Assembly: GCA_945917765.1 (NCBI GenBank)
Contig: CAMEHU010000002.1
Coordinates: forward strand, 25,681 to 89,680
Length of the DNA: 64,000 bases
From: an uncultured Lachnospiraceae bacterium
GTDB taxonomy: Bacteria; Bacillota; Clostridia; TANB77; CAG-508
Reading direction: 5' to 3'
In this document: positions 1-64,000 of the stretch, one piece after another
Numbering within the stretch: the stretch's first letter is position 1
Layout of the letters: each line of letters opens with the position of its first letter
Translations under genes and position numbers: made by a program
Notes under the pieces: generated by a model
What the model saw: the letters and a program-made list of their open reading frames with translations, nothing else
Told to the model about the DNA's origin: nothing
The model's database searches: none

Positions 1-49
1 CAGTTGGAAAATATTATATATTTTGCTTTAGTAAATCGGATAGTTATTT

Positions 50-124
50 TGGTTGGGGTACTGTGATTCGAACACAGGAATGTCGGAGTCAGAGTCCGAT
101 GCCTTACCGCTTGGCGATACCCCA
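50..124 (-). tRNA. tRNA-Gln (anticodon CTG)
   Basis: Reverse complement TGGGGTATCGCCAAGCGGTAAGGCATCGGACTCTGACTCCGACATTCCTGTGTTCGAATCACAGTACCCCAACCA folds as a cloverleaf; TCGGA-CTCTGAC-TCCGA anticodon arm; CCA encoded. Confidence 0.93.
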
Positions 125-129
125 ATATT

Positions 130-840
130 TTAGCTTTGTTCTATTATATCTTTTACATTTCTTTTATTTTTAATTTTATTTATCATTATTGTTAAAAAGT
201 TTTGCTTTTTTTCTTTAAATTCGACTAAATTTGTAGCATATAAGTCTTCAATTTCTTGATTTTCTTTTTCATATTCGATATAATTTTGTACTTGTTTTTT
301 GGGAATAAACTCAAAATATCTGTCAAAAATTAATCTATATTCTTCATTATTTAAATAATCTAATATTGTTTTTCTATCTTTTTTTGAAAAATTTTGTAAT
401 GGAATATTTAAGTATTTGTGTTTAAATATAAGATGTCTATCTTGATTAGTAAATCTAGATTTTAGCAAATTTTCATCATTATATTCTATTAAAAACTGCT
501 CATCTTTTATTCCAATTACCATATTGGTCCATTGTTTATTATATGTTTCTGTATATACTTTATATAGTTTTTTTATTGTATTACACAAATTGTCTACAAG
601 AACCAAATATGCTTCTTCATCAACATTAAATTTATATGGCACTTCATAAACATTAACTGGATTTTTTCTTATGAATCCTTTTGGTATATAATAAAAATAC
701 ATTTCCCATGTTTCTACATTATTAAACTGTTTTGTTACAGATGCATATAAATATATACTTTCCCATTTTTCAGGTATCAAATTATTTAATTGATGTTGAA
801 TTCCTGTGTATATTTTTTTTAATTCTAATACATTGTTCAT
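130..840 (-). CDS. hypothetical protein (236 aa)
   Basis: Long ORF; no family recognised. Confidence 0.7.
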   Translation of the reverse strand: MNNVLELKKIYTGIQHQLNNLIPEKWESIYLYASVTKQFNNVETWEMYFYYIPKGFIRKNPVNVYEVPYKFNVDEEAYLVLVDNLCNTIKKLYKVYTETYNKQWTNMVIGIKDEQFLIEYNDENLLKSRFTNQDRHLIFKHKYLNIPLQNFSKKDRKTILDYLNNEEYRLIFDRYFEFIPKKQVQNYIEYEKENQEIEDLYATNLVEFKEKKQNFLTIMINKIKNKRNVKDIIEQS

Positions 841-1081
841 TATATACCACCTCTTTTAAAATTGTCAATTTTAATATGCTAAATTCATTTTTTTAAATTT
901 CTTGATATTATCATTCAAAATTAAACAATTTATATGATTTGCTTTTGTTTTTAATATGTAATTATTGCGGACATTACTTTTTAAATAATAAAAAGCTTTT
1001 TTTATGTCCGCATATTACATTTTCTTAATTCTTGTTTTATATTTTTATAGGATTTTCATTTTTAAATACTTAAGCAAAAAT

Positions 1082-2614
1082 TTATTTTCTTAATAATAAA
1101 CTATCACCAAGCATTTCTTCTGGTTTTTCTAACCCCATAATATCTAACATTGTTGGTGCTAAATCTGCTAATCTTCCAGATTTTAATTTAACATTTTCCA
1201 TTCCATATAAAACTAATGGAACAGGGTTTGTTGTATGTGCAGTATGTGGTTCTCCTGTTTTGTAATCTACCATTTGTTCTGAGTTACCATGGTCTGCTGT
1301 AATTAATATAACTCCTTGTGCATCAGTAATTTCTTTAATTACTTTACCAACACAATCATCAATAAATTCTATTGCTTTTATTGCTGCTTCTAAACTTCCT
1401 GTATGCCCTACCATATCTGGATTTGCATAGTTTAAGATTATTGCATCATATTTTTTGCTTCTAATTGCTTCTATAACCTTTTCTGTAACTTCACCAGCAC
1501 TCATTTCAGGTTTCATATCATATGTTTCAACCTTTGGTGATGGAACTAATATTCTGTCTTCACCTTTGTATTGTTTTTCTTCTCCACCATTAAAGAAAAA
1601 TGTTACATGGGCATATTTTTCAGTTTCAGCAATTCTTAATTGTGTTTTTCCATTTTTGCTTATATATTCACCAAATGTATTTACTAATGTTGTTGGTTTA
1701 AATGCAATATTTACATTTGGAATTGTTTCGTCATATTGTCTCATACATACAAAACATAAATCTAATTTTTTTGTTTCAAACTCTTTGAAATCTGGGTCTA
1801 CTAAAGTTCTTGTAATTTCTCTTGCTCTATCTGGTCTAAAGTTAAAGAATATTACAGAATCTTTTGGACCAATTGTTGCGACTGGTTCTTCGCCATTGCA
1901 AATTACTGTTGGAACAACAAATTCATCAAATACTTCTTTTTGATATGAGCTTTCAATTGCTGAAATTGCTGATGTTGCTTTTTCTCCAATACCATTTACC
2001 ATTGCATCATATGTTTTTTGAATTCGGTTCCATCTATTATCTCTATCCATTGCATAAAATCTTCCAGAGATACTAGCAATTTTTCCTATCGCCTTTTCTT
2101 TCATTTTATCTTCTAATTCCATTATATAATTTTCAGCAGATGCTGGTGGAGTATCTCTTCCATCTAGGAAACAGTGAACAAATACATTCTCAAAATCTTT
2201 TCTTTTAGCTAGTTCTAATAATCCATATAAATGACGATTATGACTGTGAACACCACCATCTGATACTAATCCCATTATATGCAATTTTGTGTTATTTTGT
2301 TTACAGTTTTCTATAGCTTTAACAAACTCTGGAATGCTGAAAAAGTCGCCATCTTCTATTGATTTTGTAATTCTTGTTAATTCTTGATATACAACTCTTC
2401 CTGCACCTATGTTTGTGTGTCCTACTTCTGAGTTTCCCATTTGTCCTTCTGGTAAACCTACTGCCAAACCACTTGTAAATATTTCTGTTGTTGGGCATGT
2501 TTTCATTAGTTTGTCAATATTAGGTGTTTTTGCAAGTTTTACTGCATTACCTTTCTCATTGTTGTTATTACCAAATCCATCTAATATCATTAGCATTGTT
2601 ACTTTTTTATCCAT
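1082..2614 (-). CDS. gpmI: 2,3-bisphosphoglycerate-independent phosphoglycerate mutase
   Basis: MLMILDGFG..., [36 protein letters not shown] motifs. Confidence 0.97.
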
Positions 2615-2646
2615 TTCTTTGTACTTAATGTTAGATAGCGTTCTTT

Positions 2647-3276
2647 TTACGTTCTAACATAACTCCTTTCCTCAATATTTTTTATTAATTCAACTGCATT
2701 ATTTAATGACTCATCTGTATAGTCATTTGCAATTATATAATCAAATTTTTTCTGTATATTTGTATTATTTTCAAATTCTTTTATTTGTTCTTTTATTTCT
2801 TTTAATCTAAATAATTCTATAGTTTTAGGCAAGCATCTTAATTTTAACTGTTTTTTTGCGGTTTCAACATTTGGTTTTATATATATTGATACCACACCTT
2901 TTGCTACTTTTTTGAATTCATCAATTGTGCTATAATGAAGCTCTGTTACAGCATTTTCATCTGATAACAAATCTTCTGTATAATATGCATATTTATGTCC
3001 TAAAAATTCAAATGGAACTGAAATTTTACCACTATTTTTTAGTTCTTCAAATTGTTCTTCTGTAACAAAATGTTTATCTATACCTTCTACCTCTCCAATT
3101 CTTTTGGCTCTTGTTGTAACTATTACAATGTTTTTGAAATTTAGTTTATTAATTATATGTTTTTTTAAGTACGACTTTCCTGCACCTGTTATTCCAGATA
3201 ATATTACAATCATTTTTCCATTACCTTCTTTTCTTGCAGATTTTGTTGATTTTTCTGTACATTTCTTTTTAAGCAT
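2647..3276 (-). CDS. guanylate kinase-like P-loop nucleotide kinase
   Basis: P-loop [14 protein letters not shown]; guanylate-kinase-like layout; N-terminus overlaps the NUDIX ORF, so the start is probably the internal MIVILSG. Confidence 0.65.
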
Positions 3277-3851
3277 TTTTCCTCTAATCTTTTTATTACT
3301 TGCTTATAATCTACTTTTCCTTTTTCTTGTTTTGGAAATTTTGTAAGACCATTTACTATTTTACTAATAGCTATATCCATTGGAACCCATTCATAAGATT
3401 TTACTTCTTCTTGTTGTATTTTAGTAACTTGTTTTTGCTCAATAAACACACAATAAAAATCTATTAAAAAGTTTCTTATTTTCCCCTTACTTTCAAAGCC
3501 TAATGGTTTTGATAACACACTAAGCTTGCCAATTTGATTATAATCAACATTATAAATTCCAACTTCCTCACGTAATTCTCTTAAAATAGCCTCAAAACCT
3601 GATTCATTTCCATTAACATGACCAGAAACCAAGTCTATTTTTCCTGGAGTAAGTTCAGTATTAGCTCTTTCCTCCATAAGAACTTGATTTTTTTCATTTA
3701 TTACAAAACAAGTAACACCATATAAATATTCATCTTCTAGATTTTTTTCATCTTCTATTTTTATATCACGAATATATCTTCCGGTTTTATCATATACTTT
3801 GTAATATTCATTATCAGCTTTATTATACTTAATTCTATCTTTAAACTCCAT
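3210..3851 (-). CDS. NUDIX hydrolase
   Basis: Nudix box GHVNGNESGFEAILRELREEVGI. Confidence 0.9.
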   Translation of the reverse strand: MEFKDRIKYNKADNEYYKVYDKTGRYIRDIKIEDEKNLEDEYLYGVTCFVINEKNQVLMEERANTELTPGKIDLVSGHVNGNESGFEAILRELREEVGIYNVDYNQIGKLSVLSKPLGFESKGKIRNFLIDFYCVFIEQKQVTKIQQEEVKSYEWVPMDIAISKIVNGLTKFPKQEKGKVDYKQVIKRLEEKCLKRNVQKNQQNLQEKKVMEK

Positions 3852-3915
3852 ATTTATACATCCTTTTTATTTTGATTAATGCTTAATCTTCTACCTCAAA
3901 AAATCTTAATCTGTA

Positions 3916-4668
3916 TTATAACATATAATTAACTATTTTTGCAAATTCATCAGCTTTTAAGCTAGCTCCTCCAACTAATCCACCATCAATATCTGATGTT
4001 GTAAATAATTCTTTAGCATTAGAAGATTTTACACTTCCACCATATTGAATTATTATTTCATCTGCAACTTCATCACCATACAAGTTTCTTATCTCATTTC
4101 TAATTGCTTTTACACTATTATTAGCATCTTCTGATGTTGCAGTTTTTCCAGTACCTATAGCCCAAATTGGTTCATAAGCTATTATTACTTTTTTTGCATC
4201 TTCAGCAGATAAGCCTTCAAAAGCTTTTCTTGTTTGAGTTGTAAACACTTCTTCAGCTTTTCCTGATTCGCGTTGTTCTAAAGTTTCGCCAACACATACA
4301 ATTGGTTTTAACTCATTTGCCAAAGCTGCTTTTATTTTTTTATTTACAGTTTCATCTGTTTCAGCAAAATATTGTCTTCTTTCAGAATGTCCGATGATTA
4401 CATATTCTACACCTATGCATTTTAGCATTGGCCCTGAAACTTCTCCTGTAAATGCACCTTTTTCTTCAAAATGCATATTTTGTGCTCCTATTTTGATGTT
4501 TGTTCCTTGTGCTGTTAACAAACTATAAAATAAATCTGTGTATGGAACACATAAAATAACTTCATTTTCCGTGTCTTTAACTAAACTTGCTAATTGTTCT
4601 ATACATGCCATTGCTTCATTTGGAAGCATGTTCATTTTCCAGTTTCCTGCAATTACTTTTCTTCTCAT
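3916..4668 (-). CDS. tpiA: triosephosphate isomerase
   Basis: MRRKVIAGNWKMN start, IGHSERR, AYEPIWAIGTG, GGSVK; the 23 upstream residues of the listed ORF are translated repeat. Confidence 0.97.
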   Translation of the reverse strand: MRRKVIAGNWKMNMLPNEAMACIEQLASLVKDTENEVILCVPYTDLFYSLLTAQGTNIKIGAQNMHFEEKGAFTGEVSGPMLKCIGVEYVIIGHSERRQYFAETDETVNKKIKAALANELKPIVCVGETLEQRESGKAEEVFTTQTRKAFEGLSAEDAKKVIIAYEPIWAIGTGKTATSEDANNSVKAIRNEIRNLYGDEVADEIIIQYGGSVKSSNAKELFTTSDIDGGLVGGASLKADEFAKIVNYML

Positions 4669-4686
4669 TTCGATTCCTCGCTTTCT

Positions 4687-4740
4687 TGCACAGTTGGGGA
4701 CGCGTCCCTGTTGTGCATTTTGCACAACTTGGGACACATC
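4687..4740. repeat. REP-like palindromic element (GGGACGCGTCCC core)
   Basis: tgcacagttggggacgcgtccctgttgtgcattttgcacaacttgggacac; same core recurs at about 39.2, 39.4 and 46.9 kb. Confidence 0.85.
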
Positions 4741-4825
4741 TATGTTATATGTTATTCTTTTTCATAATTAAACTTTAATTATCTTTATGCCATTTTGCCC
4801 CGTCCCCATTGGCGATTTTAAACTA

Positions 4826-6022
4826 TTATCTATTTAATAAACACTCAACTCCAGGTAACTTCTTTCCTTCCAAAAATTCAAGTGAAGCTCCACCACCAGT
4901 AGAAATATGTGTCATTTTATCCGCTAATCCAGATTTCTCAACAGCTGCAGCAGAGTCTCCTCCTCCAATAATTGTTGTAGCACCATCTAATGAAGATAAA
5001 ATCTCAGCTACTGAATTTGTTCCAACAGCAAATTGGTCAAATTCAAATAATCCAACAGGTCCATTCCATACTACTGTTTTAGCATTTTCTAATTCTTTTT
5101 TATATAATTCAATTGTTTTTGGTCCAACATCAAAAATACTCCAATCATCAGGAACATTTTCAATATCAACAACTTGACTTTCTGTGTTCTTATCAAATTC
5201 TTTTCCTAATTTGGCATCTATTGGTAAAATCAATTTAACATTTTTGCTATTTGCTTTTTCCATTAACTCTTTAGCTAAATCTAATTTATCATCTTCACAT
5301 AAAGATTTACCAACATTATATCCCATTGCTTTAATAAAAGTGTTAGCCATAGCTCCACCAATTATTAAAGAATCAACTTTTCCTAATAAATTATCAATTA
5401 CCGCAATTTTATCTGAAACTTTTGCACCACCTAAAATTGCAACAAATGGTCTTTCAGGATTTTCTAAAGCTGTTCCTAAGAAATTGATTTCTTTTTCCAT
5501 TAAAAATCCTGATACAGCTGGTAAAAATTCAGCAATTCCTGCTGTTGAGCTATGAGCTCTATGTGCTGTTCCAAATGCATCATTTACATATATATCAGCC
5601 ATTGAAGCCAATTCCTTAGCAAAATCTAAATCATTTTTTTCTTCTCTAGCGTCATATCTTACGTTTTCTAATAAAACAACATCACCTTCAGCCATTTCTG
5701 AAGTTAACTTCTTAGCACTTTCACCTATAATATCTGTTGCTAATTTAACTGGTCTTCCAAGTAATTTTGAAAGCTCATCGCTAACTGGTTTTAAAGAAAA
5801 CTCAGGTTTAACTTCACCCTTTGGTCTGCCTAAATGAGACATTAAAATAACTTTAGCATTATTATCTAATAAATACTTAATAGTATCTAAAGCACCAACA
5901 ATTCTTCTATTATCAGTAATATTTTTATTTTCATCTAAAGGAACATTAAAGTCACATCTAACAATAACTTTTTTTCCCTTTAAATCTATATCCTTAACAG
6001 TTTTCTTGTTCATATTTAACAA
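4826..6022 (-). CDS. pgk: phosphoglycerate kinase
   Basis: [53 protein letters not shown]. Confidence 0.98.
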
Positions 6023-6048
6023 GCACCTCTTTCTTTTTTAATGTAGTT

Positions 6049-6384
6049 GAAACATTTTGGAACATTCCGGGACGGTCTTGTTTTGTTTCATTTGCAAAAC
6101 CCGCTCGGAGACAGAAATAATAAAAATTCAAAATTTTGAAAATGTTAACGTAGGTGGATTACAGCTTCTTATGTAGTTGCACCTATTGAGGTTGCGTAAG
6201 TGCCCTCTACGGAGAGGCTCAAGGGTGCAACAATTAGAAGCTGTTTCCACCGAAGATTACGTTTTCAAAATTTTTAATTTTTATTATTTCTGTCTCTCGG
6301 CAACAATCCCAATTGAAACATTTTAAGACCGTCCCGAAATGTTTCAAAAATGAAACAAAACAAGACCGTCCCCAAATGTTTCAA
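6049..6384. repeat. Composite repeat: long inverted repeat flanked by GGGACGGTCT REP-like units
   Basis: Arms at about 6104-6190 and 6217-6300 are reverse complements over most of their length (GAGACAGAAATAATAAAAATT...ACAGCTTCT); flanked by gggacggtctt / aagaccgtccc units. Confidence 0.85.
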
Positions 6385-6385
6385 A

Positions 6386-7402
6386 TTAATTTAACTCAGC
6401 AAAATACTTAATAGTTCTAACCATTTGGCTAGTATAAGAATTCTCATTATCATACCAAGCTACAACTTGAACTTGATATAATCCATCTTCTATTTTTGTT
6501 ACTAATGTTTGTGTTGCATCAAACAAAGAACCATAAGTAATACCAATAATATCAGAAGAAACTAATGGTTCATCAGTATAACCATAAGAATCATTAGCTG
6601 CTGCTTTCATGGCTGCATTTATTGAATCAGGTGTAATATCATTTCCTTTTACAACAGCTGTTAAAATTGTTGTAGAACCTGTTGGAACTGGAACTCTTTG
6701 AGCTGAACCGATTAATTTTCCATTTAATTCTGGAATAACTAATCCTATAGCTTTAGCTGCTCCTGTTGAGTTTGGTACTATGTTACAAGCTGCTGCTCTT
6801 GCTCTTCTTAAATCACCTTTTCTATGAGGTCCATCTAACAACATTTGATCACCTGTGTATGCGTGAATTGTTGACATTATTCCTGATTGAATAGGTGCAT
6901 ATTTATTTAATGCATTTGCCATAGGTGCTAAACAGTTTGTTGTACATGATGCTGCTGAAATTATTGTATCTTCTGGTTTTAATATGTTTTCATTAACTCC
7001 GAAAACTACTGTTGGTAAATCACTTCCAGCAGGTGCTGAAATAACTACTTTTTTTGCTCCGGCATCTATATGTGCTTGGGCTTTTTCCTTTGTTGTGTAG
7101 AATCCTGTACATTCTAATACTACATCAACTCCAATTTCTCCCCAAGGTAATTCTTTTGCATCTGGTTTTGCATATATTTTTATTTCTTTTCCATCAACAG
7201 TTATTGAATCTTCTCCTGCTACAACTGTATCTTTTTTAGCATATGTTCCTTGTGCAGAATCATATTTTAATAAGTGAGCTAACATTTTAGGGCTTGTTAA
7301 ATCATTGATTGCAACAATCTCATACCCTTCTGCTCCAAACATTTGTCTAAAAGCTAGTCTTCCTATACGACCAAATCCATTAATGGCTACTTTAACTGAC
7401 AT
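6386..7402 (-). CDS. gap: type I glyceraldehyde-3-phosphate dehydrogenase
   Basis: [40 protein letters not shown]. Confidence 0.98.
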
Positions 7403-7603
7403 AAAAATTCCTCCTTCTGATGCATTTTTGCATCTCTAAAATTGCTTATACGCAAGCCAAAATCATTGTATACCAAAACAATTTACTTTTCAAGTATTCT
7501 TATCTATTTTTTCCCTAATTTGTTAAATTTATTCATGCACCAAAAAACGACAAAAAATGATGCTTATAATGCCTTTTTTAATCACATTATAAACATCACT
7601 TTA

Positions 7604-8038
7604 TTATATATTTATAGACCGTTTTTTAATACTTTCATAATAATTCAATAATTTTTGTTCCAACTCTCTTTTCTCAATATATGCTTCACTATATATTTCT
7701 CTATCATAGTTTTCTTCAAGATTTTCTTCTTGATTTTCTTTATTTTCATTATTCGCTTCATCATTATTTTTTTCGTTATCAACATTATCCATATTCTCAT
7801 CTCCTGGCCAATCATCATTATTATCAGCATCAAAATTATAAAGTCGTCTTTCTTTTTGTACATTTTCTTTTTGCTCATAATTTTCTAGATAATCTTGATT
7901 AAAATCTTCTTCTTCATTTTCAAACTCTTGATATTTAGATTTTCTATTCCAAAATGCTTTGGCAAAAAAATTCTTTATCTTTGTTAAAAAATTATCTTGA
8001 ACTACCACTAATCCCTTTTCATTCGTATAATTCCCCAT
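7604..8038 (-). CDS. hypothetical acidic protein
   Basis: ORF with Glu/Asn-rich C-terminus; likely start MGNYTNEKG. Confidence 0.55.
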   Translation of the reverse strand: MGNYTNEKGLVVVQDNFLTKIKNFFAKAFWNRKSKYQEFENEEEDFNQDYLENYEQKENVQKERRLYNFDADNNDDWPGDENMDNVDNEKNNDEANNENKENQEENLEENYDREIYSEAYIEKRELEQKLLNYYESIKKRSINI

Positions 8039-8149
8039 ATTTTGCTCCTCTCTTATTCCCATTATTACTTTATTATATAATAACATATATTTTTTAATTT
8101 GTAACAAATATTACAAATTGTAATATAAATTTAATATTTCTGTAATATT

Positions 8150-8704
8150 TTATAGCTCCATTTGAGTTCCTAAAAAACTTGCAGCAGATTGAACTACCTT
8201 TTGTTCAACTTCAGACATTTTTGTATTTTCATCTTTTGATAACAATATAACTGTTCCTATTACATCTCCGTCAGCAATTATTGGATATACTACTTGTGCA
8301 TTATTCTTTTTATTGTTTGTTTCATTTTTTGTAATTGGAATTGATACATCATTGTTTTCTTTACTTGTATAGTTTTCTTTTTCATCCATTATTTGCTCTA
8401 ATTCAGGGCTTATTCCTTGTTCTAAATATTCCTTTTTAGAACCTCCTGATACTGCTATTACTGTGTCTTTATCTGTTATACATGCAATATGCCCTGTTGT
8501 TTTTGCTAATGTTTCAGCATATTCTGTTGCAAATTCTGATAGTTCTCCAATTGGAGAATATTTTTTTAAGATTATTTCCCCTTCTTTGTCTGTAAATATT
8601 TCTAACGGGTCTCCTTCTTTTATACGAAGTGTTTTTCTTATTTCTTTTGGTATTACAACTCTACCTAAATCATCTATTCTTCTTACAACACCTGTTGCTT
8701 TCAT
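8150..8704 (-). CDS. spoVT: stage V sporulation protein T (AbrB-family regulator)
   Basis: MKATGVVRRIDDLGRVVIPKEIRKTLRIKEGDPLEIF AbrB domain plus GAF-like C-terminus. Confidence 0.93.
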   Translation of the reverse strand: MKATGVVRRIDDLGRVVIPKEIRKTLRIKEGDPLEIFTDKEGEIILKKYSPIGELSEFATEYAETLAKTTGHIACITDKDTVIAVSGGSKKEYLEQGISPELEQIMDEKENYTSKENNDVSIPITKNETNNKKNNAQVVYPIIADGDVIGTVILLSKDENTKMSEVEQKVVQSAASFLGTQMEL

Positions 8705-8811
8705 TTGTTTTCCTCCTTGTTTTTCAAAGTTTTATATTGTTAGTATTGCAAGAATTTACAAAATTATACGAAAAAAACTTTGAACAAAATTTGTTCAAAG
8801 TTTTTTATAAA

Positions 8812-9021
8812 TTATTCTTTATTATTCTTTTCTCCTAAACTTTGTGCAATATCCTTTTTCAAAACATATTCTGCTTCACTTCTTGTTCTAACAGTTGGAT
8901 CAATCTTTCTAGCTCTATCTATAATTCTTTTATGTTCCATAATGCCATAAATAAAACCACCTATTGCAACCATACAAGAAATAACTATGAAAACAATATG
9001 TCCAATTGAAAATCCCTCCAT
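8812..9021 (-). CDS. small single-TM hypothetical protein
   Basis: 69 aa ORF with N-terminal hydrophobic segment. Confidence 0.5.
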   Translation of the reverse strand: MEGFSIGHIVFIVISCMVAIGGFIYGIMEHKRIIDRARKIDPTVRTRSEAEYVLKKDIAQSLGEKNNKE

Positions 9022-9111
9022 ATTTAATCCCTCCTTTTCAAATTCAACGCTGTTTCATATCATATGAACGTTACAGTTTAACACAATATTTATCAAAAAA
9101 ATTATAAATAA

Positions 9112-9139
9112 TTGACAAAAAATTTTTTTATGATATACT
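9112..9139 (+). promoter_or_regulatory. sigmaA-type promoter of the peptide precursor
   Basis: TTGACA (9112-9117), 16 bp spacer, TATACT (9134-9139); followed by AGGAGG at 9178-9183. Confidence 0.8.
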
Positions 9140-9191
9140 AATATGTGGATTATTAATAATTCAAAAGCAAAAGATTTAGGAGGTACTTATA

Positions 9192-9365
9192 ATGAAAAGA
9201 ATGAGTGAAAAAGAATTAAAAAGAATAGATGGTGGAGTTGGATGTATAGGTTATGAATTACCTAGACCAAACGAAGATAGTTATATAAAACCATCTGATC
9301 AAAACGGTTTGTCTTCTAGTGGTTGGGGATTTGTTGCTTCATACTTTGGATATAAAAGACGTTAA
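9192..9365 (+). CDS. double-glycine leader bacteriocin/RiPP precursor peptide (57 aa)
   Basis: Read directly: MKRMSEKELKRIDGG|VGCIGYELPRPNEDSYIKPSDQNGLSSSGWGFVASYFGYKRR; AGGAGG 8 nt upstream; GG leader with E-8, L-7, I-4; next to a C39-peptidase exporter. Below the ORF-track size cutoff. Confidence 0.85.
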   Translation: MKRMSEKELKRIDGGVGCIGYELPRPNEDSYIKPSDQNGLSSSGWGFVASYFGYKRR

Positions 9366-9373
9366 TATAAAGA

Positions 9374-9406
9374 AAGCACTTAAGTTTATACTTAAGTGTT
9401 TTTTTA
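9374..9406. terminator. bidirectional intrinsic terminator between precursor and exporter
   Basis: agcacttaag-tttata-cttaagtgtttttttt. Confidence 0.85.
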
Positions 9407-11569
9407 ATGTAATACTTCCTTATGTTGGGTTTTCCATAATTCATAAAAAATTCCTTTTTTATTTATTAATTCATTTGGAGTTCCAATTTCTGTTATATAC
9501 CCATCTTTTAAAGAAATAATTTTATCACATTTAGTAAGTACATTTAATCTATGTGCAATAATTATTTTGATTGTATTTTTTTCAGCTGATAAATTATCGA
9601 CAATACCTTCTTCTGTTATTGTATCCAAATTACTTGTTGATTCATCTAATATAAGCACATCAGGATATGTGAGCAATGCTTTTGCTAAAGATAATCTTTG
9701 CTTTTCTCCTGTTGATAAATTTGTTGCTCCTTCTTCAATTTTGGTTTGTAATCCTAAGGCTTTATTATTTATATATTCTTTCATTTTAACAATATCTAGT
9801 ACTTTATTAACTTCATCTTCACTAACATTATTATTTCCAATTGTTAAATTGTTATAAATAGTATCTTGAAACCAAAAGTCGTTTTGAGAAACATATGTAA
9901 TTTTCTTTCTTAATGATGCTGTTGTTAAATTATTTATATTCTCATCATTTATATAAATTGCTCCATCTGTTACTTCGAAAAAATTTAATAAAAGTTTTAT
10001 AAGAGTAGTTTTTCCAGATCCACTTGAGCCAATTATTCCAATGCTTTCCCCTTCTTTAATATTAAAATTAATATTATTTAATATTGGTTCTCTTAATCCA
10101 TATTGAAATGTTACATTTTCGAATTCTATTCGTTTTATTTTATTTACTATTTCTCTTTTTTCTTTATTTAATTCATCTTCAGTAGTAGTCATAAAAACAT
10201 CATCTAATCTTTCTAATGCTGCATTTGTTTCATATAGTTTATCTTGAATTCTAATTATATATCCAATCGGTCCTAATAAATATCCCTGAAGTGTATATAA
10301 AAACATTAATTCTCCCATTGTTATTTTTCCAGTCATAACTAATGTTCCTAATGTTGAAAGCATTATTAATTGGCTTATTTGAATTATTATTCCTATCAAA
10401 CTACCTTGAATTGCAAATAACTTTTTTGTATTATAGAATAATTTTTGATAATTTTCATATTTATAATTCATGCTATTTTCCACATATTTTTCTGAATTAT
10501 AGCTTTTTACCGTTTCACTTCCTATAAAAGATGCACTTGCAAAAGAATAAATATCTGTAACAGATTTTTTTATTTTTCTTGTTTTTTCAATTGATTTATT
10601 TCCAAAAATCTTTTGAATTATTATTATTAATAGCATCATTACAAACGCTATGACTGCAATTTGCCAGCATCCTTTTATAAGTACTATTATTAAAGCAAAA
10701 ATTGCATACACAACATCAATAAGAAAGTCAGATGTATAATCTGTTATAATTGAACGAATTATATCTCCATCTTGAAACCTTGTAATTAAATCTCCAGATG
10801 TTCTTGAGGTAAAAAAGCTCATTGGAAGGTTTGTAATTCTATTAAATATATTTAATGTTAATTCTTTATCAAGTTTTTTTGTGAATTTTAAAGAAACCTT
10901 TAATTTTATCCAATCTACTGCAACAGTAAATATATATATTCCAATTATTATTAAAACCATCTGCCATAATAAATTTAATTTATATTGTGGTATAATAGTA
11001 TCTATAAAAAAAGAGTAAAAGCTTGCTGCTACAACACTTATTCCCGATATTATTGCCGATAAAATTATTAAAAAGATTAAGTGTTTTTTAAATTTTAAAA
11101 TTAGATCAAATATTAATTTATATGTTCTTTTATATTTTTTTATTTCTTTAAAATTTTCTTTTGGTTTAAATGTAAGTATTTCGCTTGTCCAAATTTCATT
11201 AAACTTGTCCCATTTCATGACTTGTTTACCTTCACTTGGATCTCCGATAACTACTGTATTTTCATTTGCCTCAAAAACAACTATATAATGTTGCTTATAT
11301 CCCTCAATTACAGTATGCACTATAATTGGGAAATTCACATTGCTGTTTAAAAGATCTTCTTTTGTTGCAAAAAAGGCGTCTGTTTCTAAATTCAATTTTT
11401 CTCCTGCTAATTTTAATGAATACATTGAATTGCCTTCTCTATCAGTCTTAGCAAATTCTCTTATTACTGCTAAAGATATGTTTTCAACTCCATAATAAGC
11501 ACATATCATTGCTAAGCATGCGACACCACAATTTTTCTCATCTGGTTGTTTGTAAATTTTGTATTTCAT
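9404..11569 (-). CDS. peptidase C39-containing ABC transporter (PCAT; bacteriocin processing/export)
   Basis: N-terminal C39 QPDEKNCGVACLAMICAYYG with HYIVVFE and GDPSEG; ABC TMD; Walker A GSSGSGKTT; LSTGEKQR signature; LILDEST. Confidence 0.95.
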   Translation of the reverse strand: MKYKIYKQPDEKNCGVACLAMICAYYGVENISLAVIREFAKTDREGNSMYSLKLAGEKLNLETDAFFATKEDLLNSNVNFPIIVHTVIEGYKQHYIVVFEANENTVVIGDPSEGKQVMKWDKFNEIWTSEILTFKPKENFKEIKKYKRTYKLIFDLILKFKKHLIFLIILSAIISGISVVAASFYSFFIDTIIPQYKLNLLWQMVLIIIGIYIFTVAVDWIKLKVSLKFTKKLDKELTLNIFNRITNLPMSFFTSRTSGDLITRFQDGDIIRSIITDYTSDFLIDVVYAIFALIIVLIKGCWQIAVIAFVMMLLIIIIQKIFGNKSIEKTRKIKKSVTDIYSFASASFIGSETVKSYNSEKYVENSMNYKYENYQKLFYNTKKLFAIQGSLIGIIIQISQLIMLSTLGTLVMTGKITMGELMFLYTLQGYLLGPIGYIIRIQDKLYETNAALERLDDVFMTTTEDELNKEKREIVNKIKRIEFENVTFQYGLREPILNNINFNIKEGESIGIIGSSGSGKTTLIKLLLNFFEVTDGAIYINDENINNLTTASLRKKITYVSQNDFWFQDTIYNNLTIGNNNVSEDEVNKVLDIVKMKEYINNKALGLQTKIEEGATNLSTGEKQRLSLAKALLTYPDVLILDESTSNLDTITEEGIVDNLSAEKNTIKIIIAHRLNVLTKCDKIISLKDGYITEIGTPNELINKKGIFYELWKTQHKEVLH

Positions 11570-11614
11570 TTCTGTGACTCCTCATACTATTTGTACTTTG
11601 ATGTTATAATATTT

Positions 11615-12112
11615 TTATATATTATGCAAACATATTAATTCATTTAGATACTTTACTTTTATTTCTTCAGTATTTTTTCCAAAAAATTCTTTTGAATAAA
11701 TTTTTCCTAATAATTTATAATTATTTTCCTCTAAATATTTATACATTCCTTGTTCATTTTCAACTACCAGACCAACACATATATCCGCTTCTTTATTTAT
11801 TATTTCATTATACAAATATTCTAGCGAAAAATAATTATAAAACATATCACCCATTTCAATAAACATTACATATTTGTTTTCTGTTTTATCAATAATGCTA
11901 TTTAAATAATTTTCTCCTTTGCAATTTATTACTTGAATATTTATTTTTTCTTTAAATGTTTCTGCTTCACTTAAATAATCTTCATTAAACGAACTATCTA
12001 CTAAATATATTTTTAATTCATCTTTTATTGATTGCCCACAAATTGACAGAAGTGTTTTTCTTAAATCTCCATTACTTTGATGTTCTTTTGGTGTTATAAT
12101 TATATCTATCAT
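11615..12112 (-). CDS. truncated/degenerate GT2-like protein
   Basis: N-terminus aligns by eye with the two neighbouring GT2s but has IEMGDMF where they have MDSDDV/IDSDDV, and lacks the C-terminal half. Confidence 0.7.
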   Translation of the reverse strand: MIDIIITPKEHQSNGDLRKTLLSICGQSIKDELKIYLVDSSFNEDYLSEAETFKEKINIQVINCKGENYLNSIIDKTENKYVMFIEMGDMFYNYFSLEYLYNEIINKEADICVGLVVENEQGMYKYLEENNYKLLGKIYSKEFFGKNTEEIKVKYLNELICLHNI

Positions 12113-12113
12113 A

Positions 12114-13112
12114 TTAGGCCTCCTGTATTAAATTAATAAAATCATCGAATGATATAGATATATATTTAAGTGAAATTCCTCTGTTTTGAAAACTTTCTAT
12201 TCTTTTTTCTATAATCATTTTTTTAGTTTTTTCATCTTTTACTGAATATTTCTCATATATTTCTTTCATCTCTTTCAATTGTTTTAAAAACATTTTTGAA
12301 TTATTTATATTCATATATCCTATATAGTTAAAATAAAAATTCACCATATATTCCAATGCAGTTTCTGATATTTTTTTATATGAACATTTATCATTAATAG
12401 CTGTTTCAAGTGCATTTGTAATGTTATAAATATAATTTATAAAAAATTTTAATTTAAACTCATCATTTTTTGTCCTTGTTAATGAATTTTTGTTAAAACA
12501 CCATATGTATGTTATATCATCTATATATTTTATTTTTGAATCATATAAAAAAACTTTACGATTAAATCCTACATCTTCATTATATCTTGTATTATTAAAT
12601 CTTATTTTATTTGTTTCTAAAAAGCTTCTTTTATATATTTTTCCATGAACCCATGTCATATCTTCAAAATGTTCAACCATTTCATTATTTTCAAGTTGTT
12701 CTAAAAAGCTTGAAACAACCAAGTCATAGTCGTTATCTTTAATTTCATTATATAAAGTTCGAACTTCACTTGGTCCTGCCAAAACATCGTCTGAATCCAT
12801 AAAAATAATATATGGATTATTTGAATTATCAATTCCATATTGTCTGGCTATTCCTGGGCCTGAATTTTCACTTAAATTCAATTCTGTAATATTCATAAAT
12901 TTTTTAAAAAAGTTTACTTGTTCTGAATAATCATTATCCGATTTATCATTTATTATATATACATTTATATCTTTTATGTTTTCTTGATATGCAATGGAAA
13001 ACAGAGTTCTATCAATTGTTTTATGTGCATTATATGCAGGTATTATTATGTCTATCATTTTTTCCTCTTTTTTATATGTTTTAATCTTCGATTTTTTCAA
13101 TAAACTCATCAA
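12114..13112 (-). CDS. glycosyltransferase family 2 protein
   Basis: MIDIIIPAYNAHKTIDRTLFSI..., FMDSDDV DxD motif. Confidence 0.92.
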   Translation of the reverse strand: MMSLLKKSKIKTYKKEEKMIDIIIPAYNAHKTIDRTLFSIAYQENIKDINVYIINDKSDNDYSEQVNFFKKFMNITELNLSENSGPGIARQYGIDNSNNPYIIFMDSDDVLAGPSEVRTLYNEIKDNDYDLVVSSFLEQLENNEMVEHFEDMTWVHGKIYKRSFLETNKIRFNNTRYNEDVGFNRKVFLYDSKIKYIDDITYIWCFNKNSLTRTKNDEFKLKFFINYIYNITNALETAINDKCSYKKISETALEYMVNFYFNYIGYMNINNSKMFLKQLKEMKEIYEKYSVKDEKTKKMIIEKRIESFQNRGISLKYISISFDDFINLIQEA

Positions 13113-14004
13113 TTGTCATTTTGGGTGTTTCTTTACCATATATGAAATCCATCAAATATCCTATTTTATATTTTTCGGGTAAAATGTCAAAATACTCTTT
13201 ATGTCTTTTTTTCAATTTTGAAAGATCTTGAAACACAAATGATAAATCAATGTCTTCTTCATTATATACATATTTTGAATAACCATATAATATTGTATGA
13301 TATATAAATCCTGCAATATTTTCAGCATCCAAATTTCTTTTTATACATTCCTCAACAAGCCATGTATACGCATATATATAGTTTTTTAGATTTTGATAAG
13401 TATCTGTATGACCTTTTGTTATTGAATCAGGATTATAATTGTATTGATAAATAATTTTTTTGGTTTGTGCTATGTGATTACAACAATTCATATATAAGTA
13501 ATTAAATACATTATCTTCATGGTTTCTTGCATCACAAAATTTTATAGAATTTTTTTCTATAACACTTCTTCTATACATTTTTCCGTGCAAACATCCTTTA
13601 AATATTCTAATATAATTAAAAACACCTTGAGGCTTTTCTTCTATAATCGCACCTATAATAAAATCTTTTTTACCAATTTTTTTATATAGATTTGCTAATG
13701 AGTGTTTATTATAAAAAACATCATCAGAATCTATAAAAACTATATATTCATTTTTCGATATATCTAATCCCTTTTGCCTTGATAATCCTGGTCCAAGATT
13801 TTTTTCATTTCTTATTATTGTTATATCAAGTTTGTTTTCAAATAATTCCAATAAATAGTTATAATCTTTTTGACTATGGTCATCTATTATATATACTTTA
13901 ACTAGCTTTTTTAACGTTTGCTTTTCTATACTTAAAAGAGTTTTTACTATAGTTTTATGTGCGTTATATGCTGTTATTATTATATCAATCATTTTGTCCT
14001 CCAC
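13081..14004 (-). CDS. glycosyltransferase family 2 protein
   Basis: MIDIIITAYNAHKTIVKTLLSI..., FIDSDDVF, NHEDNVF. Confidence 0.92.
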   Translation of the reverse strand: MEDKMIDIIITAYNAHKTIVKTLLSIEKQTLKKLVKVYIIDDHSQKDYNYLLELFENKLDITIIRNEKNLGPGLSRQKGLDISKNEYIVFIDSDDVFYNKHSLANLYKKIGKKDFIIGAIIEEKPQGVFNYIRIFKGCLHGKMYRRSVIEKNSIKFCDARNHEDNVFNYLYMNCCNHIAQTKKIIYQYNYNPDSITKGHTDTYQNLKNYIYAYTWLVEECIKRNLDAENIAGFIYHTILYGYSKYVYNEEDIDLSFVFQDLSKLKKRHKEYFDILPEKYKIGYLMDFIYGKETPKMTIDEFIEKIED

Positions 14005-14481
14005 CTAATATATAGTTTTATCACGCTTTTCAGCAAAGCTCTCAAAAGTTTTTATTGTTTCTTCTCTATCAATACAATTTAATTCTAACACCTCATTATC
14101 TTCAACTTCATCAGTTAATTTTTTTATAAAACTATAAATGTAATCATCTCTAAATCCAATGTTTGCAGCATCTTCTTTAGTGTTTCCGTAATAAACCTTT
14201 TTAATATTAGACCAAATTATTGCTGACAAACACATAGGACATGGATAGCATGAAGTATATAATTCACATTCACTTAAATCATATGAATTAATATTTTTAC
14301 ATGCATCTCTTATTGCCATTACTTCAGCATGAGCTGTTGGGTCATTATTACTTAAAACATGATTTGACCCCTTTCCTATTATTTTTCCATCTTTTACAAT
14401 ACATGCACCAAAAGGTCCTCCAACATTTGTTTTCAAATTATTTTCTGATAATTCCTTTGCTATTTTCATATATTCATTCAT
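14005..14481 (-). CDS. nucleoside/guanine deaminase (CDA superfamily)
   Basis: TAHAEVMAIRDA and YTSCYPCPMCLSAIIWSNI zinc-binding motifs; guanine-deaminase-like. Confidence 0.88.
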   Translation of the reverse strand: MNEYMKIAKELSENNLKTNVGGPFGACIVKDGKIIGKGSNHVLSNNDPTAHAEVMAIRDACKNINSYDLSECELYTSCYPCPMCLSAIIWSNIKKVYYGNTKEDAANIGFRDDYIYSFIKKLTDEVEDNEVLELNCIDREETIKTFESFAEKRDKTIY

Positions 14482-14515
14482 ACTTCATACCTCCTATTTG
14501 ATACTTTCCTGAAAA

Positions 14516-15079
14516 CTAATCCACAATTTCCTCTAAAACCCAATCATAGTCTCTCAAAACATACACACTTCCACAATATTCACAAACTCCATTTTTGTTT
14601 AGGTCAATATTTGCTCCACATCCTGTACATTTTCTAGCATTTCCAAGAGCTTTTGCATTTTTTATTTTTGAGAATTTAAGTTTAACATATTTTTCTGTTC
14701 TAACATCTCTATTACCATCTATAAATTTCTTAGTATCTTTGGCTATTCTATAATCTAAATATTTAGTTAACAATTTTACATCAATTTCAAATCTATCATC
14801 AAATTCCTCAATATTTGTTATTGTAGTATCTGAAACATTTAATTCATCATAAACTTGAATTTGATTATTTGCTTGTAATTGTTTTATTTTACTACTATAT
14901 TTCTCATATACTTCATCAGATAAAAAGTGTCTAATATTCTCTAAATTTTGTTTCATAACTCCTGTGTATAATTTTATATAAACATTATCAACTTTTGCTT
15001 TAAATTTTGCCTCTGAAAATTCTTTGTCTTCATTAATTAAATTATTTAAAACCTCACTCATTTTTGTTTCTCCCTTCAT
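14516..15079 (-). CDS. zinc-ribbon, TIM44-like domain protein (YdjG-like)
   Basis: C-terminal CTGCGANIDLNKNGVCEYCG zinc ribbon after a TIM44-like region. Confidence 0.65.
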   Translation of the reverse strand: MKGETKMSEVLNNLINEDKEFSEAKFKAKVDNVYIKLYTGVMKQNLENIRHFLSDEVYEKYSSKIKQLQANNQIQVYDELNVSDTTITNIEEFDDRFEIDVKLLTKYLDYRIAKDTKKFIDGNRDVRTEKYVKLKFSKIKNAKALGNARKCTGCGANIDLNKNGVCEYCGSVYVLRDYDWVLEEIVD

Positions 15080-15158
15080 TTAACTTTTTTATACTTTTTT
15101 TATAATACCACAATAATAAAAAAGAGACAATATTTTGCCTCTTTTTTATATTAATTTA

Positions 15159-16076
15159 TTATAAATTTACTTGATTTGTACAAACTTTTTTAGACATTAC
15201 CCATTCAGTATTTTCACCAATTATTTTTGAGTTACAATATGGACAAACTCCAACAGAATTTACTTCAACTGGTGCTCCACAGTTTGGACATTTATCTATT
15301 TTCTTTTGAGATTTGCTTGCAACAAATGTGAAATCATAATACATTCTTAGTTTTCTAGATTTATTACCTCTTAGAACTTTTCCAGATTCTTTTTCAATAA
15401 TGTAATCATAGAATTCTATAATATATTTAGCTGTAATTTCAACAGTATCATTTTGTTCTCTACAACTACTAATTGCACAATCTTTCAAATCAAATCCATT
15501 CATTATATTTTGCTCACCTTTAATTTCCATACTTGAAAGTTGTGATTCATACATATTAAACATTTCATCTGTAATGATGTTATGAACTTTTTCTAAATCA
15601 AAATTCATCCATGCATCTTCAACTTTTAAGAAAATATCATATCCATTTTGTAAAAATGCTTTTTCTTCAAAGTCTGGGAATAATTGTTTAAGTTTTTCAA
15701 TAGCTGTTTGATTTGATTGTAATTTAGGAATTCTTGGAGCATTGTATCCACCGCTTTTGTTTTTTCTTGATGTAAGTACAATAATAACAATTGCAATTAT
15801 TAACCAAATGATAAGCCCTGCCCAGCCATCATCATCACTTGAACTGCTGGAACCACTATAATGTGAACTTCCATAACTAGAACTACGGCTTGAACTACTA
15901 TGACTTGAGCTACTTCCTGAATAACTTGATGAAGATCCGCCACTATACGAAGAATGATATCCTGCATCTGCATGTGTTGGCTTTTCATTTACTGCAACAC
16001 AAAAACTTATTATTATAGAAATTGCAATTAAAAATTTTGCAATAATTCTTAAATTTTTTTTCATATTTCCAACCAA
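15159..16076 (-). CDS. secreted/membrane TIM44-like zinc-ribbon protein with Ser-rich linker
   Basis: Signal/TM, SSSYSGSSSSHSSSSRSSS linker, second TM, CPNCGAPVEVNSVGVCPYCNSKI. Confidence 0.7.
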   Translation of the reverse strand: MVGNMKKNLRIIAKFLIAISIIISFCVAVNEKPTHADAGYHSSYSGGSSSSYSGSSSSHSSSSRSSSYGSSHYSGSSSSSDDDGWAGLIIWLIIAIVIIVLTSRKNKSGGYNAPRIPKLQSNQTAIEKLKQLFPDFEEKAFLQNGYDIFLKVEDAWMNFDLEKVHNIITDEMFNMYESQLSSMEIKGEQNIMNGFDLKDCAISSCREQNDTVEITAKYIIEFYDYIIEKESGKVLRGNKSRKLRMYYDFTFVASKSQKKIDKCPNCGAPVEVNSVGVCPYCNSKIIGENTEWVMSKKVCTNQVNL

Positions 16077-16121
16077 TCCTTTCTTTTTGATTAATTGTTT
16101 TTTTAGTTATTCTTTATTATA

Positions 16122-16670
16122 TTATTTAGATTTGTATTTTTTTACAATTTCATTATAACATTCTCTGCAAACTGGGATATAATCAGAGTCACCTATTTCT
16201 ATATCACCTGATTTTGTATCACCTTTATAGAAACTGAAAATTGCGTTATCTCTTTTACAAATATCGCAAATTGAAGTCATTGTTGTTACATGATCTGATA
16301 CACAAAGTAAATCTCCCATTTTACCAAAAGGCTTTTTCTCAGCAGTAAGATTTAAACCTGCAATAAAAAACTTTTTGCCCTCTTGCGCTAAATCTTCTAT
16401 TACTTTTACATCACCATTCAAAAATTGAAATTCATCAATTATATAAACATCTGCATCATAATCTTTTAATTCATCTATACTATCTATGTTAATAGCTTTT
16501 AATTTATTACCATTTCTATCTTGAACATAATCTTTTGAAAACCTTGTATCAATACCTGGTTTGAAGATTTGAATAGTTTTACCTGCTATCATTTGTCTTT
16601 TTGCCTCTTGTAAAATAACATGACTTTTTCCACACTTCATAGGCCCTGTATACACATTTATATCTCCCAT
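16122..16670 (-). CDS. tdk: thymidine kinase
   Basis: GPMKCGKSHVILQEAKR, VYIIDEFQFL, CxxC zinc sites. Confidence 0.95.
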   Translation of the reverse strand: MGDINVYTGPMKCGKSHVILQEAKRQMIAGKTIQIFKPGIDTRFSKDYVQDRNGNKLKAINIDSIDELKDYDADVYIIDEFQFLNGDVKVIEDLAQEGKKFFIAGLNLTAEKKPFGKMGDLLCVSDHVTTMTSICDICKRDNAIFSFYKGDTKSGDIEIGDSDYIPVCRECYNEIVKKYKSK

Positions 16671-16796
16671 TTTATCCTCCGATTTATCTTGCTATTTAAA
16701 TTTATTTTGCGTTCATTTTTTATTATATCAGTATGTGTATTTTTATGCAATATTTTGTCGAATTTTTTTGAAAATTTTTAAAATCTGACTGGTTGT

Positions 16797-16889
16797 AAAA
16801 TTGAGTTTTCGGGACGGTTCTAAAAACAAAATTCAACAATTAGCTCGTGAAAATTTGTTTTTTAGAACCATCCCGAAAACTCAATTTTT
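16797..16889. repeat. REP-like inverted repeat (GGGACGGTTCT core)
   Basis: aaaattgagttttcgggacggttctaaaaacaaaattcaac...gaaaatttgttttttagaaccatcccgaaaactcaattttt. Confidence 0.85.
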
Positions 16890-16975
16890 TGAGCCATCTT
16901 GATTATTAAAAAAATTGTTGCAAAAACAACAATTTTCATATATAATACATTCAACAAAAAACAAGGAGACAAGCT

Positions 16976-17608
16976 ATGAATATAACTGAAATAGAAATCG
17001 CAACCTTTTTTGACGAGTTTTGCAATACTTGTAAAAAAGTAACTACTAAAAAATTCAAAAAAGGCGAAATAATAACAACATATATTGCAAAAAGGAAACA
17101 ACTTTGTTTGTTAAAATCTGGTGAAGCTGATTTAATAAGATATGATTTTAATGGTACCAAAACAATTGTTGAACATTATTTAACAAATAATATATTTGGA
17201 GAGATATTTTATAATGTAACAACAAATAATGAATTATTTGTTGAAGCCAGAACAAGATGTGAAGTGTTATTTTTTGATTATGAATTTTTGGAAAATAAAT
17301 GTACTCAAAATTGCTCATATCATAAAAACGTAATACAAACTTTGCCTAATTTGTTATTATCGCAAATTAATTCTTTAAATACTAGAATCGAAATATTAAG
17401 TAAGAGAACTATTAGAGAAAAATTGTTAACTTATTTTAATATTATTTCTACTAAAAGCTTCAGCAAAACATTTGCACTTCCGTTTTCATTAACCGATTTG
17501 GCAGATTATTTAAGTGTTGATAGAAGTGCCATGATGAGGGAAATTAGTTATTTGAGGAATGATAAAATTATAGAAAAAAATGGAAATAGCATTACTTTAT
17601 TGTATTAG
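16976..17608 (+). CDS. Crp/Fnr-family transcriptional regulator
   Basis: cNMP-binding-like N-terminus; HTH LTDLADYLSVDRSAMMREISYLRNDKII. Confidence 0.88.
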   Translation: MNITEIEIATFFDEFCNTCKKVTTKKFKKGEIITTYIAKRKQLCLLKSGEADLIRYDFNGTKTIVEHYLTNNIFGEIFYNVTTNNELFVEARTRCEVLFFDYEFLENKCTQNCSYHKNVIQTLPNLLLSQINSLNTRIEILSKRTIREKLLTYFNIISTKSFSKTFALPFSLTDLADYLSVDRSAMMREISYLRNDKIIEKNGNSITLLY

Positions 17609-17702
17609 CAATTAACTAAGTTTGTTTAGCCTAAAAATAAACGGAGAAGAAATCATATTCTCTCCGTTTATTTTTTATTTATTATTCATTTAAGAATATT
17701 TT

Positions 17703-18995
17703 TTATTGAAGTTTTGTTCCGCATTCACCGCAGAATTTTGCTCCTTCATTTATTTTTGTTCCACAATTTGGACAAACATCTGCTTTTGGTTCTGGTTTCT
17801 TTGTTCCACATTCTCCACAGAATTTTCCTGTAGCTGTGTTTCCACATGTTGGGCAAACCCAACCATTTGCTGTATTTTCAGCATTTGCTGTTACTTCATT
17901 GTTGTTAGTTACTGGTGTTTCTTCAACTGCTGGCTCTTGTGCAGGTGCTGGTTGCTCTACTGGTGCAACTGGTTCTTGTTGTTGTACTGGCGCTTGATTA
18001 GCTTGAGGTTGATATGCTGTTTGTGCTGGATTGAAAGCGTTTTGCATTACTGCATTTCCCATTCCTCCAGTTGCCATATTCATCATACCAAGTCCCATAA
18101 ATCCATTAGCTGCCCCATTTGCATTGCTTGCTGCTTTTTCCATAACATCAAGCACACGACCTTGTTGCATTCTTGAATTTGAATTATGTTCATATTCTTC
18201 AATTTTTCTTTCAGAATCTGGATCTAATGTAACTGATTCAACTGAGAATACTTCTATTTGTAAACCTCTTCTTCTAACTGGTTCATCAAATACTTTTTCA
18301 TCCATCATTTGTTTAATTTCATCTGTATTACTTGGTAATTCTAAAACAGGTATTTTGTGTACAGAATTTCCTAATTCGTTTAATACATTTTGGAATACTG
18401 CTACAACTTCTGAACGAATTTGCTCTGTTAAGTCAGATACTCTATATGTATTTGCTGTTCCAGCTATATTATTCATAAATAATGCAGGATTTACTAATCT
18501 AAATGTATATGTACCAAAACATTTAACTTTTAAAGCTAAAGGTGTTATTTGTCCTGTAATTTCATTTGCTATTGCATGTGACCAATCTTGATATGGGATT
18601 GGTGCTGGTGTTCCAAATTTATTTTTTATAATTTCTTTTATATTAAAGAAGAATACACATTGTTCTTTAGCAGATTGACCATTATATGTAAATCTTTGCC
18701 ACATTTCTTTAAATACTGCACCAAATTGTCCAGCAAAAAATGATGGAGTTGATGATGTATCAAATGTGTAAAAACCATCTTCAGCTGTTGCATCTAAAAC
18801 TCTACCATTATCATATATAACAGCACATTGTCCTGGTGCTACTATAATTGTACTTTTGTTTGTTATAACACCTGTTGGTGTTGTTTTCTTAACCATTAAA
18901 ATATCGTTTCCTAAATCTTCACATCTTATTGCTTCTTTCCATTGATCATGCATTGTGCTTCCAATTGCACTTGTTGCTGCTTTAATTAATCCCAT
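17703..18995 (-). CDS. SPFH-domain protein with C-terminal double zinc ribbon (YdjI-like)
   Basis: Virion-core/SPFH-type N-terminus (WP...VAPGQCAVIYDNGRV); C-terminal CPTCGN...CGECGTKK and CPNCGTKINEGAKFCGECGTKL. Confidence 0.88.
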   Translation of the reverse strand: MGLIKAATSAIGSTMHDQWKEAIRCEDLGNDILMVKKTTPTGVITNKSTIIVAPGQCAVIYDNGRVLDATAEDGFYTFDTSSTPSFFAGQFGAVFKEMWQRFTYNGQSAKEQCVFFFNIKEIIKNKFGTPAPIPYQDWSHAIANEITGQITPLALKVKCFGTYTFRLVNPALFMNNIAGTANTYRVSDLTEQIRSEVVAVFQNVLNELGNSVHKIPVLELPSNTDEIKQMMDEKVFDEPVRRRGLQIEVFSVESVTLDPDSERKIEEYEHNSNSRMQQGRVLDVMEKAASNANGAANGFMGLGMMNMATGGMGNAVMQNAFNPAQTAYQPQANQAPVQQQEPVAPVEQPAPAQEPAVEETPVTNNNEVTANAENTANGWVCPTCGNTATGKFCGECGTKKPEPKADVCPNCGTKINEGAKFCGECGTKLQ

Positions 18996-19134
18996 AATTT
19001 TTACCTCCTAAAATTATTACTTGCATATAATTATACAATATTTTTCTGATTTCTTCAATAAATTTAATATATTTTTATTGAACTTTTGTAAAATTATATT
19101 TTCATTTTTTACTTTTCAAAAATTTTATAATTAT

Positions 19135-19905
19135 CTAAAAATTCTTATAATCTTCATCATATGAAACCATATACCAATTTTTTAAATTTATTGGTTTTAT
19201 ATAAGTTCCACAATACTCACAATTTCCTGCTCCAAATTTATTTAATGGTGCTCCACAATTTGGACAGCTTATCATATATGCTTTTTGATTATATTTAAAT
19301 TTTGTTTCATCATATACATACACAAATTTTGTTGTATATCTTGTTTCTCTTTTTAACCCTGAATAATATTTTTTTACATTTTTATCACTATCATTTATAT
19401 AATTATAACCAACTGTACTTGAAAGTGTAATTGTAGCTTTTCCATCTGTTTTTGAATAATCTTTTATTGCATGTCTATGAAATTGGACATTATCATATTT
19501 TATAGTAATATTATTATTTTTTATATCTTGAACTTTATCTCTTATTGTAGAATACATATAAATTAAATCATTATCATTTTTTATTTTTTCAACAGATTTA
19601 TCTTCTATAGCATTAAATATACTCATCAAATTTTTCTCTGCTTTGCTATATAAAAAATCTTTATTAAAATCTCCAAAATCTCTTATAATTGATGATTCAA
19701 TTAATTTTGTGATTCCTCCAACATTTTTTTCTCTTGTATATTCTTCTCGTTTTAAATCCTTCATATTTTTTGCCGCTTCTTTGATTTCCTTCATTCCAAC
19801 AGGTCCAACTACGCTTCTAACTTTTGCATATATTACAAACGCTATTATTCCTATACCTGCAACTATACCCAAGCAAGCACCTAAAAATCCTAATACAAAA
19901 CCCAT
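19135..19905 (-). CDS. membrane-anchored zinc-ribbon/TIM44-like protein
   Basis: N-terminal TM; CPNCGAPLNKFGAGNCEYCGTYIK. Confidence 0.65.
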   Translation of the reverse strand: MGFVLGFLGACLGIVAGIGIIAFVIYAKVRSVVGPVGMKEIKEAAKNMKDLKREEYTREKNVGGITKLIESSIIRDFGDFNKDFLYSKAEKNLMSIFNAIEDKSVEKIKNDNDLIYMYSTIRDKVQDIKNNNITIKYDNVQFHRHAIKDYSKTDGKATITLSSTVGYNYINDSDKNVKKYYSGLKRETRYTTKFVYVYDETKFKYNQKAYMISCPNCGAPLNKFGAGNCEYCGTYIKPINLKNWYMVSYDEDYKNF

Positions 19906-20087
19906 ATTAATTTTAAGGAATTTCCTTAATGCCTCCTTTCTTTAAACTATACTAATATATTATATTTTTTTGCAAATATTGTCAAATAAAAAAAGATACA
20001 ATATGTATTATAGAATCCATTTTTTATAATGCTTTAAAATGTTGTAATTTTGGAATAACACATATTATATCTTTTATATATTATTTT

Positions 20088-21602
20088 TTATTCTTCAGCT
20101 TTTAAATACTTGACAAAACTTGTTACACCTATCATTGAGAAAAATACAATTCCCACAATTAATCCTGTATTATTAGCACCTGTTTGTGGAATTTCTTTTA
20201 CAGCTTTATCTGCATAATTATCATTGTTAGTCATACTATTTTTTACATCATTGTTAGCTTCATTTCCTTTTAGAAGTACATTATTTTCTAATAATTCTGT
20301 TTTGTTTGTTGTATTATCTGCTGATTTTTTTTCAGCTGAATTATTTGGCAATAACTCTTTATAATCATTGCTGTTGTTATTATTGTTATTATTGCTGTTG
20401 TTATTGTCTATACTATTTCCACTATTATTGCTCTCTTTATTATCCTTTTTATTATTGCTATCATTTTGATTGATATTGTTTTGAATAATATCATTATTTT
20501 TTCTTTCTAGTAAAGATTTTAGATTATTTTCAATTAATTCAAATTTATTTTTTGTTTTTGAATTATCCTCTTTATTTTCGTTATTAGTAACTTCATTATT
20601 TATTTCTTCAACAATATCTTGATATTCATCATTATTGTTTTTATCTTCTTTTTTTATGTCAATAACCATAGGTTTATCATCTTCTGATACTTCCACATTT
20701 TGCTTTTCTTTTACTTGCTCTTGATTTTTATTTTCTTCTTGTTTCTTTGCTTCTTCTTGTTTTCTTGCTTCCTCTTGTTTTCTTGCTTCCTCTTGTTTCT
20801 TTGCTTCTTCTTGTTTTCTTGCTTCTTCTTGTTTTCTTGCTTCCTCTTGTTTCTTTGCTTCTTCTTGTTTTCTTGCTTCTTCTTGTTTCTTTGCTTCTTC
20901 TTGTTTTCTTGCTTCTTCTTGTTTCTTTGCTTCTTCTTGTTTTCTTGCTTCTTCTTGTTTTCTTGCTTCTTCTTGTTTCTTTGCTTCCTCTTGTTTTCTT
21001 GCTTCCTCTTCTTTATTTATTTCATTTTGTTCTTGATTTCCAGCAATCTCTTCTTTAACTTCTTCGCCTAATTCATTTTTATCAACTTCAACAACTTCTC
21101 CAATAGTACGAGATGCTACTAAAGCTTTTATATACTCTTCAACACCATCTTCATTTTTTTGTTTTATTATAACTACTGCATAATATTTACCTGGTTTATT
21201 AATTTTAATTGTATCTTTTATTGTTGTTGAATTAATTGTTACAACATCTTTGATTGCATTTTCAATACACCAATATGCTAAATCATCAATATTATTTTTT
21301 GAAGGAACAGGTTTATCTGTTGATACCCAAAATAATAAACTATTCATATATTTTTCTGATATTGAACCATTTGCAGTTATTTCTTTTGTGTCAGGATTAT
21401 ATTCTGTTGACAAATTTGCAATTTGTTCTGTTGTATCTGCTATTGACAACATTGGTAATATCAGATTAGCTACTAACATAAAAACAATTGTCATTGATAT
21501 AATTGCTGTGTACTTATACATTTTTTTATTTAATTCCATAAATAAATCCTCCTTTTTTATAACGACTGCGAATATTATAACATATTTTTCCAGTATTTTC
21601 AA
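20088..21602 (-). CDS. sortase-anchored surface protein with EEA(R/K)KQ repeats
   Basis: Signal peptide, hexapeptide repeats, C-terminal IPQTG + TM + positive tail. Confidence 0.85.
   Translation of the reverse strand: MKILEKYVIIFAVVIKKEDLFMELNKKMYKYTAIISMTIVFMLVANLILPMLSIADTTEQIANLSTEYNPDTKEITANGSISEKYMNSLLFWVSTDKPVPSKNNIDDLAYWCIENAIKDVVTINSTTIKDTIKINKPGKYYAVVIIKQKNEDGVEEYIKALVASRTIGEVVEVDKNELGEEVKEEIAGNQEQNEINKEEEARKQEEAKKQEEARKQEEARKQEEAKKQEEARKQEEAKKQEEARKQEEAKKQEEARKQEEARKQEEAKKQEEARKQEEARKQEEAKKQEENKNQEQVKEKQNVEVSEDDKPMVIDIKKEDKNNNDEYQDIVEEINNEVTNNENKEDNSKTKNKFELIENNLKSLLERKNNDIIQNNINQNDSNNKKDNKESNNSGNSIDNNNSNNNNNNNSNDYKELLPNNSAEKKSADNTTNKTELLENNVLLKGNEANNDVKNSMTNNDNYADKAVKEIPQTGANNTGLIVGIVFFSMIGVTSFVKYLKAEE
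20735..21015. repeat. in-frame 18-bp tandem repeat (15 hexads)
   Basis: Alternating ttgttttcttgcttcttc / ttgtttctttgcttcttc units encoding EEARKQ/EEAKKQ. Confidence 0.92.
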
Positions 21603-21722
21603 GGATTTTTGAATATTTAACCTATTTGTATGCCATTTTACACTTTATATAAAATTTTATATTTTTCTATTGACTTTTTATTTCTTTTTTGTTATTATAA
21701 CTATTGTTACTAGCAAACATAT

Positions 21723-21796
21723 GCAGGTATAGTTTAGTGGTAAAACAAAACCTTGCCAAGGTTTAGTTACGGGTCCGATTCCCGTTACCTGCTCCA
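21723..21796 (+). tRNA. tRNA-Gly (anticodon GCC)
   Basis: gcaggtatagtttagtggtaaaacaaaaccttgccaaggtttagttacgggtccgattcccgttacctgctcca cloverleaf. Confidence 0.95.
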
Positions 21797-21852
21797 GTTT
21801 TTATATTATTTTGGTACTAAAATAATATATTTAACATATAATTTAATAACAC

Positions 21853-21926
21853 GGCGATATAGCCAAGTGGTAAGGCACGAGTCTGCAAAACTCTGATCCC
21901 CGGTTCGAATCCGGGTGTCGCCTCCA
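21853..21926 (+). tRNA. tRNA-Cys (anticodon GCA)
   Basis: ggcgatatagccaagtggtaaggcacgagtctgcaaaactctgatccccggttcgaatccgggtgtcgcctcca cloverleaf. Confidence 0.95.
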
Positions 21927-21931
21927 AAATT

Positions 21932-21960
21932 AAAGATGCTGATTTTTCAGCATCTTTTTT
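21932..21960 (+). terminator. intrinsic terminator after the tRNAs
   Basis: aaagatgctgatttttcagcatctttttt. Confidence 0.85.
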
Positions 21961-22065
21961 ATTCTAAAAATTTCTATATTGCTAAAAATTGAACCATTGC
22001 AATTAAGCAATAGTTCAATTTTTAAATAACTCTCTTATTTCGCTTTTAAATATTTCATCTACAAA

Positions 22066-22761
22066 TTAATCTTCAGCTTTATTTAAAAACTTAAATACAA
22101 AAGCAGCTAAAGCAGAACCAACAAATGGTGCTACAATAAATACCCAAACTTGTTTTAATGCTTCTCCACCTAAGAAAATAGCTGGTGCTAAACTTCTAGC
22201 TGGGTTAACAGATGTTCCTGTTAATGGAATACCTATAATATGTACAAATGCTAAAGTTAAACCTATTACAATTCCTGCAACAGCACTTTTATTAGCATCT
22301 GATGTTACACCTAAAATTGTGTAAATGAAAACAAATGTTAAAATAATTTCAACTAATATAGCTCCACCCATATTTAATCCAACAGCTGAAGCATCACCAA
22401 ATCCATTTGCTCCTAAGCTTTCTACTCCTAAATTTGACCATGAACCAATTGCATATAAAATTCCAATTCCTGCTATAGCTCCAATAACTTGTGCTATTAC
22501 ATATCCTATAAAGTCTTTTACATCCATTTTTTTGTTAATTAACATTGCAAGTGACACTGCTGGATTGATATGGCATCCTGAAATATTTCCAATTACATAG
22601 GCCATAGCAACAATTGATAATCCAAAAGCCATAGCAATTGTTAATACTCCTGTAAATCCTAATCCTAATCCAGATGTTGCTCCACCTGTTACTACAGCTG
22701 TTCCACATCCAAATAAAACTAATACAGCTGTTCCAATAAATTCACAAAGATATTTTTTCAT
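22066..22761 (-). CDS. aqpZ: aquaporin (MIP family)
   Basis: GCHINPAVSLA and GTSVNPARSLAPA twin NPA motifs. Confidence 0.93.
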   Translation of the reverse strand: MKKYLCEFIGTAVLVLFGCGTAVVTGGATSGLGLGFTGVLTIAMAFGLSIVAMAYVIGNISGCHINPAVSLAMLINKKMDVKDFIGYVIAQVIGAIAGIGILYAIGSWSNLGVESLGANGFGDASAVGLNMGGAILVEIILTFVFIYTILGVTSDANKSAVAGIVIGLTLAFVHIIGIPLTGTSVNPARSLAPAIFLGGEALKQVWVFIVAPFVGSALAAFVFKFLNKAED

Positions 22762-23190
22762 AAATTTTCCTCCTTTATTTTTATAATTGTATTATATTTC
22801 TATTATTTATATGTGTCAATGTTTTTTATAAATTCAAAAGTTGATTTAAAGGTGTTTAACTTTTATCTTAACAATTTTTAGACCCACCAAAAAAAACTGC
22901 TACCCTCCCGTCTTTAGAGTAGCCAAAGTCATATAATTATGTAGCTTTTAAAAATATATTCATACGAAGTAGAGTGCGCCGTTTGGCGGCTATTTTTGTA
23001 AGCTATCCCCAAAACCATTTACTTTTTCAATAATTTATGATATACTTTCAAGTACATTTTTTATCACAAATAATATAATATATTGTATATTATTAACATT
23101 TTTCCCACAAATTACAGGTTTATTTTTCAACCAATATAATGTATAATGTTAATAGGAATACTAATTCGTTTTTATGTTAGGAGGACTACT

Positions 23191-23829
23191 ATGAAATTTG
23201 AAAAACTTAATGAAAACAAAATAAGAATAACTTTAAATAATCAAGATTTGATTGAAAAGAATATAGATTTCCACTCATTTATGTCAAATTCAAAAGAATC
23301 TCAAAATTTGTTCTTAGACATGTTAGATGAAGCCGAGAAAAAAGTGGGATTTGTTACAAAAGACTATAAACTACGTATTGAAGCATTAGCTATGTCTGAT
23401 GGCAATTTTATATTAACAATAACAAGATTTGGAAAAAGTGTTGATACAAATACTAAAACACCTAAAAATAAACAATTGAAGATAAAAAGGAAAAATTTTG
23501 ATGAAATTTCAGAACAATTAATTTATAAATTTAGCAATTTTGATAATTTCTGTAATTTTGCAGATTTTATTTCAAAATCTAGTAATTTTAATAATATAGC
23601 CAAAAATATAGTTTTATATTATTACCATGATTCTTATTATTTATATATTTCTAAAATCAATTCTGAAAATACAAACATAAAAAAATTATATACTTTAATT
23701 ACTGAATTTGGTACATATATTGGTAATTCAGATATTATGGCTCGAAAACTTAATGAATGTGGAAAACTAATTCTTAAAAATAATGCAATAAAAAATTGCG
23801 TTAAGTATTTTTCTACTTCCAAAAATTAG
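23191..23829 (+). CDS. mecA: adaptor protein MecA
   Basis: MKFEKLNENKIRITLNNQDLIEKNIDFHSFMSNSKESQNLFLDMLDEAEKKVGF; aggagg upstream of this ATG. Confidence 0.9.
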   Translation: MKFEKLNENKIRITLNNQDLIEKNIDFHSFMSNSKESQNLFLDMLDEAEKKVGFVTKDYKLRIEALAMSDGNFILTITRFGKSVDTNTKTPKNKQLKIKRKNFDEISEQLIYKFSNFDNFCNFADFISKSSNFNNIAKNIVLYYYHDSYYLYISKINSENTNIKKLYTLITEFGTYIGNSDIMARKLNECGKLILKNNAIKNCVKYFSTSKN

Positions 23830-23979
23830 TAGTGAAATTTCAACTTACTTTATAGTGTAATTTTCAATTAAAACAAATTACATATTATGTATTATAATCA
23901 AAACAAAAAACATCAAATTATTAATAATTCTAATAATTTGATGTTTTTTATTTTTATATATGCTTTTATAATTTACTAT

Positions 23980-24999
23980 TTAATAAACATAATTTTGTGG
24001 ATTTTGAGCTGTTCCATTAATTCTAACCTCTAGATGTAAATGTGGTCCTGTTGAATTTCCTGTACTACCAACTGCAGCTATAGTTTGTCCTTGTGAAACA
24101 TATGAACCAACTGAACAATTCAATCTACTACAATGTGCATAATATGTTTGCACTCCATTAGCATGTGTTACAATAAGTAAATTTCCATAGCTATAATGAT
24201 ATCCTGCATATGTAACTGTTCCATCAGCCGCAGCTCTAATAGGAGTTCCGTTTGGAGCTGCTATATCAAGTCCTGTATGATAATATGAACGTTGGTATCC
24301 ATATCTACATGAAATTCTACCATTTACAGGCTGAATTAATGAAATACCTATATCAACCCTATTTCCTGGACTATTTACATTTTTTGAAGAACCAATTGAC
24401 CCATTTGATTTTGAATAAGTAACGGTTTTCTTAACAACAACAGGTTCTGGCTTTTTCTCATATAAACCTTCAACACATGTATCAACATTAGCAAATTCTA
24501 CAATATTGGTATCATATTTTTCAACTGTTGTAATTTTGTCTAAGTTATTTGTGTTTTTTTCTTTTAACTTATTCATAATTTCTTCAGTTTCTTGATATGT
24601 AGCAAGATTGTACTTTTCTTCTCCATTTAATATCATAGTATAATATTTATAATATGATACACCTGTTCCAATTATTTTATCATATATTTCTTCATCATTT
24701 GTTTCAACTTCTCTTTTTAATAAACACATTTCATATTTTGGCATGCTCTGAATTTGCACAAATGCAACATTTGCATCTCCATTTCCATTAGCAATATACT
24801 CATTAATTTTCGCTTGTAATTTTCCTTTGTTATTTATATATCCTAGGAATTCTCCATTATATATTACTTCATATGTAGGTTTATAAAACATCAATATTGC
24901 ACCTACTACCAAAAGAATTGATATACTAACTAGCACGATAATTTTCATCCAAATACGTAAATGTATTATTCCTTTTTTTATCTTACTAATATGAAACAC
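23980..24999 (-). CDS. M23-family peptidoglycan metallopeptidase
   Basis: HTGLDIAAPNGTPIRAAADGTVTYAGYHYSYGN, HLHLEVRINGTAQNP. Confidence 0.93.
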   Translation of the reverse strand: MFHISKIKKGIIHLRIWMKIIVLVSISILLVVGAILMFYKPTYEVIYNGEFLGYINNKGKLQAKINEYIANGNGDANVAFVQIQSMPKYEMCLLKREVETNDEEIYDKIIGTGVSYYKYYTMILNGEEKYNLATYQETEEIMNKLKEKNTNNLDKITTVEKYDTNIVEFANVDTCVEGLYEKKPEPVVVKKTVTYSKSNGSIGSSKNVNSPGNRVDIGISLIQPVNGRISCRYGYQRSYYHTGLDIAAPNGTPIRAAADGTVTYAGYHYSYGNLLIVTHANGVQTYYAHCSRLNCSVGSYVSQGQTIAAVGSTGNSTGPHLHLEVRINGTAQNPQNYVY

Positions 25000-25172
25000 T
25001 CTCCTCTCTGATTTATTATATTCTATACTATTTTTTCACATAAATCAACAGAGTAAATAAAATTTTTAAATGAAACGTTTGGAAATTAATTTAGAAAAGT
25101 TCCAACCGCAGAGTAGCCCAAGGCATAGAATTATGTATGCCTTGGGCGCCTCTCTAATAGCTCACAAAAAAA

Positions 25173-25415
25173 CTATTGTAACTCATTTTTTACATTTTGA
25201 ATTTCAGTAACACTTGCAGGTTGAGCAGATTTATAATATCCCTTTGTTTGAGCTACTTTAAATAATTCATATTGAAAACTTTCATCATTATTTCTTATTT
25301 GTTGTATAGTTTGTCTTAATTGCATATTTTCTGTTTCAGAAATAACTGTTTGATATGTTGTAAGTTCAGATTTTACTCCACTTAAAATATCATTAACCAT
25401 TGTTTTTTCATCCAT
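25173..25415 (-). CDS. CotF-like spore coat protein
   Basis: Short helical ORF next to a CotF-like protein. Confidence 0.7.
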   Translation of the reverse strand: MDEKTMVNDILSGVKSELTTYQTVISETENMQLRQTIQQIRNNDESFQYELFKVAQTKGYYKSAQPASVTEIQNVKNELQ

Positions 25416-25437
25416 TATATTTTCCTCCTAATATTAA

Positions 25438-25626
25438 TTAATTGTTTAAAAAAGACATTAATTTTTGTTTAGTATTTAATGAATCTTGTGCTGATTTTGT
25501 AAAGATTTGTTTAATTTGTGGATCAACAGCTTGTGATGCATATGTGTTCAATTTTTGGTATGAAGTTTCATGTGTGCCAATTAAATGTCTTAAATTTTGA
25601 AGTTCTACTTGTGATAAATTAGCCAT
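25438..25626 (-). CDS. CotF-like spore coat protein
   Basis: MANLSQVELQNLRHLIGTHETSYQKLNTYASQAVDPQIKQIFTKSAQDS. Confidence 0.75.
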   Translation of the reverse strand: MANLSQVELQNLRHLIGTHETSYQKLNTYASQAVDPQIKQIFTKSAQDSLNTKQKLMSFLNN

Positions 25627-25801
25627 TTTACACCAGTCCTTTCTTATTAAATTTATATAGTAATTATTTACATTTATTTTGTTTTTATTCATTTTTTTAT
25701 TATTTGATTATAATATAAAAAAACAATTAATATAAGTATTTAACTTAAATTAATTGTCTTTTCTTTTATCTATATTCTCCAATATTTAACCCCATATAAT
25801 T

Positions 25802-28135
25802 TTATTGCAAAATCTCCAACCCTGCATATTTCGCCATTAATCTCTTATTTCCTGATTTATCAAAATTGATCTCAACCTTCATATCATCACCTTCAGGCTC
25901 AACTTTTGTAATTGTTCCTTCACCAAATTTTTTATGATATATTCTTTGCCCTGCTTCATATTGAGATATATCTACATTTTTATTTTTAGTTGTAAGAGAT
26001 TTTAAGAAGCTTTCAGCTGTTCTAAATGCGAATTTATTTGTTTCTGTTGAATTTTCTGATGCTCCTCCAAAGCTTGAATTTGCACTAGCCCCAACAGGAA
26101 TTTTATATGAATCCATACTGTATGTTTTTACGCTTGACGCATTTTTATTAAATCCATATTCCCATTTATATCCGCTATCTTCAAATTCTTGTTTTTTAGG
26201 TACAAACGCATCTTCATAACCATCAAGTAAATCTTCTGGAATTTCTTTAACAAATCTTGATATTGGATTATAACTTGTAGAACCAAATATTGTTCTTCTT
26301 TTCGCACATGTTAAAAACAAAAATCTTTTAGCTCTTGTTATTCCAACATAAAACAATCTTCTTTCTTCCTCTAGTTCCTGTGGCTCACCTATAGACTTAA
26401 ACCCAGGGAATATTCCTTCTTCCATACCTACTAAAAATACGGTTTCAAATTCCAAACCTTTTGCACTATGTAAAGTCATCAATGTTACACTATCATCTTC
26501 ATCTTGCATATTATCTAGGTCTGTTGTAAGCGTCATATTTTCTAAAAATTCTTGCAATGTATTATCAGCAGATTCTTCTTCAAATTCCATTGCAACAGTT
26601 AAAAACTCGTCCAAGTTTTGAATTCTACTTTCAGCTTCAATTGTATTTTCATCCTTTAAAGCTTTTGTATAACCTGTTTTGTTTAATGTTTCTTTTACTA
26701 ATTCAGAAATAAGAATTTTATCTTGTTTTGCTCTTAATTCTTCAATTGTTTCGATAAATTCTCTTGAATTTGCATATACTCTATTTAATCCATATTGCTC
26801 TGCATTTTTTATTATTTCATACATTGAAATTCCAGTTTTTTCAGAAATTTCTTGTATATTATCTAAACTTGTCTTACCAATTCCTCTTTTTGGCTCATTA
26901 ATAATTCTTTTTAAAGCCAAATTATCTGATGTATTAAATATTAATCTTAAATATGAAATAATATCTTTAATTTCTTTTCTTTCATAGAATTTTTGACCAC
27001 CTATAATTTTATATGGAATTTTTTCTCTTCTTAAAATATCTTCTATTGCTCTTGATTGAGAATTCATTCTATATAATACTGCAAAATCAGAGTATTTATA
27101 AAAATATTCTCTTTTTAATCTATTAATTTGACTTACAATATAATTACTTTCATTATATTCATCATCACCAACATATATAGAAGGCAGATTTCCCTCATCA
27201 TTTTGAGTCCATAATTTTTTGTCATATTTAACTTGATTATTTTTGATTACTGCATTAGCTGCTTTCAAAATATTTCCTGTACATCTATAATTTTGCTCTA
27301 ATTTTATAATTGTTGTTCCTGGAAAATCTTTTTCAAAATTTAGAATATTTGTTATATCAGCACCTCTAAATGAATAAATTCCTTGGTCATTATCTCCAAC
27401 TACTGTAATATTTCCATGTCTTGATGCTAAAATTGATATAAGCATAAATTGCGCTTTATTTGTATCTTGATACTCGTCAACTAAAACATATTGAAATTTA
27501 TCTGTGTAATACTCATAAACATCAATATTTTCAGTTAGAATTTTAATTGTATAATTTATAATATCATCAAAATCTATTGCATTATTTTCTTTTAATCTTT
27601 TTTGATATAATTCATATACTTGAGCAATTATTTCTTTTCTATAATCACCTGCATACTTTGTTGCATATGCTTTTGGCTCTAGCATCTCATTTTTTCCATT
27701 ACTTATTTCAGACAAAACTGCTCTATCAGTAAATAATTTATCATCTATTTTTAATTCTTTTAAACACTCTTTTACTAATGTTTTTTGATCTTGTGTATCA
27801 AATATAATGAATGAACTTTCAAACCCTATTCTATCTATATATTTTCTCAAAATTCTAACACAAATAGAATGGAAAGTTCCTATCCACATATCATTAACAG
27901 CATCACCAACTAACATCTCTACCCTTTGTTTCATTTCATTTGCAGCTTTATTTGTAAAAGTAATTGCTAATATATTCCAAGGCTTTATATATTTTTCAGC
28001 CATTAAATATGCTATTTTATGTGTTAAAACTTTTGTTTTACCACTACCTGCACCTGCTATTATTAAACATGGTCCATCTGTTTGAAGTACAGCTTCTTGT
28101 TGTTTATCATTTAAATCTTGTATTAAGTTTTGCAT
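25802..28135 (-). CDS. pcrA: ATP-dependent DNA helicase PcrA/UvrD
   Basis: GAGSGKTKVL, VDEYQDTN, GDNDQGIYSFRGA, TLHSAKGLEF, VGITRAK. Confidence 0.96.
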   Translation of the reverse strand: MQNLIQDLNDKQQEAVLQTDGPCLIIAGAGSGKTKVLTHKIAYLMAEKYIKPWNILAITFTNKAANEMKQRVEMLVGDAVNDMWIGTFHSICVRILRKYIDRIGFESSFIIFDTQDQKTLVKECLKELKIDDKLFTDRAVLSEISNGKNEMLEPKAYATKYAGDYRKEIIAQVYELYQKRLKENNAIDFDDIINYTIKILTENIDVYEYYTDKFQYVLVDEYQDTNKAQFMLISILASRHGNITVVGDNDQGIYSFRGADITNILNFEKDFPGTTIIKLEQNYRCTGNILKAANAVIKNNQVKYDKKLWTQNDEGNLPSIYVGDDEYNESNYIVSQINRLKREYFYKYSDFAVLYRMNSQSRAIEDILRREKIPYKIIGGQKFYERKEIKDIISYLRLIFNTSDNLALKRIINEPKRGIGKTSLDNIQEISEKTGISMYEIIKNAEQYGLNRVYANSREFIETIEELRAKQDKILISELVKETLNKTGYTKALKDENTIEAESRIQNLDEFLTVAMEFEEESADNTLQEFLENMTLTTDLDNMQDEDDSVTLMTLHSAKGLEFETVFLVGMEEGIFPGFKSIGEPQELEEERRLFYVGITRAKRFLFLTCAKRRTIFGSTSYNPISRFVKEIPEDLLDGYEDAFVPKKQEFEDSGYKWEYGFNKNASSVKTYSMDSYKIPVGASANSSFGGASENSTETNKFAFRTAESFLKSLTTKNKNVDISQYEAGQRIYHKKFGEGTITKVEPEGDDMKVEINFDKSGNKRLMAKYAGLEILQ

Positions 28136-28390
28136 AATTCTAAGTTCTCCTTGTCCTTACTATTGAATTTATTAGATTTCATTTTCTTATTTATAATCAT
28201 TATATCTAGTATAACATACTCAAATTCAAATTACTAGAATTATTAACTAATTTTAAGCAAAAATTTAAAACAAAATTATAATACCACATACCGTCTTTTA
28301 CCCAAACTATAACGCCAGTAAAAGAACATAGTATTAACTATATTTCAGAATGTTGCATAATTCTATTAGTTGGGCGTTTTTCTGCAAAAA

Positions 28391-29632
28391 TTAATCTCCA
28401 AAAACCTCCACAGCGAAAATCCTTAAATAATCTAACACATCCCTCTTCAAAATCTCACTCACATTTTTAACATCAACAACGTCAATAATCTCCCCGTTTA
28501 CAACAACCTTCAAGCTACCTATTGTTGTTTCCTTTGCCACAGGTGCCTCAAAATAATACAAACAATTTACATCAATATCAACATTATCTGTATCTCCTTT
28601 TTTTATTGGAATAATATCATTCTGCAAATTCGAAATATATAAATCCATTTTATTATATTTCCCTTTATTTATGACAATTCTATTTTTATTAATTTTACAC
28701 CATTCCTCAAACTTTTTATCTACTATATCTTTTATATTTAACAACTCATAATTTTCATAAACATATTCAATTAATTTAACACTATCTGATGTTCTAAACT
28801 TTTTAGTATCTGCCTGTAAAACAACTGTTATAATTTCAAATCCATTTCTATTTACTGATGTAACCAAACATCTCCCTGCATTATTGGTAAAGCCTGTTTT
28901 AACTCCATTTACTCCATTTAAATATCCTAATAACTCATTTGTATTTGTGATGTTTTTAGGGTATCCATTTATAGTTACTGTGTAATTTTTAGTATTTACC
29001 ACTTTAGCAAAAGTCTCATTTTTCATTGCATAATCAGCTAGTTTAGCAAGTTCATAAGCTGTTGTATAATGTTCTGGATTATCTAATCCATGTGGTGTAA
29101 CAAAATGTGTATTTTCTAATTTCAATTCTTGTGCCTTATTATTCATTAATTCAGCGAAACCTTCAACACTTCCACCAACAGTTTCAGCAATAGCAACTGC
29201 TGCATCATTTCCTGATTTTAACATTAGTCCATACAGCAAATCTTTTAATAAAATTTTATCATCTTTTTTTAAACCTAGTCTAGATCCACCAGTCCCTGCT
29301 GATTTTGCTGAAATGGTAATAGTTTGGTTTAAATCCGCATTTTCTATTAATACTATTGCAGTCATAATTTTAGTCGTTGATGCCATTGCTGTTCTTTTAT
29401 TTTCATTTTTGCCCCATATAACTTTTCCTGATTTTCTATCATATGCTATTGCAATTCTAGAATTAAGATTTAACTCCTCCGTGTGGCTATTACTCACATT
29501 TATAACACTTTCGTTTACATCACTTTCATTTATTTCATCTTCATTTTCATCATCTGCAATAACAATTACATTACCAATATTAAAAAGTAAAAGATTTATT
29601 ATTATAATTAAATATAACAATTTTTTAAACAT
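28391..29632 (-). CDS. D-alanyl-D-alanine carboxypeptidase (serine-type, DacF-like)
   Basis: SxxK ASTTKIMTAIV, SGNDAAVA, KTGFTNNAG. Confidence 0.94.
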   Translation of the reverse strand: MFKKLLYLIIIINLLLFNIGNVIVIADDENEDEINESDVNESVINVSNSHTEELNLNSRIAIAYDRKSGKVIWGKNENKRTAMASTTKIMTAIVLIENADLNQTITISAKSAGTGGSRLGLKKDDKILLKDLLYGLMLKSGNDAAVAIAETVGGSVEGFAELMNNKAQELKLENTHFVTPHGLDNPEHYTTAYELAKLADYAMKNETFAKVVNTKNYTVTINGYPKNITNTNELLGYLNGVNGVKTGFTNNAGRCLVTSVNRNGFEIITVVLQADTKKFRTSDSVKLIEYVYENYELLNIKDIVDKKFEEWCKINKNRIVINKGKYNKMDLYISNLQNDIIPIKKGDTDNVDIDVNCLYYFEAPVAKETTIGSLKVVVNGEIIDVVDVKNVSEILKRDVLDYLRIFAVEVFGD

Positions 29633-29633
29633 A

Positions 29634-29677
29634 AAAAATCACCTAAATAAATATATTTTATTTAAGTGATTTTTATG
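29634..29677 (-). promoter_or_regulatory. hairpin/terminator containing the SD of the dac gene
   Basis: Minus strand: AAAAATCACTTAAATAAAATATATTTATTTAGGTGATTTTTTATG. Confidence 0.65.
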
Positions 29678-29695
29678 TATAATATTTTTTAATTT

Positions 29696-30055
29696 CTATG
29701 ATACTGATATATTACCATTAAGATTATTATTAGCTATTTTTGCAACAAAATTAATTATTACATTCATTGAAAATAGTATAACAACACCTATAGCCCAAGG
29801 AATCATTTCCTTTTTGGCATCAGCCTTTCCTTCTGGTGATGAAATCAAAAACTTAATTCCTTTAACCATTAGCACTCCAACCGCTATTGCTACAGCACCA
29901 TATCGTATCCAACCAGCTATATATTGACCAGCTGAAACAATTCCATTACCTGTAGTATTATTATATATATCACTTGGAGATGCATATACTACATTAGCTA
30001 TGTTTACAATTATAACAAATAATATTATTAATAGTTTTTTTAAAATACTTTTCAT
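29696..30055 (-). CDS. TrbC/VirB2-like small membrane protein
   Basis: Signal peptide; KFLISSPEGKADAKKEMIPWAIGVVIL. Confidence 0.65.
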   Translation of the reverse strand: MKSILKKLLIILFVIIVNIANVVYASPSDIYNNTTGNGIVSAGQYIAGWIRYGAVAIAVGVLMVKGIKFLISSPEGKADAKKEMIPWAIGVVILFSMNVIINFVAKIANNNLNGNISVS

Positions 30056-30085
30056 AGTTTAATCCTTTACATATTTGATTATTCC

Positions 30086-30433
30086 TTATTTAATGTTTGA
30101 TTGAATAAATGATACTATTGCACTAGCTGATAATAAAAGAACAATACCACCAATATATAATACTAATGTTTTCTTAACTTCAGCTTTACCATCTGGTGAT
30201 GCAGTGATATATTTAATACCAACGAACATTGCTACACCAACAGCTATTGCTATACCAGCCCATCTAATAATACCTAAAACTGTTCCTACTGTATTAGATA
30301 TACCTTGATCTGGTGTTACTTCACTTGGTGTTGGAACTGTAACAGCATTTGAAACTGTTCCTAAAACTGTAAGTAATAACATAGCTACTACTAAAACTAT
30401 ACTTAAAACTTTCATACTTTTCTTATTTAACAT
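30086..30433 (-). CDS. TrbC/VirB2-like small membrane protein
   Basis: Signal peptide; KYITASPDGKAEVKKTLVLYIGGIVLL; paralogous to the neighbour. Confidence 0.68.
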   Translation of the reverse strand: MLNKKSMKVLSIVLVVAMLLLTVLGTVSNAVTVPTPSEVTPDQGISNTVGTVLGIIRWAGIAIAVGVAMFVGIKYITASPDGKAEVKKTLVLYIGGIVLLLSASAIVSFIQSNIK

Positions 30434-30606
30434 TTTTATTTCCTCCTTTTATTTAATTAAATACTACTGCTATACTTTAATGATACCTCTTTTTTACAAA
30501 AAAGTCAATATTTTTTATGTTTTTATTTATAATTTCCTTATTTTAACTACAAAATTTCACGGTAACATTTTCAATTATTTAAGCTTCTTAATTAATTGTA
30601 ATTCAA

Positions 30607-30756
30607 TCAACTCTCTTTTTCTTTATTTCCGATATAGTATTCAGCAATTAATTCATCTAGTTCAACGCTTAATTTATATATTTCTTCATAGCTTTTTCCA
30701 GTTATTATGCTTTCGTTTAATCTTTCCCTTGTCTCACGGATTTTATCGTTTAACAT
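30607..30756 (-). CDS. Spo0E-family aspartyl-phosphate phosphatase-like protein (49 aa)
   Basis: Read directly: MLNDKIRETRERLNESIITGKSYEEIYKLSVELDELIAEYYIGNKEKES; SxELDxLI motif. Not in the ORF track. Confidence 0.8.
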   Translation of the reverse strand: MLNDKIRETRERLNESIITGKSYEEIYKLSVELDELIAEYYIGNKEKES

Positions 30757-30876
30757 ATTAACCAACTCTCCTTTTCACTATGTATAACTTGTCTCTTTTG
30801 CACATATATAGGATAACATATTTTGGTTAATACAGTCAACACAAAAGCTTAATTTATGCGTATTTTAATCGTTTTT

Positions 30877-31668
30877 TCATCTACTTTTTTCGACAGTTTT
30901 CGACATTTGTTTTGATTTATTTTTTTTATACACTAAAATACAACTAAATATTATAAAAAGCGCTAATGACAATAATTGTGAAATTCTACAATTAAACAAC
31001 ATTAAACTATCTGTTCTCAAACCTTCTATCAAAAATCTTATGAAGGAATAGCAAATTATGTACCAATATGTTATTTCTCCTGAAAATTTTCTTTTTTTAC
31101 TTAATATTGATAAAAAGATAAAAATTGCTAATGTACATATTGATTCATATAAAAAAGTTGGATGTACATATTTTACAATTCCATCTTCAACTATCTCCAT
31201 TTTTATTGGTAAATTTGTTTCATATCCATATGCTTCAACATTAATATAGTTTCCCCATCTTCCTATAGACTGGCAAAATGCAATTATTGGTGCTAAATAA
31301 TCTGTTATATCTAGCAATTTCAATTTTTTTATTTTACTGAAAGCCAGTATCACAACTAGTCCACCAATTATTCCACCATATATTGCTAATCCCCCATTTT
31401 TTATCTGAATTATTTCTGAAGGATTTGAAGAATAATAATCTAAAGAAAATAATACATAATATAATCTTGCAGAAATTATTGCAACTGGTAGCATTACAAG
31501 TGCAATATCTACTAAATCATCAAATTTAATATTAAACCTTCCATCATGGAATTTACACCATATAACTGCTATAAGCATAGATGATACTATTAAAATAGCA
31601 TACCAATATATTGGAATCCCGAATAATTCAAATGCAATTCTTGGAATTAATTCTGTTTTTATAATCAT
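30877..31668 (-). CDS. lgt: prolipoprotein diacylglyceryl transferase
   Basis: GGLAIYGGIIGG, IGRWGNYINVEAYG, HPTFLYES. Confidence 0.95.
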   Translation of the reverse strand: MIIKTELIPRIAFELFGIPIYWYAILIVSSMLIAVIWCKFHDGRFNIKFDDLVDIALVMLPVAIISARLYYVLFSLDYYSSNPSEIIQIKNGGLAIYGGIIGGLVVILAFSKIKKLKLLDITDYLAPIIAFCQSIGRWGNYINVEAYGYETNLPIKMEIVEDGIVKYVHPTFLYESICTLAIFIFLSILSKKRKFSGEITYWYIICYSFIRFLIEGLRTDSLMLFNCRISQLLSLALFIIFSCILVYKKNKSKQMSKTVEKSR

Positions 31669-31929
31669 TTTTTTCTTATATGAATATTAAATTATTTAAA
31701 TATTCATACTCTCCTTTCTATTATTCTTTGCTAATTTTTTCTTTTTTATTAATCTTACTTTTATGCTTTTTACGTTTTAAAAATTATTTTTCTAATATTA
31801 ATAATAGAATATCAGAAAAAAAGAATTATTAAATACATCTTAAAAATTCTTTTTTTCTTTTACTTTATTAAATATTGTAACAATATTTGCTTGTTCTTTC
31901 TTAATTATAAACATTAATCTGTAAATTTA

Positions 31930-33207
31930 TTATTTAGGATTAACTATACTAATAGCCATCTTATCTTCATTAAAAATATCTTTTAATATTTGTTCTGCAT
32001 ACTCTTTTGTAACAGTTTCAAATTTCTCAATATAATCAAAACTATTAATATTTTTAAAATTATCAGTTAAAAACATTCTAGCTATATTTGAAACACTATT
32101 ATAATCTCCTACATAATCACCATAAATCTTTCTCTTTATTCTTTCAAAATGTTCATCGTTTAATCCATTTTCTTTATACTTCTTTAGCTCATTTTTAAAT
32201 TTTTCATATATTTTTTGAGGATTCTTTGATTGACCCCCAACCAAAACATGTGCATATTGTTTTGAAAATTCGTAATCAAAATCAGGTTCTGCTAGTAAAT
32301 CTCCGCTATCATATAATTCTTTATATAAATCTGAACTTTTTCCAATTAGCATATTTAGAATAATTTGTATTGCAATATGTTTTTTTACAATTTCCTCATG
32401 CTCAGGTAATTTATCTTTAATTCCTATCATAAATATTGGTGTACTAACCTCCATATTTACTTCTTTTTTTGGCATATTTATTGTGTCATCTTCATTTTCG
32501 TATATTCTTTTTATTTCTCCTTGATTTTCTTTTGGCAATAATCTTTTCTTAATTTCATTTAATAATTCCTCTGGATTAAAATCTCCACAAACTACTAAAG
32601 TCATATTACTTGGATGATAAAATGTATTATAACATTTATATAATACATCTGGGTCAATTTCACTAATTGATTCGATAGTTCCTGCTATATCTAATTTAAC
32701 CGCATTTTTATGATATAGGCAATCCATTGTGTTTAGGTATAATTGGAAGCCTGGATCATCATCATACATTTTTATTTCTTGTCCAATTATTCCTTTTTCT
32801 TTCTCTACATTTTCATCTGTAAAATAAGGATTTTGAACATAGTCCATTAATTCATCTAATCCTTCATAGAATTTATCTGAAGAGCATTCAAATAAGTATG
32901 CTGTATGGTCATTGGTTGTATATGCATTTGCATCTAATCCAAGTGCCATTAAAACATCTAAACTATTTCTTCCATTTTTTTGTTCAAACATTTTATGCTC
33001 CAAGAAATGTGCAACCCCATCTGGAATAAAAACCTCTTCATTTGTTTGTGGCATTATAAATCTATTATCAATTGACCCAAAATTTGTACCCCAAACAACA
33101 TATTTTTTGTTTGTATTTGCTTTTGGAATAATAATAATATTTAATCCATTTTCCAATTTTTCAAAATACGCTTTTTCTTTTATTTTTGTGCTTTCAATAA
33201 TTTTCAT
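31930..33207 (-). CDS. M16-family zinc peptidase (YmfH-like)
   Basis: HxxEH: VAHFLEHKMFE; tandem with a second M16 ORF. Confidence 0.92.
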   Translation of the reverse strand: MKIIESTKIKEKAYFEKLENGLNIIIIPKANTNKKYVVWGTNFGSIDNRFIMPQTNEEVFIPDGVAHFLEHKMFEQKNGRNSLDVLMALGLDANAYTTNDHTAYLFECSSDKFYEGLDELMDYVQNPYFTDENVEKEKGIIGQEIKMYDDDPGFQLYLNTMDCLYHKNAVKLDIAGTIESISEIDPDVLYKCYNTFYHPSNMTLVVCGDFNPEELLNEIKKRLLPKENQGEIKRIYENEDDTINMPKKEVNMEVSTPIFMIGIKDKLPEHEEIVKKHIAIQIILNMLIGKSSDLYKELYDSGDLLAEPDFDYEFSKQYAHVLVGGQSKNPQKIYEKFKNELKKYKENGLNDEHFERIKRKIYGDYVGDYNSVSNIARMFLTDNFKNINSFDYIEKFETVTKEYAEQILKDIFNEDKMAISIVNPK

Positions 33208-33228
33208 TATATCAATTTCCTTTCTTCA

Positions 33229-34509
33229 TTAATCTTTTAAGAAATAAATTGTATTAATTTGTATTTTTTTAGCAATCTCTACAATTTGTTCTTTACTGAC
33301 CTTTTCAATATTCTTTATATATTCTTCAATTGAAACAAATTCTTCAGACAATTCTTGTGAAAAATAATAAGTTATTTCAGAATCTTGTGATTCTGGAATA
33401 CTTTCTACAGATGCTTTTATGATTGTTTTTGCATTATCAATATCCTCCTCTGTAAAATCCCCATTTTCCATTTGCTTTAATTGTTCTTTTATTATTTCTA
33501 AAGCTTTTTCATAATTTGGAATATCAATTCCACATTTTATAAATATATTGTCTTTTTGTCTTAGATAATTTGATCCTGCAGTATATGCTAAACTTGCTTT
33601 TTCTCTAACATTTTGAAACATTTTTGAATTTGCACTTCCACCTAAAATCACGTTATATACTGATGTTTGATATCTATTTTCTTTTTTGTTATCTAGAACA
33701 TCTAGTCCAAGTATTAATTTTCCTTGTGCTATTTGCATACTTTCTGTTATAACTTTAGGCTCAGAAACTTTGTCTTTTAGTTGATTTTCTTTATTAACAT
33801 TATATACCGCTTCTCTTTCTTCTAGATTTTTTATTATTTCATTTTCTTTTATTTCAGAAACTATTTTTTCATCTAAATCTCCTGAAACAAATATATCTAT
33901 TTTTACATCTTTTATAAAATCTCTGTAATATTCATAAAGATTTTTGTTATCAATGCTTTTCAAATCATCTATATATCCATATTTATATAACCCATATGGC
34001 TCATTTTTGTACATTTCTTCAATACATCTATCAAAAGCATATCTTGCTTTATTATCAATTTTTCCTTCTATAATTTGTTTTAGATTTTCTTTTTCACCTT
34101 CAACAAATTCCTTTTTAAAACTTCCATCTTCTATATAAGGATTAAAAACAATATCTAATAAGACATCCATACATTCTTTGCTTAAATTCTCTTCTGTTGG
34201 TAAAAACTCATTATTTATGCTTTCCAAATAAAATTTTATTACATGATTATCTCCACTTTTTTCTACACCACAATCAAAACTTGCTCCATACATATTTTCT
34301 AAATATTTACTTATTTCCTCTTGTGTTGTTAGCTTTTTCGTACCTCTTCTTAAAACTGCTGTTAACAATGCATTTTTGGTTACATTTTCCCTATTTAATT
34401 TTGTTGTTAAAAATATTGAAAATAAATTAGTTTTAAATTTATTTGTATTAATCTTGTGAAGAGTAATACCTGGTTTTATTTCTTCTTTTTTATAATTCAT
34501 AACAATCAA
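33229..34509 (-). CDS. M16-family peptidase-like protein (YmfF-like)
   Basis: M16 layout; ILGGSANSKMFQNVREKASLAYT; no HxxEH seen. Confidence 0.88.
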   Translation of the reverse strand: MIVMNYKKEEIKPGITLHKINTNKFKTNLFSIFLTTKLNRENVTKNALLTAVLRRGTKKLTTQEEISKYLENMYGASFDCGVEKSGDNHVIKFYLESINNEFLPTEENLSKECMDVLLDIVFNPYIEDGSFKKEFVEGEKENLKQIIEGKIDNKARYAFDRCIEEMYKNEPYGLYKYGYIDDLKSIDNKNLYEYYRDFIKDVKIDIFVSGDLDEKIVSEIKENEIIKNLEEREAVYNVNKENQLKDKVSEPKVITESMQIAQGKLILGLDVLDNKKENRYQTSVYNVILGGSANSKMFQNVREKASLAYTAGSNYLRQKDNIFIKCGIDIPNYEKALEIIKEQLKQMENGDFTEEDIDNAKTIIKASVESIPESQDSEITYYFSQELSEEFVSIEEYIKNIEKVSKEQIVEIAKKIQINTIYFLKD

Positions 34510-34736
34510 TCCCTTCTTTTTTTCTTATTATTGTTTTTTATATTAATTTTATTCATTATAAACTGTTAAAATTTGGATTTTTCATAAATATAATATCCAC
34601 TTAATTTTTCTTTTTTCATTAATTATATAAAACTTATGCATTTTTTACAATATTTTATTTATCAAAGTATTAAAAATTTTTAAACCGAGTATACTAATAA
34701 AAATTGGATACAATATTTAATGAAAGGAGAGAAATT

Positions 34737-34931
34737 ATGAAAATAATAAATACTATTGCTTTATTGTTAGTTATAATCGGTGGCCTAAACTGGGGATTAG
34801 TTGGTTTATTTAATTTTAATTTAGTAGATTTCCTATTTGGTGAAGGTTCTATATTATCTAAAATAATATATATTTTAGTTGGTATTTCAAGTTTATGGTG
34901 CATTAGTCTTTTTGCCAAAATATTTGAATAA
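34737..34931 (+). CDS. DUF378 family membrane protein
   Basis: MKIINTIALLLVIIGGLNWGLVGLFNFNLVDFLFG. Confidence 0.88.
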   Translation: MKIINTIALLLVIIGGLNWGLVGLFNFNLVDFLFGEGSILSKIIYILVGISSLWCISLFAKIFE

Positions 34932-35003
34932 TAAAAATACGGGAAAATATTAATAATTAATATTTCCCCGTTTTTTTATTATTTATAAATTATATTTTTC
35001 TAA

Positions 35004-35444
35004 TTATGCTAATATTTTTTTAACAGCTTCATTAATCATTTTACCATCAGCTGTAACGCCTAGTCTTTCTTTAGCTGTTTTCATTACTATTCCCATATCT
35101 TTCATTGTTGTAGCGCCAACTTCAGCAATTATTTCTTTTACTTTTTCAGTAACCTCTTCTTCAGATAATTTTTTAGGTAAATATGCTTCTAAAACAGCCA
35201 TTTCTTCTTTTATTTGGCTTATTAAATCTTCTCTACCTGATTTTTCGTAATCTGCTAATGAGTCATTTCTTTTTTTAAATTCTTTTGCTATTACTTCTAA
35301 TATTTGATCATCATTTAATTGGATTTGTTTGTCTTTTTCAACTTGTAGAATAGCAGCTCTTACCATTTGAATAGTATTCTTTTTTACAGTTGCTCCTTCT
35401 TTCATTGCTGATTTTAAATCATCTAATAATTTTTCTTTCCACAT
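35004..35444 (-). CDS. yqeY: GatB/YqeY domain-containing protein
   Basis: MWKEKLLDDLKSAMKEGATVKKNTIQMVRAAI..., QIKEEMAVLEAYLPKKLSEEE. Confidence 0.92.
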   Translation of the reverse strand: MWKEKLLDDLKSAMKEGATVKKNTIQMVRAAILQVEKDKQIQLNDDQILEVIAKEFKKRNDSLADYEKSGREDLISQIKEEMAVLEAYLPKKLSEEEVTEKVKEIIAEVGATTMKDMGIVMKTAKERLGVTADGKMINEAVKKILA

Positions 35445-35576
35445 AAAAATCATCCTTCCTATTTTGATTTTATAACTCAGTCTTAAAATATGCAAAATAA
35501 GTATTATGCATATTTGGCTATCTTCTCCCATATATCACAAAAGTGCAAGTGTAACACTTGCACCTTTAACAAACCA

Positions 35577-35744
35577 CTAAAATTTTCTTTTTCTAGCAGC
35601 CTCTGATTTTTTCTTTCTTTTTACACTAGGTTTTTCATAGTGTTCTCTTTTACGAACTTCTTGTAATACTTGGTTTCTTGCGCATTGTCTTTTAAATCTT
35701 TTTAATGCTTCTTCCAAATTACCATTATTTTTTACTTCTGGCAT
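35577..35744 (-). CDS. rpsU: 30S ribosomal protein S21
   Basis: Read directly: [55 protein letters not shown]. Not in the ORF track. Confidence 0.95.
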
Positions 35745-35970
35745 ATATAATTCCCCTCCTTCCGGTATCTACCTTACCTTGTTGGATGTGTTCCTAGGGG
35801 TTGTATTTTTTCATTAACCCTTTTTTGTACGAATATTATTATACTCTAATTGATAACCTATTGTCAATACAAATACTAGATTTTTCCAATTTTTTCATAA
35901 AAATAAATTGTCGAATTTTGTCAACTTTTTATTTTATCTTAATATTATATATTATAGGAGGTGAATTTCT

Positions 35971-36225
35971 ATGAATGAAGAAATAGATATTTGCTGTTGC
36001 AAAAAAAATAAAAAATCAAAAACTTGTTGTATAGATTTAACTATATTTATTTTATCTATAGTATTAACTTTTGTTATAGGTGTTCTTATTGGTGCTGTTA
36101 CTGGATTATTTGCTGCTTTAGGTTTAGGTGCAATTATTGCTATAATTGTGACTTTAGTTTTATTGATTGTTGTTAGAATAATAATGCTTATTTGTGATAA
36201 AGATTGTAAGAAAAAAGGTTGTTAA
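35971..36225 (+). CDS. small Cys-flanked two-TM membrane protein
   Basis: 84 aa; N-terminal ICCCKK...TCC, hydrophobic core, C-terminal CDKDCKKKGC; good SD (aggaggtg). Confidence 0.7.
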   Translation: MNEEIDICCCKKNKKSKTCCIDLTIFILSIVLTFVIGVLIGAVTGLFAALGLGAIIAIIVTLVLLIVVRIIMLICDKDCKKKGC

Positions 36226-36279
36226 ATGTTTCAAAAAAGGTCTGCTTAAAATTAGGGCAGACCTTTAATATTTTAGATT

Positions 36280-37329
36280 TTATTTCAAAAATTCTTCAAT
36301 ACCTTGAACAATACCATCTACAATTTTTTCTTGATAACTATCAGTTGCAAGTAATCTATCTTCTTCTGGATTACTTAAAAATCCCATTTCAATTATAGTT
36401 GTAGGTACTGTACACCAATTTATTCCGCTCATTGTATCAGTTCTTGTAACTCCTTTATTAACTCCTCCAGTAGTATTTATAACATTATCTAATACAAGTT
36501 TTGATAATTTGTAGCTTTTTTCTGCTAAATATCCATTATATTGATTGTTAGCTGTTTGACACATTGTTAAAATTCCTTTTACAGATTGGTCATTTAATGA
36601 ATTAGCATGAATTCTTATAAATGCTGCTGCATTAGCATTATTAGCAATTTCGGCTCTTTCTTTATTGCTTATATTAACTTCATTAGTTGTTCTTGTCATA
36701 ATTACTGTATATCCTTTAGCTTGTAGTTTTTGTTGTAATAATAAAGCAACTTTTAAATTCAAATCATATTCTGTTTGTTTAGTTGCTACACCTGTCGCTC
36801 CTCCTGTTACTTTTGCTTTTGTTTCAGTAGCACCTGGCCCTATTGGCTCTTGCGCACTATTTCCTTTAACTTGATGACCTGGGTCTATTACTATTATTTT
36901 TCCATTTGCTGAATTTCTGTTCTGATTTGAATTATTATTAATTTCTACTACAGTTTCAGATTTTTCTTCACTTTTTATTTCTTTCTTATTTTCTACTTTT
37001 TCTTCTGTTTTATTATTTACTATTGTAACTTGGTCTTTATTTTTTGAAACTGCCTCTAATTCATTTTTATTATCTGTTTCTGTTTTAATATTTTCTATTC
37101 GATTATCTTGCTCATCTTCAGATATCTTCTCTTGTTCTTCTTTAATCCCATTACTCTTCTCAATTGATTCTGTATTATTAGAAACATTTTCGGTATTTAA
37201 ATCATTGTTCTTTACTTTTTCACTTGAAAAACCTTTTCCTATCATAATCCCCAAAAATATAAAATTAATTAAAACTAATACTACTATTGCAACAATTAAA
37301 GCTTTATTAACATTTGTTTTCTTCTCCAT
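36280..37329 (-). CDS. N-acetylmuramoyl-L-alanine amidase (Amidase_3)
   Basis: IVIDPGHQ, RIHANSLND, TTIIEMGFLSNPEED. Confidence 0.94.
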   Translation of the reverse strand: MEKKTNVNKALIVAIVVLVLINFIFLGIMIGKGFSSEKVKNNDLNTENVSNNTESIEKSNGIKEEQEKISEDEQDNRIENIKTETDNKNELEAVSKNKDQVTIVNNKTEEKVENKKEIKSEEKSETVVEINNNSNQNRNSANGKIIVIDPGHQVKGNSAQEPIGPGATETKAKVTGGATGVATKQTEYDLNLKVALLLQQKLQAKGYTVIMTRTTNEVNISNKERAEIANNANAAAFIRIHANSLNDQSVKGILTMCQTANNQYNGYLAEKSYKLSKLVLDNVINTTGGVNKGVTRTDTMSGINWCTVPTTIIEMGFLSNPEEDRLLATDSYQEKIVDGIVQGIEEFLK

Positions 37330-37449
37330 TATAAACTCTCCTTTTATTTCTATATCCTTTCCTTTATTTTATCAAAGAAAAAAAGTAAAGTAAATATTAA
37401 TATTTTTTCTTGCTTTTTTTCTAAATTTATGTTAATATAGTAATCAATA

Positions 37450-37697
37450 TAATTAAAATACAGCGAAAAAGAGACTAGTAATAAACTCCCTTTTATCTAG
37501 AGAGATTATGGTTGGTGGAAATAATCTAAAATAGTTTATGAATCTACTCTTTAGCTTTTAGTGAAAACTAAACCTAGTAATGCAAGGTTATAAGCATTGT
37601 TAAGATATAGAGTTTACTTTTAATGTAGATTTTATAATTAAGGTGGCACCGCGATAATTTATTCGTCCTTATGTTTATTCATAAGGACGATTTTTGA
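37450..37697 (+). promoter_or_regulatory. T-box leader upstream of serS
   Basis: T-box AAGGTGGCACCGCG (37640-37653), stem I region, terminator cgtccttatg...cataaggacgattttt. Confidence 0.93.
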
Positions 37698-37892
37698 TTT
37701 TTAAATTGGGGACGGAGAAAATTTTTTTGAATTGGGGACGGAGAAAATTTTAAATTTTTAAAACGAGGGACAGACTTTTAAGTTTGGATCAATTCAAAAA
37801 TTTAATTTTTTAAAGTCTGTCCCTCATTTTAAAAATTTAAAATTTTCTCCGTCCCCAATTCAAAAAAATTTTCTCCGTCCCCAATTTAAAAA
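37698..37892. repeat. near-perfect long inverted repeat (GGGGACGGAG / GAGGGACAGAC cores)
   Basis: TTTTTAAATTGGGGACGGAGAAAATTTTTTTGAATTGGGGACGGAGAAAATTTTAAATTTTTAAAACGAGGGACAGACTTT and its reverse complement. Confidence 0.95.
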
Positions 37893-37908
37893 GAAAGGAA
37901 GATGTTTT

Positions 37909-39195
37909 ATGATTGATATTAAATTTTTAAGAGAAAACCCTGATGTTGTTAAAGAAAACATCAAAAAGAAATTTCAAGACCAAAAATTAATTTTAGTTGA
38001 TGAAGTAATTGATTTAGATATCAAAAATCGTCAAGCTATGTTAAATGGTGATAACTTAAGAGCAAAAAGAAAACAATTAAGTAATGAAATTGGTAATTTA
38101 ATGAAACAAGGACAAAAAGATGAAGCTGAAAAAATTAAAGCTGAAGTTCAAAAATTAAATGATGAACTTGCAGAAAATGAAAAAATGGAAGCTGAATATG
38201 CTGAAGCAATAAGAGAAAGAATGATGAAAATTCCAAATATTATTGATCCTTCTGTTCCAATTGGTAAAGATGATAGTGAAAATGTTGAAGTACAAAAATT
38301 TGGAGATTCAGTCGTTCCTGAATTTGAAATACCTCATCATGCTGATATTATAGCCAGATTCAATGGTTTAGATAAAGAAGCTGCTGGTCGTACAAGTGGT
38401 GTTGGATTCTATTATTTAATTGGTGATGTTGCAAGACTTCATGAAGCAATGCTTGCTTATGCAAGAGACTTTATGATAAATGCTGGATTTACCTATGCTA
38501 TTCCACCATTCATGATTCGTAGTGATGTTGTTACTGGTGTTATGAGCTTTGAAGAAATGGATGCAATGATGTATAAAATTGAAAACGAAGATTTATATTT
38601 AATAGGAACATCAGAACATTCTATGATTGGTAGATTTAAAGAACAATTAGTGAAAAAAGATGAACTTCCAATTTCAATGACATCTTATTCTCCATGTTTT
38701 AGAAAAGAAATTGGATCACATGGATTAGAAGAAAGAGGTTTATACCGTGTACATCAATTTGAAAAGCAAGAAATGATTGTACTTTGTGAGCCAGAAGATT
38801 CAATGGAATGGTATAATAAAATGTGGAAATTAACTGTTGATTTATTCAGAAGTTGGAATGTTCCAGTAAGACAATTAGATTGTTGCTCTGGTGATATGGC
38901 AGATTTAAAAGTTAAATCTTGTGATGTTGAAGCTTGGAGCCCTCGTCAACAAAAATATTTTGAAGTTGGTAGTTGTTCTACTCTTGGAGATGCACAAGCA
39001 AGACGTTTAGGTATCCGTGTAAAAAGTGAAAAAGGTAACTATTATCCACATACATTAAATAATACTGTTGTTGCTACACCTAGAGGATTAATTGCTGTAT
39101 TAGAAAATAATTATAATGAAGATGGAAGTGTTACTGTTCCTGAAGTATTAAGACCATATATGGGTGGTTTGGAAAAAATTATGCCTAAAAATTAA
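37909..39195 (+). CDS. serS: seryl-tRNA synthetase
   Basis: MIDIKFLRENPDVVKENIKKK, GTSEHSMIGRF, FRKEIGSHGLEERGLYRVHQFEKQE. Confidence 0.97.
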   Translation: MIDIKFLRENPDVVKENIKKKFQDQKLILVDEVIDLDIKNRQAMLNGDNLRAKRKQLSNEIGNLMKQGQKDEAEKIKAEVQKLNDELAENEKMEAEYAEAIRERMMKIPNIIDPSVPIGKDDSENVEVQKFGDSVVPEFEIPHHADIIARFNGLDKEAAGRTSGVGFYYLIGDVARLHEAMLAYARDFMINAGFTYAIPPFMIRSDVVTGVMSFEEMDAMMYKIENEDLYLIGTSEHSMIGRFKEQLVKKDELPISMTSYSPCFRKEIGSHGLEERGLYRVHQFEKQEMIVLCEPEDSMEWYNKMWKLTVDLFRSWNVPVRQLDCCSGDMADLKVKSCDVEAWSPRQQKYFEVGSCSTLGDAQARRLGIRVKSEKGNYYPHTLNNTVVATPRGLIAVLENNYNEDGSVTVPEVLRPYMGGLEKIMPKN

Positions 39196-39197
39196 AA

Positions 39198-39311
39198 TGC
39201 ACAATTGGGGACGCGTCCCCACTGTGCATTTTGCACAGTGAGGGACACATCATATGCACAATTGGGGACGCGTCCCCACTGTGCATTTTGCACAGTGAGG
39301 GACACATCATA
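39198..39311. repeat. two perfect tandem copies of a 57-bp REP-like unit
   Basis: (TGCACAATTGGGGACGCGTCCCCACTGTGCATTTTGCACAGTGAGGGACACATCATA)x2. Confidence 0.95.
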
Positions 39312-39415
39312 TGTACGAAATATTTTATTAATTTCATCTTTTATTAATAAAAATACATTTCATAATGATTGTTTCCATATATAAAATGTGTATTAAATAA
39401 AAAAAACAATTGCTG

Positions 39416-39472
39416 ACCTGTCCCGAATTGTGCAAAATGCACAACTGGGACGCGTCCCCAATTGCGCAAGGA
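39416..39472. repeat. REP-like unit upstream of engB
   Basis: ctgtcccgaattgtgcaaaatgcacaactgggacgcgtccccaattgcgca. Confidence 0.85.
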
Positions 39473-39481
39473 GGAATCTAA

Positions 39482-40066
39482 ATGTTAATTAAAAATCCAA
39501 AAATAGAAATTTCAGCCACATCTCCAAAACAATACCCTACTTCTGGATTACCAGAAATCGTATTAGTTGGGAAATCAAATGTTGGCAAATCTTCTTTTAT
39601 TAATACTATGATTAATAGAAAAAGTTTAGCTAGAACAAGTAGCCAACCTGGTAAAACAAGACAAATTAATTTTTATAATATGGATGATAAATTTTATTTT
39701 GTTGATTTACCTGGTTATGGATTTAGTAAAATGTCTAAAGTTGAACAAGAAAAAGTTAATCATTTTATTGATGAATATTTACATGTCAGAAAAAATATTT
39801 CTCTTATAATCTTACTTATTGATATTAGACACGAACCAGGAGCTAATGACAGAATGATGTATGATTACATAATTCGCTCAGGATTGCCATTTATGGTACT
39901 TTGTAATAAAGCTGATAAGATAGCTGTTACAAAGGTAGAAAACGCTGTAAAAGCCATTCAAAGCGATTTAAACCCTATATGTGATTTTACTTTCTTACCT
40001 TTTTCTGCTGAGAGAAAAATTTACAGTGATGATGTATGGGAGATTTTGGAAGATTATATTCAATAA
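39482..40066 (+). CDS. engB: ribosome biogenesis GTP-binding protein YihA/YsxC/EngB
   Basis: GKSNVGKSSFINTMINRKSLARTSSQPGKTRQINFY. Confidence 0.96.
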   Translation: MLIKNPKIEISATSPKQYPTSGLPEIVLVGKSNVGKSSFINTMINRKSLARTSSQPGKTRQINFYNMDDKFYFVDLPGYGFSKMSKVEQEKVNHFIDEYLHVRKNISLIILLIDIRHEPGANDRMMYDYIIRSGLPFMVLCNKADKIAVTKVENAVKAIQSDLNPICDFTFLPFSAERKIYSDDVWEILEDYIQ

Positions 40067-40116
40067 TAATAAAAAACATACAGATTTAAGGTAATTTAAA
40101 TTTGTATGTTTTTTTA

Positions 40117-40368
40117 TTATTTTTCTATTTCTTTGCTTAAATTATATAATTCGTCTGGGCAAATATCTGCTCCATTGTCCCATTCAATTGATAATCCTTT
40201 AACTTTAACAGTTTTAAAAATTTTTTCGTCTTTCAATTCATCGAATAGTTTATGTCCAAAATATGGTTTAACATCAAAAATTCTTGTTTCACCATTATTA
40301 AACGAAACTTTTAATTCATAATTTTCAATAACTTCAACACTTATAGCCTTAGGACTCATCTTTATCAC
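40117..40368 (-). CDS. DUF2442 domain-containing protein
   Basis: YELKVSFNNGETRIFDVKPYFG...VKGLSIEWDNGADICPDELY. Confidence 0.88.
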   Translation of the reverse strand: MIKMSPKAISVEVIENYELKVSFNNGETRIFDVKPYFGHKLFDELKDEKIFKTVKVKGLSIEWDNGADICPDELYNLSKEIEK

Positions 40369-40631
40369 TCCAATCCTTTTATTTTTATTAATTCTCCATC
40401 ATTATTATACGCATACCAAACAGCTAATAATTCATCTCTATGTATTTCAATCCATGCATCTATTATTTTCTTTTGTTTACTTGGCATATCTCCGTTCCAT
40501 TCACTATTTTCTATAATTATACTAGCTTCATATTCATTGTACTTTGCATGAATATGTGGTTTGTTGTGATGTCCGCCAATTTCTTTGTATATGTATATTA
40601 AAATTCCATAAAATTGCGAAATTATAGGCAT
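40365..40631 (-). CDS. DUF4160 domain-containing protein
   Basis: MPIISQFYGILIYIY...HNKPHIHAKYNEYEASI. Confidence 0.88.
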   Translation of the reverse strand: MPIISQFYGILIYIYKEIGGHHNKPHIHAKYNEYEASIIIENSEWNGDMPSKQKKIIDAWIEIHRDELLAVWYAYNNDGELIKIKGLE

Positions 40632-40870
40632 GTATCTACCTCCTTATTATAACAGTTTTTTTATACTTTTGGAATATATTTTTAGAAATTTATAGAATAA
40701 ATTTTACTAATTAATAAATTTTCTTTGATATAAATTCTTAATAAATTTTGATTATAATTAATCCTATGACTATAAATGTTAATCTTCATATTAACACTTT
40801 TTTTCATTATTTTCAAGCATTTTCCATCGACAAAATTCTACATTATTCTATATATCTTTCCTAATATACA

Positions 40871-41341
40871 TCAAATCAAATGAACACACCTATATTTTTC
40901 AAATCCATAATCAGCAACTTTTTTACCAAACACATCATATGTATGAGCTGCCACAAAAGTATTATATATACTATCCCCATTTTGAATCACTACAAGTCCA
41001 TGCGAAAATCTAATTCCGTCAAAACTTAATTGAATAATATCTCCTATTTCTAACTTATCAATTGAAGCCACCTCTCCCTTTGGTCCCGCTTCTTTATTTG
41101 AAATTAAAAAATCATACAAGAATTCTACTCCTGTCCATGATGGAGATTTATTATTAGCATTTATATAATACCAGCCATTTAGTCTATTGTAATTCATTTG
41201 ACCACATCCAGCATAAATGCATTGCGAAACGAAATTGGTACAATCTCCTCCAATGTATTCGTAGTTATAGTATTTTGGATTACGAGATAATGCCCATTTT
41301 TGAGCGTATTTGTAGATATTTTCTCTGTTATATTTAGACAT
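40871..41341 (-). CDS. amidase domain-containing protein (Amidase_6-like)
   Basis: YNYEYIGGDCTNFVSQCIYAGC...; SD AGGTGA upstream of this ATG. Confidence 0.88.
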   Translation of the reverse strand: MSKYNRENIYKYAQKWALSRNPKYYNYEYIGGDCTNFVSQCIYAGCGQMNYNRLNGWYYINANNKSPSWTGVEFLYDFLISNKEAGPKGEVASIDKLEIGDIIQLSFDGIRFSHGLVVIQNGDSIYNTFVAAHTYDVFGKKVADYGFEKYRCVHLI

Positions 41342-41345
41342 AAAA

Positions 41346-41386
41346 ATCACCTAATACATTATATTAGATATAATGTATTAGGTGAC
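41346..41386 (-). promoter_or_regulatory. perfect hairpin containing the SD of the amidase gene
   Basis: cacctaatacattatat-tag-atataatgtattaggtg, 17-bp perfect arms, followed by TTTTT then ATG on the minus strand. Confidence 0.8.
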
Positions 41387-41437
41387 ATATTATTACTCAA
41401 TTAATAAATTTTCATCTACTATTACTTTTTTCATTAT

Positions 41438-43450
41438 TTAATTATTTTCAAATATAATCCATGATTCATTATTTTGCATAATTCTGTTTAAATTTTTTCC
41501 TTTTATTATAATACCTTCAACCACATGATTACCTTCAACACCATTTATTGCATACTCGCTCAATTTTTCTTCAATACCTTCTGCATTTTTTGCTATTAAT
41601 TCCATTCTAATAACATTTTCTTCCGTTTCTCCAGCACCATCATATACAACATGGTAAACATCTCCATTTTCATATAATCTTATTTCTTGCATTGAGCTTC
41701 CAGCCCAACCACTTGGAGATAATCTTTTTACTACTCTATTTCCGTTTTCACCATTTAAAACAATAGCTTTTTTGGATTTCACATACCCATCTGAATTAGA
41801 TACTGCTAATTCAAATTTTCCTTTATATGTTTCTGTGTTTGTATAATCACTTATATATAAATCATAAGTTATATACTTTGTTCCAGCTGCAATATCTGTA
41901 CTTAAATTCTTTATAACAGGGCTACTTCCTCTATCAGATTTTTGCAATAGATATTGACCATTTTGATATTTTAATACATCTCCATATGAACCTTGTTTAT
42001 TTAGTTTTACACCAAATATACTATATATGATATTGTTTATTTCATCTTCTGAAACATTTATAGTTCCTTTTAAATCAGAGTCATTTTCGATTTTAACAAT
42101 TTTATCATTTATCATATTATATGCAACACGCATATAATCATCTGTTGTTAATTTCATTCCATCTGAAAAATTATTTAATTCTGATACTGCATAAGCTAAA
42201 TTTTCATCTGATAAATTAATTTTACTAATTTGTTTTTGTGTTGTAACACTATTAATAACTTGCTCATTTCTAGTTTTAAACACTACATTTTTATCCAAGC
42301 TATAAATCTCATAAACATCTCCTACATATACAGAAATTCTTCCATCTGCATAATTTCTTACAATTGAACTAACTCCTGTTGCAATGCATTCTTCATTATA
42401 ATTACTTTTTCTTACTCTATAAAAATTACCTTTATCCATATAGTATACATATTCATTTTCATTATTTATACTATAATAATTTTTATTATCAACTGTAAAA
42501 TCACCTTTTCCATCATCAACAATAGCTTCTTTATTATGTGCTTTAATATATTTTTCATTTAATTTATCATAATTAACAGTTTCTTGATCATACCAATTAT
42601 TTACCATTCCAATTTCAATTTCTTTTCTTAATCCATCATTTCTTATGGCATTTACATATTCATAATCAGTATTAGAATAAGAGAATTTTCTTGATTTTTG
42701 TTCTAATCCAACAACATTATATAATCCTTCTAATTTTGTAGCTTCAAAATAAAATACATTATTTGCATAACAATTTAAATCAACATATTGAATAGTTCCA
42801 TCTTCCATTAATAAGAATAAATATGGCATTCCTGCACCACTAATTTCTCCTATAAAAATGTCTGAAACATTTTCTGTTATATTGTCTACTTTATAGCAAT
42901 CTGTTGAAGTGAATCCCCCTTCGAATTCATTCCAATACTCAGATTTCAAATTAATTCCAATATCACGTTTTCCCAACATATAAGCTTTAACAAAGCCTTT
43001 TTCTGTCTCTTTTAAAATCTGTTCATTAGATACTTCCAATTTTTCGTTTTTTACCAAAGATTTTTGATTATAAGTTATAATTTGTGGTTCATTATTTAAT
43101 CCAATTTTACCATTTTTATTAAAATATATTGCTGTTCCTCCAACTATCACAACTGTAAGTGATACTGCTGCCACACTTAAAATCCTATTAAGTTTTTTGT
43201 AAAAATTTACTTCAATTATTTTATGACCAGCGTTGTTCATATTATTAGTTTTATTATTTGTTTCATGTTTTTCCGATTGAACATTATTTGTTATTTCATT
43301 TGTTTTTACTGAATTATTCACAAATTGATTATTAAATTGACTTGGCTTAAAATTAGCAAAAACAGAATTTGCTTTATCTGAAATTTGATTATCATTTTTA
43401 AACTTTGCTCTAATAATTTTATCCATTTGTTCATCTGTTAATCTGTTCAT
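41438..43450 (-). CDS. membrane-anchored protein, putative anti-sigma factor
   Basis: Starts within the end of the ECF sigma gene (ATGA-type overlap); one TM after a cytoplasmic N-terminus. Confidence 0.65.
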   Translation of the reverse strand: MNRLTDEQMDKIIRAKFKNDNQISDKANSVFANFKPSQFNNQFVNNSVKTNEITNNVQSEKHETNNKTNNMNNAGHKIIEVNFYKKLNRILSVAAVSLTVVIVGGTAIYFNKNGKIGLNNEPQIITYNQKSLVKNEKLEVSNEQILKETEKGFVKAYMLGKRDIGINLKSEYWNEFEGGFTSTDCYKVDNITENVSDIFIGEISGAGMPYLFLLMEDGTIQYVDLNCYANNVFYFEATKLEGLYNVVGLEQKSRKFSYSNTDYEYVNAIRNDGLRKEIEIGMVNNWYDQETVNYDKLNEKYIKAHNKEAIVDDGKGDFTVDNKNYYSINNENEYVYYMDKGNFYRVRKSNYNEECIATGVSSIVRNYADGRISVYVGDVYEIYSLDKNVVFKTRNEQVINSVTTQKQISKINLSDENLAYAVSELNNFSDGMKLTTDDYMRVAYNMINDKIVKIENDSDLKGTINVSEDEINNIIYSIFGVKLNKQGSYGDVLKYQNGQYLLQKSDRGSSPVIKNLSTDIAAGTKYITYDLYISDYTNTETYKGKFELAVSNSDGYVKSKKAIVLNGENGNRVVKRLSPSGWAGSSMQEIRLYENGDVYHVVYDGAGETEENVIRMELIAKNAEGIEEKLSEYAINGVEGNHVVEGIIIKGKNLNRIMQNNESWIIFENN

Positions 43451-43974
43451 AAAACCTCCTCCTCACTTTTCATAATTTCATATATCTTGCTTCTTGCCCT
43501 TGATAATCTTGACTTAACCGTTCCCTCTGGAATATCAAGTATCATTGCAATTTCATTTACTGAATAATCATTGTAATAATACAACACAGTTATTGTCTTT
43601 AAATCTTCATCTATTTTTGTTAAAACATTTTCAACTAAAGATTCTGAGTTGTAACTATCAAATGATTTTAAGTTTTCGTTTGTGTTATATTCATCTATAT
43701 CAGTAACATTTGAATACAACTTTTGATTCTTATTGACAATATCATATGATTTATTAATTAAAATTCGTATTAACCATGTTGAAAAAAATTGATTGTTTTG
43801 AAGTTTGTTCAAATTAGTATATGCACTCATTAAAGCATTTTGAATTGCATCACAAACATCATCTTCATTTTTTAAAATAGATTTTGCAACTTTATACATC
43901 TTTAATTTATTTTCTTCAATTAGTTGCTCAAAAGCTTCATTATTACCCAATTTTGCTTCTTCTACTAAATTCAT
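43447..43974 (-). CDS. ECF-type RNA polymerase sigma factor
   Basis: Sigma-70 region 2 (ICDAIQNALMSAYTNLNKL) and region 4 (YYYNDYSVNEIAMILDIPEGTVKSRLSRARSKI). Confidence 0.93.
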   Translation of the reverse strand: MNLVEEAKLGNNEAFEQLIEENKLKMYKVAKSILKNEDDVCDAIQNALMSAYTNLNKLQNNQFFSTWLIRILINKSYDIVNKNQKLYSNVTDIDEYNTNENLKSFDSYNSESLVENVLTKIDEDLKTITVLYYYNDYSVNEIAMILDIPEGTVKSRLSRARSKIYEIMKSEEEVL

Positions 43975-44487
43975 TTTCTTCTCCCCTTATCCTATTTTTT
44001 CTGCTTATACTTTATTTGACTGAATAATGTTATCTTTGGTTCATTTTTATAAAAAAATTTACAGAATTTCATTTTTATAAGCATATAATTAATTAAATTA
44101 TAAACATTATTTTTTAAATTTGCAATATAGTTTTTTGGGTGATATTGAAAATTATTTTTTAGTGGTAAAAGAAACAATTATAAAAACAATTATAAAAATA
44201 ATTATAAAAATAATTATAAGAACAAACAAATATAATTTCCTTATAATTTATTCTTACAGTTATTAGACATCTAACTTTTTAGTTTGGTTCAATTAATTTG
44301 ATTTTTTGACAACTTTAAATGAATAAAAAAAACAGTTATAATTGAAGTTTTTCCTCAATTATAACTGTTCTGTTAATTTAAATTAACTATATTTTATAAT
44401 ATATATTTCAAGCTTTTTTATAATATTTTTCCTTCTTGGTTTTATTTATCGTCTTTCTTATCTTTAATTATTATCTTTTATATTTGG

Positions 44488-45447
44488 CTATTGTTCTATA
44501 TATTTACTATCTACTAAATCTTTAACCAAACTATAAGGAACTTTAAAATCAAATTGTCCAGATGCTCCACTTGCAATTTCATACTTAGGAATTTCTACAC
44601 AAACTATTCCACCTTTAACAAAATATCCATTTAATTGCTCAATTGCTGAATTTATTATACTTTGATAATCATTTCCATGCATTTCCAATACTTCTTGATA
44701 TCTTGAATCCTTTTTTAATTCATCATAAACATATTTTTTACATGCTTCAATATATTTTTCTTTTGATTTAACTATGTTTTTAATTTCTATTACATCTCCA
44801 GTTTCCAAATCAAATGAAACTCCACTAGTATTTCCCCAACTTACACCTCCAAGACCACCTTCAAAAATATATCCAAAAGTTACTATTTTATCTGTTAAAT
44901 AAATTACTTCATAAGATTGATGAAATCCAATATCTTGAGGTCCATAATCACCACTAAATTCATTCATTTGATTTAAAATCTCTTCTATATATTCATCTTT
45001 AGTTTGTTCATTAATATCTTTCCATACATCACTATACCAATTTTTCAAATACTTTTCCATTTTCTCTGCAGCACTTGCGCTTATTCCTGTAATATTAGGA
45101 ACATCTTCATTACAAACAAAGCTTGCTCCACCTATTGTTATATTTCTTACGCCTCTTGTTTCATAGCTTACTTTAAAAGAATCTTTTAAGTTACTATTTT
45201 TTGATGTATTATTATTGTTTGGTTCAGAGTTATCTTCCTTTTTATCTGTATCTTTTTTATTATCATCTTCTTTATTATTACTTTGTTCATTTGAACTTTG
45301 CTCTGATTGTGGTTTATTATTAAAAATTGTTGTGAAATCTTTTCCAGAAACCAATAGTCCAGTAAAGATTCCTATTATTATTAATAAAATTGCAATTATT
45401 AAAACTAGCACTATTTTAAGTACACTACTCTTTTTATTTTTTTTCAT
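44488..45447 (-). CDS. DUF3298-domain membrane-anchored protein (RsiV/PdaC-like)
   Basis: N-terminal TM, low-complexity linker, GVSFDLETGDVIEIKNIV... Confidence 0.7.
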   Translation of the reverse strand: MKKNKKSSVLKIVLVLIIAILLIIIGIFTGLLVSGKDFTTIFNNKPQSEQSSNEQSNNKEDDNKKDTDKKEDNSEPNNNNTSKNSNLKDSFKVSYETRGVRNITIGGASFVCNEDVPNITGISASAAEKMEKYLKNWYSDVWKDINEQTKDEYIEEILNQMNEFSGDYGPQDIGFHQSYEVIYLTDKIVTFGYIFEGGLGGVSWGNTSGVSFDLETGDVIEIKNIVKSKEKYIEACKKYVYDELKKDSRYQEVLEMHGNDYQSIINSAIEQLNGYFVKGGIVCVEIPKYEIASGASGQFDFKVPYSLVKDLVDSKYIEQ

Positions 45448-45502
45448 ATTATCTCCTTCATTCTTTTCTAACATTTTTCTTCTTAGCCAATATTATATAT
45501 TC

Positions 45503-46777
45503 TTATTTTATAAATTCATCAATATTAGCATCTGTCAAGTCTGTTCCAATAGACACAAATTTATATTTACTATATTTTTGTAAAATTTCATTATAGCGTG
45601 ATTCTGTAATTTTATTCGAATCCTCTCCATAATAATAAATAATATTTCCTGTAAAGCCATCATCACCATAATCATCATATTTTCCAACTTTTTCTAGTGT
45701 TTTAGAACTTCCTGTTTTTATATCATAATATATTGAAGCTTCATTTCCCATATGCATGTATCCTTGGCAAGCCATTGCATTATTAGCATCAATAGCCATT
45801 CCTCCATGACTTATGTGTAAAGGATATTCAGTTAATGGGTTTGAAACCACTTTTCCATTTTGATATGTTACAATAAAGCATTGTGAAGATAAATCTCCAT
45901 CTGAATATGCTTCAACAACAATCATTGGAGAATAATTTCCACCAACAACTTTTATAAATGATAGTTTTTGTTCATGTTCTAATGCATCACCAAATACAGT
46001 TGTTTTCATCATCACATTATTTTTCACCCAATTTTTATCTTTTAAACATTTTCTGATTTCTTGAGCAGCAATATTAGAACTAGAATTATTATTATTTGCA
46101 TTGGTTTTATCTATTGCTGGTTTAGTTGTTAAATCAATTTTTTCTTCAAGTATATTTGTCCCAATTCCAGTTTTTGGATTAATTGTATACCAGTCAGATG
46201 TACTGTTATGATCTCCCATATTATCATATAATTGAATTGATACTGTTCCATCAGAATTTACTTGTGAACCAACTCCAGAAGGTCTATATCCTGTTTTTGC
46301 TTCATAATAATCTAGAGCCATTTTTTCTAAATCTTTTTGAGAATATTCTTTATTATTTTTTGTTTGATTATCATTATTATTTTCTGTATTTTTTTCTGTG
46401 TTATTTTTGTCTTCTATATTGTCTTTATTGTCTGTTTCTTTTGAGTTATTTCCATTACTATCGTCATTATTATCATTTTCTTTATTATTATCAGTATTGT
46501 TTTCCGTTTTTTGAGTAGCTGAACTTGAACCTGACTTATTTTCCTTTGATTTTTCACTCCTACTATTTTTTGAAATAAAAATTCCTGCTACAATACCTAA
46601 CACTAATAACAAAATCATTATAATAACTATGAGAATTGCAGTAACATTTTTCTCTTTTTTGCTAACAGTATTTGAGTTAGCTGATTCCACAGTTCCTTTT
46701 AATTCCTGTTTTGTTGTAGCATTATCATTATGGTTTTCACTGAATTTTTGATTTTCATTAATTTCTTTATTATCCAT
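45503..46777 (-). CDS. membrane-anchored hypothetical protein with acidic Asn-rich linker
   Basis: TM followed by NNTDNNKENDNNDDSNG... linker and a folded C-terminal region. Confidence 0.6.
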   Translation of the reverse strand: MDNKEINENQKFSENHNDNATTKQELKGTVESANSNTVSKKEKNVTAILIVIIMILLLVLGIVAGIFISKNSRSEKSKENKSGSSSATQKTENNTDNNKENDNNDDSNGNNSKETDNKDNIEDKNNTEKNTENNNDNQTKNNKEYSQKDLEKMALDYYEAKTGYRPSGVGSQVNSDGTVSIQLYDNMGDHNSTSDWYTINPKTGIGTNILEEKIDLTTKPAIDKTNANNNNSSSNIAAQEIRKCLKDKNWVKNNVMMKTTVFGDALEHEQKLSFIKVVGGNYSPMIVVEAYSDGDLSSQCFIVTYQNGKVVSNPLTEYPLHISHGGMAIDANNAMACQGYMHMGNEASIYYDIKTGSSKTLEKVGKYDDYGDDGFTGNIIYYYGEDSNKITESRYNEILQKYSKYKFVSIGTDLTDANIDEFIK

Positions 46778-46902
46778 ATCTTCCTTTTATGATATATAAA
46801 TATATCATATACTCCTTTCCATTTTTTCTCTTGTTTTTAAATTTTATATTAAGAAAATTATAACACTACCCCAAATTTAAGTCAATTGTATGTTCGAAAA
46901 TC

Positions 46903-47020
46903 TGTGCACAATTGGGGACGCGTCCCTACTGTGCAAATTGCACAATAATGGACACATCATCATCTAAGATAATGTGTCCCCAAATGTGCAAAATGCACAA
47001 CAGGGACGTATCCCCAATTA
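46903..47020. repeat. REP-like nested inverted repeat (GGGACGCGTCCC core)
   Basis: gcacaattggggacgcgtccctactgtgcaaattgcaca...tgtgtccccaaatgtgcaaaatgcacaacagggacgtatccccaatt. Confidence 0.9.
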
Positions 47021-47062
47021 TGAAAAAAAATCCAAATTTAAAATTTGGATTTTTTTCTAATA

Positions 47063-47596
47063 TTAAACTAAAGCTAATATAACAACTTCAGCTGAATCTC
47101 CTCTTCTAGGTCCTTTTTTGATTATACGAGTATAACCACCATTTCTACCTTCATATTTAGGAGCGATTTCGTTGAATAATTTAGATGTTAAATCTACATT
47201 ATTTCCTTCACTGTCTTTAACTTTGTTTATCATTCTCATCATTTTTCTTCTTGCATTAAGTCTTGAAGGCATATCTTTTTGTCTTTTTTCAGTTGTTTCT
47301 TCTTTAACAACTTTTACATATTCTTTACCATTCTTACTTTTTGCAACTTCTGTAACTTTTTTACCATTGCTATCTAATTTTGCTTTAACAACTTTAGCGT
47401 CAACAGTTTCAAAGTTATCTTTTTCTCTTATAGCTAATGCGATAATACTATCAGCTAATGCTTTGATTTCTTTAGCTCTAGCTTCAGTAGTTTCTATTTT
47501 TTCATGCCATATTAAATCTGTTAAACCAGTTTTTAACATTGCATTTCTTATATCAGTAGTTCTACCTAATTTTCTGTTAATTGCCACTTTTTTCAC
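47063..47596 (-). CDS. rplQ: 50S ribosomal protein L17
   Basis: [37 protein letters not shown]. Confidence 0.96.
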
Positions 47597-47682
47597 CCTC
47601 TCTTTTTTTATAAGTAATATAACCAGTATTTAACTAGTATAGTATATGGACATAAGTATAGATTACTTAGCCATTTTCTCTA

Positions 47683-48630
47683 TTAATCTTCTTCCTTAGC
47701 AAAATCTAAACCTAATGAATGTAATTTATTTGTTACTTCATCTAAAGATTTTTTACCAAGATTTCTAACTTTCATCATATCAGATTCTGTTTTGTTTGTT
47801 AAATCTTCAACTGTAGAAATATTTGCTCTTTTTAAACAGTTAAATGATCTTACAGATAATTCTAATTCTTCTATAGCCATTTCTAATACTTTTTCTTTCT
47901 TGAATTCTTCTTTTTCAATCATTACTTGAGTATTTTTTGTAGCTTCAGATAAATCTATGAATAAATCTAAATGTCCAGTCATAACTTTAGCAGCTAAGCT
48001 TAAAGCTTCATATGGTTTTAAACTTCCGTCTGTCCAAACTTCGATTGTTAATTTATCATAATCAACCATTTGACCAACTCTAGTGTTTTCAACTGAATAA
48101 TTAACTTTTCTAACTGGTGTATAGATAGAATCGATAGGAAGAACTCCTAAAGGTTGATTTTCCTTTTTGTTCTTTTCAGCTGTGTTGTATCCTCTACCCA
48201 TTTCAGCTGTTAATTCCATAACTAGTGAACCACCTTCTGATACAGTTGCAATATGTAAATCAGGATTTAATATTTCAACTGTTCCATCAGTAATAATGTC
48301 ACCTGCAGTAACTTCACCTTCTCCTTTAAAGTTAATTCTTAGAATTTTTTCTTCATTTTTATCTAATTTTAATCTTACATTTTTTAGATTAACAATTATC
48401 TCTGGTACATCTTCTACTACATTAGGTATTGTAGAAAATTCATGTAATACTCCATCGATTTTAACTCCAGTTATTGCACTTCCTGGTAATGATGAAAGTA
48501 ATATTCTTCTTAAAGAATTTCCTATTGTAATACCATAACCTCTTTCTAATGGTTCACAAACAAATTTTGCATAATTATTTTCATTGTCTATCTCTAAGCA
48601 TTTAATATTTGGCTTTTCAAATTCTATCAT
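47683..48630 (-). CDS. rpoA: RNA polymerase subunit alpha
   Basis: [15 protein letters not shown]...[24 protein letters not shown]. Confidence 0.98.
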
Positions 48631-48748
48631 TTTTACCTCCTAATAATTAATCATTATATTTAATTCAGTCTTAAAGCATAATTCTACATTAATTATACAC
48701 ATTTTATATATGAAAAATATAAAAATCTCTCTAACACTTTTACAACCA

Positions 48749-49345
48749 TTATTTTGAGTAAAGCTCTACTATTAAATGCTCTTCTACTGGGTAGTCAATT
48801 TCTTCTCTAGATGGTTCTTTTATCACTTTACCTGATAAATTATCTATATTTTTTTCTAACCATGTTGGTACTAATCTTGAAGCTGTTTCTTCAACACTTG
48901 CTTTAATTGTACCGTTATCTTTTCTTATTTCTCTTACAGATATTTCATCACCAGGTTTTACTATATATGATGGAATATCAACTTTTTGTCCGTTAACTTG
49001 GAAAGCACCATGAGAAACTTGCATTCTTGCTTCTGCTCTTGTTCTTGCATATCCTAATCTAAATACTACGTTATCTAATCTGCTTTCTAGTAATTGTAGT
49101 AATAATTCACCTGTATTTCCTTTTTTGTTGTATGAAATTGTATAATATTTTCTAAATTGTTTTTCTCCAACTCCATATATAAATTTCAATTTTTGCTTTT
49201 CTTTTAACTGAATAGCATATTCAGAAACTTTTTTATGTTTATTACCTGCTGGTTTACGATTAGATTCTTTATCAATACCAATAACTGTTGGACTGATTCC
49301 AAGATATCTACATCTTTTTAAAACAGGTTCTCTATATCTTGACAT
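48749..49345 (-). CDS. rpsD: 30S ribosomal protein S4
   Basis: [16 protein letters not shown]...[27 protein letters not shown]-like core. Confidence 0.97.
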   Translation of the reverse strand: [198 protein letters not shown]

Positions 49346-49379
49346 TAATTTTCACCTTCCTTATAATATTTAATTCAAA

Positions 49380-49778
49380 TTATACACGACGTCTTTTTGG
49401 TGGTCTACAACCATTATGTGGTATTGGTGTTACATCCTTAATACTGCTTATTTCTAAACCTGCAGCTTGTAATGATCTAATAGCTGCTTCACGACCAGAA
49501 CCTGGTCCTTTTACAAATACTTCTACTGATTTTAAACCATGTTCCATAGCTGTTTTAGCTGCTGTTTCAGCTGCTTCTCCAGCTGCAAATGGTGTGCTTT
49601 TTCTAGAACCTTTGAATCCTAATTGTCCAGCACTTGCCCAAGATAAAACATTACCTTGAACATCAGATATTGTAACTATTGTATTATTAAAACTAGAATG
49701 AATATGAGCCATACCTTTTTCGATATTTTTTCTATCTCTTCTTCTAGTAACTCTTTTTGTTACATTTTTAGTAGCCAT
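49380..49778 (-). CDS. rpsK: 30S ribosomal protein S11
   Basis: [30 protein letters not shown]. Confidence 0.98.
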
Positions 49779-49798
49779 TTATGTTTTACCTCCCTAAA

Positions 49799-50164
49799 TT
49801 ATTTTTTACTTTTACTTACTAATTTTCTAGGACCTTTTCTTGTACGAGCATTAGTTTTTGTTCTTTGTCCTCTAACTGGTAATCCTCTTCTATGTCTTAA
49901 TCCTCTGTAGCATCCTATTTCTGTTAATCTCTTAATGTTAAGAGCAACTTCTCTACGTAAGTCACCTTCAACTACATAACCATCCATAGCATTTCTTATT
50001 GCTTGTACTTGGTCATCAGTTAAATCTTTTACTCTAGTATCTGGGTTAACACCAGCTTTTTTTAATATTTTTTGTGAACTTGGTAAACCAATTCCATAGA
50101 TATATGTTAATCCAATTTCTACTCTTTTTTCTCTAGGTAAATCTACTCCTGATATACGAGCCAT
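49799..50164 (-). CDS. rpsM: 30S ribosomal protein S13
   Basis: [26 protein letters not shown]...[25 protein letters not shown]. Confidence 0.98.
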
Positions 50165-50437
50165 TATTTTAGCACCTCCAAAATATTTTGTTTAATTTTT
50201 TTGTTTTGTTTATTTTATATTAAATTAAAGGTGAAATGCATTAATATAATTAATTCGGATTGTTTAATTATACTAATCTCTAACCAATATAAAATGTTAT
50301 ATATAAACACAAATTAAATAAATTATCAGCCGCTTATCGTAATTTGTGTTAATACCAATTTTTGTTTATCCTAAATTAAATACTATTATAGTTTTATTAG
50401 ATAAATAAATTCATCTTAATCAAACTATCAATTAAAA

Positions 50438-50551
50438 TTATCCTTGTCTTTGTTTGTGTTTAGGATTTTCACAAATAACTCTGATAACACCTTTTCTTTT
50501 GATTACTTTGCATTTTTCACACATTTTTTTAACTGATGGTCTTACTTTCAT
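50438..50551 (-). CDS. rpmJ: 50S ribosomal protein L36
   Basis: Read directly: [37 protein letters not shown]. Not in the ORF track. Confidence 0.97.
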
Positions 50552-50595
50552 TTCACTACACCTCCTGTAATATTTGTTACAATAACCTACATATA

Positions 50596-50703
50596 GTGTT
50601 TGTAATAATCTTTAATGATGCGTGAGGTCAGACGTATATAAATACAGGCTAAATGTAGTTTTATACATCTCACATCGCACCTCATAAATTATTAAAAACA
50701 CTA
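50596..50703. repeat. long imperfect intercistronic hairpin, infA-rpmJ
   Basis: tagtgtttgtaataat...attattaaaaacacta with interior pairing (gatgcgtgag / ctcacatcgcacc). Confidence 0.65.
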
Positions 50704-50791
50704 TTTGCTTTTGTATATCATTAATATATATATCATTAAAATGAATGAATAAAACATCCAATCATTTTTTAAGATCTATATTTATTTTTTC

Positions 50792-51010
50792 TTATTTTGC
50801 TCTCCATGTAATTCTTCCTCTTGTTAAATCGTATGGTGATAATTCAACTTTTACTTTATCTCCAGGAAGAATTTTAATATAATTCATTCTAAGTTTTCCT
50901 GAGATATGAGCTAAAATTTGATGTCCATTTTCAAGTTCAACCTTGAAATTTGTATTAGGTAAAGTTTCAACAACTGTTCCTTCTAATTCTATAACATCTT
51001 CTTTTGCCAT
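50792..51010 (-). CDS. infA: translation initiation factor IF-1
   Basis: [62 protein letters not shown]. Confidence 0.98.
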
Positions 51011-51123
51011 TTTAACCTCCCAAATTATAAATTTAACTTATTTATGACCTTATTATTATGTAATACTTTTTTATATTTTTATTCCAAATTATTCCATAAT
51101 AGCTTTTATATTATATAATATTT

Positions 51124-51894
51124 TTATAATAAAGTCAATATTTCTGGCTCATTTTCTGTAATTAAAATTGTATTTTCATAATGTGCAGCTAAACTTGCAT
51201 CCTCTGTTACAATTGTCCAGCCATCATCTAACTCTAAAATGTCTGGTTTTCCTTGAATTACCATAGGTTCAATTGCCAAAGTCATACCTGGTTCAAGTCT
51301 TATACCTCTACCAGCTTTTCCATAATTAGGAATACCTGGATCTTCATGCATTTGTCTTCCTATTCCATGTCCTTGAAATTCTCTAACAACTGAATATCCA
51401 TTTTTTTGAATATATTCACCAATTGCATGACATACATCACCAATTCTATTACCTTTTACAGCATATTTAATACCTTCATAAAAAGCTTGTTCAGTAACAT
51501 TTATTAAATCATATGCTGCTTTACTACCTTTGCCTACAACATAAGTTCTAGCAGCATCTCCATTAAATCCATCTTTTAAAACAACTAGATCAATACTAAC
51601 AACATCACCTTCTCTAAGTTTTACTCTACTTGATGGGATTCCATGAATTACTTCATCATTTATTGAAACACAAATAGAGCTTGGGAAAGGTGGAACGCCT
51701 TTTATACCTGGATCATATCCTTTTTGAGCTGGTAATCCACCATTTTCTCTCATTACTCTTTCTGCAATTTTATCTAACTCCAATGTTGTAATTCCTGGTC
51801 TAATATTTTTCTTTAATTCTTCATGAACCAAAGCTGTAACTCTACAAGCTTCTTTCATTAATTCTATTTCTTTTTTTGATTTTATAGTTACCAT
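51124..51894 (-). CDS. map: type I methionyl aminopeptidase
   Basis: FPSSICVSINDEVIHGIPS, GHGIGRQMHEDPGIPNYG. Confidence 0.97.
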   Translation of the reverse strand: MVTIKSKKEIELMKEACRVTALVHEELKKNIRPGITTLELDKIAERVMRENGGLPAQKGYDPGIKGVPPFPSSICVSINDEVIHGIPSSRVKLREGDVVSIDLVVLKDGFNGDAARTYVVGKGSKAAYDLINVTEQAFYEGIKYAVKGNRIGDVCHAIGEYIQKNGYSVVREFQGHGIGRQMHEDPGIPNYGKAGRGIRLEPGMTLAIEPMVIQGKPDILELDDGWTIVTEDASLAAHYENTILITENEPEILTLL

Positions 51895-51980
51895 TTTACA
51901 TTACTTCCTTTTCCATTTTACACATTTCCATTTTACACATTTTTATAATTTTTAATTTTAAAATCTAACATGTCTGCAAA

Positions 51981-52640
51981 TTAGCCTTGAATTTTATTTA
52001 AAAAGTCCTCACAAGCAACATCAGCTAATCTATTTATTCTTTGACTGATTTCTTCAACAATAACAATTCCTTTTTCATTATAATAATCTACTAAAGGTTT
52101 TGTTTGTGTATCATATATTTCTAATCTATTTTTTATAGCTTGTTCATCACTATCATCTGCTCTAATAATTAATTCTCCACCACATTCATCACAAATACCT
52201 TCAACTTTTGATGGATGTAATTTTAAGTTATATGTAGCCTTACATTTTGAACATACTCTTCTGTTCATCATTCTTTCAATAATTTCATCTCTTGGAGTTT
52301 CTAAGTTCATAACCCAATCAACTTTTTGACCTTTTGATGCTAAAATTTCATCAAGTTTTTTTGCTTGTTCTAAATTTCTTGGGAATCCATCTAATATAAT
52401 TCCTTTTTCATCTTTTAATTCATCTAGTCTTTTTTCAACCATTGAAATTGTTATTTCATCAGGCACTAAGCAACCTTTTGAAATATATTTGTTTGCTTCA
52501 ACACCTAATTCTGTACCTTTTGATATATTTTCTCTAAATATATCTCCTGTTGATAATTGAATCCAACCATTTTTTTTGTTTAAGATTCCTGCAACAGTAC
52601 CTTTTCCTGTTCCTTGTGCTCCTAACATAATAATAATCAT
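51981..52640 (-). CDS. adk: adenylate kinase
   Basis: MIIIMLGAQGTGKGTVAGIL, LDGFPRNLEQA, CxxC LID; start trimmed from the ORF track. Confidence 0.97.
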   Translation of the reverse strand: MIIIMLGAQGTGKGTVAGILNKKNGWIQLSTGDIFRENISKGTELGVEANKYISKGCLVPDEITISMVEKRLDELKDEKGIILDGFPRNLEQAKKLDEILASKGQKVDWVMNLETPRDEIIERMMNRRVCSKCKATYNLKLHPSKVEGICDECGGELIIRADDSDEQAIKNRLEIYDTQTKPLVDYYNEKGIVIVEEISQRINRLADVACEDFLNKIQG

Positions 52641-52668
52641 AACTTTCACTTCTCCTTTTTTGTTTTTT

Positions 52669-52744
52669 GTTTTTAAATCGGGGAATTGGCTTTTTGACCA
52701 ATGGGTGACCGATGGGCGAAAAGCCAATTCCCCCATTCAAAAAC
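52669..52744. repeat. long inverted repeat in the secY-adk spacer
   Basis: gtttttaaatcggggaattggctttttgacc...ggtgaccgatgggcgaaaagccaattcccccattcaaaaac. Confidence 0.8.
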
Positions 52745-52816
52745 AAACTTTGAAGTTGGAAGCAAGAAAATTTCCTACTTCCAACCTCTTTTGTTTATTT
52801 TTATCATAGTAAAGAA

Positions 52817-54163
52817 TTAATTTAAAAATCCTTTATAATGTCTCATTACTAAGTATGATTCTAATTGTTGAACAGTTTCTAATGCTACACCTACTACAAT
52901 AAGTATTGATGTTCCTCCAAAAGCTAGGTTTAATTCACCTAATGCACCAAATCTTGCAAACATAGGGATTATCGCAATTAATGCTAAGAATAATCCTCCA
53001 ACCCATGTTATCTTAGTTAAAACTGATGATAAATATTGAGTTGTTGGTTTTCCAGCTCTAATTCCTGGTATAAATCCACCGTTTTTCTTAATATTGCTTG
53101 ATACTTCTGCAGGATTAAATGTTGCATATGTATAGAAAAATGTAAATCCAACAATAAGTAATAAATAAATTAAAGCATTAGCAATTACATATCCTAATGG
53201 AACTTTTACACCTTCAGCTAATTGAGTTGTAGAAGTTGCAATAGATAATTTATATAATCCAGCTAAAAAGCCTGATTGTGTTGCTATATCACTTTTAAAT
53301 ATTTGAATAATCATTGCAGGGAATGTCATAAATGATGAAGCAAAAATTATTGGCATAACACCAGCCATTGCTAATTTCAATGGAATATGTGTATTTTGTG
53401 CACCCATCATTTTTCTTCCAACTACTTTTTTTGAATATTGTACAGGTATTCTTCTTTCTGCTTGTTGAACAAAAACAACACCTGCTACTAAAATAACAGC
53501 TGCAAGTAATATTGCTAAAGCTATTATTAAGTTTGTAGTACTAAAATGATTGTTTAATATTAATTTGTCAAATATACTTTTGATTCCTGCTGGTAAACCT
53601 GAAACAATACCAACAAAAATAAGTATTGAAATTCCATTTCCAATTCCTTTGTTTGTTATTTGATCTCCTAACCACATAAGGAATGCAGTACCTGCCATAA
53701 AAGATAGAACAACTATAGCTCCTGTTAAAACTTTTTCAGGACCATATGCTCCTATAAAATATGGTCTATATGATAAATATAAACCTAATCCTTCTATTAG
53801 TGCTAACACTATAGTAAGAATTTTTGTATATCGATTTATCTTATTTCTACCTTCTTCTCCACCTTCTTTAGTTAGTTTTTCTAAAGATGGAATTATCATA
53901 CCTAACAATTGAATAACAATTGAAGCTGTGATATATGGAGTTATTGACATTGCAAAAATAGAAAGTCTTGAGAATGCTCCACCTGAAATTGTATTTATTA
54001 GTTGAACAAATCCACCTTGATTTGCACCTGATAAAGCAATTGTGTTAACAGTTGGAACTGATATATAACATCCTAATCTAAATATTACTATTAATAATAA
54101 TGTGTATAAAACTCTTTTTCTTACATCTGGAGTCTTTAAAGCATTTTTCATGGTGTTGAACAA
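52817..54163 (-). CDS. secY: preprotein translocase subunit SecY
   Basis: SecY TM topology; GIGNGISILIFVGI, RRIPVQYSKK. Confidence 0.98.
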   Translation of the reverse strand: MFNTMKNALKTPDVRKRVLYTLLLIVIFRLGCYISVPTVNTIALSGANQGGFVQLINTISGGAFSRLSIFAMSITPYITASIVIQLLGMIIPSLEKLTKEGGEEGRNKINRYTKILTIVLALIEGLGLYLSYRPYFIGAYGPEKVLTGAIVVLSFMAGTAFLMWLGDQITNKGIGNGISILIFVGIVSGLPAGIKSIFDKLILNNHFSTTNLIIALAILLAAVILVAGVVFVQQAERRIPVQYSKKVVGRKMMGAQNTHIPLKLAMAGVMPIIFASSFMTFPAMIIQIFKSDIATQSGFLAGLYKLSIATSTTQLAEGVKVPLGYVIANALIYLLLIVGFTFFYTYATFNPAEVSSNIKKNGGFIPGIRAGKPTTQYLSSVLTKITWVGGLFLALIAIIPMFARFGALGELNLAFGGTSILIVVGVALETVQQLESYLVMRHYKGFLN

Positions 54164-54598
54164 TTAAATCACCTCTGTCTTTCCACCTAAAGCCTCGATT
54201 TTTTCTTGAGCAGCTTTAGTAAATCTTTTAGCTTTAACAGCTAATTTTTTCTCTAAGTTTCCTGTAGCTATTACTACGATACCGTCATTAGCTTTTCTGA
54301 TGATTCCATCAGCTATTAAACTTTCGGCTGTAACTTCTTCAGTAGTAGCTTTATTTAACATTGTTAAAGTTACTTCTGTATAGTTTTTAGCATGTATATT
54401 TGTAAATCCTCTTTTTGGTAATCTTCTATACAATGGTGTTTGACCACCTTCAAAACCTCTTCTTACTCCACCGCCTGTTCTAGCTTTTTGACCTTTATGT
54501 CCTCTTCCTGAAGTTTTTCCTAGTCCTGAACCTATTCCACGTCCTACCCTAGTTCTTGTCTTTCCTTCTTGTGCTGGGCTTAATTCGTCTAATTTCAT
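54164..54598 (-). CDS. rplO: 50S ribosomal protein L15
   Basis: [43 protein letters not shown]. Confidence 0.98.
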
Positions 54599-54755
54599 TG
54601 CGCGGTTACACCTCCTTAATATTTAATTATTATTAGTATATACTATAACTTTTTATATTTCAATAAAAAATTATAAATAAAATTTTCAAATTTATCTTTT
54701 ACTTATTTTGCAAAGGAAAATTTAACTATAAATAAATCTTCCGATGCGAAATAAA

Positions 54756-55244
54756 TTATAAAATATCTTCTACTTTTTTACCTCTTTTTGCAGCTACTTG
54801 TTCGATTGTTTGCATTGATTTTAAACCTTCAATTGTAGCATAAACAACGTTTCTAGGATTGTTTGTTCCTATAACTTTTGTTCTGATATTTTTGTAACCT
54901 GCAAGTTCAAGAACTGGTCTAACGCTTCCACCAGCGATAACTCCAGTACCTTCTGCAGCTGGTTTTAACATAACTTTTGCACTACCAAAAGTTCCTACAT
55001 ATTCGTGTGGTACAGTTGTTTTAACAATTGGAACTTCAACTAAATTTTTCTTAGCTTCTTCAATTGCTTTTCTGATAGCATCTGGAACTTCAGCTGCTTT
55101 ACCATTACCTACACCAACATGACCATTTTCGTCACCAACAACAACTACAGCACTAAATCTAAAAGTTCTACCACCTTTAACAACTTTAGCAACTCTGTTT
55201 ATAGCAACAACTTTTTCTTTTAATTCTGCTACTGTATTTTCCAT
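54756..55244 (-). CDS. rpsE: 30S ribosomal protein S5
   Basis: [44 protein letters not shown]. Confidence 0.98.
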
Positions 55245-55310
55245 TGATTTAATTTTCCCTCCTTCATTATTTTAAAGTGATTTATATAAAACTCTTTTAT
55301 AATTTCAAAA

Positions 55311-55670
55311 TTAGAATTCTAAACCTGCTTCTCTTGCAGCTTCAGCTAATTCTTTAATTACACCATGATAAACATAACCACTTCTATCAAAAACTATTGT
55401 TTTTATGTTTTTCTCCAAAGCTCTTTTTGCTATTAAAGTACCTACTTCTTTAGCAGCTTCTTTATTTGAATGTTTAGTTTTAACTTCTTTATCTAATGTA
55501 GAAGCGCTTACTAATGTATTTCCAGCAACATCATCAATTACTTGTACAAATAAGTTATTGTTACTTCTATAAACACACATTCTTGGGCATTCAGCTGTTC
55601 CGCTTATTTTTCTACGAACTCTGATATGTCTTCTTCTAACTTCAAATTTTCTATCTGTTTTAGAAACCAT
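55311..55670 (-). CDS. rplR: 50S ribosomal protein L18
   Basis: [35 protein letters not shown]. Confidence 0.97.
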
Positions 55671-55778
55671 TTTATTCTCCTTTCTAACTAATGTAACAGC
55701 ATTAGTTGTTTCGATTGGTTAATTAATTGATTTTTATAATTGTAAATTCTGATTAAAAAATTAATAATAAATTTAATT

Positions 55779-56318
55779 TTATTTTTTACCAGCTTTACCT
55801 TCTTTTCTTCTGATATGCTCTTCAGCATATTTAATACCTTTACCTCTATATACTTCAGGTGGTCTTTTTGTTCTGATAACAGCTGCTGTTTGACCAACAA
55901 CTTCTTTATCAATACCTTTAACAATGATAGTATTAGGATTTGGAACTTCAAAAGTAATTCCTTCTGGAGCGTCCATTTCAACTGGATGTGAATATCCTAA
56001 ATTCATTACTAATTTTTTACCTTTTAATTGTGCTCTATATCCAACACCATTAACTTCTAATGTTCTAGCATATTGATTTAATACACCTTCAATCATGTTG
56101 TTAATTAATGTTCTTGTTAATCCATGTAAACTTCTATTTAAAGCTTCATCATCAGGTCTTTTAACTGTAATAACATTTCCTTCAATAGAAACTTCCATAT
56201 TTTTATGTAAGTCTTTTTCCATTGTTCCTTTTGGTCCTTTTACAGTAATATGGTTACCATCTAATGTAACTTCAACACCTGCTGGTACTGTTATAGGTTT
56301 GTTTCCTATTCTTGACAT
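55779..56318 (-). CDS. rplF: 50S ribosomal protein L6
   Basis: MSRIGNKPITVPAGVEVTLDGNHITVKGPKG. Confidence 0.98.
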   Translation of the reverse strand: MSRIGNKPITVPAGVEVTLDGNHITVKGPKGTMEKDLHKNMEVSIEGNVITVKRPDDEALNRSLHGLTRTLINNMIEGVLNQYARTLEVNGVGYRAQLKGKKLVMNLGYSHPVEMDAPEGITFEVPNPNTIIVKGIDKEVVGQTAAVIRTKRPPEVYRGKGIKYAEEHIRRKEGKAGKK

Positions 56319-56419
56319 GGTTCTTCCTCCTTCTTTTCTTTATTTTTGATTTTCAACGATTACATTTTCTAATTCTAAGATTTAGTAAAATTTCCTTAAT
56401 CTAAAAATTTTTGAAAATA

Positions 56420-56821
56420 TTACCAAACATAAGCTAGAACTTCTCCACCTAGACCTAATTGTCTAGCTTCTTTATCTGTTTTAATACCTTTAGATGTAGA
56501 TATTAAAGCAATTCCTAAACCGTTTAATACTTGTGGTAATTGATCTTTAGAAGCGTAAACTCTTAAACCTGGTTTACTAATTCTTTTTAATCCGTCAATT
56601 ACTCTATTTCCTTTTTCATCATATTTTAAAGTGATTCTAATAACACCTTGATTATTTTCACTTTTAATTTCTTCTAATGATTTGATATATCCTTCATTTA
56701 ATAATATGTTAGCTATAGCTAATTTCATATTTGAAGAAGGAACATCTACTGTTTTATGTTTTGAACTATTTGCATTTCTTATTCTTGTTAGCATATCTGC
56801 TATTGGATCAGTAGTTATCAA
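56420..56821 (-). CDS. rpsH: 30S ribosomal protein S8
   Basis: [26 protein letters not shown]. Confidence 0.98.
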
Positions 56822-56863
56822 TTTCTATACCTCCTTTTTTGTAGTTTCAAGCGGCCCTATATA

Positions 56864-57049
56864 TTACCAACTTGCTTTTTTAACACCTGGAATTTCACCC
56901 TTGTGTGCTAATTCTCTAAAGCATACACGGCAGATTCCAAATTTTCTAATATATGCATGTGGACGACCACAAATTTTACATCTATTATATTCACGTGTAC
57001 TAAATTTTTGTACTTTTTGTTGTTTAACTTTTAAAGATTTCTTAGCCAT
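56864..57049 (-). CDS. rpsZ: 30S ribosomal protein S14 type Z (zinc-binding)
   Basis: 61 aa with [20 protein letters not shown]. Confidence 0.97.
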
Positions 57050-57080
57050 GAAATTCTCCTTTCCTTATTTAAAATTAATT

Positions 57081-57184
57081 AAAAGTAGTAAGATGTGCAT
57101 TTTTACGAATTAATCAAGATGAAGGTGTACGCATGTACATCGAATTTTGATTAATGAAGTAAAAATGTGCAGATTGCTGCTTTT
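57081..57184. repeat. 50-bp-stem hairpin in the rplE-rpsZ spacer
   Basis: Arms 57081-57130 and 57135-57184, loop GCAT; differences mostly T/C (G-U compatible in RNA). Confidence 0.9.
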
Positions 57185-57186
57185 TA

Positions 57187-57726
57187 TTAATTTTTGAATG
57201 GCATACCTAATAATGTTAAAAGCTCTTTAGCTTCTTCGTCTGTTTGAGCTGTTGTAACAAATATTATATCCATACCTCTAATTTTATCAATTTTATCATA
57301 TTCAATTTCAGGGAATATTAATTGTTCTTTAATACCCATTGAATAATTTCCTCTTCCGTCAAAAGAATTAGCTGAAACTCCTCTAAAATCTCTTACTCTT
57401 GGAAGTGCTACATTGAATAGTTTGTATGCAAAATCATACATTTTTCCTTTTCTTAAAGTAACTTTACATCCAATGTTAACTCCTTCTCTTAACTTAAATG
57501 CAGCAATAGCTTTTTTAGATTTTGTTATAATTGGTTTTTGACCTGTGATTATAGATAAGTCGTTTACTGCATTTTCTAATGATTTAGGATTTTCTTTTGT
57601 ATCACCTAAACCAATATTAATAACTATTTTATCTAATTTTGGAACCTGCATAACTGATGTATAATTAAATTTTTTCATCATTGCTGGTATAACTTCTTTT
57701 TCATATTGTTCTCTTAAAAATTCCAT
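57187..57726 (-). CDS. rplE: 50S ribosomal protein L5
   Basis: [24 protein letters not shown]...[23 protein letters not shown]. Confidence 0.98.
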
Positions 57727-57749
57727 AAGTCCTCAATAGACCTCCTTTC

Positions 57750-58073
57750 TTATTTTAATTTTGCACCACATTTTTTACAAACACGAACTTTATTTTCTTT
57801 ATCCATTTCAAATCCGATTCTTGTTGCTTTACCACATTTAGGACATACAACAGATACTTTGCTTGAATGAATTGGGAATTCAGATGAAATTATTCCACCT
57901 TCATCTCCTGCTCTTCTTGGTTTTACGTGTTTTTTCTTAATATTAATTCCTTTAACAAGAATTTTTTCTGTTTTTGGTATTACTTCTAAAACTTCTCCAG
58001 TTTTACCTTTATCATTTCCTGATAAAACTTTAACTGTATCACCTTTTTTTATTCTTAACATTACTTTTTTCAC
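57750..58073 (-). CDS. rplX: 50S ribosomal protein L24
   Basis: LRIKKGDTVKVLSGNDKGKTGEVLEV. Confidence 0.97.
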   Translation of the reverse strand: MKKVMLRIKKGDTVKVLSGNDKGKTGEVLEVIPKTEKILVKGINIKKKHVKPRRAGDEGGIISSEFPIHSSKVSVVCPKCGKATRIGFEMDKENKVRVCKKCGAKLK

Positions 58074-58102
58074 CTCTTTATTTGAAATTTAGTGTTAATT
58101 TA

Positions 58103-58471
58103 TTATAGTACTTCTGGAGCTAGTGATAAGATTTTCATATATCCTTTATCTCTTAATTCTCTAGCGATTGGCCCAAATATACGAGTTCCTTTTGGAGTAC
58201 CATCTTCTTTTAATATAACAGCAGCATTTTCATCAAATCTTATGTATGAACCGTCTGCTCTTCTTACAGGTTTCTTAGTTCTAACTACAACAGCTTTAAC
58301 TACATCACCTTTTTTTACAACGCCACCTGGTGTAGCTGTTTTAACAGAAGCAACTATGATATCTCCAACTCCTGCATATTTTCTATAAGAACCACCTAAA
58401 CATCTAATAACCATTATTTCTTTAGCACCTGTGTTATCAGCTACTTTTAATATTGATTGTTGTTGTACCAT
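58103..58471 (-). CDS. rplN: 50S ribosomal protein L14
   Basis: [28 protein letters not shown]. Confidence 0.98.
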
Positions 58472-58516
58472 TTAGTAATTCCCTCCTTTTATAAATGATT
58501 TTACTCTTTAAATTTC

Positions 58517-58777
58517 TTATTTTATTATTGCCTTTTCAACTATTTCAACAACTCTCCATCTCTTATCTTTTGATAGAGGTCTTGTTTCCATAACTTTTAC
58601 TTTGTCTCCAACTTGGCATTCATTGTTTTCATCATGAGCTTTTAATTTATATGTTCTTTTTTGGATTTTGCTGTATATTTTGTGTTTAACGTTTGTTTCA
58701 ACAGCTACAACAACAGTTTTATCCATTTTGTCAGAAACAACTGTACCGATCATTACTTTACGATCATTTCTTTCCAT
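58517..58777 (-). CDS. rpsQ: 30S ribosomal protein S17
   Basis: [40 protein letters not shown]. Confidence 0.97.
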
Positions 58778-58888
58778 GTTACAATCTCCTTTCTTAGAAT
58801 TGTTTTACATGAATTACAATTAATTTTATTGCAATACATTACCTTACCTTGCAGTATCCTGCATAAATTTTGTACTTTTTACTAATAA

Positions 58889-59101
58889 TTAGTTATTTCC
58901 AGCTATTTCTCTACTTTTCATTTCAGTTTTTACTCTAGCTATATCTCTTCTAACTTCTCTAATTCTCATAGGATTTTCTAAACCATTTGTTTTTGATGAA
59001 AATCTTAATTTGAATAATTCTGATTTTAATTCTCCTAATTCTTTTTCTAGATCAGCTGAAGACATTTCTCTTATTTTATTTATTTTCATCATTATCACCA
59101 C
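58889..59101 (-). CDS. rpmC: 50S ribosomal protein L29
   Basis: [48 protein letters not shown]. Confidence 0.97.
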
Positions 59102-59519
59102 CTAATTCAGATTCCTTTTTTACAAATTTACATTTAACAGATAATTTATTAGCTGCTAATCTTAAAGCTTCTCTAGCTGTTTCCTCTGGAACACCAGCTA
59201 ATTCAAACATTACTCTACCTGGTTTTGTAACAGCAACCCAGTAAGTAACAGCACCTTTACCTTTACCCATACGAGTACCGATACCTTTATTTGTGATTGG
59301 TTTGTCTGGGAATAATTTAATCCAAACTTTACCACCTCTTTTAATGTAACGAGTCATAGCAACACGGGCAGCTTCTATTTGATTAGAAGTAATTAACCCT
59401 GCTTCTACTGCTTGAAGACCATATTCACCATCAGTAACTCTATTTCCTCTTGTTGCTTTACCTCTCATTCTACCTTTTTGTTGTTTTCTATATTTTGTTC
59501 TTTTTGGCATTAATGGCAT
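59076..59519 (-). CDS. rplP: 50S ribosomal protein L16
   Basis: [34 protein letters not shown]. Confidence 0.98.
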
Positions 59520-60181
59520 TATTTTTCTCCTCCTTCCACTTTAGCTTTTTTAGCTGGAAGAACTTCTCCTTTATAAATCCAAACTTTAACACCGATTTTT
59601 CCGTATGTTGTATCTGCTTCAGCAAATCCATAGTCAATATCAGCTCTTAATGTTTGAAGTGGTATTGTACCTTCTTTGTAGAATTCAGTTCTAGCCATGT
59701 CTGCTCCACCTAATCTTCCAGATACTGCAGTTTTAATACCTAAAGCACCTGCTTTCATAGTTTTTTGCATACATTGTTTCATAGCTCTTCTGAATGAAAT
59801 TCTTCTTTCTAATTGTCCTGCAATGTTTTCAGCAACTAATTGTGCATCAACATCAACATTTTTAACCTCAACTATATTTAGGTTAACATCTTTACCTATC
59901 ATTTTTTCTAATTCTGCTTTTAATATTTCAGCATAGTTTCCACCTTTACCAATTACTAAACCTGGTTTAGCTGTGAAAACATTAACTCTAACAAATTTAG
60001 CTGTTCTTTCAATTTCGATTTTTGAAATTCCGCTAACATATAATTTCTTTTTAACATATTTACGAATTTTGTTATCTTCAACTAGATAATCTCCAAAGTT
60101 TTTAGAATCTGCATACCATTTTGAACTCCAATCTTTGATAACACCAACTCTTAATCCATGTGGATCCATTTTTTGTCCCAT
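59519..60181 (-). CDS. rpsC: 30S ribosomal protein S3
   Basis: [33 protein letters not shown]. Confidence 0.98.
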
Positions 60182-60203
60182 GACTTAAATTCCTCCTTTC
60201 TCA

Positions 60204-60560
60204 TTATGCTCTTTCTCTTAATTTAATTGTAATATGAGATGTTCTCTTTCTAATTCTAACTGCTGAACCTTTTGCAGCTGGTCTAATTCTTTTCATTGTT
60301 GGACCTTGGTTTGCATAGATTTCAGCAACATATAAATTATTAGATGACATACCGTGATTATTTTCAGCATTTGCAATTGCTGATTTTAATAATTTTTCTA
60401 ATACTTCAGATGATGCTTTAGGTGTGAATTTCACAATTGCTAAAGCTTCTTTAGCATCTTTTCCTCTTATTAAATCTGCTACTATTTTAACTTTTCTAGC
60501 TGAAATTCTAGCATTTTTAAGAGTTGCTACTGCTTCTGGAACGATAACTGTTTCTTCCAT
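60204..60560 (-). CDS. rplV: 50S ribosomal protein L22
   Basis: [27 protein letters not shown]...[24 protein letters not shown]. Confidence 0.98.
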
Positions 60561-60605
60561 TTTTTACCTCCTTATTTATTTAAGAAATTCTCTTCTCTAT
60601 TCTGA

Positions 60606-60878
60606 TTATTTTGTTGTTTTATCTCCTGAGTGTCCTTTGAATGTTCTTGTAGGAGCAAATTCTCCTAATTTATGTCCTATCATTTCTTCTGATATATAAA
60701 CAGGTACATGTTTTCTACCATCATGAACAGCTATTGTGTGTCCAACCATTTGTGGGTAAATAGTAGAAGCTCTTGACCATGTTTTTAATACTGTTTTTTC
60801 TCCTGATTCATTCATTGCTTCAATTCTTTTTAATAGTTTTGGAGCTACGAATGGCATTTTCTTACTTGATCTTGACAT
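60606..60878 (-). CDS. rpsS: 30S ribosomal protein S19
   Basis: [24 protein letters not shown]...[14 protein letters not shown]. Confidence 0.98.
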
Positions 60879-60946
60879 ATTTTTTGTTTCCCTCCTTATT
60901 TGTTGGTTTAAAATTACTCTTGCGCTTGATATCTCAAGCTGCTAAA

Positions 60947-61774
60947 TTATTTTCTTCTCTTAACAATAAATTTATTTGATAATTTATTTTTCTTTCTTGT
61001 TTTATATCCAAGTGCTGGTTTACCCCAAGGAGTCATTGGACCTGCGTGTCCTACTGGTGCTCTACCTTCACCACCACCATGAGGGTGATCATTAGGGTTC
61101 ATTACAGAACCTCTAACTTCAGGTCTTTTACCTAAATGTCTAGTTCTTCCTGCTTTACCTAATTTAACGTTTTCGTGATCTGAGTTACCTACTGTACCGA
61201 TTGTTGCTCTACATACAGCCATTATTAATCTCATTTCTCCAGATGGTAATCTTACGTGAGCATATTTACCCTCTTTAGCCATTAATTGAGCTTCTTGACC
61301 AGCTGCTCTTACTAATTTTCCACCTTGACCTGGATTTAATTCGATATTGTGAATCATAGTACCTACTGGAATGCTTTCAATCTTCATGCAGTTTCCTGGT
61401 TTGATATCAGCTTTATCTCCTGATACTACTTTATCTCCGTCTTTTAATCCGATTGGAGCTAAGATATATGATTTAGTTCCATCTTCATATTCGATTAATG
61501 CAATATTTGCACTTCTGTTTGGATCATATTCGATTCCTAAAACAGTAGCTGTCATATTGTCTTTTCTTCTTTTAAAATCTACTAATCTGTATTTTTGTCT
61601 GTTTCCTCCACCTTGATGTCTAACAGTTATTCTACCATAAGAGTTTCTACCTGCATTTTTCTTTTTTGTTGTTAATAAAGATTTTTCAGGAGTTTTCTTT
61701 GTAATTTCATCAAATGTAGAAACTGTCATGTTTCTTAGTGATGGAGTAATTGGTCTAAAATGTTTCATTCCCAT
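60947..61774 (-). CDS. rplB: 50S ribosomal protein L2
   Basis: [18 protein letters not shown]...[30 protein letters not shown]. Confidence 0.98.
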
Positions 61775-61848
61775 TTTTAATTCTCTCCTTTTAATTTTTT
61801 CGATAGATTTTTTCCTGCTCTATCTGCAGATATTTTTTATTATCCGAG

Positions 61849-62064
61849 TTATCTCTCGATATCTTCTTCATTTGGTTGTTGTCTTTTACCTTCCCATTCA
61901 AGTTCAGCTGTTAAACTCATTGATTTTTGAGCACATTCAGCAAATAGTTTTTCATCTTCTTTACTATGAAAAGGTGATACAGCAACAACTTTTTCTTTTA
62001 TTATTTCTTGCTTTTCTTCCGGAATATTTGATTTTCTTTTAAATAAATCTTTCAACCATCCCAT
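61849..62064 (-). CDS. hypothetical 71-aa protein inside the S10 operon
   Basis: MGWLKDLFKRKSNIPEEKQEIIKEKVVAVSPFHSKEDEKLFAECAQKSMSLTAELEWEGKRQQPNEEDIER; abuts the rplW stop codon. Confidence 0.75.
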   Translation of the reverse strand: MGWLKDLFKRKSNIPEEKQEIIKEKVVAVSPFHSKEDEKLFAECAQKSMSLTAELEWEGKRQQPNEEDIER

Positions 62065-62066
62065 GA

Positions 62067-62414
62067 TTAAGCACCCATGAATTCTTCGATTGAATCCTTA
62101 TATTTCTTAGCTACTTTCTTAACTTTTCCACCTTCAGCTAAGTATGTTTTGTCAGATGGATTTGTATCTATAGTAACTATAGCTTTTTTCCAGTCTGATG
62201 TTTTACCATAGTTTCTTCCAACTCTTCTTGTTTTTCCGCTAACGTTGATTGTGTTAACTTTTAAAACTTTAACACCAAATAATTTTTCTACAGCGTTTGC
62301 TATATCAACTTTTGTAGCTTTTTTGTTAACTTTGAAAGTGTATTTTCCTTCATTAATTCCATCATTACTTTTTTCAGTAACAACTGGAGCGATTATGATA
62401 TCTTCTGGCATCAT
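62067..62414 (-). CDS. rplW: 50S ribosomal protein L23
   Basis: IIIAPVVTEKSNDGINEGKYTFKVNKKATKVDIANAVEKLFGVKV. Confidence 0.97.
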   Translation of the reverse strand: MMPEDIIIAPVVTEKSNDGINEGKYTFKVNKKATKVDIANAVEKLFGVKVLKVNTINVSGKTRRVGRNYGKTSDWKKAIVTIDTNPSDKTYLAEGGKVKKVAKKYKDSIEEFMGA

Positions 62415-63037
62415 TATGCATACACCTCCTCTAATTTTTTAACTGTGTCTAAAGTTAATACTAAGTTTTTGTATTTTAATAAATCATAAACATTTATTGT
62501 GTTAACTTGTAATGTTTTAACATTTTCAATATTTCTAGCTGATTTTTGAACGTTTTCGTTTTTGTCAGCTAATACGATTAATGTTTTTCCTTCTACTTTT
62601 AAGTTTGTTAAAGCATTAACCATTTGTTTTGTTTTGATTGAATCAAAGTTGAATGCGTCAACAACTATTAATTCATTTTCTAATACTTTAGAACTTAATA
62701 AAGATTTAATAGCTAATCTTCTTTCTTTCTTATTAACTGTATATTTATATGAACGAGGTTTTGGACCTAAAGCTATACCACCTTTAATCCATTGTGGAGC
62801 TCTGATACTTCCTTGTCTTGCTCTACCTGTTCCTTTTTGTCTCCATGGTTTTCTACCACCACCACGAACTTCTGCTCTTGTTTTTGTGCTTTGAGTACCT
62901 TGTCTTTGGTTAGCTAAGAAGTTAACTAAAACACTGTGTACTACTGCTTCATTTGGTTCAATTCCAAATATTTCTTCTTTCAAATCTACACTTGAAACTT
63001 TTTTACCTTCTACATTATATACGTCTATACTAGGCAT
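62414..63037 (-). CDS. rplD: 50S ribosomal protein L4
   Basis: RQGTQSTKTRAEVRGGGRKPWRQKGTGRARQGSIRAPQWIKGG. Confidence 0.98.
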   Translation of the reverse strand: MPSIDVYNVEGKKVSSVDLKEEIFGIEPNEAVVHSVLVNFLANQRQGTQSTKTRAEVRGGGRKPWRQKGTGRARQGSIRAPQWIKGGIALGPKPRSYKYTVNKKERRLAIKSLLSSKVLENELIVVDAFNFDSIKTKQMVNALTNLKVEGKTLIVLADKNENVQKSARNIENVKTLQVNTINVYDLLKYKNLVLTLDTVKKLEEVYA

Positions 63038-63054
63038 TTCTTAATCCTCCTTCC

Positions 63055-63681
63055 TTATGCTTTTACACTTTTTCTTAATTTTAATATTGCACCTTTAGCT
63101 CCTGGTACACTACCTTTGATTAAGATAACATTTTTATCCATATCAACTTTTACAACATCTAAGTTTTGAATTGTAACTGTTACTCTTCCCATATGTCCTG
63201 GTAATTTTTTACCTTTGAAAACTCTGCTAGGTGTAGAATTAGCTCCCATAGAACCTGGTCTTCTATGATACATAGAACCATGAGCCATTGGTCCTCTTGA
63301 TTGTCCGTGTCTTTTAATAACACCTTGGAAACCTTTACCTTTTGTTGTTCCTTGAACATCAATTTTGTCTCCTGCTTCAAAAGCGTCAGCTTTGATTTCT
63401 GAACCTACTGTTAAGTCTTCAAAATCTTCAACTCTGAATTCTCTTAAATGTTTTTTAAGAGTTAAACCAGCTTTTGTAAAGTGTCCTCTTTCTGGTTTGT
63501 TTAATTTAGATTCTTTTACATCTCCGAATCCTAATTGGATAGCATCGTATCCATCTGTTTCTACTGTTTTAACTTGTGCCACTACGCAAGGACCAGCTTC
63601 GATTACTGTTACCGGAATAACTTTTCCTTTTTCGTCAAATATTTGAGTCATTCCAACTTTTTTTCCTATAATTGTTTTCAT
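63055..63681 (-). CDS. rplC: 50S ribosomal protein L3
   Basis: [31 protein letters not shown]...[12 protein letters not shown]. Confidence 0.98.
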
Positions 63682-63857
63682 TTTAAAATTCCTCCTAACT
63701 ATTGGCTGATAATTTTTATCAGCTTGGTTTTGAATTGTTTTCTTGATTTTATATTAAGAAAACTTTTTCGAACTTTAAAGTTTAGTTCTAACTAATTAAA
63801 ACTCTATATTATTTTTTCTTTCGAGTTATAACTTTCTTTTATAATTCAAAAGAAAAA

Positions 63858-64000
63858 TTATAATTTGATTTCAATATCAACACCTGCAGGTAATTCAACT
63901 TTCATTAAAGTATCTACAGTTTTTTGTGTTGGGTAAAGAATGTCTATAACTCTTTTATGTGTTCTCATTTCAAATTGTTCTCTTGAATCTTTGTCTTTGT
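63858..64000 (-). CDS. rpsJ: 30S ribosomal protein S10 (partial, runs off window)
   Basis: Read directly: ...[46 protein letters not shown]. Confidence 0.95.

Follow-up and report, generated by a model that had tools for sequence, protein, structure and literature searches.

A double-glycine leader peptide gene convergent to a PCAT exporter: a candidate bacteriocin precursor in a variable island of an uncultured Clostridia lineage

Within a 64-kb window (the whole stretch of DNA that was analyzed), the gene for a 57-aa precursor peptide, which has a promoter of its own as well as a ribosome-binding site and a terminator, lies convergent to a gene encoding a PCAT exporter with intact C39 catalytic residues. 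The peptide begins with a 15-residue double-glycine (GG) leader, and GG-leader ORFs with the same leader length occupy the equivalent position at two orthologous PCAT loci. We consider it highly likely that the GG-leader precursor and the PCAT are a genuine pair. That the peptide is truly a substrate of the PCAT is very probable, because its leader fits the consensus, such an ORF is expected by chance only about 0.02 times per 64 kb, and the same slot is filled at the orthologous loci L013 and L014. The exported core is probably a linear, unmodified, class IId-like bacteriocin.

Precursor gene, exporter and variable island

The features of the locus are as follows.

8705..14515, no strand: variable island of 5.8 kb, between an AbrB/SpoVT-like gene (8150-8704) and a Tim44-like gene (14516-15079)
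8812..9021, minus: 69-aa protein with a single transmembrane (TM) segment, divergent from the precursor; the island's one small membrane protein and a weak immunity candidate
9112..9139, plus: putative sigma-70-type promoter, TTGACA (9112-9117), 16-nt spacer, TATACT (9134-9139), with TGA just 5' of the -10 (extended -10); sequence reading and scoring
9178..9183, plus: ribosome-binding site AGGAGG, 8 nt 5' of the ATG; direct reading
9192..9365, plus: 57-aa precursor peptide gene, ATG at 9192, stop ending at 9365; sequence reading and rarity counts
9192..9236, plus: 15-aa double-glycine leader MKRMSEKELKRIDGG; direct reading, with equal leader length at two PCAT orthologues
9237..9362, plus: predicted 42-residue core VGCIGYEL...GYKRR, ~4.7 kDa, pI 8.1, one Cys
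9377..9398, no strand: hairpin between the convergent peptide and PCAT genes, terminator for both, with T7 next on the plus strand
9404..11569, minus: PCAT, 721 aa, with C39 peptidase, ABC membrane and ATPase domains; domain and profile searches
11615..12112, minus: GT2a, 165 aa, short and without DxD; a probably inactive GT2-like protein
12114..13112, minus: GT2b glycosyltransferase; closest solved folds TarP/TarS
13081..14004, minus: GT2c glycosyltransferase; domain and profile searches
14005..14481, minus: nucleoside/guanine-deaminase-like protein, first gene of an operon-like run ending in PCAT

The first-pass annotation of this DNA had described a strong promoter belonging to the peptide gene itself, an AGGAGG, a 57-aa ORF and a terminator, and direct reading finds each of them in place. 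The promoter scores 11/12 and is the sole site with that score plus a TG among the 71 promoter-like sites between 8600 and 16200, which makes it the top of its 7.6-kb region. Promoter-like sites overall are not enriched there (71 found versus 62.1 expected from shuffled sequence), so that for the precursor promoter only quality and placement count as information. Markov-shuffled sequence yields 0.02 ORFs per 64 kb that combine a ribosome-binding site with a leader of the (I/L/V/M)xGG type; in the actual sequence of the window there are the precursor and one hydrophobic false positive at 34737. With a strict leader-type DNA pattern, which we judge to be narrower than the family because the L014 leader escapes it, the precursor site was the single match in 244 related genomes, and control matches numbered 0.

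The leader carries M-12, S-11, E-8, L-7, I-4 and GG, so that positions -4, -7 and -12 are hydrophobic. The consensus residues named in the first-pass annotation are thus all there, and the NCBIfam bacteriocin leader model TIGR01847 gives 15.4 bits, narrowly below its cut-off of 15.7. The core likewise reads as described, with 42 residues, one Cys and a YKRR end; its unmodified mass is about 4702 Da, its charge is weak (+1) and it is fairly hydrophilic. The first-pass annotation did not recognize it as a named bacteriocin, and searches of core and precursor against known bacteriocin families (Pfam, NCBIfam) gave leader-level sub-threshold matches only, with the core unmatched. No core homologue was found in plasmids, phages, viral contigs or some 150 related genomes, and a direct search with the 57-mer that covered IMG/VR as well as plasmids, phages and related genomes likewise returned none. 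Weak 57-mer matches in related genomes fell mostly within long unrelated ORFs and were set aside. Genome G000 was searched by pattern and by protein. The precursor sequence is most likely new, and its general kind, a small GG-leader bacteriocin, is well known.

The exporter gene lies immediately convergent to the precursor, as had been claimed. Its product matches PCAT1 over the full length (3.6e-129), and the aligned orthologues all keep the catalytic residues Q8, C14, H94 and D110. No HlyD-type accessory protein is encoded in the island, and PADLOC matches were dismissed as generic ATPase or deaminase matches.

The operon-like series runs from the deaminase gene through GT2c, GT2b and GT2a to PCAT. 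By sequence comparison, the island block spans the 69-aa membrane protein through the deaminase gene. In two close relatives, G009 and G002, about 90-120 bp separate the Tim44-like gene from the AbrB/SpoVT-like one and the island is empty, and in G005 and G006 the gap between them holds other cargo; the block is therefore variable cargo at a chromosomal hotspot. This integration hotspot, at 8705-14515 of the window and at L047-L056, is empty or carries differing cargo across the genus. Matches of up to 98% between the AbrB/SpoVT-like gene at the flank and genus relatives place the contig in the genus. Elsewhere in the window, 20088-21602 encodes a surface-type protein that contains a long KEEARKQEEA repeat and has a C-terminus of PQTGANNTG followed by a TM segment.

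No immunity gene is established beside the precursor, the 69-aa TM protein being the sole candidate in the island. A homologue of this protein in G014 (57%) lies in a different variable region that holds no bacteriocin genes, which weakens the case for it as the cognate immunity protein.

PCAT orthologues and the convergent slot

Orthologues of the PCAT are rare. A pattern-based scan of 85,488 species genomes, with a reach of close relatives only, recovered five true relatives with 49-60% identity; a sixth match was a distant ATPase and was dropped. Among 391 genomes of the order, orthologues occur in four genomes besides the window's own, and the two sets overlap largely. The convergent slot was judged in L013 and L014; L016 and L028 are cut within PCAT, and the contigs of L015 and L017 are too short. 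L013 (= L019) shares its family with the genome of the window, L014 (= L008) belongs to another family of the order, and both are from other genera.

Both orthologous loci with sufficient downstream sequence (2/2) have a GG-leader ORF convergent to PCAT, each with a ribosome-binding site and a leader of exactly 15 residues (MKKLDDKDLKKVDGG in L013 and MKKMSDAKTKKVKGG in L014), in agreement with the pairing of GG precursor and PCAT proposed from the window. The L014 leader fits less well because its -7 position is Thr. The core is 42 aa in the window and 55-61 aa in the L013/L014 analogues, and no significant similarity was detected among any of the three. Conservation of the ORF alongside the PCAT, on which the first-pass annotation had staked its reading, thus holds for the leader and the convergent slot at L013 and L014 and fails for the core sequence. 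Since the window core is unconserved wherever it was searched, what persists is the leader and the arrangement, not the product. A fixed leader and slot with unrelated cores is the pattern that would be expected of fast-diversifying bacteriocins, with the strength of the pairing argument limited by the small set of three loci.

All PCAT orthologues except that of the window adjoin a paralogue of pyrimidine-nucleoside phosphorylase whose phosphate-binding loop is altered (HPIGGMDDK in L014). These paralogues (L013:7710-8984, L014:7713-8984, L015:5727-7010, L016:7708-8979, L028:1287-2561, L017:1720-3024) score under the NCBIfam equivalog cut-offs. Several phosphorylase-PCAT loci also carry a small TM protein; in L013, L015 and L017 it has one or two TM segments and lies 3' of the PCAT/phosphorylase genes, and no counterpart was recognized in the window. 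At the contig end of L017, the first bases of the 3-1730 ORF are MRHCDWSSDVCSSDL, which resembles an assembly adapter artefact.

Alternative readings of the peptide

The three GT2 genes raise the possibility that the peptide is a glycosylated bacteriocin, to which GT2b and GT2c would add sugars prior to export, at Cys3 or in the SSSG stretch. They adjoin PCAT in the same island and operon-like run, GT2b and GT2c retain DSDD motifs, and every known glycocin pairs a GT2 with a PCAT (PMC12457901). In GT2a the DxD motif is absent, as is most of the C-terminal part. Profile and fold searches, the latter with a model of mean pLDDT 68 whose C-terminal 70 residues are unreliable, point to teichoic-acid and polysaccharide transferases, with TarP, TarS, RmlT and GalT1 as the closest solved relatives; SunS was absent at E<=0.01 in the profile search and from the top 50 Foldseek matches. 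No GT2 genes were found near the PCAT orthologues, and on the stretches seen around the GT2b homologues in G007, G250 and G282, which have other contexts, there is neither a PCAT nor a GG peptide. The GT2-PCAT association is local to the window's locus. Glycocins require two nested disulfides and hence at least four Cys, and the single Cys of the core excludes these. Membership of the glycocins was therefore rejected for want of a SunS-type transferase, of further Cys residues and of a conserved GT-PCAT-peptide linkage, and the hexose modification by the GT2 enzymes hinted at in the first-pass annotation is not supported. A sugar on the peptide is possible, with gene order as its sole positive support, and we rate the glycosylated reading as quite improbable. 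A particular form of it, a linear disulfide-free glycopeptide bacteriocin whose SSSG or Cys would be decorated by a teichoic-acid-transferase-like GT2 pair recruited to the PCAT operon, is very improbable; if true, such a peptide would fall outside the glycocin family. The peptide might also be a GG-leader pheromone of the ComC/BlpC/EntF kind, which the PCAT would export as a cell-cell signal rather than a killing agent. Signals, like bacteriocins, are among the substrates that PCATs export (PMC7018657). The gene is compact with its own promoter, and this peptide or its analogues show a weak leader-level resemblance to EntF/ComC-type models. However, typical pheromones are shorter than 42 aa, a length reached by the window core and exceeded by its analogues, and no histidine kinase, response regulator or Rgg-type gene lies beside the peptide in the window, L013 or L014, so a signal is unlikely.

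That the ORF is a chance or decayed frame and is unexpressed would accord with a core without homologues and a metagenome-assembled genome. This reading is extremely improbable given the co-occurrence of consensus promoter, ribosome-binding site and terminator, a leader that fits all consensus positions at the chance expectation given above, and GG-leader ORFs in the equivalent position at two PCAT orthologues.

Homologues of the window GT2 proteins also occur among WXG100-like (type VII secretion) genes, at L026 (G007:C10) 6773-14597, L063 (G250:C64) and L064 (G250:C43). One of them is apparently part of a fusion, in a protein of 771 aa whose N-terminal region is non-GT. Glycosylation may possibly be tied to type VII secretion at these loci.

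Proposed function and comparison with known systems

For the preferred reading, a linear unmodified bacteriocin, we infer transcription of the precursor, its cleavage and export, and antimicrobial activity. The ORF would yield a precursor with the 15-aa double-glycine leader; the convergent PCAT would bind the leader, its C39 domain would cleave past Gly-15, and the PCAT would then export the 42-residue core. The core would act on competitors of the producer, as a bacteriocin carried on a horizontally variable island. Among class II candidates from gut genomes, 16/26 synthesized peptides were active, which gives a fair prior for activity (PMC12648078). Weighing against this reading are the missing core homologues, the lack of a confirmed immunity gene and of a HlyD-type protein in the island, the weak charge and hydrophilic character of the core, and the restriction of the comparison to two loci. 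If active, the core would be a bacteriocin of new sequence from an uncultured Clostridia lineage. Mining of gut genomes has already given 82,806 high-confidence class II precursors with 6,238 distinct mature sequences (PMC12648078), and with tens of thousands of candidates known, one more alters little alone. The small PCAT subfamily, with one convergent slot, a constant 15-aa leader and a swapped core, offers a simple signature for finding more peptides.

A pediocin-like class IIa peptide (YYGNGLYVDV) with a C39 transporter and then a 454-aa gene was seen in L027 (G010:C27) 9544-13546. This transporter belongs to a different subfamily (34%) and was set aside; its contig carries duplicated mobilization and replication genes and is likely a plasmid or a bin contaminant in the G010 metagenome-assembled genome.

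Glycocins (sublancin, glycocin F, enterocin F4-9) share with the window a GG-leader precursor beside PCAT and GT2-type genes, but the window locus lacks a SunS-type transferase, has one Cys and does not keep its GT2 genes with PCAT. GG-leader pheromones (ComC, BlpC, EntF) share the leader type and C39 export, and differ in that the window locus has no nearby two-component or Rgg regulator and a longer core. PCAT1 of Acetivibrio/Clostridium thermocellum (PDB 4ry2 and others) is alike in full-length architecture and C39 catalytic residues, and is also a single-protein exporter with no accessory gene nearby, although the window PCAT forms a separate subfamily and the substrate cores are unrelated. 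In comparison with class II (IId) GG bacteriocins, the window core matches no known family, the layout is convergent, and the locus has no identified immunity or accessory gene. What it shares with them is the short GG leader (M/L-12, S-11, E-8, L-7, I-4, GG), a small Gly/aromatic-containing core and a dedicated PCAT adjoining the gene.

Follow-up and report, generated by a model that had tools for sequence, protein, structure and literature searches.

A hot-spot cassette combining a predicted double-glycine peptide, a PCAT exporter and paired glycosyltransferases unlike SunS

Three family-2 glycosyltransferase genes (GT1, GT2 and the truncated GT3) and the gene of a C39 peptidase–ABC exporter (PCAT) constitute a single tight minus-strand operon in the analyzed stretch of DNA (64 kb, further referred to as the window), and the gene of a double-glycine (GG) precursor peptide converges on the end of this operon (Table 1). 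Each of these five genes has a Shine–Dalgarno sequence. The likely true starts of GT1 and GT2 are ATG codons at 13992 and 13058, with Shine–Dalgarno sequences GGTGGAGG and AGAGG, respectively; with these starts the gap between the two genes is 22 nt, and GT3 and PCAT, both with good Shine–Dalgarno sequences, are 45 nt apart. The genes are present as described in the first-pass annotation, with the same boundaries of GT3 and PCAT, and the nearly gapless gene run reported there holds for the 45-nt gap before PCAT, while the claimed overlap at 13112/13081 is an artifact, as upstream alternative starts had been taken. The terminator shared by the precursor and PCAT genes has –18.6 kcal/mol on the plus strand. 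The cassette is AT-rich, with the GC content of 24.1% (22.6% in the GT genes), compared to 27.6% in the window. The 69-aa membrane protein is probably a part of the cassette and may be regarded as a candidate immunity protein.

Table 1. Features of the cassette and their positions in the window.
Feature	Position	Strand	Remarks
Inserted cassette	8807–14004	n/a	homology to empty same-genus sites breaks at 8751–8806 and at 14516–14532, with the deaminase in between
GT1, GT-A family-2 glycosyltransferase	13081–13992	–	listed ORF reaches 14004
GT2, GT-A family-2 glycosyltransferase	12114–13058	–	DSDD and HGK/NED-type motifs; listed ORF reaches 13112
GT3, truncated GT-A domain	11615–12112	–	EMGD for DSDD; without C-terminal domain
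PCAT, 721 aa	9404–11569	–	C39 peptidase (C14, H94, D110), ABC membrane and ABC ATPase domains
Double-glycine precursor, 57 aa	9192–9365	+	leader MKRMSEKELKRIDGG; 42-aa core; Shine–Dalgarno AGGAGG
Sigma-70-type promoter of the precursor gene	9112–9139	+	TTGACA–16 nt–TATACT
Bidirectional hairpin terminator	9366–9410	both	between convergent precursor and PCAT stops
Single-TM protein, 69 aa	8812–9021	–	strong Shine–Dalgarno; inside the inserted segment

In genomes of the same genus the gene order Tk–Tim44a–Tim44b–variable region–SpoVT–GAPDH is retained, the Tim44 genes being absent from some genomes. The site is empty in G093 and G109 and filled with unrelated inserts in G232, G125, and G199; the GT1–GT2–GT3–PCAT operon is absent from same-genus genomes, where the site is either empty or otherwise filled. 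Compared to the empty sites, the window ceases to be homologous at 8751–8806 and at 14516–14532. The Tim44b–SpoVT stretch (8751–14532 of the window and the corresponding same-genus sites) is an insertion hot spot, and its cargo differs among genomes. Elsewhere in the window, a T-box leader (Rfam RF00230) is located at 37457–37673 and is unrelated to the cassette.

The deaminase gene (14005–14481) abuts GT1 in the same orientation, falls between the homology ends, and had been assigned to the same transcript. Its product is nearest to guanine deaminase, and ~78–85% identical proteins are present in same-genus genomes without this PCAT and these GTs; in G199 the gene is kept at the same place, with DNA identity of 75.9% across 14006–15087. 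Because of the homology ends, the occurrence in genomes without this PCAT and these GTs, and the presence at the G199 site, we consider the deaminase a neighbor and reject it as a cluster member. The proposed single operon is hence retained for the GTs and PCAT, with the GG precursor converging, and synteny removes the deaminase from it.

The precursor core has one Cys and six Ser. Matches of the leader to known families are near-threshold only (15.4 bits with TIGR01847, at the cut-off of 15.7). Still, the precursor is the sole small ORF of the 64-kb window fitting the strict GG-leader pattern, and it adjoins PCAT, with no other C39 peptidase detected in the genome, so that it is not a chance ORF. 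No relatives of the precursor were found in viral contigs. The PCAT domains (PF03412, PF00664, PF00005) all score above cut-offs, its three catalytic residues are invariant in the alignment, and the score with the TIGR01193 bacteriocin_ABC model is 502.6 bits, the curated cut-off being 523.85.

The MAGs with close relatives of PCAT (49–60%) belong to other genera, and one additional family of the order is represented among them; no GTs were found beside these relatives. Where the flank is covered, the neighbor is a pyrimidine-nucleoside-phosphorylase-like gene, and more complete loci also hold a small TM protein. In two loci (L036, L037) a GG peptide is encoded convergently downstream of the PCAT relative, with the core unrelated to that of the window. 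As these cores differ and the relatives lack GTs, this PCAT subfamily seems to export variable GG peptides, with the GTs being an addition here. The PCAT and GT combination was observed in one locus only, among loci examined. No PCAT relatives were found in viral contigs, and nothing closer than ~33–35% relatives was found on plasmids. A cluster of a PCAT, an HlyD-like protein, and a GG peptide (L045, genome G137) is located on a plasmid-like contig with replication and relaxase-like genes.

The phosphorylase homologue accompanies PCAT relatives in L036 (5710–6984), L037 (5713–6984), L038 (5683–6966), L039 (5708–6979), L040 (1720–3024), and L052 (1287–2561). Its phosphate-binding segments look eroded, DKHSTGGVGD having changed to DIHAIGGIQD and the HTGGT loop having been deleted. 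Judging by its sequence, this degenerate homologue looks as if repurposed for the peptide-export system.

Both GT1 and GT2 have the GT-A fold with a DXD motif, DSDD in each case. GT3 has no DXD, scores 23.0 with the GT2 family at the cut-off of 23.3, and stops short of the C-terminal helical domain; it is nonetheless predicted to fold (pLDDT 86). The degeneracy noted earlier for the third GT, truncated and with EMGD in place of DSDD, is thus borne out, and GT3 is likely catalytically dead. In a Foldseek search with the AF2 model of GT1 (pLDDT 91), the closest solved folds are TarS, TarP, and RmlT (TM about 0.7), followed by GalT1, whereas SunS (7msp) has rank 50 and TM 0.48. The SunS-type NCBIfam model does not match the GTs at E ≤ 1, in agreement with the first-pass view that they are unlike SunS. 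Phage TarP is among the sequence matches. The likeness to the wall-teichoic-acid enzymes TarS, TarP, and RmlT is by fold only, with ~17–20% identity in structural alignments.

In a search of the taxonomic order with the subfamily profile, the proteins of the window, G106, G078, and G377 scored at E < 1e-80 and generic GT2s at 1.6e-41 or weaker, leaving a clear gap. In the tree, the window subfamily is separated from a clade of the sampled generic GT2s, which had been taken from unrelated loci and from loci such as flippase/polysaccharide clusters (G389, G504). GT2 of the window pairs with G377c (support 99/93, 49% identity), and GT1 groups, with moderate support, with G377b, G106b, and GT3. 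Both lineages are present in each of three other bacterial genomes (G106, G223, G377). Hence, at the sequence level, the subfamily consists of two lineages recurring as pairs and is separate from polysaccharide GT2s.

Neighborhoods of the subfamily point to protein substrates. Subfamily GTs adjoin EssC/WXG-like genes in G223, WXG-like genes on two contigs of G377, BspA/DUF285 surface proteins in G106, and collagen-like proteins in G078. In phages, the commonest identified neighbors, by PHROG assignment of 105 neighbor proteins, are major head protein families (11 matches, split 5, 4, and 2 among three families); the commonest assignments also include terminase and endolysin, and no polysaccharide family occurs among the top 25. 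In one phage (L108) the order is a capsid-like gene, GT8-like, GT2, and late genes, as named by inspection. According to the first-pass annotation, its reading would fail if loci for capsule or teichoic acid proved to be the main context of such GTs; instead, the relatives adjoin exported-protein or virion genes. These data are guilt by association, with the viral set being viral by construction and the bacterial sample comprising five genomes. As the neighbors are protein genes, a protein acceptor is favored for the subfamily; a non-peptide acceptor is also conceivable, since the closest solved folds are those of wall-teichoic-acid GTs.

Several of these loci deserve separate mention. In G078 (L031, 3017–7832) a subfamily GT2 lies between genes with collagen-like (GPTGPQG) repeats. 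Type VII-secretion-like loci of G223 (L030) and G377 (L205, L206) encode FHA-EssC, WXG-like proteins, and SDPCH repeats, along with GT2 pairs, GT2–GT8 fusions, a GT2–acetyltransferase fusion, and an FkbM methyltransferase, and possibly represent a glycosylation island for secreted WXG-like proteins. More than 120 subfamily GT2 genes (profile E < 1e-30, near-duplicates included) were observed in IMG/VR phages (L096–L175, L219–L296), many of them amid virion and lysis genes. Mycobacteriophage GTs, proposed to act on the capsid protein (Freeman et al., 2023, as cited in PMC11256854), are similarly encoded in phage genomes; they come from other hosts and are likened here by description, the acceptor of the window subfamily being putative. 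A literature search for links between GT2s and type VII secretion (T7SS) yielded nothing useful.

Among known systems, glycocins (sublancin, glycocin F, enterocin F4-9, pallidocin, thermoglycocin) resemble the cassette in having a precursor with a GG (or GK) leader, a cytosolic GT2-family enzyme, and a PCAT trimming and exporting the peptide, and the GG-type precursor is indeed found beside PCAT here. This joint presence of a GT2-family enzyme, PCAT, and GG precursor would fit a true SunS-type glycocin, yet we consider this highly improbable: the GTs are not SunS-like by either sequence or fold, two active-looking GTs and a pseudo-GT occur in place of a single GT, and the core has one Cys and no nested disulfides, compared to 5–8 Cys in characterized glycocins (PMC6405829, PMC12457901). 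No thiol-disulfide oxidoreductase was found in the cassette; this and the single-Cys core had been correctly noted before. Because of one Cys, no disulfide-forming enzyme, and no SunS, the cassette is not a glycocin as characterized, and SunS-type membership is rejected. Possibly, it functions in the manner of a glycocin, glycosylation being putative. In a mining paper on Bacteroidales, GTs near PCATs are given as SunS-type GlyS or undefined GTs. Class II bacteriocin cassettes (TIGR01193) share the GG leader, C39-ABC exporter, and a nearby small membrane protein, but here PCAT scores slightly below the curated cut-off, an HlyD-type accessory protein is absent, and GTs are found within the operon.

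The best single explanation, to which we assign an even chance, is that GT1 and GT2 glycosylate the exported GG peptide. It leads because the neighbors favor a protein acceptor and because, in this genome, the export route next to the GTs is that of a GG peptide. Under this model, a bacteriocin-type cassette would have been acquired laterally, with the precursor expressed from its own promoter. GT1 and GT2 would glycosylate the core in the cytosol, ahead of export, one beginning the glycan and the other extending it; the sugar would most likely be O-linked to Ser of the SSSGWG stretch, or else attached to the lone Cys. GT3 may be a non-catalytic helper or a remnant. PCAT, inserted together with the precursor gene, would recognize and cut the GG leader by its C39 domain and export the 42-aa core, presumably with an antibacterial role, and the 69-aa membrane protein would confer immunity.

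Against peptide glycosylation count the single known PCAT and GT locus, the close PCAT relatives working without GTs, and the TarS/TarP/RmlT-like folds. The latter two observations, and phage TarP among the sequence matches, would also suit an unmodified class II-like bacteriocin, with the GT pair modifying teichoic acid or a surface glycan of the producer's envelope and so masking the target as a form of immunity. We find this rather unlikely, as, unlike TarS, TarP, and RmlT, the subfamily occurs beside protein genes, in two-lineage sets, and not beside envelope-glycan genes, and immunity would be explained more simply by the 69-aa membrane protein. The contents of the hot spot, unrelated in G199, G232, and G125, and the separate occurrence of PCAT and of the GT pair elsewhere agree with the GTs and PCAT/peptide being independent passengers, the GTs acting on another exported protein. 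This is unlikely given the 45-nt GT3–PCAT spacing in a single-operon layout. Moreover, no EssC-type T7SS was found in the genome, with an FtsK-like match only, and T7SS is rejected as a hidden client of the GTs. The WXG100 Pfam search of the genome was also negative, which tells nothing, as the same model misses the WXG-like proteins of G223 and G377.

Glycosylation of the GG peptide by the GT pair would mean that GG peptides can become glycosylated by a second route, independent of SunS, with a two-lineage GT2 pair coupled to PCAT, a reading to which we give slightly less than an even chance. If so, bacteriocin-like systems acquired peptide glycosylation more than once, and the GT2 subfamily, which is common in phages of the rumen and in gut Clostridia with small genomes, would be protein-directed, with many candidate glycoproteins, such as T7SS-type substrates, collagen-like proteins, and phage capsids, and may yield compact tools for peptide glycosylation.
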